A stretch of 33,483 nt of DNA from Fidelibacterota bacterium (lineage in GTDB: Bacteria > Fidelibacterota > Marinisomatia > Marinisomatales > Marinisomataceae): contig NZWP01000009.1 of assembly GCA_002701645.1 (NCBI GenBank), forward strand, positions 1-33,483, written 5' to 3'. A program made the translations under genes and the position numbers. Positions 1 to 33,483 of this stretch are shown here, piece by piece. The notes under the pieces were generated by a model. The model did not search any database and was not told the origin of the DNA. It saw only the letters and a program-made list of their open reading frames with translations. The number at the start of each line of letters is the position of its first letter. Within the stretch, counting starts at the first letter, position 1.

Positions 1-1
1 G

Positions 2-739
2 GTTGAAGATAAAACAAGAGACGTACAGTTCGATTGTACAGATTGTGATGTAGCAATTGCAACTATTACTGAAACCCATTCAGGAACATTCTATGCAAAA
101 GCATACAATAAAGAAACTCATGAAGAAATTGATTCTTTTGAGAAAGCTTTTAATGAAACTTTTGTAAAACAAGCACAACTTGAAAAGAAAGATAATGCTG
201 AAAATCCTGATGGATATGTATGGCGTATTACTGCTGTTAGCATTGGAACTGGTGGATCCGGATCAAAATTATCTGTTGATGAGGTACGAATTTATGCTCC
301 AATGGATTCTGATGAAGCAGTATATACCTTAAATGCCTCTGATACCAGCCTAATAGATAAAGAAAGCATGCCAAAGCTTGCTATTGGAGAATCTTTCCGT
401 ATTGAAGTAAGTGTTTCCAATAGCGATCCTGTTTTAGACTTCAGAAGTGGTGAAGCAGTAAATCTACACGTAGGAAAGCACAAAAAACATAAAGCACGAA
501 GAGGTCTTCGTGATGGGGTTCAAGCAGACGATGGAACAATAACATACGATAATGTATTCGTTAGACGTCTCAAAGTTCCTAAGGGGGCTGGTAGCGATTC
601 AAAACATAGACGTCCATTAAAGATGCATTTTAGTGTTTTAGACTTTGGTACTATGTTAGATTCTGATGTGGATTACCATTCTTCAGTATTGGCTTTTCCA
701 TTCCATGTGTACAATGAAGGAGATGATGCTCGCGGATAA
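2..739 (+). CDS. C-terminal part of a hypothetical protein (5' end outside window)
   Basis: The reading frame is open from the first complete codon at base 2 to the TAA at 737-739, giving about 245 residues of the C-terminus of a longer protein. I do not recognise a family. The fragment is hydrophilic and alternates short beta-prone stretches with acidic and lysine-rich turns. It has a CTDC pair near its beginning, a Gly/Ser-rich linker (GTGGSGSK) in the middle and a basic HKKHKARRG patch. It has no membrane segment. A methionine codon at 302 could suggest a shorter gene, but the same frame is clearly coding-like upstream, so I treat that methionine as internal. The frame stops 27 bases before a strong hairpin terminator, so this is probably the last gene of its transcript. 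Function unknown; confidence refers to its being coding. Confidence 0.75.
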   Translation, partial: VEDKTRDVQFDCTDCDVAIATITETHSGTFYAKAYNKETHEEIDSFEKAFNETFVKQAQLEKKDNAENPDGYVWRITAVSIGTGGSGSKLSVDEVRIYAPMDSDEAVYTLNASDTSLIDKESMPKLAIGESFRIEVSVSNSDPVLDFRSGEAVNLHVGKHKKHKARRGLRDGVQADDGTITYDNVFVRRLKVPKGAGSDSKHRRPLKMHFSVLDFGTMLDSDVDYHSSVLAFPFHVYNEGDDARG

Positions 740-766
740 TCTTTTTATCTCAATCTTATCAGATTA

Positions 767-798
767 AAAAAAGGGCTATAATTTTGTAGCCCTTTTTT
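767..798. terminator. Rho-independent terminator, probably bidirectional
   Basis: A perfect 12-bp inverted repeat, AAAAAAGGGCTA (767-778) and TAGCCCTTTTTT (787-798), is separated by an 8-base loop. It carries a T-run on the + strand and an A-run on the other side, so it can work in both directions. It lies between the end of the hypothetical gene (739) and the end of the convergent Kazal-like gene (817), where a shared terminator is expected. Confidence 0.85.
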
Positions 799-816
799 AT
801 TTATTAAAGTATTTTT

Positions 817-1029
817 TTAATCTAAATCAGCTTTTGTCCAAAATGTGACTCCATTTTTCTCAGCTTCACATGAATTCGAATATATTTGTTCATCACAGCC
901 TACTACTGGATCCCAAACTTCAGGACATAATATATTTGGATCTATACTACTTTCATCAATACAATTTTTTTCAATTATATCTTCACAACCAAATAAAAAT
1001 AATACAATGGTAAGATTTAAATATCGCAT
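817..1029 (-). CDS. Small Kazal-like lipoprotein
   Basis: This is a 70-residue protein with a short hydrophobic signal ending in a lipobox (LFLFGC, Cys15), so it is probably a lipoprotein. The mature part carries Cys23, Cys35, Cys45 and Cys54, enough for two disulfides. It contains a stretch matching the Kazal-type protease-inhibitor signature: DPVVGCD, then YSNSCEAEKNGV (family pattern roughly PVCGxDxxxYxNxCxAxxxGV). The first Cys of the classical PVCG is a Val here, but bacterial Kazal-like proteins often have a PVCGCD form, so the pattern is close. If functional it would act on the cell surface or in the periplasm, possibly inhibiting a serine protease; that role is inferred from family only. 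It is monocistronic, convergent with the upstream gene, and followed by tRNA-Ala on the other strand. A 63-codon frame on the + strand over the same bases has no recognisable content. Confidence 0.7.
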   Translation of the reverse strand: MRYLNLTIVLFLFGCEDIIEKNCIDESSIDPNILCPEVWDPVVGCDEQIYSNSCEAEKNGVTFWTKADLD

Positions 1030-1118
1030 AATTTAATTTACATAAAAATTGTATTTACATTTAATTTTATTAAATTGTTCAACTATGAAATTTTTTTAGA
1101 CACTTCAGACATAGAATT

Positions 1119-1191
1119 GGGGCTGTAGCTCAGTTGGTAGAGCGCGTGGATGGCATTCATGAGGTCGCAGGTTCAATCCCTGTCAGCTCCA
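1119..1191 (+). tRNA. tRNA-Ala (anticodon GGC)
   Basis: A complete cloverleaf can be drawn by hand. The acceptor GGGGCTG pairs with CAGCTCC (one G-U), the D stem GCTC with GAGC, and the anticodon stem CGTGG with TCATG. The seven-base loop ATGGCAT has anticodon GGC at 1152-1154. The T stem GCAGG pairs with CCTGT around TTCAATC. The discriminator is A at 1191. The 3' CCA is not encoded, so it must be added after transcription. Confidence 0.95.
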
Positions 1192-1272
1192 CTTAATATT
1201 TACTAGTGCAATGCTACTATTTTTTGATTAAAATGTTTGGTAATTATTTTTATAAATAAAAGAAGGAAAAAA

Positions 1273-1860
1273 ATGAAATTAACAAAAGAAGCAGTAAAAT
1301 CCTTTGTAGGAGCATTTGTAGTAACCGTTATAATTGGATCCATAGTTATATCATGGGATGATGGGGCGCTAAAGTCAGCTGGTAAATTTATGGGCGGAGA
1401 AGATAATGAACTTAGTGAATCTACAGGTGGAAAATTCTTTGGTAGAGGCGAAAGCGAATACTCAGGAAGACCGTTTGTTTTTTCAAACAGAGGTGAAGTT
1501 GAAATTTTAGAAAAATTCTTTGCTGATTACAATAATATGGATGGAGAAGCTGTTGCTGGATATTTTGCAGATGAGTGGACTTTTATGGCAGCCACCGGCG
1601 GAACTTCTCAAAGAACCAGCGAAGACATGAAATCTATCTTTGATAGTTTAGATTCTGTAACATGGACACCATTTTCTATGGTACCAGTTAAAATATATGA
1701 TACCGATCCAGCATCTGGTGTAACTGTTTATTCTGCTGAAAAAAGAGTCAACAAAGATGGAACAGTATGGGAAAAAGATCTAGTAGAATTATTCTTTTTT
1801 GACCTTGAAGGTAAAATTAGTGGCGTTGAACAATATGTTAGAGAGATTTCTGGTGAATAA
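1273..1860 (+). CDS. Membrane-anchored SnoaL/NTF2-like protein
   Basis: This is a 195-residue protein starting at MKLTKEAV. I chose this ATG over the in-frame ATG at 1237 because AGAAGGA at 1261-1267 sits at a good distance and the hydrophobic helix then lies right at the N-terminus. Residues about 10-28 form one membrane segment or uncleaved signal anchor. After a Gly/Ser/Glu-rich linker, the last ~120 residues look like a SnoaL/NTF2-like cone fold. They begin with a helix around FFADYNNMD, followed by YFADEW, a central strand segment, and a closing strand ending ISGVEQYVRE. NTF2-like folds serve as small enzymes or ligand-binding domains; no catalytic residues can be assigned. The 3' end overlaps the start of the following PHP gene by 8 bases, suggesting coupled translation. 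Confidence 0.75.
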   Translation: MKLTKEAVKSFVGAFVVTVIIGSIVISWDDGALKSAGKFMGGEDNELSESTGGKFFGRGESEYSGRPFVFSNRGEVEILEKFFADYNNMDGEAVAGYFADEWTFMAATGGTSQRTSEDMKSIFDSLDSVTWTPFSMVPVKIYDTDPASGVTVYSAEKRVNKDGTVWEKDLVELFFFDLEGKISGVEQYVREISGE

Positions 1861-2974
1861 TAGTAAAAACATCTTATTGATTATTAGTTGCTGTGCGATT
1901 CTAAATGCACAGCAACTATCTTCAAATCGAGAGATTACTTTTCCAGATCTTGATAATTATCTGACCTTAGTCTGTGATTTTCACACGCATAGCGTTTTTT
2001 CAGATGGAAGCGTCTGGCCTGACATACGCGTAGAGGAAGCTGAGCGAGATAACATTGATGTCTTAGCTGTGACAGAACACTTAGAATATCAACCACATAT
2101 TAGCGATATTCCACATCCTGATCGCAACCGATCTTACCAATTAGCAACAAAATACAGTAATAGTGATTTGTTAATAGTTAGTGGAGCAGAAATAACAAGA
2201 AGAATGCCTCTAGGACACGCCAATGCAATTTTTTTAGAAGATACGAATAAGTTACATAGTCCGGATGAAATTGCTGGTATTGTACCAAAAGATGATATGA
2301 GAGCTTTTAAGGAAGCAAATAAACAGAAAGCATTTGTTTTTTGGAATCATCCTACTTGGAGACAAAAACAATACGGAGATGTAGAAATCACAGAAATGCA
2401 CAAAACTCTGTTTAGCAAAAATTATTTACATGGAATAGAGGTAGTAAATGAGTTCGAATATTCTGAAGAATCATTACAGATAGCTTTAGACTATGATTTG
2501 ACTATTATTGGAAATTCAGATATTCATGGTTTGGTTGATTGGGATTATAATGTCTCAGAGGGAGGACATCGTCCTGTGACATTGGTTTTTGCCAAAGAGA
2601 AAAGTGAAAAAGCAATAAAGAAAGCTTTATTTAAAAAGCAAACTGTTGTTTGGAATAGGAACACTTTAATTGGTAGAGAAGAATGGTTACTGCCATTAAT
2701 TAATGCAAGTTTAGAAGTTGTGTCTGTGGAATATAAAAGAGATGCGGCTCATATAAGTATCAAGAATAAATCAGATGTTCGTTTTATATTAAAAAATAAT
2801 AGTAATTTTAATTTTTTTATTAATAGTGATTTAGTAGAAATTCCAGCTCAAGATACTATCAAGTTATCAGTAATAACAAAGGGAGTATTGGAATCATTTT
2901 TTTTAGAATTTGAGGTACAAAATGCTATTTCTGCACCGCGAAAACATCCTGTTATAAAACTTGAAGTTAAATAA
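1853..2974 (+). CDS. Secreted PHP-domain metallophosphoesterase (Sb-PDE-like)
   Basis: The PHP fold is recognised from CDFHTHSVFSDG (metal-binding H44 and H46, numbered from the GTG start), AVTEHLEY, a later FWNHPTWR and GNSDIHG. These give the His/Asp/Glu set that binds two or three metals and hydrolyses phosphoester bonds. The arrangement, with DNRSYQ-like, GAEITR and MPLGHAN segments, resembles the secreted Sb-PDE-type phosphodiesterases common in the FCB group. The last ~100 residues form a beta-rich accessory domain. I prefer the GTG at 1853, preceded by AGAGAG, because it places a cleavable signal peptide ending ...AILNAQ at the N-terminus. The in-frame ATGs at 1799 and 1835 would add residues before the hydrophobic core. 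The mature protein is about 353 residues and probably periplasmic. Its natural substrate is not evident. It overlaps the preceding gene by 8 bases. Confidence 0.82.
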   Translation: MNNSKNILLIISCCAILNAQQLSSNREITFPDLDNYLTLVCDFHTHSVFSDGSVWPDIRVEEAERDNIDVLAVTEHLEYQPHISDIPHPDRNRSYQLATKYSNSDLLIVSGAEITRRMPLGHANAIFLEDTNKLHSPDEIAGIVPKDDMRAFKEANKQKAFVFWNHPTWRQKQYGDVEITEMHKTLFSKNYLHGIEVVNEFEYSEESLQIALDYDLTIIGNSDIHGLVDWDYNVSEGGHRPVTLVFAKEKSEKAIKKALFKKQTVVWNRNTLIGREEWLLPLINASLEVVSVEYKRDAAHISIKNKSDVRFILKNNSNFNFFINSDLVEIPAQDTIKLSVITKGVLESFFLEFEVQNAISAPRKHPVIKLEVK

Positions 2975-3006
2975 ACAATTACAATGCAAGTTGCAAAGGT
3001 GAAGCG

Positions 3007-3624
3007 ATGAATAGAGGTGTTATAGGTTTAGTATTATTAACATTATTAGTGATAGGGGTATTATTTATGAGGTATGAAAAAGAAAATGATGTAGCAGTAA
3101 TTTCAACAAATTTTGGAGATATGGTGGTAGAATTTTATCCTGATATCGCTCCAATGCATGTCGAAAGTTTTGTGGCCTTAGTAAATGAAGAGTATTTCAA
3201 TGGTACTACATTTCATAGGGTAATTCCAGACTTTATGATTCAGGGAGGAGATCCTAATTCTAGAAATGAGAATAGAGCTACTCATGGTACGGGAGGTAGA
3301 GCAGGTAAATTCTTTGGTATTGGTAATGAAGAAGACCCAAGCACTTGGCTTATTCCTCAAGAATTCAGTGATACACCTCATGTGAAGGGGATATTATCAA
3401 TGGCAAGAACCAATGATCCTAATAGCGCTTCAAGTCAATTCTTTGTTTGTCATGGTAATCCAAATTTTTTAGATAATAATTATACTGTATTTGGTAAAGT
3501 TATAGAGGGATTAGACGTCATTGATCAAATTGCAACTGTTGCAAAAGATCAGAATGACAATCCACTTGAGAGAGTAGAAATGTCAGTTCGTATTGCTAAA
3601 AGAAGCGAAGTATTATCAGAATAA
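3007..3624 (+). CDS. Peptidyl-prolyl cis-trans isomerase, cyclophilin type, membrane-anchored
   Basis: This is a 205-residue protein with an N-terminal hydrophobic segment (residues about 5-21) followed by a full cyclophilin domain. Hallmarks are FHRVIPDFMIQGGDP, the GILSMAR segment and SASSQFFVCHGNPNFLD followed by the VFGKV closing strand. The catalytic Arg (in FHRVI) and the Gln/Phe pocket residues (QGG, SQFF) are present. Cyclophilins catalyse proline isomerisation during folding. The anchor suggests the domain acts in the periplasm on exported proteins. A 20-25 residue insertion rich in Gly, Arg and acidic residues (after the first catalytic motif, up to PQEFSD) is typical of the bacterial PpiA/B subgroup. 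It follows the PHP gene by 32 bases and ends 10 bases from the convergent patatin gene, with no obvious hairpin between them. Confidence 0.92.
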   Translation: MNRGVIGLVLLTLLVIGVLFMRYEKENDVAVISTNFGDMVVEFYPDIAPMHVESFVALVNEEYFNGTTFHRVIPDFMIQGGDPNSRNENRATHGTGGRAGKFFGIGNEEDPSTWLIPQEFSDTPHVKGILSMARTNDPNSASSQFFVCHGNPNFLDNNYTVFGKVIEGLDVIDQIATVAKDQNDNPLERVEMSVRIAKRSEVLSE

Positions 3625-3634
3625 ATTGCAGATT

Positions 3635-4435
3635 TTAAATAAATAGCTCACTTTCTACTAAAGATTTTTTCCCCTCTTCATAGCCAATATCAATTAGTTC
3701 TTTTGCTTTATGAAAATCCCAGCCTTTAAATTGATCTATTGGAGGTTCAATAAGCAAGTCTGGTTTATTAAGCTTAAAACTAAGGTGGGTAATATTGTTT
3801 AAAACAATTTTTGCTGAGCGGTCAATGATATCAATAATATTATATTTTTCATCTTTTTTTTCAGACGATTCTAATCCATAGAGATTTACTGCTATGGTAC
3901 AATCTGCACCCATCTTAATAACAGATTCTAGCGGTACAGGATCTATTAATCCACCATCAACACAAAGTGTATCATTTACATATGTAGGACTTAATACTCC
4001 CGGTATAGCAATGCTGGCTTTGATTGCATTAATTAAATCCCCAGAATTGCATTCTACTTTTTTATTTTTAACAATATCTGTTGCTACTGTGGTAAGAGGA
4101 ATGTTTAGCTCTTCAAATGTGGTGATATCGGTAAGCTTTTTAAAAGCTTTTATTACTTCATCGCCATTCATTACTGCCAATTTTGGATAAATCGGATCCA
4201 GCTTAAATAAAACATCTCTTATAAAACTATTCTTGCTTTTTATTTCTTCTTCGAATTGAGTAAGATTTCCAGATGCATATAAAGCTCCCATAAAAGATCC
4301 AATGCTAGTTCCAGATATAAAATCAATGGGGATTTTTAATTCATCGATGGCTTTGAGCACACCGATATGTGCATACCCTCGTGCAGCGCCACCACCTAAA
4401 GCTAATCCTATTTTAATGTTTTTCTTATGGTCCAT
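3635..4435 (-). CDS. Patatin-like phospholipase (RssA/NTE family)
   Basis: This is a 266-residue protein with the complete patatin catalytic set. It has an oxyanion-hole Gly-rich loop GLALGGGAARGYAHIG near the N-terminus, the nucleophile elbow GTSIG (GxSxG) about 25 residues later, and the catalytic Asp in VDGGLIDPVP. It lacks a signal peptide, so it probably acts on the cytoplasmic side as a lipid acyl hydrolase; the substrate cannot be told. Its size and motif spacing match the compact bacterial RssA-type branch rather than the larger multidomain forms. It is transcribed divergently from the oligopeptidase gene, with a 97-base AT-rich interval between them. Confidence 0.9.
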   Translation of the reverse strand: MDHKKNIKIGLALGGGAARGYAHIGVLKAIDELKIPIDFISGTSIGSFMGALYASGNLTQFEEEIKSKNSFIRDVLFKLDPIYPKLAVMNGDEVIKAFKKLTDITTFEELNIPLTTVATDIVKNKKVECNSGDLINAIKASIAIPGVLSPTYVNDTLCVDGGLIDPVPLESVIKMGADCTIAVNLYGLESSEKKDEKYNIIDIIDRSAKIVLNNITHLSFKLNKPDLLIEPPIDQFKGWDFHKAKELIDIGYEEGKKSLVESELFI

Positions 4436-4518
4436 TTAGTATTATATGAATAATTAATAATAAAAAAGTAAAAAATATTCTTTAATTAAATTAACTTTTT
4501 ATTGAAATATAACAAAAC

Positions 4519-4524
4519 AAGGAA
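4519..4524 (+). promoter_or_regulatory. Ribosome binding site of the M3 peptidase gene
   Basis: AAGGAA sits eight bases upstream of the ATG at 4533. It is one of the few clear Shine-Dalgarno sequences in this window and supports the chosen start. Confidence 0.6.
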
Positions 4525-4532
4525 TTTTAGAT

Positions 4533-6398
4533 ATGTTCTTTAGACTAATTATTATTTACTTTCTTTTTATGGTATCATGTTCACAAAATGATTCAAATAC
4601 TACCTCTCTAGAGGTTCCATTAAGATCTGAAATCGATGTTAAATATAAATGGGATTTAACCGCAGTTTATGAAACAGATGATGCGTGGGAGGTTCAGTTA
4701 GAAGAGCTTAAATCTCTTTATCCTGATATAGCAAATTATAGAGGAAAAATATTATCAAATCCAAAAATTTTTCTTGAGTCAATCAAGTTAGACGAGGAGA
4801 TTAACCAGTCTTTTGGAAAATTGTATCATTACGCTTCAAACTCTTTAAATGCTGACCTTACTAATGAAAAGTATCAAGAGATGGTTCAAAGATTAAGAAA
4901 TGTAGGAATCAAAGCAGGTGAACTAAGCGCATATTATATCCCAGAAATTCTTGAATCTGACCATAGTGTTATTGAAGATTTGATGAATCAAGAACCTGAA
5001 TTAAGGGTTTATAAAAAAAGCTTCAAAGATTTATATCTATCTAAACCATATATTTTGTCAGAAGAAGAAGAAAAAATTCTTACAATGGCAGGAAAATTGA
5101 CAGGAGTTCCAAGTGAGGCTTTTGATATTATGAGAGCCACTGATTTTAAATGGGGTACGTTTGAAGACGAAAATGGCAATGAATTAACCATGTCTCCTGG
5201 AAGATATGGAAAATATGCTGGATCAACGGACAGAAGGGTGAGAGAGGATATGTATAAAGAATTATATGTCCCTTTTAAGGGTTCGATTAATACAATATCA
5301 GTTTTAATGAAAGGTAATGTTGAAGGTGATATTTTCTACTCTAGAGCTAGGGGTTACGAAAATACCTTAGAGGCAAAAATGAAGAATTCAGGTATATCAA
5401 CAGAGATATACAAGAACCTCATTAATAGTGTTAATGATAATCTTCAACCATTGCATAGATGGGCTGCATTAAAGGCAAAATATTTAGGATTAGAAAAGAT
5501 TAAGCCATTCGATACTTATGCACCTTTATCTGAGTTTTCACGTGAATACACCTACGAAGAAGCACAGGCAATCGTTAAAGAAGCTTTATTGCCTCTTGGA
5601 GAGGAAATTCAACAGATTACAGATATGATGTATAATGAAAACTTAATTGATGTATTTGAGAATCAAGGAAAAGAGAGTGGTGCTTATATGTCATCTACTT
5701 GGGGACTATCTCCGAGGATTAAATTAAACTTTTCAGGGAGCTTGGATGACGTCTTTACTTTAGCTCATGAACTAGGTCATGCTTACCATTCATATTTGAG
5801 TCAAAAGCATCAACCATACCCCTATTATGATTATGATACTTTCAATGCAGAAGTGGCATCTGTTACTACAGAGTCTCTTTTGATGGATTATTTATTAGCT
5901 AATGCAAAAAATAATCAAGAAAAAGCTGTTCTTATCCAAAAGTATATCCAAGATATTGGATCAACATATTATAGGCAGGCACGTTTTGCTGAGTTTGAGT
6001 TAACAATACATGAAGCGGCTGAAAATGGGGAAATCTTAACTGAAGATTATCTCACAAACACTTTTGGAGATATATATAGTAAATATTGGGGTCCTAGCAT
6101 GGAAATTACAGAGGAAGAAGCCTATTCTTGGTCTCGTATACCTCATTTTTATTATAACTACTATGTATATGCATATGCCACATCATTTGCTGCTGGTGAA
6201 AAAGTATCTGAACGAGTTAAAAACGAAGGACAAACAGGAATTGATGGTTTTATCTCCTTCTTGTCAAGTGGAAGTTCAGATTATCCTGTTGAATTGCTAG
6301 AATTGACAGGAGTAGATATGACTACCTCTGAACCGTTTGAAGCAGTATCACGTAAAATGAATTTTTTAATGAATGAATTGGAAACAATTCTTAAATAG
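4533..6398 (+). CDS. pepF: Oligoendopeptidase F family (M3) peptidase, lipoprotein
   Basis: This is a 621-residue protein of the M3B oligopeptidase family. The zinc site is intact: HELGH at residues 412-416, with the third ligand Glu440 (FNAEVAS) 28 residues later. Other family signatures are the LTAVYETDDAW start of the mature protein, the APLSEF segment and the C-terminal ARFAEFE and YYNYYVYAYATS helices. Family members cut short peptides of roughly 6-17 residues. Unlike cytoplasmic PepF, this protein begins with a hydrophobic stretch ending in a lipobox-like FMVSC followed by Ser/Asn-rich residues, so it is probably a lipoprotein acting in the envelope. It heads an operon with the PepSY protein (2-base gap) and the UshA-like protein. 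Confidence 0.92.
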   Translation: MFFRLIIIYFLFMVSCSQNDSNTTSLEVPLRSEIDVKYKWDLTAVYETDDAWEVQLEELKSLYPDIANYRGKILSNPKIFLESIKLDEEINQSFGKLYHYASNSLNADLTNEKYQEMVQRLRNVGIKAGELSAYYIPEILESDHSVIEDLMNQEPELRVYKKSFKDLYLSKPYILSEEEEKILTMAGKLTGVPSEAFDIMRATDFKWGTFEDENGNELTMSPGRYGKYAGSTDRRVREDMYKELYVPFKGSINTISVLMKGNVEGDIFYSRARGYENTLEAKMKNSGISTEIYKNLINSVNDNLQPLHRWAALKAKYLGLEKIKPFDTYAPLSEFSREYTYEEAQAIVKEALLPLGEEIQQITDMMYNENLIDVFENQGKESGAYMSSTWGLSPRIKLNFSGSLDDVFTLAHELGHAYHSYLSQKHQPYPYYDYDTFNAEVASVTTESLLMDYLLANAKNNQEKAVLIQKYIQDIGSTYYRQARFAEFELTIHEAAENGEILTEDYLTNTFGDIYSKYWGPSMEITEEEAYSWSRIPHFYYNYYVYAYATSFAAGEKVSERVKNEGQTGIDGFISFLSSGSSDYPVELLELTGVDMTTSEPFEAVSRKMNFLMNELETILK

Positions 6399-6400
6399 CT

Positions 6401-6913
6401 TTGAAATTAAGTAAGAAAATAAGACAAATTCATTACTGGATTTCTCCGTTTATTATTATCCCTGTCATACTAATATTTACAACGGGGGTATTATTACAAC
6501 TGAAGAAACAATCGAATTGGATTCAGCCTAGTATAGAAAAGGTGAGTACTAATAAGCCTACTATGCTTATGAGTTATTTGGAAGCAGCAAAGAGTGTACC
6601 TGAGGCAGAGATTGAATCGTGGGATGATATAAATCGTATTGATATTCGTCCAGATAAAGGAATTGCAAAAATTAGATCAAAAAATCATTGGGAAATACAA
6701 ATAGACAGTGAGACAGCTGAAGTTTTCTCTGTTAATTATAGAAGATCCGATATTATCGAATCGGTACATGATGGCTCTTTTTTTACAGATTATGTAAAGT
6801 TTGGCTGGTTTCTACCTGCTGGAATACTTTTGATTGTTGTTAGTATATCAGGCATTTATATGTTCTTGTTACCATTGATGATTAGAAATAAAAGGGGTAG
6901 ATTGAAAAAATGA
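6401..6913 (+). CDS. PepSY-type membrane protein with TTG start
   Basis: This is a 170-residue protein beginning with a TTG codon only two bases after the peptidase stop. No good Shine-Dalgarno is visible, so translation is probably coupled. It has a first membrane helix (about residues 12-33, after KIRQIHYWISP), then a ~90-residue periplasmic part with PepSY-like character (an IDIRPDKGIAKIRSKNHWEIQID beta-hairpin segment and an EVFSVNYRRSD turn), and a second helix (about 137-158) ending in a basic tail. This is the usual design of small PepSY-associated TM proteins, sometimes linked to peptidase inhibition or redox/metal membrane proteins. Sitting next to an M3 peptidase is suggestive, since PepSY domains are proposed to inhibit peptidases, but that is inference. 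It overlaps the next gene by 4 bases (ATGA). Confidence 0.75.
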   Translation: MKLSKKIRQIHYWISPFIIIPVILIFTTGVLLQLKKQSNWIQPSIEKVSTNKPTMLMSYLEAAKSVPEAEIESWDDINRIDIRPDKGIAKIRSKNHWEIQIDSETAEVFSVNYRRSDIIESVHDGSFFTDYVKFGWFLPAGILLIVVSISGIYMFLLPLMIRNKRGRLKK

Positions 6914-8025
6914 AAAAAATCTTTATAGTAATATTATTTAGTATTTTGTTTGCACAAAACGAAGATACGGTTCAAAAAACACATAACATTTCTCTTGTAG
7001 CTACATCAAACGTATTTGCAGAATATTATGACTGCGGCTGTCCAAAAGCTCCATTAGGAGGGCTTGCAAGAAAAGCATTCTTTTTTAAAAATATGATGTC
7101 AGAAAGAGAACCCCTTCTTGTCGATGCGGGGAATACATTTTTTTCACATGGAGTTATTAACCCTGATGGCTTAAAAACAAATCATAAAAAATATAAAGCC
7201 GAAAACTTTGTCGATGCTCTTGAGTTTATCGGTTATGATGTTATAAATATTGGATCAAATGATTTTAAGTTAGGAGAAAGTTTTCTTCAAAGTATTACCT
7301 CTGAATCGTCAATAAACTTTATATCAGCAAATTTATATGATAAGAGTACAGATCAACTACTATTTACGCCTTATCATGTTCTTGAAGAAGATGGTGTTAA
7401 AATTGGATTTATAGGGTTGAGCGAAGCAACCAGATATGAATCTATTGTTAATAAAAATTTTATATCTGAGGGTAATAAATATATTGATATAGTAAATCCA
7501 GAAGTAGATATTGTAGTTTTATTAATAGATCTTAGTTCAAGTAATGGAATAGATCTTTCTAATGCCTTTCCTAAAGCAGATTATATCTTCTTAAGTGGAG
7601 TAACTAAAAGAACTGAACCTAGAAGTAAACAAGCTCAAGATGGTCCACGAGTATATTCTACTGGTATTCAAGGAAAGCACCTGAGTATTGTTGATATAAG
7701 AATAAAAGATATAAATAAGGCCGTAGAAGATGTCTCAGCGCCATTTAGTCGCCTTCAAGAGATAGACTTCCGCCTAAAGAAATTACAAGCCGCTGATCCG
7801 TCAAAATCACTAGAAGAAATTTATGCTAATCAACCTAATGTTCTTGGCTTGATAATAAAATATCAAAAAGAAGCATTTGAGCTAGGTCAGTCTTTAGGAA
7901 AATATGGAGATCGTAGTATATTTTTTAGCGTTCCTCTATCACCAACTATTCCTGACGATAAAGATGTTGCAGCCTTGATTCAAAAGATAGCAAATAACGC
8001 AGATTTTTCTTTTGAAAAACCATAA
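6910..8025 (+). CDS. Secreted UshA-like metallophosphoesterase-fold protein with eroded metal site
   Basis: This is a 371-residue protein with a signal peptide ending ...ILFAQ. The overall order matches the N-terminal domain of 5'-nucleotidase/UshA proteins: a first strand (SLVATSN), the LGGLARK motif, DAGN (residues 72-75), GSND (115-118), and later strands VKIGFIGLS and VDIVVLL. The usual metal ligands are changed. DxH in the first strand is replaced by S33-N34-V35, GD is DAGN, and GNHE is GSND. It carries a Cys-Gly-Cys (42-44) just before the GGLAR motif, as in a branch of UshA-like proteins noted for Cys (or selenocysteine) at that position. It lacks the C-terminal nucleotidase domain. 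Activity cannot be assumed. It is last in the operon, overlapping the PepSY gene by ATGA. Confidence 0.75.
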   Translation: MKKIFIVILFSILFAQNEDTVQKTHNISLVATSNVFAEYYDCGCPKAPLGGLARKAFFFKNMMSEREPLLVDAGNTFFSHGVINPDGLKTNHKKYKAENFVDALEFIGYDVINIGSNDFKLGESFLQSITSESSINFISANLYDKSTDQLLFTPYHVLEEDGVKIGFIGLSEATRYESIVNKNFISEGNKYIDIVNPEVDIVVLLIDLSSSNGIDLSNAFPKADYIFLSGVTKRTEPRSKQAQDGPRVYSTGIQGKHLSIVDIRIKDINKAVEDVSAPFSRLQEIDFRLKKLQAADPSKSLEEIYANQPNVLGLIIKYQKEAFELGQSLGKYGDRSIFFSVPLSPTIPDDKDVAALIQKIANNADFSFEKP

Positions 8026-8050
8026 TTTTGTTTTATTATGAACCACACAT

Positions 8051-8123
8051 GCGAGTGTAGCTCAGCTGGTAGAGCACAACCTTGCCAAGGTTGGGGTCGC
8101 GCGTTCGAATCGCGTCACTCGCT
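8051..8123 (+). tRNA. tRNA-Gly (anticodon GCC)
   Basis: This is a complete cloverleaf. The acceptor GCGAGTG pairs with CACTCGC, the D stem is GCTC/GAGC, and the anticodon stem CAACC/GGTTG carries loop TTGCCAA (anticodon GCC at 8084-8086). The T stem GCGCG/CGCGT encloses TTCGAAT. The discriminator is T at 8123 and the CCA is not encoded. The recombinase fragment on the other strand ends exactly on its last base. Confidence 0.95.
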
Positions 8124-8611
8124 CAGTCTTTAGTCCAATTCAAAAAACTATCTATTATCCTTTTATGAACTATCATTGAGCTAGTCTTTAGTTCTTCTTC
8201 TCGTATTTCGAAATACCAGCTTAACATATTATTGTCAATATGCTTCATCATGATACCAGAGCCATACCTTTTAACGATTATCTCTTTAAATGTGTCTAGA
8301 TGGTAGTTTTGAAGCTTTATTGAGCTGTTTTTAGGAGGTTTTGTCTTAAAATGTATCATTTTATGCTTTAAGTAGGTTTTAATAGCATTATCTAGCTGCA
8401 TTTCTTGTTTACCGCCTTTTTTGATATAAAAAACACGATCAAGCTCTTTTTTTTGTTTTAAGCAATCATCCCAAGTTAGGGTAGGGCCAATTTTGCCTAA
8501 AGTTATATTAAAATACCTTTTCTTATTTTTTAAAGGATCGTACGCATAAATCGAATACATTACATATCCATCATTTTCCCCATTTCTTTTTCGTTTATAA
8601 ATACTACTCAT
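8123..8611 (-). pseudogene. Tyrosine recombinase (integrase) fragment: N-terminal and core-binding domains only
   Basis: This is a 162-residue frame. Residues 1-70 look like an arm-type DNA-binding N-terminus (basic YKRKRNGENDGYVMYS start, then a KNKKRYFNITLGK strand). Residues about 75-160 look like the SAM-like core-binding domain of phage-type integrases (LDNAIKTYLKHK start, helix ending IIDSFLNWTKD). A normal integrase continues for about 170-200 residues with the catalytic domain (R...HxxR...Y). None of that is present, and the stop codon overlaps the last base of tRNA-Gly. tRNA 3' ends are classical integration sites, so this is best read as the remnant of an integrated element. No second copy of the tRNA end and no cargo genes are seen before smpB. 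A domesticated DNA-binding protein is a less likely alternative. Confidence 0.65.
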
Positions 8612-8662
8612 AATTATATTTTCTCTTTAAGTTTTGACATAAATATGATACAAAAAAACTTA

Positions 8663-8686
8663 ACACACAATTGTTATACACACAAT
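8663..8686. repeat. Two direct copies of ACACACAAT upstream of the integrase fragment
   Basis: ACACACAAT occurs at 8663-8671 and again at 8678-8686, a 15-base period, in the 145-base AT-rich interval between the 5' ends of the integrase fragment and smpB. Such short direct repeats could be recombinase arm sites or an operator. They could also be chance in AT/CA-rich DNA. Apart from these repeats the interval shows no gene, and smpB has no Shine-Dalgarno sequence. Confidence 0.35.
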
Positions 8687-8756
8687 GTTGAAAACTTTGT
8701 ATATTTAACAATATTTAAATTTAACAAAATAATATTAAAATAATATAACTTTTTTT

Positions 8757-9212
8757 ATGAGCAAAAATATAGAGATTATTAGTAATAATAGGAAAGCTTT
8801 TCATAGCTATACGATTATCAATCGGTATGAAGCTGGTATGATTCTCCTCGGTAGCGAGGTTAAAAGTTTAAGGGAAAAGAAATTGAATTTAAAAGATAGT
8901 TTTGTTTCTATTAAAGATGAAAAAGTTTGGTTAATTGGGGCGCATATTAGCTCATATTCACACACAGGTTTTTCAGGTCATTCTCCGACGAGAAATCGTG
9001 AATTATTATTGCATAAAAAAGAGATGATACGACTTAAGAATATTGTAGCTCAAAAAGGATTAACTATTGTCCCTTTAAAGGCTTATTTTAAGGGAGGTAT
9101 AGCGAAAATTGAATTTGCTACAGCCAAAGGCAAGAAAACATATCAGAAAAAAGACGCTTTAAAGATGAGAGATTTAGATAGGGAAGCTCGACGAGAAATG
9201 AGTAAAAAATAA
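8757..9212 (+). CDS. smpB: SsrA (tmRNA)-binding protein SmpB
   Basis: This is 151 residues, the normal length for SmpB. Family signatures are NRKAFHSYTI, EAGMILLGSEVKSLR, the INLKDSFV-like segment, and the basic C-terminal tail DREARREMSKK that inserts into the decoding centre. SmpB binds tmRNA and delivers it to stalled ribosomes for trans-translation. The ATG follows a T-run without a ribosome binding site. The TAA overlaps the ATG of tyrS by one base, so the two are probably co-translated. No tmRNA gene is visible nearby. Confidence 0.96.
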   Translation: MSKNIEIISNNRKAFHSYTIINRYEAGMILLGSEVKSLREKKLNLKDSFVSIKDEKVWLIGAHISSYSHTGFSGHSPTRNRELLLHKKEMIRLKNIVAQKGLTIVPLKAYFKGGIAKIEFATAKGKKTYQKKDALKMRDLDREARREMSKK

Positions 9213-10423
9213 TGGGATTTTTACCGGTAGATGATCAGTTAGAAATTATCTCTAAAGGAACAGAAGAGGTAATTCCGCTTCAAGACCTTAGACACAAGCT
9301 AGAATTTTCTATTAAAAACAACAAGCCTCTCGTCGTGAAACTGGGATGTGACCCTAGCAGACCAGATCTGCATATTGGCCATAGCGTCGTCCTTCAGAAG
9401 CTCAGAGATTTTCAAGATTTAGGACATCAAGCTATACTTGTGATTGGTGATTTTACAGCAATGATTGGTGACCCTTCTGAGCGTAATAAGACACGTCCGC
9501 AGCTTACTCTAGAAGAGGCAAAAGCTAATGCAGAATCATATATTGAACAATCTAAAGTTATACTTGATGTAAAAACTATTAAAGTCTTATTTAACAGCAC
9601 TTGGCTAAATAAAATGAACTTCTCTGATGTAATAAAAATGAGCAGTAAGTATACTGTTGCTCGTATGATTGAACGAGATGATTTTACAAAACGTTTTGAA
9701 TCTGAAATTCCTATTTCAATGCATGAGTTTTTATATCCTTTAGCGCAAGCAATGGATTCTGTTGAAATTAAATCTGATGTAGAATTGGGCGGCACTGATC
9801 AAAAATTCAATTTATTGGTTGGTAGAGATATACAGCGAGAATATGGTCAAGAACCTCAATCTATCATTACATTGCCTCTATTAGAGGGTACTGATGGAGT
9901 GGAAAAGATGTCAAAATCTTATGATAATTATATCGCATTAGATGATTCTCCTCAAGATATGTATGGTAAATTGATGTCTATTAACGATTCTATGATTGCC
10001 AAATATTATGAATTGACTGTATTTGCAGACAAAGAAAAGGTTTTAGCTGTAGAGAATCAACTTAAAGACTCTTCTATAAATCCTAGAGATATCAAGCGAG
10101 ACTTAGCTAAAGATTTAGTTGAACGTTATTATGATGCAGATAGAGCATTGGAAGCTGAACAAGCATTTGATCAGATATTTGTTAAAAAGTCTATTCCAGA
10201 CAATATTCCTGTTTTCAAAACAGAAAGTGATACTACTATTCTTGAAGTATTATTATCAGAAAATCTAATTGATAGCAAGGCAGAAGGTAAACGTCTAATA
10301 CGACAGAATGCTGTGAAAATAGATGGAGAAGTGTGCTCTGAGCCAGGTTATGTTATCGGTAAAGGATGTGGCGAGCTTGTAATTAAGGTTGGCAAGAGAA
10401 GATTTTTAAAAATTTTAGGCTAA
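9212..10423 (+). CDS. tyrS: Tyrosyl-tRNA synthetase
   Basis: This is a 403-residue class I aminoacyl-tRNA synthetase. The HIGH motif is intact at residues 54-57 (within PDLHIGH) and KMSKS is at 232-236 (VEKMSKSYDN). The tyrosine pocket region is preserved, with ELGGTDQKFN and the preceding YPLAQAMDSV helix. The last ~65 residues form an S4-like RNA-binding domain (EGKRLIRQNAVKIDG). The length and HIGH/KMSKS forms fit the TyrZ-like branch rather than E. coli-type TyrS. It charges tRNA-Tyr in the cytoplasm. It overlaps smpB by one base. The 98 bases after it hold no clear terminator. Confidence 0.97.
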   Translation: MGFLPVDDQLEIISKGTEEVIPLQDLRHKLEFSIKNNKPLVVKLGCDPSRPDLHIGHSVVLQKLRDFQDLGHQAILVIGDFTAMIGDPSERNKTRPQLTLEEAKANAESYIEQSKVILDVKTIKVLFNSTWLNKMNFSDVIKMSSKYTVARMIERDDFTKRFESEIPISMHEFLYPLAQAMDSVEIKSDVELGGTDQKFNLLVGRDIQREYGQEPQSIITLPLLEGTDGVEKMSKSYDNYIALDDSPQDMYGKLMSINDSMIAKYYELTVFADKEKVLAVENQLKDSSINPRDIKRDLAKDLVERYYDADRALEAEQAFDQIFVKKSIPDNIPVFKTESDTTILEVLLSENLIDSKAEGKRLIRQNAVKIDGEVCSEPGYVIGKGCGELVIKVGKRRFLKILG

Positions 10424-10521
10424 TCCTCATCGGAGAAATCATTTAACTTATTTTTTTGTTACCCAAATTCAATTATTCTTATAAATTCCATGGTAATTAT
10501 TAATATGATTTGGAAAAACTT

Positions 10522-10857
10522 ATGTCTGAAAAAAATATCAAAATAACAGATCGAAACTTTGAAGAGCTTGTAATGAAAGCAAAAAAGCTCGTAATTGTAG
10601 ATTTTTGGGCTGAATGGTGTGGTCCATGTAAAGCTATAGCACCCATTTTAGATAAAATTTCTGATGAATTTAGCGATAACGTCCTTGTAGGTAAGGTAAA
10701 TGTCGATGAAGTCAAAGAAGTGCCCGTAAAATACGGTATTCGCAGCATTCCAACACTATTGTTTTTTTGCAATGGAGAAATTGTAAGACAAGAAGTTGGT
10801 TTTCAGTCTGAACAGGTATTAGTTGACGGTATTAACCAAATCATAAATAAAGGTTAA
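10522..10857 (+). CDS. trxA: Thioredoxin
   Basis: This is 111 residues, the standard thioredoxin size, with the active site WCGPC at residues 32-36 (within DFWAEWCGPCK) and the cis-proline in SIPTLLFF. I start at the ATG with GGA seven bases upstream. A TTG 12 bases earlier (10510) would add four residues and is less likely. It reduces disulfides in cytoplasmic proteins and is itself reduced by the thioredoxin reductase encoded 19 bases downstream, so the two form one functional pair. Confidence 0.95.
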   Translation: MSEKNIKITDRNFEELVMKAKKLVIVDFWAEWCGPCKAIAPILDKISDEFSDNVLVGKVNVDEVKEVPVKYGIRSIPTLLFFCNGEIVRQEVGFQSEQVLVDGINQIINKG

Positions 10858-10876
10858 TATTAAACAATTAATTTAA

Positions 10877-11812
10877 GTGACAGATAAAACTATTCATAAA
10901 ACTATCATTATCGGTTCTGGTCCAGCTGGATTAACAGCTGCGATTTATGCTGCTCGTGCTAATTTGAATCCAATTGTCTTCGAGGGGAATCAGCCTGGAG
11001 GTCAATTGACAATTACTACAGATGTAGAAAATTATCCAGGATTTCCTGACGGTGTTTTAGGTCCAGATATGATGGATCTATTTCGAAAACAAGCTCAGAA
11101 ATTTGGAGCCGAGTGTTTTTATAAGCATGTCTCAAAAGTTGATTTTTCTAGCTCTCCATTTAAAGTTTACGTTCAAGATGAAGAATATCTTGCTGAATCA
11201 GTGATAATTTCCACTGGTGCATCTGCAAGGATGTTAGGTCTTGCAGCAGAAAAAGAATTAATGGGATACGGAGTTAGTACTTGCGCAACATGTGATGGTT
11301 ATTTTTTCAAGGAAAAAGAGATTGTAGTTATTGGTGGAGGTGATTCAGCGATGGAAGAAGCAAGTTTTTTAACAAAATTTGCTAGTAAGGTAACTCTTAT
11401 CCATCGACGAGAGGAATTTCGTGCATCTAAGATTATGATTGATAGAGTTTTAGATAATCCAAAAATTGAAATTATTAAGAATGCAGTTGTAACTGATATT
11501 CTTGGTTCTCAAAAAGATGGAGTTTCTAATATTCTACTAAAAGACACTATTGACGGAAAAGAAAGAAATTTTGATTGTGATGGTGTATTCTATGGTATTG
11601 GTCATGAACCAAATACTAATCAGTTTAAAGGTATGATCAATTTAGACGATCAAGGATACATAATTACTAATCCAGGATCAACTTTAACCAATGTAGCTGG
11701 AGTGTTTGCTTGTGGCGATGTACAAGATAGTCATTATAGGCAGGCAGTTACAGCCGCTGGTTCTGGTTGTATGGCCGCAATAGATGCAGAAAAATATTTA
11801 GAAGATTTATAA
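10877..11812 (+). CDS. trxB: Thioredoxin reductase (NADPH)
   Basis: This is a 311-residue low-molecular-weight thioredoxin reductase with a GTG start. FAD-binding GSGPAG is at residues 13-18, the redox-active pair C136-A-T-C139 lies in the CATCDG motif, and NADPH-binding GGGDSA is at 153-158, followed by HRREEFRA. The C-terminal FAD motif is GVFACGDVQD, with the YRQAVTAAGSGCMAA helix. It transfers electrons from NADPH via FAD to thioredoxin. No strong ribosome binding site precedes the GTG, but the start lies seven residues before the first strand, as in the family. Confidence 0.97.
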   Translation: MTDKTIHKTIIIGSGPAGLTAAIYAARANLNPIVFEGNQPGGQLTITTDVENYPGFPDGVLGPDMMDLFRKQAQKFGAECFYKHVSKVDFSSSPFKVYVQDEEYLAESVIISTGASARMLGLAAEKELMGYGVSTCATCDGYFFKEKEIVVIGGGDSAMEEASFLTKFASKVTLIHRREEFRASKIMIDRVLDNPKIEIIKNAVVTDILGSQKDGVSNILLKDTIDGKERNFDCDGVFYGIGHEPNTNQFKGMINLDDQGYIITNPGSTLTNVAGVFACGDVQDSHYRQAVTAAGSGCMAAIDAEKYLEDL

Positions 11813-11833
11813 GAATAGTTTTTCTGTCTTTTT

Positions 11834-11840
11834 AAGGAGA
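11834..11840 (+). promoter_or_regulatory. Strong ribosome binding site for the ATPase gene
   Basis: AAGGAGA sits five bases before the ATG at 11846. It is the best Shine-Dalgarno in the window and suggests independent, efficient initiation for the three-gene group that follows trxB. Confidence 0.7.
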
Positions 11841-11845
11841 AAAAG

Positions 11846-12556
11846 ATGGAATTAAAACAGATTTATGATATTAGTGGTCTAAAGCTCAAGTTTGGATCAA
11901 AAAAAGCTCTTGAAATTAATACCCTAAAATTTCATAATGGGTTGATTTATGGTGTATGTGGTAATTTTGGATCAGGAAAATCATCGCTATTGAAAGTTCT
12001 TTCAGGACTTCAAAAGGAATCAAATGGAGATGTTCTTTATCAAGGAAGTAAGTTTAAAACCAATTTTCTTGGAAACATTAAAAAGCATAAAGAAATTCAA
12101 TACATTCACGTAGACATGTTTAATGATTTTTCCCAATATCTAAAGAGTCATAGTACAGTTGAACGATTTTTAAAAGGAATGTTTTCTGCTAAAATAAAAC
12201 AAATTCGTACGCGACATTTTAAACACTTTAGCCTCGAACATCTTTGGAAAACGCCAATCAACAAATTGTCGGACGGTGAAAAACATTGGTTAAAAATTGT
12301 TGTAGGGGTAGAAAAAGATCCTAGGGTTCTTCTTGTAGATGACTATGGTCTACATTTAGATCCAAAAAATGAAATGATTCTGCGCAGAAGATTGATGAAA
12401 ATGAATAACGTTCTAGGAACCACTATCATTTTATCTTCAACAAGCGATTATTTCTTGAAACAATTTGCAAATGTGGTCATATATTTGGATAATGGACATG
12501 TATCGAAAGTCAGAAAAGGATATAAGCGTAATAGCTTCAATAAAAAGAAAAAGTAG
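11846..12556 (+). CDS. ABC-type ATPase with degenerate catalytic motifs, no cognate permease
   Basis: This is a 236-residue soluble nucleotide-binding domain. Walker A is GNFGSGKSS (Lys45). The signature is LSDGE (141-145) in place of LSGGQ. Walker B is VLLVDD (161-166), with Asp166 where the catalytic Glu normally stands. The switch histidine is replaced: the usual THD reads T199-S200-D201. The protein ends in a Lys/Arg/Asn-rich tail (residues about 222-236). It can probably bind ATP, but the changes argue for slow or no hydrolysis unless it pairs with a partner subunit. No membrane permease lies next to it. It overlaps the following propeller-like gene by about 59 bases. It could be a regulatory ATPase or part of an envelope machine; the substrate is unknown. 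Confidence 0.8.
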   Translation: MELKQIYDISGLKLKFGSKKALEINTLKFHNGLIYGVCGNFGSGKSSLLKVLSGLQKESNGDVLYQGSKFKTNFLGNIKKHKEIQYIHVDMFNDFSQYLKSHSTVERFLKGMFSAKIKQIRTRHFKHFSLEHLWKTPINKLSDGEKHWLKIVVGVEKDPRVLLVDDYGLHLDPKNEMILRRRLMKMNNVLGTTIILSSTSDYFLKQFANVVIYLDNGHVSKVRKGYKRNSFNKKKK

Positions 12557-14192
12557 CAACATCTTTAATTTGCTATTTTTTATGTTATTGATTGGACCTT
12601 TATTAGGTCAGGTTGATAATCGATTTAATGTTTTTAGTTGGGAGCAATATGGCGCGTTAGGTGCAGTTAATTCTATATCAGAAGATTATACATATTTTTA
12701 CTTTGGTACAGAAAATGCAGGCATTTTAAGATTAAATAAATTTTCACAACAATTTGCGCGTCCTATTACGCAAGGTCAGGGGTTAAAGTCTAATTCAATT
12801 GAACATATTTATTTTGATGAACATACAGGAATTTTATGGTCTGTAGGAGATAACTTTATTGAATATAGCTTTTCGAGAGAGGGTAGTTGGAATACGTTAC
12901 AATACAATTCACTTTCATTAAAATCCGGGAATCAGATTATCGATATTGGATCTAGTAAAGATTATTTATGGTTACGATCGAATAGCAAATTTTTCAAATT
13001 AGACCATGTCAATGGAATCTTATTAGGAATATATGTTTCACCGGATGAGCCGTCTATTGTTTGGGGAGATATTTCCTCAAGAGAATTAAGATGGAATATA
13101 TTTGATTTCAATGATTATTTTGTTGAAGATGCATGGCTTTTAACTTCAAATGGAGCTTCAGATAATAGAGGAAACTTCTCAAAATATTTATCTTATTATA
13201 AGTCAAATAATGGAATTAATTGGATGTCACTTTCTAATGGATATATTCTAAAAATAGATGAATTTAATAAGTTAATAACACCAATATTCTATGGTCTTGC
13301 ATGTACTGTTCCAACATCTGTGATTGATGATAATGTGTTGTGGATTTCAGGTATTGGAAATAAATCTTTTAATGGTATTACTAAATTTGATATTGATAAT
13401 AATAAGTTCGAAAATATTCTATCTAATCATTACTCAAATTTTAGCAAAGATAATATCTATTCAAGTATTATGATTGATGATGAGATATGGTTTGGGTTAG
13501 ATAGCTATATTTTGGTATATAATACAAAGAAAGATTCATTCAGGTCACTTGGTTTTGAGAAGGGGGTTCCTCGTGGAAAGATTGTTCATTTAGAGTACAA
13601 GAATGAATCAGTATTTGCTGGATCTATTAATGGAGTTGTTGAAATAAATAGGGCTTCAAAAGCAAAGGTAAATAGCGCAATAGAGAAATTTATTTTCTCT
13701 AGAAATCTATTTTTGGGAGATATAGAAAAGTTTGAAAATGAAATATTTTTTGTTTTAAGCAATACCGTTTTCAGATATGAAAATGAAAAAAATAGTATTT
13801 CAACTCTTAATTGGAAAGATGGCACATTTGATATGTCGATGAAAAAAAATCAAATTGATATAGCATCTAGATCTGTATCTAGGATTTTTTCTAGAAATGA
13901 TAATTTATACATGATTACAGACTTAGGTATCGTAGATTATAAGGAAGGCGCTTTAATTATTCCTTCAAGTCTTTATTTCAACTATAAGATAACTGATCTG
14001 ACCGTAGTAGATAATTCATTATTATTCTTGTCAACAACAAGAGGTTTAGCGATTATTGATATAGATACAAGAGAGCTTATTAATTACTATGATTTTCCTT
14101 TTTTAAGAAATATTTACCAAATGAAACATATCTCAGAATATTTAGTGTTACTAACGAGCAAAGGTTTAATTAAATTTAATTTCAACTTATGA
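12498..14192 (+). CDS. Secreted beta-propeller-like protein, unknown function
   Basis: Roughly 565 residues. The start is uncertain: in-frame ATGs occur at 12465, 12492 and 12498, all inside the ATPase gene. I take 12498 because GGAT lies at a usable distance and it leaves the shortest leader before the hydrophobic core NIFNLLFFMLLIGPLLGQ, a likely signal peptide. The rest is beta-rich, with repeats of roughly 45-60 residues containing patterns such as YFGTENAGILRLN, GILWSVGDNFIEYS, EIWFGLDSYILVYN and VFAGSINGVVEIN. These resemble the blades of two-component-regulator (Reg_prop) and related propellers. No C-terminal kinase or sorting domain is seen. It overlaps the GWxTD gene by ATGA. Probably periplasmic or surface-exposed; possibly a binding scaffold. 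Confidence 0.65.
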   Translation: MYRKSEKDISVIASIKRKSSNIFNLLFFMLLIGPLLGQVDNRFNVFSWEQYGALGAVNSISEDYTYFYFGTENAGILRLNKFSQQFARPITQGQGLKSNSIEHIYFDEHTGILWSVGDNFIEYSFSREGSWNTLQYNSLSLKSGNQIIDIGSSKDYLWLRSNSKFFKLDHVNGILLGIYVSPDEPSIVWGDISSRELRWNIFDFNDYFVEDAWLLTSNGASDNRGNFSKYLSYYKSNNGINWMSLSNGYILKIDEFNKLITPIFYGLACTVPTSVIDDNVLWISGIGNKSFNGITKFDIDNNKFENILSNHYSNFSKDNIYSSIMIDDEIWFGLDSYILVYNTKKDSFRSLGFEKGVPRGKIVHLEYKNESVFAGSINGVVEINRASKAKVNSAIEKFIFSRNLFLGDIEKFENEIFFVLSNTVFRYENEKNSISTLNWKDGTFDMSMKKNQIDIASRSVSRIFSRNDNLYMITDLGIVDYKEGALIIPSSLYFNYKITDLTVVDNSLLFLSTTRGLAIIDIDTRELINYYDFPFLRNIYQMKHISEYLVLLTSKGLIKFNFNL

Positions 14193-15412
14193 AAAATTTT
14201 ATATCCATTTATTTGATATTATGTAGCGTAGTATTTTCCCAGAGCTTTAATCGAAATATCGATCAGTTTAAAGCCAGCTCTTTTGTTCGCCCAGTTGCTA
14301 AGGATTCCATAGAGATTCTATCGTTTATGGAGGTGTCAAATAATACATTACAATTTCTGAAGAAAGATGGTCTTTTTGAAGCTCAATATGAAGCAAATAT
14401 TGCCATACTAGATAGCGAGAAAGAAAAGCAATCTTCTCAGCTATTCTCAGATACGATTACTGTTAAAAAATTTGGTGATACTACATCAAAGGTAAAGAAG
14501 AAAGTAATAACAACAGCGTTTGTTTTACCCCTTGAGAGTTATACTGTTACATCAAGTCTAAAAGATTTAGATATAAAGCTATCTGGAAAGAAGGATAAAA
14601 AAATTGACTTAGAAGGTATATCGAGTAGTACTTTTTTTCAAATTTATAATCCAATATTTGTAAAAGAGGTAAAAGGATTATGGGGCTTTGATTTGAATAA
14701 ATTTCCTACTGAAAGTGGTAGAGTAATACCGAGTAATGATATCATCTCTTTCTATCAGTACGTTGTTTTAAATCCAGGTGAATATAATATTACGATTAGC
14801 ATTATTGGAGATAAAAAAGTACAATGGGAAGATTCTATTAAGGCTACTGCAAATAGTAGCGTAATAAGTCATTTAGTAAATATTCCTATTAAAAATATTG
14901 ATAAAAGAGATTTGAAGGTCAAAGTAGTAGTTAGTCAGAATAGAAATACATCATCTAAGTCATTTTCATTCAAAATAAAGAATAACACACTTTTTGATGG
15001 GATTGATAATATTGATGTTGCATTAGCTCAGATGAGCTACATCTTAACATCTGATGAAAAGAAAGAATTGAAAAGCCTTAAGCAGTCAGAAAAAGAGAAA
15101 TTTTTTAGGAAAGTTTGGGCAAAAAGAGATCCTGTTGCACAGACAAAAGTTAACGAACTTATGGAAGAATATTATACCAGAGTCGTTTTCGCAGAAGAGA
15201 ATTTTTCAAGAGGAACTTCTGGGGGGTGGAAGTCAGATATGGGAATGATTTATATCTTGCTTGGTAAGCCAGACGATCTAGTTCGTTCAATGAATATGCA
15301 AGGCAGCTATAATTATGAAACATGGTATTATTTCCAAATTGGAGAAGAATTTACTTTTATTGATGAATATGGATTCGGAGATTATAGGCTTAGAACGCCA
15401 TTCTTATATTAA
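14189..15412 (+). CDS. GWxTD-domain secreted protein
   Basis: This is a 407-residue protein with a cleavable signal peptide ending ...SVVFSQ. Residues ~20-280 are beta-rich and of unknown function. The C-terminal ~110 residues contain the GWxTD-type signature as GWKSDMGMIYILLGKPDD (Trp347), followed by the aromatic YETWYYFQIGEEFTFID strands that close the domain. The Thr of GWxTD is Ser here. GWxTD-domain proteins occur widely in FCB-group bacteria and Acidobacteria, mostly as secreted proteins of unknown function. It follows the propeller-like gene with ATGA coupling and precedes the RNase HI gene by six bases. Confidence 0.8.
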   Translation: MKNFISIYLILCSVVFSQSFNRNIDQFKASSFVRPVAKDSIEILSFMEVSNNTLQFLKKDGLFEAQYEANIAILDSEKEKQSSQLFSDTITVKKFGDTTSKVKKKVITTAFVLPLESYTVTSSLKDLDIKLSGKKDKKIDLEGISSSTFFQIYNPIFVKEVKGLWGFDLNKFPTESGRVIPSNDIISFYQYVVLNPGEYNITISIIGDKKVQWEDSIKATANSSVISHLVNIPIKNIDKRDLKVKVVVSQNRNTSSKSFSFKIKNNTLFDGIDNIDVALAQMSYILTSDEKKELKSLKQSEKEKFFRKVWAKRDPVAQTKVNELMEEYYTRVVFAEENFSRGTSGGWKSDMGMIYILLGKPDDLVRSMNMQGSYNYETWYYFQIGEEFTFIDEYGFGDYRLRTPFLY

Positions 15413-15418
15413 GTAATT

Positions 15419-15943
15419 ATGAACAGCGAAAAAAAATTAATTAAAATTTTAGAAAGATTTAGGGATAAGCTATCTGATCAAGAAATTGCTTTAATAGATA
15501 GTTTAGTCAAACTACCAAAGACTATGCAAGATTCATGGGATAGTAGCGATATGTCTTATAAGCTTTTTACAGATGGAGCATCCCAGCTTGATAAAAACAA
15601 TGCCGGTATTGGAGGTTTGTTAAAAAATGGTCATGAAACAGTATTTTCTTTTGCTGAGAATATAGGCGATTGTACCAATAATGAAGCAGAATATTTGGCA
15701 TTAATTAGAGGTATTGAGCTTTGTGTTGAGAAGAAAATATTAGATGTCAAAATTTTTTCTGACAGTGAATTGATTGTAAGACAAGTCAATGGTGATTATA
15801 AAGTCAAAAACGAAAGAATGATTAAGCTTCATGCTAAAGTTCTAGATTTATGTTCAATGCTAAACAGCTGGTCAGTTTCTCACGTTCTGAGAGATAAAAA
15901 TATGGAAGCAGATCTTTTAAGTAAAGAAGGGCTTACTAAATAA
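15419..15943 (+). CDS. Ribonuclease HI family protein
   Basis: This is a 174-residue protein. After a ~45-residue N-terminal helical extension comes an RNase H fold with the four acidic residues in place: Asp52 (FTDGAS), Glu91 (NNEAEY), Asp115 (SDSELIVRQ) and Asp165 (NMEADLLS). The TNNEAEYLALI and VRQVNGDYKVK segments match the short RNase HI branch lacking the basic protrusion, as in archaeal and Bacteroidetes enzymes. It hydrolyses the RNA strand of RNA:DNA hybrids. The extension resembles neither the HBD domain of eukaryotic RNase H1 nor anything I recognise. It sits 43 bases before mreB; any link to the cell-wall genes is probably only positional. Confidence 0.88.
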   Translation: MNSEKKLIKILERFRDKLSDQEIALIDSLVKLPKTMQDSWDSSDMSYKLFTDGASQLDKNNAGIGGLLKNGHETVFSFAENIGDCTNNEAEYLALIRGIELCVEKKILDVKIFSDSELIVRQVNGDYKVKNERMIKLHAKVLDLCSMLNSWSVSHVLRDKNMEADLLSKEGLTK

Positions 15944-15986
15944 AAAAAACTAAGGAATGAGAATAATATTTTATAACTTATAGACT

Positions 15987-17027
15987 ATGAATTTCTTAAA
16001 TCAAATCAAAAATAGCTTTACCGATAGCTTTAATTGGGTTAGTGGCGATATCGCTATCGACCTTGGAACTGCTAATACTTTGATATGGTTAGCTGGCAAG
16101 GGGATTATAGTCAATGAGCCATCTATTATTGCTAGATCTACAAAAACGGGAGCTGTTATTGCTGTGGGTGAGAGTGCTAAGCAAATGCTAGGGAAAACCC
16201 ATGAGGGTATTGAGACTATTCGTCCATTAAGAGATGGAGTAGTTTCTGACTTTACTGCCGTAGATGAAATGTTGCAGGGTTTTATTAGGAAAGTAAATTT
16301 AAATCGTTTGACTAGGCCACGAATGGTTATTTGTGTGCCGTCTGGTGTAACTGAAGTGGAAAGAAGAGCTGTAAAAGATGCCGGAGAAAGGCAAGGAGCT
16401 AGAGAAGTATTTCTGGTGGATGAACCTGTTGCAGCAGCAATTGGTATCGGATTAGATATTAGTCAGCCTGTGGGTAATATTATTGTTGATATCGGTGGAG
16501 GAACTACTGAAGTAGCTGTTATATCACTAAGCGGAGTAGTAACCAAAACAGCCATCAGAATTGCTGGCGATGAAATGGATGACAAAATACAGCATTGGTT
16601 TAGAAATGAACATAAATTAGAAGTTGGAACACAAACAGCAGAACAGATAAAGATTACAGTTGGTTCAGCTATGAAATCACGATCTAAAAATATTTTAGTA
16701 AAAGGTAGAGATCTAGTATCTGGAATACCTAAAACAAAAGATATAAGATCTGATGAGATAAGACAGGCTCTAAAAGATCCTGTAAAAAGAATTCTAGACG
16801 TAATTACTGACGCGTTAGGGGCGACACCTGCTGAATTATCATCAGATATTATGGATAGAGGTATTGTTCTTTGCGGAGGAGGTTCTCAATTAAAAGGTTT
16901 GGACCAATTATTACGTGAAAAAACAGGTGTACCTGTTAATGTTGCCGATGAACCACATCTAGCAATTGTAAAAGGATGTGGAGAAGTAATACAAGATTTA
17001 GAAAAATTTAAGAATGTCCTTCGTTAA
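15987..17027 (+). CDS. mreB: Rod shape-determining protein MreB
   Basis: This is 346 residues, the normal MreB length. It carries the actin-like ATP-binding signature: phosphate 1 motif IAIDLGTANTLIW, phosphate 2 motif NIIVDIGGGTTEVAVIS, and the adenosine motif GIVLCGGGSQLKGLD. MreB polymerises on the inner membrane and organises the elongasome that inserts new peptidoglycan along the cell body. It heads mreB-mreC-mreD-mrdA-rodA, so the cells are probably rod-shaped or elongated. The N-terminus FLNQIKNSFTDSFNWVSG may act as the membrane-binding amphipathic segment seen in some MreBs. Confidence 0.97.
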   Translation: MNFLNQIKNSFTDSFNWVSGDIAIDLGTANTLIWLAGKGIIVNEPSIIARSTKTGAVIAVGESAKQMLGKTHEGIETIRPLRDGVVSDFTAVDEMLQGFIRKVNLNRLTRPRMVICVPSGVTEVERRAVKDAGERQGAREVFLVDEPVAAAIGIGLDISQPVGNIIVDIGGGTTEVAVISLSGVVTKTAIRIAGDEMDDKIQHWFRNEHKLEVGTQTAEQIKITVGSAMKSRSKNILVKGRDLVSGIPKTKDIRSDEIRQALKDPVKRILDVITDALGATPAELSSDIMDRGIVLCGGGSQLKGLDQLLREKTGVPVNVADEPHLAIVKGCGEVIQDLEKFKNVLR

Positions 17028-17029
17028 GA

Positions 17030-17818
17030 ATGGCTAAGATTGACTTATTTTTTAAAAAAAATTTAGATAGTTCAGTTTTATTTATCTGCATCCTAGTTTC
17101 ATTTCTACTTATTTTCAGTAATAATAATCAGAGAATTCAAAATGCTCGCTCTACCACATTAGATACATTTTCTTTTTTATATCAACCTTTTAATTGGCTA
17201 GATAACCAGCTTTTTTTAACAAAAAAACTTGAAGTTTTATCTCATGAAAATTTGAAGCTTAATCTAGAAAATCAGATTTTATCATCAAATAAAATTGAAA
17301 ATGAAAGATTAAGAAATTTGTTAAAATTTAGAAAACGTAATGAATTAAATTTCATTGGAGCAGATATTTTATCTAAAGGTATTAATTCTAATATGTCATC
17401 TGTTCTATTGGATCGAGGATTGGTAGATGGCGTAGATAATAATAGTGTAGTATTATCATCTCGAGGTATAGTAGGGAAGATTATTTTTGTATCAGATAAT
17501 CATTCAGGTGTTCAATTAGTAAGCGATATCGATTTTAGGTTAAGCGTAAAAATACTGCCATCTGAAACCGAAGGTATTATGCGTTGGATTAAAAGCGACA
17601 TATGTGAAGTTGTAGAGGTTCAAACAACATCAGACGTTCAAATTGGTGATGTTATTCTAACTTCCAATCTCAGTATATATTCTCCACCAAATTTGCCAGT
17701 AGGTGAAGTAATTAGTGTATATAAAGAATCTAACAGTTCAAATAAGGTTATACGTATGAAACTTTTCTCTGATTTGTCTACTTTAAATCAATTATTTATC
17801 GTGGATAAGGAAGGATAG
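17030..17818 (+). CDS. mreC: Cell shape-determining protein MreC
   Basis: This is a 262-residue bitopic protein. It has a short cytoplasmic N-terminus, one membrane helix (about residues 14-30), then a coiled-coil from about residue 60 to 100 (LEVLSHENLKLNLENQ and the following Leu/Asn heptads). The beta-rich periplasmic domain has MreC-type GLVDGVDNNSVVLSSRGIVGKI, QLVSDIDFRLSV and VGDVILTSNLS segments. MreC connects the cytoplasmic MreB filaments to the PBP2/RodA synthase and switches it on. It begins two bases after mreB. Confidence 0.93.
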   Translation: MAKIDLFFKKNLDSSVLFICILVSFLLIFSNNNQRIQNARSTTLDTFSFLYQPFNWLDNQLFLTKKLEVLSHENLKLNLENQILSSNKIENERLRNLLKFRKRNELNFIGADILSKGINSNMSSVLLDRGLVDGVDNNSVVLSSRGIVGKIIFVSDNHSGVQLVSDIDFRLSVKILPSETEGIMRWIKSDICEVVEVQTTSDVQIGDVILTSNLSIYSPPNLPVGEVISVYKESNSSNKVIRMKLFSDLSTLNQLFIVDKEG

Positions 17819-17822
17819 AGTT

Positions 17823-18305
17823 ATGGGTTTCAATTTTAGTAGATACCTTGTTATGGCAATCATATTGCAGCTAATGTTTGCAGAACTATTAACTATAAAT
17901 GGATTTCAGCCAAATATTATGCTGTTATTTATTATTCTATCTTCTATCTCTATGGAGAGTACTTCTCGAGCAACAATCATCGGTTTTTTGATTGGGTTGT
18001 TTTCAGATTTAGTATTATTCAATGGATTGTATTTAGGTTTATCCAGTTTAGTGTTTTCGATATGTGCCTATTTTGCATCCCAGGTAAGTTCCAATTTTGC
18101 ATATAGAAATTTTGATTTATACTGGCTGAGTTTGGTATTTTTAGGGATTGGACTATATTCATTTTTTAGATATGATTTTTTCTTTTTTAATGACATATTG
18201 TTTTTCTTAAAAAATTGGTTTTCTATAGCGTTATATACTTTTTTTGTAGGATTTGTTGTTACTAGAATTCTAGGAGTAAAACAGTCGGTATTAGAAGATG
18301 CTTAA
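17823..18305 (+). CDS. mreD: Rod shape-determining protein MreD
   Basis: This is a 160-residue hydrophobic protein with five to six predicted membrane helices and the MreD-type GFLIGLFSDLVLF motif around residues 55-70. Primary-sequence conservation in this family is low, so the call leans on hydrophobicity, size and its place between mreC and mrdA. It overlaps the PBP2 gene by 8 bases. Confidence 0.85.
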   Translation: MGFNFSRYLVMAIILQLMFAELLTINGFQPNIMLLFIILSSISMESTSRATIIGFLIGLFSDLVLFNGLYLGLSSLVFSICAYFASQVSSNFAYRNFDLYWLSLVFLGIGLYSFFRYDFFFFNDILFFLKNWFSIALYTFFVGFVVTRILGVKQSVLEDA

Positions 18306-20070
18306 GATAGAAAATAAAGCAGATATTTTTCACTATAGAACATTATTATTTATATTATGTTTTGCTCTTTTTTCGCTTCTTAGTAGATATTTTTATTTAC
18401 AAGTGATTGATTATGATAGGCATTTTTCTAAATCCAAAGTTAATAGCGTTAAAGCGCTTACAACTTATGCTCCGAGAGGATTGATTTTAGATCGTTATGG
18501 AGAAATATTAGTCGATAATTATCCAACTTATATTCTAACAGTAAAACCCTATGAATTGCGAGATAAAGAACAAGAATTTGTAAAATTATCATCTATTATT
18601 GGCATTGATACAGAAGAGTTAAATAGAAGATATAAAAAATATCATAGAGGGCCTTTTCTTCCAACTACTATTGCTAAAAATTTAACATTTGAACAAATTT
18701 CTCAAATAGAAGAAATGAGATTAGATTTTCCAGGTGTTCAATATGATCGATCTGATGAAAGAATATATTCTCCTATTTTAAATGATGCTCACTTTTTAGG
18801 TTATTTGAGAGAAGTAGATAGAGATACAATTCCTAAGCTTGATAAGAATCTTCTTTATAGGGCTGGAGAGTTGATTGGTTGGCAAGGAATTGAAAAGCAG
18901 TATGAAAAAGAATTGCGATTTTCTAAGGGAGTAGATTATGTAGAAGTTGACACACATGGTCGTGAAATTTTTAGATTAAACAATAATAATATTCCTGCAT
19001 TTCCAGGAAAAGATCTTTCATTAACTATTGATGCTAATCTACAACGATATTGTAGAAATATTTTAGAAGGAAAAAAAGGGTCTGTGTTAGTTTCCAATGT
19101 TAATACAGGTGAAATATTAAGCATGGTTAGTAGTCCTTCTTATGATTTGAGTATTTATAGAGGTACAACATCTGAGGTTGAGTGGAATGATTTATTAAAA
19201 AATAAAGATAAACCATTATTAAATAGATCTATTGCAGGTCTTTATCCCTCAGGATCAACGTTAAAATTGATTACAGTTATTAATTTGATTGAAAATAGCT
19301 TAGTAGACCCGTCAGATAGTTTATTATGTACTGGTATTTATGTACCCCCCGGCAGTACAAGTGAATTTCGTTGCTGGAATGAAAATGGACATGGTCTTGT
19401 TGATTTAAATAAAGCTATTGCACAATCTTGCAATATATATTTTTATGAAACAGTGCAGCTGATTAGTTTAAAAGACTGGACGGATACTGCAAAGCAATTT
19501 GGCTTTAATACATCAACAGAAATTGATTTGCCAAATGAAAAAAGTGGATTAATTCCAGATCAAGATTTCTATATCAAAAATTATGGAAGATGGGGTTGGT
19601 CAGAAAGAGGTGCTTTATTAAATCTAACATTAGGTCAGGGAGATATTTTAATTACTCCTGTCCAAGCGCTAAAATTTACTAATCATATTGCGTCAAGAGG
19701 TGAGACAGCACAGTTAAGACTAAACTTATCTGAAGAAATATCTTACTATGATAAAATTGTATATCCAGAAAAAATATGGAATCATATTTGGGATGGAATG
19801 TTTGATACTGTTAACGCAGATCAGGGAAGTGGATGGAGAGCTCGATTGAATGGTTCAGATGTTAAGCTATTTGGAAAGACGAGTACTGCTGAAAATCCTC
19901 ACGGAGAACCTCATGCATGGTTTATTGGCTTTTTTGATGTTGAAGATACAACGTACTCAATTGTTGTTATGATTGAGAATGGAGGAGGTGGAGGAGCCAT
20001 AGCATCGCCGATTGCAGGAGATATAGTTTCATATTATATCAATTCTTCTAAATCTTTAGCGGAGAATTAG
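18298..20070 (+). CDS. mrdA: Penicillin-binding protein 2 (peptidoglycan transpeptidase)
   Basis: This is a 590-residue class B PBP with one N-terminal membrane helix (about residues 12-35), a PBP dimerisation domain (from APRGLILDRYGE), and a transpeptidase domain. Active-site motifs are S320-T-L-K323 (nucleophile Ser in the GLYPSGSTLK context), S377-C-N379, and K527-T-S529. The last replaces the commoner KTG but keeps the Lys. It cross-links peptidoglycan during elongation, in complex with RodA encoded next to it. Bacterial PBP2 is normally 590-650 residues, so this one is compact but complete. Translation is coupled to mreD by an 8-base overlap. Confidence 0.95.
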   Translation: MLKIENKADIFHYRTLLFILCFALFSLLSRYFYLQVIDYDRHFSKSKVNSVKALTTYAPRGLILDRYGEILVDNYPTYILTVKPYELRDKEQEFVKLSSIIGIDTEELNRRYKKYHRGPFLPTTIAKNLTFEQISQIEEMRLDFPGVQYDRSDERIYSPILNDAHFLGYLREVDRDTIPKLDKNLLYRAGELIGWQGIEKQYEKELRFSKGVDYVEVDTHGREIFRLNNNNIPAFPGKDLSLTIDANLQRYCRNILEGKKGSVLVSNVNTGEILSMVSSPSYDLSIYRGTTSEVEWNDLLKNKDKPLLNRSIAGLYPSGSTLKLITVINLIENSLVDPSDSLLCTGIYVPPGSTSEFRCWNENGHGLVDLNKAIAQSCNIYFYETVQLISLKDWTDTAKQFGFNTSTEIDLPNEKSGLIPDQDFYIKNYGRWGWSERGALLNLTLGQGDILITPVQALKFTNHIASRGETAQLRLNLSEEISYYDKIVYPEKIWNHIWDGMFDTVNADQGSGWRARLNGSDVKLFGKTSTAENPHGEPHAWFIGFFDVEDTTYSIVVMIENGGGGGAIASPIAGDIVSYYINSSKSLAEN

Positions 20071-20075
20071 AGATT

Positions 20076-21293
20076 ATGCTTTTAGACCAATTCATATCAA
20101 GCACCACAAAGGATTCTGTATCAAGATTGTTTTTTATAATTATTGGATTGATTGCTTTTAGCTTGATGACTCTATATAGTATTTCTGATAATCCGCTTAG
20201 TTCTAATAGTTCATTTTACAGGCAATGTGTTTTTCTTATTTTTTCTTTTATAGTATTCATTTTTGTTAAAAATATATCGATGAAGACAATTCATGATAAT
20301 TCAACCATCATATTTATTGCAACCTTTATTTTTTGTATAATTCCGTTCTTCTTACCGAGCGTAGAATACACTTATAGATGGATTGACCTTGGATTCTTTT
20401 ATATTCAACCATCAGAGTATTTAAAATGTGCTACGGTCATTGTTATTGCAAAATATCTATCTAACCATCAACTCGAAGTAAAAGATAATTCTATTATTGT
20501 AGTGCCATCAATATTAACACTATTATCTGCTTTGATAGTATTGAATCAACCAGATTTAGGTACAGCAGTTATTATGTGCGCACCCTTACTTCCGATGCTG
20601 TTGTGGGCCGGAGTAAGTAATTTTACAATTTTTTTAATGATTGCACCAATTATTACAATTTTAGCAGCATCGAATATCATTTATTTTACTGTTTGGGCAT
20701 TTATAATGTTTATTTGTTTTTTGAGCTTTCAAGCAAATATTATTACAAAATCGATACTATATTTTGCTAATATTTTTACAGGATTACTAACTCCATTTTT
20801 ATGGAATAATCTAGCTGCTTATCAAAAACAGCGTATTTTAACATTCTTAAACCCAGATCTTGATCCCATGGGATCTGCTTATCATATTATTCAAAGCATT
20901 ACTGCGATTGGATCTGGAGGATTATTTGGTAAAGGATGGGGGGCAGGATCTCAGACGCAGTTAAAGTTTTTACCAGTACAAGAATCTGACTTTATTTTAT
21001 CTGTTATAGCCGAAGAATTAGGATTTTTAGGAATTTTGTGCGTGATGATATTTTGTTTCTTGTTGATTAAAACACTTTTAGATATTGCATTTCGCTCTTC
21101 TGATTATTTTGCTAGTCTAGTCATAGTGGGGCTAGGATCAATTCTTTTATCTCATATATTTATTAACTCTGCAATGACGATAGGTTTGATGCCAGTTAAA
21201 GGTCTTCCAATGCCATTTATTTCTGCTGGAGGTTCTTTTTTATTGTCTTGTTTCATTATGATAGGTTTAGTAGTCAGTTTTTCAAAAAATTAA
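20076..21293 (+). CDS. rodA: Peptidoglycan glycosyltransferase RodA (SEDS family)
   Basis: This is a 405-residue polytopic protein with about ten membrane helices and the SEDS-family loop and helix motifs NPDLDPMGSAYH, ITAIGSGGLFGKGWG, ESDFILSVIAEELGFLG and GLMPVKGLPMPFISAGGS. RodA polymerises lipid II into glycan strands in complex with PBP2. It starts five bases after mrdA and closes the elongasome operon. The 59 bases after it contain no good hairpin, so transcription may continue into the next genes. Confidence 0.95.
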   Translation: MLLDQFISSTTKDSVSRLFFIIIGLIAFSLMTLYSISDNPLSSNSSFYRQCVFLIFSFIVFIFVKNISMKTIHDNSTIIFIATFIFCIIPFFLPSVEYTYRWIDLGFFYIQPSEYLKCATVIVIAKYLSNHQLEVKDNSIIVVPSILTLLSALIVLNQPDLGTAVIMCAPLLPMLLWAGVSNFTIFLMIAPIITILAASNIIYFTVWAFIMFICFLSFQANIITKSILYFANIFTGLLTPFLWNNLAAYQKQRILTFLNPDLDPMGSAYHIIQSITAIGSGGLFGKGWGAGSQTQLKFLPVQESDFILSVIAEELGFLGILCVMIFCFLLIKTLLDIAFRSSDYFASLVIVGLGSILLSHIFINSAMTIGLMPVKGLPMPFISAGGSFLLSCFIMIGLVVSFSKN

Positions 21294-21352
21294 TTATTAT
21301 TGGGAGTTGAAATTCTGACTGTCTATCGCTAATTTCTTGCTACTCATTTATC

Positions 21353-22159
21353 ATGACAAAAAAACTCTTTTATATAACTAGTGAAATGGATCCCTTTGCA
21401 TCGGTTTCATCTTTATCCGATCTTTCTGTTAAAGTTCCTTTAGGTTTACAGGACAAAGGTAATGACGTTAGATGTTTAATGCCAAAGTATGGCTTTATTA
21501 GTGAGAGAAAATATATACTAAGAGAGGTTATTCGTTTAAAGGAAATTTTATTTGATTTCGATGATGTCGATTATGCATGCTCAGCTAAGAGTGCATTTCT
21601 ACCAAAATCAAGATTACAAGTTTACTTCTTAGAACAAGAAGATATCTTTGGAGAATTGAACAACCTTCTTTATAAGGCAAAAAATGGTAGATTTTTAAGT
21701 GACAATGATAAGAGATTTGCTTTTTATTGTTTAGCAGCGATTAAGATGTTACCTAATTTATTCTGGTATCCTAATGTTATTATTTGTAGTGCCTGGACAT
21801 CTGCATTAATACCTATGCTCGTAAAGACCTTAGCAAAAAATGATAAAAATTTATCCAAAATAAAGACTGTATATATAGCAAGCTCTTTAAACGGAGACGT
21901 TATTTTTGATCCCAGTAATCTTGGATTTAAAAAGGAAACTTTTTCGCCATTAAAGTCGTTAAATCTAAATCAAATTGGATGTATGTATGCAGATAAAACT
22001 ATCATTGTTAATGGCGCCGAGAAGGTATCTTCCAAGTTGATGAAATTAAAAGTTTTTAAAGATGCTAAGAATTGTTCCGTTGTAGATCTTGATTATGGAG
22101 AAAATACAGATTATTCTCCATTATTAGAGGCTATTGAACTAGGAATAAAAAAAATATAA
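21353..22159 (+). CDS. Stand-alone glycogen/starch synthase N-terminal-like protein, probably inactive
   Basis: This is a 268-residue protein that follows the GT5 N-terminal Rossmann domain in order: FYITSEMDPFA near the start, KGNDVRCLMPKYG, FLSDNDKRFAFYCLAAI, and a VIICSAWTSALIPM segment. In active GT5 enzymes the KTGGLGD loop binds ADP-glucose. Here it reads S17-V-S-S-L-S-D23, so the Lys and the glycines are gone, and the HxxDW segment is CSAW. The C-terminal nucleotide-sugar domain (about 200-250 residues) is absent. Comparable short GT5-N proteins exist in Bacteroidetes-type genomes. It is unlikely to make glycogen alone; it could be a regulatory or binding protein. It follows the rodA gene by 59 bases and precedes an outer-membrane group. 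Confidence 0.75.
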   Translation: MTKKLFYITSEMDPFASVSSLSDLSVKVPLGLQDKGNDVRCLMPKYGFISERKYILREVIRLKEILFDFDDVDYACSAKSAFLPKSRLQVYFLEQEDIFGELNNLLYKAKNGRFLSDNDKRFAFYCLAAIKMLPNLFWYPNVIICSAWTSALIPMLVKTLAKNDKNLSKIKTVYIASSLNGDVIFDPSNLGFKKETFSPLKSLNLNQIGCMYADKTIIVNGAEKVSSKLMKLKVFKDAKNCSVVDLDYGENTDYSPLLEAIELGIKKI

Positions 22160-22162
22160 AGA

Positions 22163-23416
22163 ATGCATAATTATTTTTCTACAAAATGGGTATTAATCAC
22201 AAGTGTTATATTCTTGTCTTTTAATGCATGCTCAGAAGAAACTATTGTTTATAGCGAGATAGAAAATCCAAATTATACTATTAACACGCTAACACTTCCT
22301 TTAGATCAAAATAAAGTATTTCAGATTAATCCAACTTCAGGAGGAGGAGGAGGTAAATTTTACTTTGGAGATGTAAAAGGTTCAGAGAATTTATTTACTT
22401 TATTTAGTCTTACTTTGTTTTCAGGCTCATTGCCTCCAACTGCATTGTTTGATTTATTAGCAGATTCAATACAAGTTGATAGTGCACTGGTATACATGCA
22501 AACTGGAGATTCGTTAAATTCAGCATCAAATTTATCTTTGTATTCAATTGTAGCAACTGAAGATAGTATTTTTTCTGAAGATTCTACTAGCTATTATTCA
22601 TTAGATAATTATATAGATTTTGAAAATAATGCCACATTATTGCATCAAATTCCATTAGTTAATATTGAGCCTGACAGTGCAGGATATGACACTCTAGATT
22701 TCTTATTTAAAGATGATAACCTTGAATTATTGAAAGAGTTTTATTTTGATACATTTACATATCCAGCAAGAACTCTTATGTTAAAAAATGATGAACCTTT
22801 AGATGAGTTATTTACAATTGAAAGTGATGAGAGTAGTCGTCAACCAAGAATGAGGGTCTGGTATAAGGCAACAGTGAATGACACAACTACCATAGATACT
22901 TCAATTCTCTTCTTTGGAGACAAAGGCCTTAGTATTTTTTCTCCTCAGATAGTAGAGGAAGAAGATAAAAATTATGTGACACTTAATTCCGGATCAGGGC
23001 TTCGGTCAGTTTTACGATATGATTTGGATATCATTAATGAACTAGAAAGAAATTCAATCGTAAAAAATGCGAATCTCGTACTTAATATAGAGTCTTCAAA
23101 TCTCGAAGAAGGTGATGAGTTTTATGTTGTAGTTGCAGCGCTTTCAGATTCTGTAGAAAATTGGGATTTTACTACATTTTTATCTGACGACGAATCTCTG
23201 AGTGATTCAGCTTATGTATCAGATCAAAACTTTATTATATCTAGGAAGGTGGAAGATGGAAAGATAGAAATCCCTATTCAAGCTTTTCTTCAGTCTTATA
23301 AAAATGATGTCATTAATAACCATGGTTTAATGCTTTATAGCGGTCCAGTAAACAGCCCATTTGATAAAATTAGATTAGATACAGAATCTGTAGAGGTGTT
23401 ATATGTTAAACCGTAA
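22163..23416 (+). CDS. Lipoprotein of unknown function with DNRLRE-like repeat strands
   Basis: This is a 417-residue protein with a signal peptide ending in a lipobox (LSFNAC), so it is probably a lipoprotein. The mature part is acidic, beta-rich and Ser/Asp-rich, with a Gly-rich loop (SGGGGGK). Two segments have the look of DNRLRE/CBM96-type jelly-roll modules: an early VDSALVYMQTGDS strand pair, and a later VKNANLVLNI with ...NHGLMLYSGP followed by IRLDTESVEVLYV. I base this on pattern only. It starts three bases after the GT5-like gene and overlaps the next gene by 14 bases, so it is likely part of one envelope operon. Confidence 0.6.
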   Translation: MHNYFSTKWVLITSVIFLSFNACSEETIVYSEIENPNYTINTLTLPLDQNKVFQINPTSGGGGGKFYFGDVKGSENLFTLFSLTLFSGSLPPTALFDLLADSIQVDSALVYMQTGDSLNSASNLSLYSIVATEDSIFSEDSTSYYSLDNYIDFENNATLLHQIPLVNIEPDSAGYDTLDFLFKDDNLELLKEFYFDTFTYPARTLMLKNDEPLDELFTIESDESSRQPRMRVWYKATVNDTTTIDTSILFFGDKGLSIFSPQIVEEEDKNYVTLNSGSGLRSVLRYDLDIINELERNSIVKNANLVLNIESSNLEEGDEFYVVVAALSDSVENWDFTTFLSDDESLSDSAYVSDQNFIISRKVEDGKIEIPIQAFLQSYKNDVINNHGLMLYSGPVNSPFDKIRLDTESVEVLYVKP

Positions 23417-24653
23417 TTTTGTTTTATTATTATTTTTAAGTGCGCTATTTAGTCAATCGACAATGAGCGGCTATGGCTATGGGATGTTTTCTCAGAACGA
23501 TGAAGCAGCTATAGTAGGTTCAGGATCAGTAGGATTATTGCCTAGTTTTAAGAATGATGTTTCATTATCCAATCCATCAACATGGCATAAATTATCATTT
23601 ACATATCTGAACACCTCTTTTGAAAGTCAAAGTAATAAATTTGGTTCTAGTTCTAGCAAAAATTCTGGATTAGCGTCAGCAAAATTAATTATCCCATCTA
23701 AGCAAAAAATTTCATTTGGATTAACATTTAAGCCATTATTTTCCAGAGAAATAACTGTCGTAGACAGCACATTTAATGAATTTATATTTGCTGGATCTGA
23801 TACATTAGATTATTCTCGATCCAATAAAACGGGTGGAGGTTCTTCAATGGCTCAATTTGCTGTCGGTTACAAGCTTACAGATACGGATGATATTGGATTG
23901 GGTCTAGATGTTATATTTGGATCATCCAGGTCATCACAAAATCTTATTATTGATTCTAGCGATCATTTATTGCAATCTAGAGATTATTTTTCAGGTTCAT
24001 TAATCGAACTTTACTATACTACAAGACGATTTTCATTCAATGACAGTCCCTTAGTTTTATCTTTAAATTATAATTTTTCATTAAATGATATTGATGTGGA
24101 AAATGAGTCTTATCAAGCATTTTTAGATTTAAACTCAAATAACTATCACGATTCACAGGATTATCCGAATGTTGCTGCCGCATTAATGCCAACCAATGCT
24201 ATATTTAAAAATGAAATATCAATAAGCGATTTTAAAGCAGGTGTTGATTATGAATTTGCTGAAAGATATCATGCTCAACTAGAGATACAATCGTGGAATA
24301 ATAATGGAAAAAATGCTTTATCTAGTTCACTTTACCCGGGATACATTAAAGGGAAGAGTAAAATTAATATTGGATTTCTGAAGTTTGCAAAGCCTTATTC
24401 AACAGACAAGTTTCATTTTAGAGCGGGATTATCATTTAGTGATTATGATATTAAAAATCTTGATAATGTTAAAGAGGTTGGTTTAGGTTTAGGAGTAGGT
24501 ATTGAATTTGGTTTAATGAGGAACCAAATTGATATTGGCTATAATTTAATAAATAGAGATAATATTTATAATGTAGGAAGTGAAACTGTACAATCATTCA
24601 ATGTAGGAGTAAGTATTGGAGATTTATGGTTCGTTAAAAGAAGAAAAATATAA
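23403..24653 (+). CDS. Putative outer-membrane beta-barrel protein
   Basis: This is a 416-residue protein with a signal peptide ending ...ALFSQ. The N-terminus (NDEAAIVGSGSVGLLPSFKNDVSLSNP-like, broken by an aromatic-rich stretch) resembles the conserved start of PorV/FadL-like FCB outer-membrane proteins. The rest is amphipathic beta-strands of alternating hydrophobic and polar residues, such as FGLTFKPLFSREITV and GLGLGVGIEFGL. The protein ends in GDLWFVKRRKI. No plug or other domain is recognised. Function unknown; transport or sorting is possible. It overlaps the lipoprotein gene by 14 bases and is followed by the TPR gene 15 bases later. Confidence 0.6.
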   Translation: MLNRNFVLLLFLSALFSQSTMSGYGYGMFSQNDEAAIVGSGSVGLLPSFKNDVSLSNPSTWHKLSFTYLNTSFESQSNKFGSSSSKNSGLASAKLIIPSKQKISFGLTFKPLFSREITVVDSTFNEFIFAGSDTLDYSRSNKTGGGSSMAQFAVGYKLTDTDDIGLGLDVIFGSSRSSQNLIIDSSDHLLQSRDYFSGSLIELYYTTRRFSFNDSPLVLSLNYNFSLNDIDVENESYQAFLDLNSNNYHDSQDYPNVAAALMPTNAIFKNEISISDFKAGVDYEFAERYHAQLEIQSWNNNGKNALSSSLYPGYIKGKSKINIGFLKFAKPYSTDKFHFRAGLSFSDYDIKNLDNVKEVGLGLGVGIEFGLMRNQIDIGYNLINRDNIYNVGSETVQSFNVGVSIGDLWFVKRRKI

Positions 24654-24658
24654 TAATT

Positions 24659-24664
24659 AGGTGA
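24659..24664 (+). promoter_or_regulatory. Ribosome binding site of the TPR protein gene
   Basis: AGGTGA lies four bases before the ATG at 24669 and supports that start. Confidence 0.5.
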
Positions 24665-24668
24665 CAAA

Positions 24669-26006
24669 ATGAGAAATTATTTATGGGCTATAATTGGTTT
24701 AAGTATTTTATTCTCCGCATCCCTTGATGCTCAATGTAGAAGAGGAGAACAGCTAAGAATTACAAATGATGTCGAAATTAAAGTAGTGGATTGTAGAGAA
24801 GCTACTAGATTGATTTATAATGATGGCTGGTATCCGTATTCTATTGAAGATGAAAGAGAGGACAGATGTCCTCAATTATCCAGTAGTTCTGCTGAATACT
24901 ACAGAAGTAGCAATTGGGAATTAAGTGCAAATGCTTATTCAGAAATGATGAACTTAAGATGTGATCAATGGGACCCAGACTGGGTCAATCCAAATGATGT
25001 TTATTTATATTGGGCGATTGCGTTAGAGTACCTAGGAAAATTTGATGAATCTGAAAAAGTTTTAGTAGAAGGTTTAGAAGAATTACCAGATAACACAGAC
25101 TTGATGAAAAGGTTGGCATATTCGTTTAAGAAACAAGGCAAAACTGATGAAATGATAATTGAGTATGAAAGGCTATTAGATTCTGATGTTAAAGATACAG
25201 ATACATTGCGAGATCTGGCATCTGCATATGGAGATCAAGGAAGAACAGATGAACAAGTATCAGTTCTAAAAAAGATTTTATCTTTTGATCCAAATAATTC
25301 TGCTATTCAATCTGAGTTAGCTAGGGTCTATGAAAATTCCGGAGAAGACCCTCTTGAAATTTTTAAAGCAAGATTTGAAGATAATCCAGAAAATGCTTCT
25401 TATGCTATAGAGTATGCGCAAAAATTGATGGATAATGGAGATGTTGATGAGGCTATCGATGCATTAGAGGGTACTTTAAGTTATAATGAAACTAATAATA
25501 TGGTTTATCTTACTTTGGGTAATGCATACAATGAAAATTCTGATTTTGATGAAGCTGTTGAAGTTTTAGAGGATTTATTTGATTTAGACCGTAATAATTA
25601 TAGAGTGGCAATAAAGATTTCTGAAAATCATATGGAATTAGATGAGTTTGATGAAGCTTATGAATGGGGATCAAAAGCATTGAGAATATCAAAGAATAAT
25701 GCTGAAGCCCTATCTCATATGGGTAATTTATATTATAAGGCTATGAATATATGTAGAGGTGACAAGTTTTCACGATCTGATAAGGTCGTTGCATCGTTAG
25801 CATATAATTATTTTGTTCAGGCAGCAAAAAAGGGTAATTCTAAATATTTTAAGCAAAAAAGATGGCTTGAAGAAAATGATGTTTTATTTGGGCATGCAGA
25901 TTGGTTTATGCTTGATAAAGATATTCAAGCTACCGGAAGAGTATCTCCAGCTGGCAGATGCTATGAGTGGGTGAGCGAGTCTCTTACAAAACAAAGCGAT
26001 TGGTAG
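24669..26006 (+). CDS. Secreted TPR-repeat protein
   Basis: This is a 445-residue protein with a signal peptide ending ...SLDAQ just before Cys22. A Cys-containing N-terminal region (with [14 protein letters not shown] and [10 protein letters not shown]) leads into about seven tetratricopeptide-like helical pairs from about residue 110 to 370. They carry the typical W/Y, G, A and P spacing, for example [17 protein letters not shown] and [18 protein letters not shown] arrays are protein-interaction scaffolds, here probably periplasmic and attached to the neighbouring lipoprotein/barrel group. The closest functional analogues in the family cannot be told from sequence. It ends four bases before glyA. 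Confidence 0.75.
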
Positions 26007-26010
26007 ATTT

Positions 26011-27297
26011 ATGTCCCAATTGAAGAAAGAAGACAATGAAATTTTTAAAATCATTAATTCTGAATTTGATCGTCAAACAAATTTCCTTGAATTAATTGCT
26101 TCGGAAAATTTTACAAGCAAAGCAGTATTAGAAGCTACAGGTTCCGTTTTAACAAACAAATATGCAGAGGGCTATCCTGGAAAGAGATATCATGGTGGAT
26201 GTATCCATGTTGATGAAGCAGAAAATTTAGCCATTCATCGCGCTAAAGAGCTCTTTAAAGCTGAATATGCTAACGTACAACCACATTCAGGTTCTTCTGC
26301 GAATATGGGTGTGTTTTTGGCAATGCTCAACCCTGGAGACTGTATCATGGGTCTTGACTTAAGCCATGGAGGACATTTAACCCACGGATCTAAAGTAAGT
26401 TTTTCTGGAAAATTATACAATGCAGTAACATTCCACGTTAAGAAAGATGACTGTTTAATTGATTTTGATGATTTGCTAAAGAAAGCAAGAGAGCATAAGC
26501 CTAAAATAATAATTTGTGGAGCTAGTGCTTATCCAAGAACAGTGGAGTTCGAAAGATTCAGAGAAATTGCAGATGAGGTTGGAGCCTTCTTGCATGGAGA
26601 TATTTGTCATAACTCAGGTTTAATTGCGGCTGAAATGCATCCTTCGCCATTTCCGCACTGTCATGTCGTTTCTACCAGCACGCATAAAACACTCAGAGGC
26701 CCAAGAGGTGGGATTATCTTAATGGGAAAGGATTTTGAAAATCCATACGGTATTGTAGCGCCAAAATCAGGAAGAACAAAAATGATGTCTGAAATTTTAG
26801 ATAGTGCAGTAATGCCAGGAATCCAAGGAGGTCCATTGATGCATATTATTGCTGGGAAAGCAGTAGCATTTAAAGAAGCCTTATCTGCTGAATTCAAAGT
26901 ATATATAAAACAAGTTCTTGAAAATGCTCAATGTTTTGCAGAAGAGTTTACAAAAAGAGGATATAATCTTATATCAGGCGGTACAGATACACACTTAGTA
27001 TTATTAGACCTACAAAACAAATCTGTATCTGGAAAGCAAGCTGAACATGCTTTAGATGAAGCTGGTATTACGGTAAATAAAAATATGGTTCCTTTTGATC
27101 CTAAAAGTCCGTTTGTTACGAGCGGAATACGAGTGGGATCGCCAGCATTGACTACTAGAGGTATGAATACAGATGAAGTAAAGATTATAGTAGAGTTAAT
27201 TGATAGAGTTATTATGAATAGTGAAAATCAGTCTACTATTAGCTCCGTAAAATCAGAAGTACAAGAATTATGTAAATCATTTCCAGCTTATGATTAA
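26011..27297 (+). CDS. glyA: Serine hydroxymethyltransferase
   Basis: This is a 428-residue fold-type I PLP enzyme with the catalytic lysine Lys226 in [12 protein letters not shown] and family segments [40 protein letters not shown] and the C-terminal [12 protein letters not shown]. It interconverts serine and glycine with transfer of a one-carbon unit to tetrahydrofolate. It overlaps the next gene (a TRAP accessory lipoprotein) by 8 bases, an unusual pairing that may only reflect compact packing. Confidence 0.97.
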
Positions 27298-28147
27298 TAT
27301 TAAAAAAAGAAATATATACTTAGCTATTTTTATAGGTTTATTTTTTAATTCTTGCTCATCAAATCGAGATTTAATGTTCGGAGCTAGTATAGCAGAGTAT
27401 GCTATACCAATTTCATTCAAATCTCATGAAAAGAAGATTAAAAATGACGCATTCAATTCAGAAGTCTATTTAAATGCCTCTAAAAGTTTAACGCAATATT
27501 CTTATGGTATTCTCATGGAAAAGGCAGATAGGCTGATGTACGCAGATTACTATACAGCAAGAGAGTATTATAGTGAGTCATTAGATTTATTTCTAACCTC
27601 AAAAAACTATATGATACAAGCACTATCTTTAAGACATGTCGACTTTGAATCAAAGATGAAGACAAAAGCCGAAGTAGATTTTCATGTCGATGATGTTCCT
27701 TATCTATATTGGCTTAGCGGTTCGATGGCAGGATCAATACAGGCTAGTCAAGGAGATCCAGAATATCTAATTGATTTGAATAATATTAGATGGTTGCTTG
27801 AGAATGCCATTGCCATTGATCCAGATTGGGAGAAAGGATCGTTATATGCTGCAATGATGAGCGTATATCTCAATGATTTGAGTGGAGACAAAGACTCCGA
27901 AAGAAAAGCGTTGGAGTATTTTGAATTAGCTGATCGTGCAGCAAAGGGATATAATATTGGCATCTATGTTACATTAGCTGAAAGTTTTGCTGTTTCTAAG
28001 CAAGACAAAGCATATTTTTTAGAGTTAATTGATAAAGCTCTAACAATTGATATTAGTAAAGATAAAGATATGAAACAGGCGAATACACTATCTAAGTTAA
28101 GAGCATCATGGTTGTTAACTAGAGTTGATGACCTTTTTTATATGTAA
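27290..28147 (+). CDS. TRAP transporter TatT-like component (TPR lipoprotein)
   Basis: This is a 285-residue lipoprotein: hydrophobic leader then lipobox FFNSC. The mature part is all-helical with TPR-like repeats; the [16 protein letters not shown] segment and following [28 protein letters not shown] helices match the TatT family. TatT is the accessory component of the TatP-T TRAP system characterised in Treponema pallidum, where it is a lipoprotein that binds the solute-binding protein. The gene order TatT then DctP-like then DctQM supports the call strongly. It overlaps glyA by 8 bases and lies nine bases before the binding protein. Confidence 0.85.
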
Positions 28148-28156
28148 ATTTATATA

Positions 28157-29134
28157 ATGAACTTCCTAAAAAATATTATTGTAGTAGTTTTTCTGTCTGG
28201 AATTTTACTATCAAAGCCAATTATTATTAAGCTTGCAACCGTAGCTCCCGAAGGAACAGAATATTATAATCTTCTTTTAGAAATGGGTCAAAGATGGCAA
28301 GAGGAAACAAATGGTCAGGTGCAACTACGTATTTATCCTAATGGCGTTGTAGGCGGAGAAATAGATACAATTCGTAAAATGCGTATCGGTCAAATTCAAG
28401 GATCTGCTATGTCTTCGATTGGTTTAGCTCGTTTAACAGATAGTATTCAAGCATTTACATTGCCTATGGGTTTTAAAGATTATGATGAAGTGGATAGAGT
28501 GAAAGAGGCTATGTTTGATGATATTGATAGTGAATTATCTGATAGTGGATTTAAGTTATTATTCTTAGTAGACATTGGGTGGGTATATTGGTTTTCTGCA
28601 GATGAAATTGCAGTACCTCAAGATTTAAAAGATGCAAAGATTTTTACATCAGCAGGTGACTATGTTACAGTAGAATTATTTAAAAAATTTGGGTTTAATG
28701 CTATACCTATGGCAGAAACTGATATTCTTGTAGGATTGCAAACTGGTATGATTAATGCAATGCAAACTGTACCTATTTTATCTGCCAGCTCTGGTTGGTC
28801 TGCATTAACGCCAAATATGCTAGATTTAAAGTGGGCCACTTTTATCGGCGCTGTAATAATTAACGATGAAGTTTGGTCAAGAATAAAACCTGAGCATCAG
28901 AAAGCGATGATGGCTGTAGCAGAAGATATTGGAAAAAAGTATCAAAAAAATGGAAGAGAAATGGAAGTTAAGGCCATTGATGCAATGCAGGAATATGGTA
29001 TGAAAATTAAAACTCCAACCGATCAAGAATTGGAAGTTTGGGAGTCCTTTAAAAAGGAAATAACTCCAGACGTCATTGATACTTTTTTATCTCAGGAAAT
29101 TTATAATAAAGTTACTTCAGCCATTGATGAATAA
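28157..29134 (+). CDS. TRAP transporter substrate-binding protein (DctP/TatP-like)
   Basis: This is a 325-residue periplasmic binding protein with a signal peptide (about residues 1-20, ILLSKP). Family segments are IIIKLATVAPEGTEYYN, GQVQLRIYPNGVVGGE, IDTIRKMRIGQIQG and LVGLQTGMINAMQTVP. In most DctP proteins an Arg in the K-x-R-V/T motif binds the substrate carboxylate. The matching position here is Phe163 (AKIFTSAG). That suggests the ligand is not a simple carboxylate, as proposed for TatP, whose pocket is hydrophobic. It is encoded between TatT and the fused membrane subunit and hands its ligand to that subunit using a sodium gradient. Confidence 0.9.
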   Translation: MNFLKNIIVVVFLSGILLSKPIIIKLATVAPEGTEYYNLLLEMGQRWQEETNGQVQLRIYPNGVVGGEIDTIRKMRIGQIQGSAMSSIGLARLTDSIQAFTLPMGFKDYDEVDRVKEAMFDDIDSELSDSGFKLLFLVDIGWVYWFSADEIAVPQDLKDAKIFTSAGDYVTVELFKKFGFNAIPMAETDILVGLQTGMINAMQTVPILSASSGWSALTPNMLDLKWATFIGAVIINDEVWSRIKPEHQKAMMAVAEDIGKKYQKNGREMEVKAIDAMQEYGMKIKTPTDQELEVWESFKKEITPDVIDTFLSQEIYNKVTSAIDE

Positions 29135-30926
29135 TAGCTTACTTAGTAAAGCAGAGAATTTTCTTTGTTATGTATGTTTTGCTATTATTGTTTCTTTTCC
29201 TGTTTTTCAGATTTTATCTAGATTTATAGATTTATTTTCGATTCCTGCTTCTCAGGAAATTGTTCAACATATGACTCTGTGGATTGCTTTTATTGGGGCA
29301 GTATTAGCTGCAAGATCTAATAGACTGTTAGCGGTTGTTAGAGAGCCAGTATTTAAACAGTCTTCTGAATTCAATATCGGTCATTTTTTAGTTCACTCTG
29401 TTTCAGTTGGAATAGTTTTTCTGCTTGCAGTCTCTTATTTAAAAATGATACAGATCGGGATAGAATATCCAGAATTTATTGCTCCATTTATAACAGTATG
29501 GTTTGCTCAAAGTATTATTCCAGCCGGATTATTGTTAATCTGGTATCATATGATAATGACAAGTAGCAGTAGATTAAACTATCGTCTCTTGTTAGTCTTT
29601 TTTTCTTTTTTGATTACTATAATTCTTTATTATTGGCAATTTCCATTTTCTAATGAAATTCTTTTAACACTTAAAGTTTTGGCTACCATTACATTGGTAG
29701 CATTTGGTTTACCTATTTTTGTTGTTTTAGCTGCTCTTTCAATACTTTTCTTTTTATCAGAGCCTACTGATTGGGCTACAAACTTTGATTTAATGTCGAC
29801 TATTAGTGATAGTGCATATCGAATTGTAGTTTCTCCTACATTAGCAGCTATTCCTATTTTTACATTAGCTGGATATATACTTGCTGAAAGTAATATTTCT
29901 AAGCGACTTCTCAGTTTTTTTAAAGCATCGTTGGGATGGCTTCCTGGTTCTACGGTATTAATTGTGGTTTTGTTGTGCGCTTTTTTTACAGCGCTTACGG
30001 GTGGGTCTGGTGTGACAATTTTAGCTTTAGGAGCCATTCTATACCCTATATTAATTGAGGATGGCTATTCTGAAATTTTTTCTTTGGGATTAATTACAAC
30101 CGCCGGATCGCTTGGATTGTTATTTCCACCAAGTTTGCCTGCAATTATTTACTCTGTTACAGCTGGTATCAATCCGATTGAATTATTTAAAAGCGGTCTT
30201 ATTCCTGGTCTATTTTTATTATTTATTATTGTTTGTTATGGGATATACCATAAGCCAAAGAATCAAAAAAAGGTTCAATTTAATATTCAAGATTTAAAAC
30301 AATCTTTTCTTAATGCAAAATGGGAGATAGCTATCCCAATATTCATTATTTATGGCTTATTTAGCGGATTAGCAACTTTAGTTGAATGTGCAGCTTTATT
30401 AGTATGGTATGTATTGTTTGTTGAGGTATGTATATATAAAGATATAGAATTTAAAGATATCCCTAAGATTGTTATTGATTGTGCTACATTGGTAGGAGGG
30501 GTATTAATTATTCTTGGTTTTGCTATGGGATTTACCGGTTATCTTGTAGATGCTCAAATTCCTTTAAAGATTTTACAATTTGTCAAAACATCTATTGATT
30601 CTCCTATAGTATTTCTATTGGCTTTAAATATTTTATTACTCATTGCTGGATGTATTATGGATATTTTTTCAGCTATTATTGTTATAGTTCCTCTAATTGC
30701 TCCTCTAGCAATATATTTTGGTATCGATCCAATACATCTAGGAATCATTTTTATTGCTAATCTAGAGCTAGGTTATATTACGCCTCCGGTAGGTATGAAT
30801 CTCTTTCTAGCTTCATATCGTTTTAAAAAAGATATGCCAACGATTTATACAGCCACAATGCCTTATTTTTTTATAAGGTTAATAGGAGTCTTAATTATAA
30901 CATATATTCCTTTGTTCTTTTACTGA
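29127..30926 (+). CDS. TRAP transporter fused DctQ-DctM membrane subunit
   Basis: About 599 residues from the ATG at 29127. The in-frame ATG at 29076 lies inside the binding-protein gene and is less likely, because the shorter start gives an 8-base overlap like others in this window. The first ~170 residues hold four hydrophobic helices of the DctQ type (QIVQHMTLWIAFIGAVLAAR-like region). The rest is the large DctM transporter domain, with GGSGVTILALGAI, GSLGLLFPPSLPAIIYSVTAG and a C-terminal ELGYITPPVGMNLF motif. The fusion of small and large subunits is found in many TRAP systems. It drives sodium-coupled uptake of the ligand delivered by the binding protein. Confidence 0.93.
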   Translation: MNNSLLSKAENFLCYVCFAIIVSFPVFQILSRFIDLFSIPASQEIVQHMTLWIAFIGAVLAARSNRLLAVVREPVFKQSSEFNIGHFLVHSVSVGIVFLLAVSYLKMIQIGIEYPEFIAPFITVWFAQSIIPAGLLLIWYHMIMTSSSRLNYRLLLVFFSFLITIILYYWQFPFSNEILLTLKVLATITLVAFGLPIFVVLAALSILFFLSEPTDWATNFDLMSTISDSAYRIVVSPTLAAIPIFTLAGYILAESNISKRLLSFFKASLGWLPGSTVLIVVLLCAFFTALTGGSGVTILALGAILYPILIEDGYSEIFSLGLITTAGSLGLLFPPSLPAIIYSVTAGINPIELFKSGLIPGLFLLFIIVCYGIYHKPKNQKKVQFNIQDLKQSFLNAKWEIAIPIFIIYGLFSGLATLVECAALLVWYVLFVEVCIYKDIEFKDIPKIVIDCATLVGGVLIILGFAMGFTGYLVDAQIPLKILQFVKTSIDSPIVFLLALNILLLIAGCIMDIFSAIIVIVPLIAPLAIYFGIDPIHLGIIFIANLELGYITPPVGMNLFLASYRFKKDMPTIYTATMPYFFIRLIGVLIITYIPLFFY

Positions 30927-30948
30927 TTTTTATTTATCTTTGTCTATC

Positions 30949-31884
30949 ATGAAATATAAAAATTTAATTACAACCGTTATCTTACTATCACAACTTGTTA
31001 TGGCTCAAGGCCAAGCAGGATCATTATTTTTATCCATAAATCCAGGTGCGAGAGCTAATGGTATGGGAGAGGCACAAATTGGAGTGGCAAATGATGCTTA
31101 TGCAACATATTATAATCCAGCTGGTTTAGCTAATCTTTCTAATACTCAAGCTTCTTTTATGCATACCAGTTATCTTCCAAATCTAGTAGATGATATGGCA
31201 TATGACTTTATTACGTTTGCTACACCGTTTAAGGAAGATGGAGCAATTGGCGGTCATTTTACTTATTTAAACCTTGGAGATCAGATTAGTACAGATGAGA
31301 ATGGAGCTGAGTTAGGTTCATTTTCTAGCTATATGTATGCATTAAATGTATCTTATGCTAAAAAAATTGATGAAGATTCATCTTGGGGTGTAAATGGAAA
31401 ATATTTCTATCAAGAACTTGCTGTTATAAGTAGTCTTGATGCTGCTAGTGGTAGCGTTGCTTTTGATGTTGGTTATTTTAAACATAATGCAATGAACAAT
31501 CCTAATTTAACAATGGGTGCTGTATTAACAAATGTAGGTCCAGGTGTTAGTTTCGGAGACGGAGAAGAAGATCCACTACCTACTAAGCTTGGCTTCGGTC
31601 TAGGTTATCTAACTCTTGAAGATAAAATGAACGTAGCATTTGATTTAAATTATGAAATAAATGATCAATCAATGGTTACTAACATTGGAGTAGAATATTT
31701 TCTTGTAGAAGATTTTGCATTAAGAGCAGGCATTATAAATGATCCATCTGGTGATTTAAGCTACACAACTCTTGGTTTAGGTGCTCGTTTAGATTCATTT
31801 GGATTTGATGTAAGTTATGTCATGGGCGGAGAGCTTGATCCACATTCAAATATGGTGAGATTCTCTTTAAGTGGTTCTTTCTAA
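30949..31884 (+). CDS. PorV/PorQ family outer-membrane protein
   Basis: This is a 311-residue protein with a signal peptide ending ...LVMAQ. The mature N-terminus has the family signature GARANGMGEAQIGVANDAYATYYNPAGLANL (seen as GMGEAxxGVANDAxATYYNPAGLA). The rest consists of amphipathic barrel strands, ending at ...VRFSLSGSF with the terminal Phe typical of outer-membrane barrels. PorV carries cargo in type IX secretion, but many family members in Marinimicrobia and related phyla are uncharacterised. No other T9SS gene lies in the window. I start at ATG 30949, not the TTG nine bases upstream. Confidence 0.82.
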   Translation: MKYKNLITTVILLSQLVMAQGQAGSLFLSINPGARANGMGEAQIGVANDAYATYYNPAGLANLSNTQASFMHTSYLPNLVDDMAYDFITFATPFKEDGAIGGHFTYLNLGDQISTDENGAELGSFSSYMYALNVSYAKKIDEDSSWGVNGKYFYQELAVISSLDAASGSVAFDVGYFKHNAMNNPNLTMGAVLTNVGPGVSFGDGEEDPLPTKLGFGLGYLTLEDKMNVAFDLNYEINDQSMVTNIGVEYFLVEDFALRAGIINDPSGDLSYTTLGLGARLDSFGFDVSYVMGGELDPHSNMVRFSLSGSF

Positions 31885-31915
31885 CTCTGAATCAAGATAT
31901 CAAATAATACCTAAT

Positions 31916-32659
31916 ATGAAACTCATATTTTTTTCAATTATTTTTTTTATAGCCGGTTGTGGCTGGGCAAATCCTTTCGACGATAATATTCCTTATAAAA
32001 CCAGATTTGAAGATGGATTGGTATTTTTTGAAGATGAGAAGTACGCAAAAGCAGCACAACAATTTGATATTATTGTTGATAGAGGTTCTCATACTGATTT
32101 AGGAGATGATGCGTTATTCTTTTTAGCGGAGTCTTATTTTCTCGATGAAGATTATGAGCTAGCTTTAACTGAATATGAGAAGTTGGTATCAAGAATGGGA
32201 TTCAGTCCTTATATCGAGAAAACCCGATGGAGAATATGTGAAACTTTAATGGCATTATCTCCAAACTATTATCACGATCAAGAATCTAGTAGGAAGGCTA
32301 TAATCGAGATACAACAGTTCTTGGATGACTATCCTTCATCTAACCATTCTGTGGGTGCTGATAACCTTATTAAAGAGCTTAGATTAAGGTTAGCTCAAAA
32401 GAACATGCAAACAGGAGAGCTGTACTTTAAGTTGAAAGCTTACGATTCAGCAATTGTTGCTTATAAAATTGTGATTAAAGACTATTATGATACAACATAT
32501 TATAGAGATGCAAATCTAGAGGTAATACGTTGCTTGGTTCTTTTGGATAAAAATGAAGAGGCTGAAGAGTTTTTAGACAGCTTAAATAAAAGCGATGAAT
32601 CACTAGTTAATGATAGTTTTAAAAAAATAGCTTCGGACATCTTAAATAACAACTCTTAA
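31916..32659 (+). CDS. bamD: Outer-membrane protein assembly factor BamD-like lipoprotein
   Basis: This is a 247-residue lipoprotein: the signal ends in a lipobox (FFIAGC). It is followed by TPR-like helical repeats of the BamD/YfiO type (YKTRFEDGLVFFEDEKYAKAAQQF, then ALFFLAESYFLDEDYELALTEY; later GADNLIKELRLRLAQKNM). BamD is the essential lipoprotein partner of BamA in barrel insertion. I start at the ATG at 31916 because the earlier in-frame ATG at 31871 lies inside the PorV/PorQ gene and would bury the lipobox. Encoded right after an outer-membrane barrel protein. Confidence 0.85.
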   Translation: MKLIFFSIIFFIAGCGWANPFDDNIPYKTRFEDGLVFFEDEKYAKAAQQFDIIVDRGSHTDLGDDALFFLAESYFLDEDYELALTEYEKLVSRMGFSPYIEKTRWRICETLMALSPNYYHDQESSRKAIIEIQQFLDDYPSSNHSVGADNLIKELRLRLAQKNMQTGELYFKLKAYDSAIVAYKIVIKDYYDTTYYRDANLEVIRCLVLLDKNEEAEEFLDSLNKSDESLVNDSFKKIASDILNNNS

Positions 32660-32671
32660 GGTAGGTAGACT

Positions 32672-33253
32672 ATGAAAACCTGTATATTTGGCGGCACTTT
32701 TGATCCTCCTCATATTGGCCATCTGCTAATCGCCCAGACTATTATTGAATCTGAAAATTTTGAAAGATTGATATTTGTACCTGCAAACATTTCACCTGCA
32801 AAGAAGGGTAAAATTATATCCTCATCAAAGAAAAGGTTAGATATGTTGAATATGGCACTTACTAGTAATGAAAATTTTGAAATATCTGATTTTGAAATCA
32901 GTAAAGGCGATGTTAGTTATACTATTGATACTATTGTTGAGTTTGCTAATACTCTTAATCTAGATAAGAAAGATTTATATTTTTTAATGGGGAGTGATAC
33001 TTTGGGAGAGTTCCATAATTGGAAAGATCCTAAAAAAATCATGAGTCTATGTAATATTATTGTTGCGATTAGACCAGGATTTATTCCTAGCGATATACCT
33101 CAATGGATATTAGATGAAGTGCATTTTGCCAACATTCCTCAATTTGAAATTTCCTCTACAAATATAAGAGCACGTTGGAGAGATGGAAAAACAATCAGAT
33201 ATATGGTACCAAAGGAAGTATGGGAATATATCAATAAGAATGGATTGTACTAA
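32672..33253 (+). CDS. nadD: Nicotinate-nucleotide adenylyltransferase
   Basis: This is 193 residues, typical for NadD. The nucleotidyltransferase motif GGTFDPPHIGH is at residues 7-17 and the second motif SSTNIRAR precedes the C-terminus. FLMGSDTLGEFHNWKDP matches the family's middle signature. It forms deamido-NAD from nicotinate mononucleotide and ATP in NAD synthesis. AGGTAGG precedes the ATG. The TAA overlaps the ATG of the next gene by one base. Confidence 0.95.
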   Translation: MKTCIFGGTFDPPHIGHLLIAQTIIESENFERLIFVPANISPAKKGKIISSSKKRLDMLNMALTSNENFEISDFEISKGDVSYTIDTIVEFANTLNLDKKDLYFLMGSDTLGEFHNWKDPKKIMSLCNIIVAIRPGFIPSDIPQWILDEVHFANIPQFEISSTNIRARWRDGKTIRYMVPKEVWEYINKNGLY

Positions 33254-33483
33254 TGTTGTCTAGCATCTTGTTTCTTATAATAGGATCTATAGGTTTATTC
33301 TATGGTTCAGAGTGGTTAATAGATGGTGCAAAAGATATCGCAAAGAAATTCAAAATTTCTGATCTTGTAATTGGATTAACAATTGTTTCTATAGGAACAT
33401 CATTTCCCGAACTAGTAGTTGGTATTATTTCTTCTCTAGAGGGACATAATGACTTTGTTATTGGTAATGTATTAGGGTCAAAC
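33253..33483 (+). CDS. Calcium/sodium antiporter (CaCA family), N-terminal part
   Basis: The first 77 codons of a gene that runs off the right edge; its ATG overlaps the nadD stop (TAATG). The visible part has a first membrane helix, FYGSEWLIDGAKDIAKKF, then the alpha-1 repeat of the CaCA superfamily with GTSFPELVVGI and GNVLGSN, which forms half of the ion-binding site. This matches bacterial YrbG-type exchangers that extrude Ca2+ in exchange for Na+ or H+. Ion specificity cannot be decided from this part. Confidence 0.9.
   Translation, partial: MLSSILFLIIGSIGLFYGSEWLIDGAKDIAKKFKISDLVIGLTIVSIGTSFPELVVGIISSLEGHNDFVIGNVLGSN

Follow-up and report, generated by a model that had tools for sequence, protein, structure and literature searches.

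Three tightly packed genes in a streamlined genome of Fidelibacterota (SAR406), a group of ocean bacteria, raise the question of whether their products act together in the cell envelope. The window, by which we mean the whole 33,483-nucleotide stretch of DNA analysed, carries on its forward strand an orphan ABC-type ATPase gene (11846..12556, 236 aa), a gene for a secreted double beta-propeller protein, here termed PROP (12498..14192, 564 aa), and a gene for a GWxTD-domain protein with N-terminal Ig-like beta-sandwich domains (14189..15412, 407 aa). A first-pass annotation had proposed that the three form a tightly coupled, undescribed system; we find that this holds for PROP and the GWxTD protein and fails for the ATPase. 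The open reading frames and overlaps are as the annotation described them. The start region of PROP is overprinted on the 3' end of the ATPase gene over 59 nt (12498..12556, forward strand), and PROP and GWxTD share a 4 nt ATGA stop/start overlap (14189..14192, forward strand). The PROP frame is open from a TTG at 12465, with the in-frame ATG at 12498 being the most plausible start. Among the three genes, a strong Shine-Dalgarno sequence (AAGGAG, 11834..11839, forward strand) precedes that of the ATPase only, and both this pattern and a GGAG-type site recur in relatives. Signal peptides had also been claimed for both exported proteins, and hydrophobic N-termini, read by eye rather than with a predictor, agree with this. 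Tight packing is nevertheless ordinary in the window, where 7 of the 21 same-strand pairs scored overlap and 14 lie no more than 10 nt apart; the coupling of the three genes is not special here.

The ATPase matches ABC_tran (Pfam PF00005) with 63.3 bits and retains an intact Walker A (GNFGSGKS) and signature motif (LSDGE). At the site of the catalytic Glu, the window sequence has DD in place of DE, and it has no clear Q-loop Gln. Homologues replace the catalytic Glu by Asp or Asn, with the exception of those at loci L087, L100 and L101, and the H-loop His is not conserved, being present in few of them. The Q-loop of the ATPase is thus lost, as are the majority of its H-loop and catalytic-Glu residues. 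It consists of a single nucleotide-binding domain, as opposed to the two domains per chain that define ABC-F proteins. As first annotated, it is permease-less: no permease adjoins it in any lineage examined. It is flanked by trxB on one side and by PROP, hldE, PspC, gpmI or HDAC on the other.

Outside the window's genus, 1-4 unrelated genes (heptose kinase, PspC, gpmI, HDAC-like) usually lie between the ATPase and PROP genes. Most related families do not have the three side by side, which was the annotation's own condition for refuting its proposal. Comparison of the loci gives an ancestral order of trxA-trxB-ATPase-(HDAC)-(PspC)-(gpmI)-hldE kinase-propeller-GWxTD. Streamlined lineages (L119, L129, L131 and the window's genus) acquired the direct ATPase/PROP contact by losing genes. 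Among genus members, the overlap varies in both length and start position, spanning about 23-68 nt, and it is absent wherever other genes sit between. A three-part system, in which the ATPase would drive a dedicated envelope process with the two exported proteins, draws on this contact within the genus and on the upstream position of the ATPase, kept in 19 of 20 order-level loci. Against it stand the intervening genes of other families, the degenerate ATPase residues, a nil ATPase-GWxTD partial rate correlation (0.02), and the deep lineages, where the fetched loci keep the pair behind gpmI or dprA with the ATPase missing. We regard such a system as extremely improbable; the ATPase is a chance positional neighbour outside the two-gene module. 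That its contact with PROP is a by-product of genome reduction calls for caution when overlapping genes of a streamlined genome are taken as a sign of function.

The PROP and GWxTD genes are adjacent in 119 of the 121 genomes in which both were placed, the other two being split across contigs, in all 40 fetched loci, and in 29 of 30 named Fidelibacterota loci, where the exception lies at a contig edge. They overlap in 30 of 37 scorable loci of the phylum, with all 37 spaced between -60 and +40 nt, and the pair is kept even in the most reduced genomes (0.7-1 Mb). In each of the two gene panels, no pair exceeded PROP and GWxTD in partial rate correlation (0.63 and 0.70), although some control pairs are similarly high, PROP-rnhA reaching 0.60. 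PROP and GWxTD thus almost certainly constitute a real two-gene unit, coupled across the phylum, and a translationally coupled exported pair of this kind is undescribed in the literature searched. An apparent co-loss of both genes in four genus members (G012, G014, G016 and G018) was rejected, because the ATPase ortholog and trxB were likewise not found there, the trxB search having been run without a positive control; a missing stretch is the probable explanation.

One alternative is a role in cell-wall elongation, in which the pair would act as a periplasmic scaffold for the MreBCD/PBP2/RodA machine encoded just downstream. The rnhA-mreBCD-pbp2-rodA cluster follows the pair in the genus and lies near it in many other families, an LD-carboxypeptidase gene adjoins GWxTD in 6 loci outside the phylum, and the GWxTD-mreC partial rate correlation is 0.56. 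However, rate covariation is nil for both PROP-mreB and PROP-mreC, and the deepest lineages do not have the mre cluster next to PROP and GWxTD, making an accessory role in elongation improbable.

The propeller-like nature predicted for PROP was borne out by a confident AlphaFold2 model (pLDDT 86, pTM 0.82), which is a double beta-propeller. Its Foldseek neighbours are the HTCS sensors BT4663 and BT4673 (PDB 4a2l/3va6) and PorZ (5m11). Like the HTCS sensors, PROP has two Reg_prop-type propellers, but it has no transmembrane segment past the leader, and its 564 residues include neither a Y_Y_Y domain nor a histidine kinase or regulator. In HTCS the propellers are fused to the Ig part, which resides here on a separate protein; Y_Y_Y-type Ig-like domains are weakly seen in some GWxTD proteins.

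With PorZ, PROP shares export and the two beta-propellers, and this likeness raises the possibility that PROP is a divergent PorZ and that the pair serves the secretion of CTD proteins by the T9SS. In its favour are a weak PorZ profile match (E 3e-9) and the presence of SprA in 43 of 44 genomes. The PorZ_N and T9SS_PorZ matches of the window's PROP (Pfam/NCBIfam) are sub-threshold only, the full-length PorZ model giving 35.9 bits against a cut-off of 260. In contrast to PorZ, PROP lacks a C-terminal T9SS sorting domain: there is no TIGR04183 match, and the chain ends after the last blade. Furthermore, nearly all non-genus genomes tested have a separate, better PorZ-like gene, ten of which matched over nearly the full 757 positions of the model. 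PorZ serves the sortase PorU, a C25 peptidase that was found in 36 of 36 genomes elsewhere and in 0 of 8 in the window's genus. This genus also has no separate PorZ-like gene and only 2-4 CTD proteins, yet PROP is kept. PROP is hence related to PorZ and the HTCS sensors but is not PorZ; assignment as a PorZ ortholog was rejected, and a T9SS role for the pair is largely refuted and very improbable.

The same relationships are compatible with glycan or LPS handling, whereby PROP would bind surface glycan or LPS as a PorZ- or HTCS-like propeller, with GWxTD as its anchor or delivery partner. Across the PROP family, PorZ_N matches occur in 24 of 28 members and Reg_prop matches in 23 of 28. One of the fold neighbours, BT4663, senses heparin, and another, PorZ, binds anionic LPS (PMC8545088). 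In many families the gene immediately preceding PROP is that for the ADP-heptose kinase (rfaE/HldE), and this LPS heptose kinase is the commonest old neighbour of the pair inside the phylum. On the other hand, the window's genus retains the pair with the kinase gene gone from the locus, dprA or gpmI takes its place in deep lineages, and no conserved ligand site was identified in PROP. We consider this alternative unlikely, albeit less so than those above.

The GWxTD protein belongs to the PF20094/TIGR04514 family by profile, with 66.1 bits for PF20094 (GWxTD_dom; cut-off 26.9) and 112.9 bits for TIGR04514 (cut-off 28). Members from the window's genus carry GWxSD, with Ser replacing Thr; the literal motif in the window is GWKSD (15224..15238, forward strand). 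The AlphaFold2 model (pLDDT 90) confidently places a chain of Ig-like domains before the terminal GWxTD domain, which spans residues 268-407. Sequence searches returned no solved structure, and Foldseek with the full model gave local Ig-type matches only (TM about 0.2). GWxTD domains have NCBIfam and Pfam entries to which, to our knowledge, no function is assigned, and we found no mention of 'GWxTD' in the literature searched. Having a partner that is coupled in translation throughout the phylum and confidently modelled as a double propeller makes GWxTD function testable.

We propose that PROP and GWxTD would be co-produced, leave the cytoplasm through Sec and assemble in the periplasm into a complex on the inner face of the outer membrane, in which the propeller may serve as the platform on which the Ig stalk of GWxTD docks. 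That the two proteins physically interact is probable. The complex might then be an accessory factor in the periplasm, much as BamB is for BamA, and serve outer-membrane protein biogenesis with an Omp85-family machine, either BamA or the retained peptidase/TolB-propeller/Omp85 protein. This outer-membrane assembly role, for which we also count retention of the pair where PorU and PorZ of the T9SS are lost, is our favoured reading, offered tentatively at somewhat below even chances. If true, FCB-group bacteria have a further assembly factor beyond the recent BamG/BamH set, which defines the FCB-type BAM (PMC12611786). In its proposed role and its propeller and Ig-like parts, the pair resembles BAM accessory subunits (BamB of Pseudomonadota; BamG/H/I of Bacteroidota), BamB being a propeller and BamI combining propeller and Ig-like parts (PMC12611786, PMC12578637). 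It differs from them in having no detected sequence relationship, and neither sequence nor fold comparison tied GWxTD to any known subunit of BAM.

The link to an Omp85 barrel derives from gene neighbourhood outside the phylum, where 28 of 50 loci have a POTRA-Omp85/BamA-like gene in the vicinity of GWxTD; inside it, no Omp85 gene is next to the pair in the loci read. The outside evidence is confounded because rimO, which has no outer-membrane role, occurs close to GWxTD at still more of these loci (39 of 50). A peptidase-MA/PD40-propeller/Omp85 protein adjoins GWxTD in L160, L185 and L191 (KSB1 and other bacteria), its gene being directly upstream in L160 and L185, where read. The window's genome encodes a homologue (34% identity over 1050 aa), which together with a BamA-like protein makes up the two Omp85 proteins detected there and in several genus members. 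Across the 80 named loci, pairing of GWxTD with a double propeller is confined to Fidelibacterota. A wider reading, that GWxTD proteins are widespread, undescribed periplasmic outer-membrane assembly factors of the FCB-group, acting with Omp85 barrels and a beta-propeller (PROP in Fidelibacterota, Omp85-fused in some KSB1-type genomes), is more doubtful still.

A motif and a helix-helix-three-strand order had suggested a BamE/SmpA-like fold for the GWxTD C-terminus, a candidate rejected on finding no PF04355 match and an hhalign probability of <1%. BamE-like lipoproteins occur separately in the phylum. BamG-family and BamD genes, present on the same strand of the window, also count in favour of the assembly role. 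A lipobox-like N-terminus occurs in some GWxTD proteins of deep lineages.

Three genes follow closely on one another in the window: an orphan ABC-type ATPase (11846-12556), a secreted double β-propeller protein (PROP; 12465/12498-14192) and a GWxTD-domain protein (14189-15412). Taking ATG 12498 as the PROP start gives a 59-nt overlap with the ATPase gene, GWxTD starts at an ATGA overlapping the end of PROP, and a strong Shine-Dalgarno (AAGGAG) precedes only the ATPase. The first-pass annotation had described these positions, overlaps and ribosome-binding site correctly, and the arrangement recurs in same-genus relatives. Packing by itself carries no information, since 14 of the 21 neighbouring same-strand pairs scored in the window lie within 10 nt (7 overlap). 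The whole block from pepF to tyrS-trxA-trxB-ATPase-PROP-GWxTD-rnhA-mreBCD-pbp2 is kept in same-genus genomes, and conservation of the trio there therefore carries no special signal. GWxTD is present in 20 of 24 genus genomes; the other four probably miss this stretch, since they also yielded no trxB, ATPase ortholog or PROP. In one assembly (L041, G006:C1:279000-293000) the reading frames of conserved genes (ushA, tyrS, trxB, ATPase, GWxTD, mreC) are broken at many points, probably by sequencing errors.

Across the phylum, profile searches matched PROP in 166 of 245 genomes and GWxTD in 223 of 244. Among the matches listed, both genes were placed in 121 genomes and are adjacent on one strand in 119, the remaining two having them split across contigs. 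The pair was present in all 40 fetched loci (40 genomes); in the 37 that could be scored, the genes lie within -60 to +40 nt of each other and overlap in 30, most commonly by 4 nt. The same annotation had proposed a three-gene system, and order conservation bears this out for PROP and GWxTD but not for the ATPase. The latter lies upstream of PROP in 19/20 order-level loci, separated by one to four genes: heptose-7-phosphate kinase rfaE/HldE (TIGR02198), PspC, gpmI or an HDAC-family gene. In deeper lineages gpmI or dprA precedes PROP, and no ATPase ortholog was found in the fetched stretch around the pair. Direct contact is seen in the window's genus and a few other lineages (L119, L129, L131), consistent with repeated deletion of intervening genes; the overlap varies in length and start position even inside the genus. 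The object of interest is thus the coupled PROP-GWxTD pair and not the trio: the original observation holds, its interpretation only in part.

The ATPase retains an intact Walker A and LSDGE signature. In the orthologs read, Asp (once Asn) stands in place of the catalytic Glu, except at L087, L100 and L101; the Q-loop Gln is absent and the H-loop His not conserved. The lack of an adjoining permease gene, noted earlier for the window, holds in every locus read. An orphan, non-transport ABC protein would fit these traits. The family adjoins trxB in the loci read.

Rate covariation supports the pair, although it is not decisive. Among five genes in 33 genomes, the partial correlation was highest for PROP-GWxTD (0.63; ATPase-PROP 0.37, ATPase-GWxTD 0.02). 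The pair again ranked first (0.70) in a second panel, of 22 genomes, where mreB-mreC (0.62), PROP-rnhA (0.60) and GWxTD-mreC (0.56) were high as well. The neighbouring mreBCD genes could point to an accessory role in the elongasome as a rival explanation.

The AlphaFold2 model of PROP (19 sequences; pLDDT 85.8, pTM 0.82) consists of all-β repeats, with the HTCS sensor domains BT4663/BT4673 and PorZ (5m11) as best fold matches; Pfam PorZ_N and Reg_prop occur in 24 and 23 of 28 members. These propeller types, together with the hldE neighbour, would also suit LPS or glycan handling by the pair. PROP itself was rejected as PorZ (score 35.9 vs a cut-off of 260, no T9SS tail). A separate PorZ-like gene, with a score well above that of PROP, is carried by nearly all non-genus genomes tested; ten of these genes align to almost the whole 757-position model, and none reaches the NCBIfam cut-off. 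The genus has lost this gene and kept PROP throughout, and a PorU-type C25 peptidase is found in 0/8 genus genomes vs 36/36 elsewhere. PROP retention is independent of PorU and PorZ, a result that speaks against the rival reading of the pair as part of the T9SS. SprA is kept in the genus, except in the window's own incomplete assembly, alongside 2-4 CTD proteins; judged from the window's genome and seven same-genus genomes, the genus apparently has a T9SS without its sortase, as well as without a full-length PorZ-like gene.

The GWxTD model (59 sequences; pLDDT 90, pTM 0.74) shows Ig-like β-sandwich domains followed by five helices and a short sheet holding the GWxTD motif. Foldseek returned Ig-type local matches only, and sequence search found no solved relative. 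A BamE-like C-terminus was considered and not supported. Several deep-lineage homologues have, by eye, a lipobox-like N-terminus.

The Fidelibacterota type accounts for 30 of the 80 named GWxTD loci, with PROP directly upstream in 29 and a contig edge in the other; PROP is absent from the remaining 50 (Ignavibacteria, Calditrichota, KSB1, Zixibacteria and similar). Within 3.5 kb of GWxTD, these 50 carry rimO (39), a POTRA-Omp85 gene (28) or an LD-carboxypeptidase (6). Where PROP is absent at L160, L185 and L191, a peptidase-MA/PD40-propeller/Omp85 protein adjoins GWxTD; the window's genome encodes a full-length homologue of this protein (34% identity over 1050 aa), and only one other Omp85 protein, which is BamA-like, was detected there. 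The best-supported reading is that PROP and GWxTD, exported and made in fixed proportion, would join in the periplasm into a complex at the outer membrane that serves the biogenesis of this membrane with an Omp85 machine; contact, location and function are all inferred. The peptidase-MA/TolB-like propeller/Omp85 fusion (~1040 aa; L205:4334-7534, minus strand, and homologues) persists even in the genomes with the strongest reduction, where just one other Omp85 protein accompanies it.

The window also encodes parts of an FCB-type BAM complex, BamG/BamH being conserved in most FCB phyla (PMC12611786). At 22163-24653 a BamG-family gene (NF053685, sub-cut-off) overlaps an upstream lipoprotein gene, whose product has a lipobox followed by SEE and is possibly a BamH equivalent; BamD (31871-32659) scores over its cut-off, and a PorV-family gene and a probable surface lipoprotein are also encoded. 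The product of 21353-22159 is a glycogen-synthase-type (GT5) N-terminal domain standing alone; at 268 aa it is roughly half as long as GlgA.

The closest loci among named records come from single cells and MAGs of Candidatus Marinimicrobia/Neomarinimicrobiota (SAR406), now named Fidelibacterota (PMC11652737). The window's assembly comprises 720,841 bases (81% complete) and genus genomes span ~0.4-1 Mb as assembled, in agreement with the streamlining published for the phylum (PMC6143742); the pair has been retained under this reduction.
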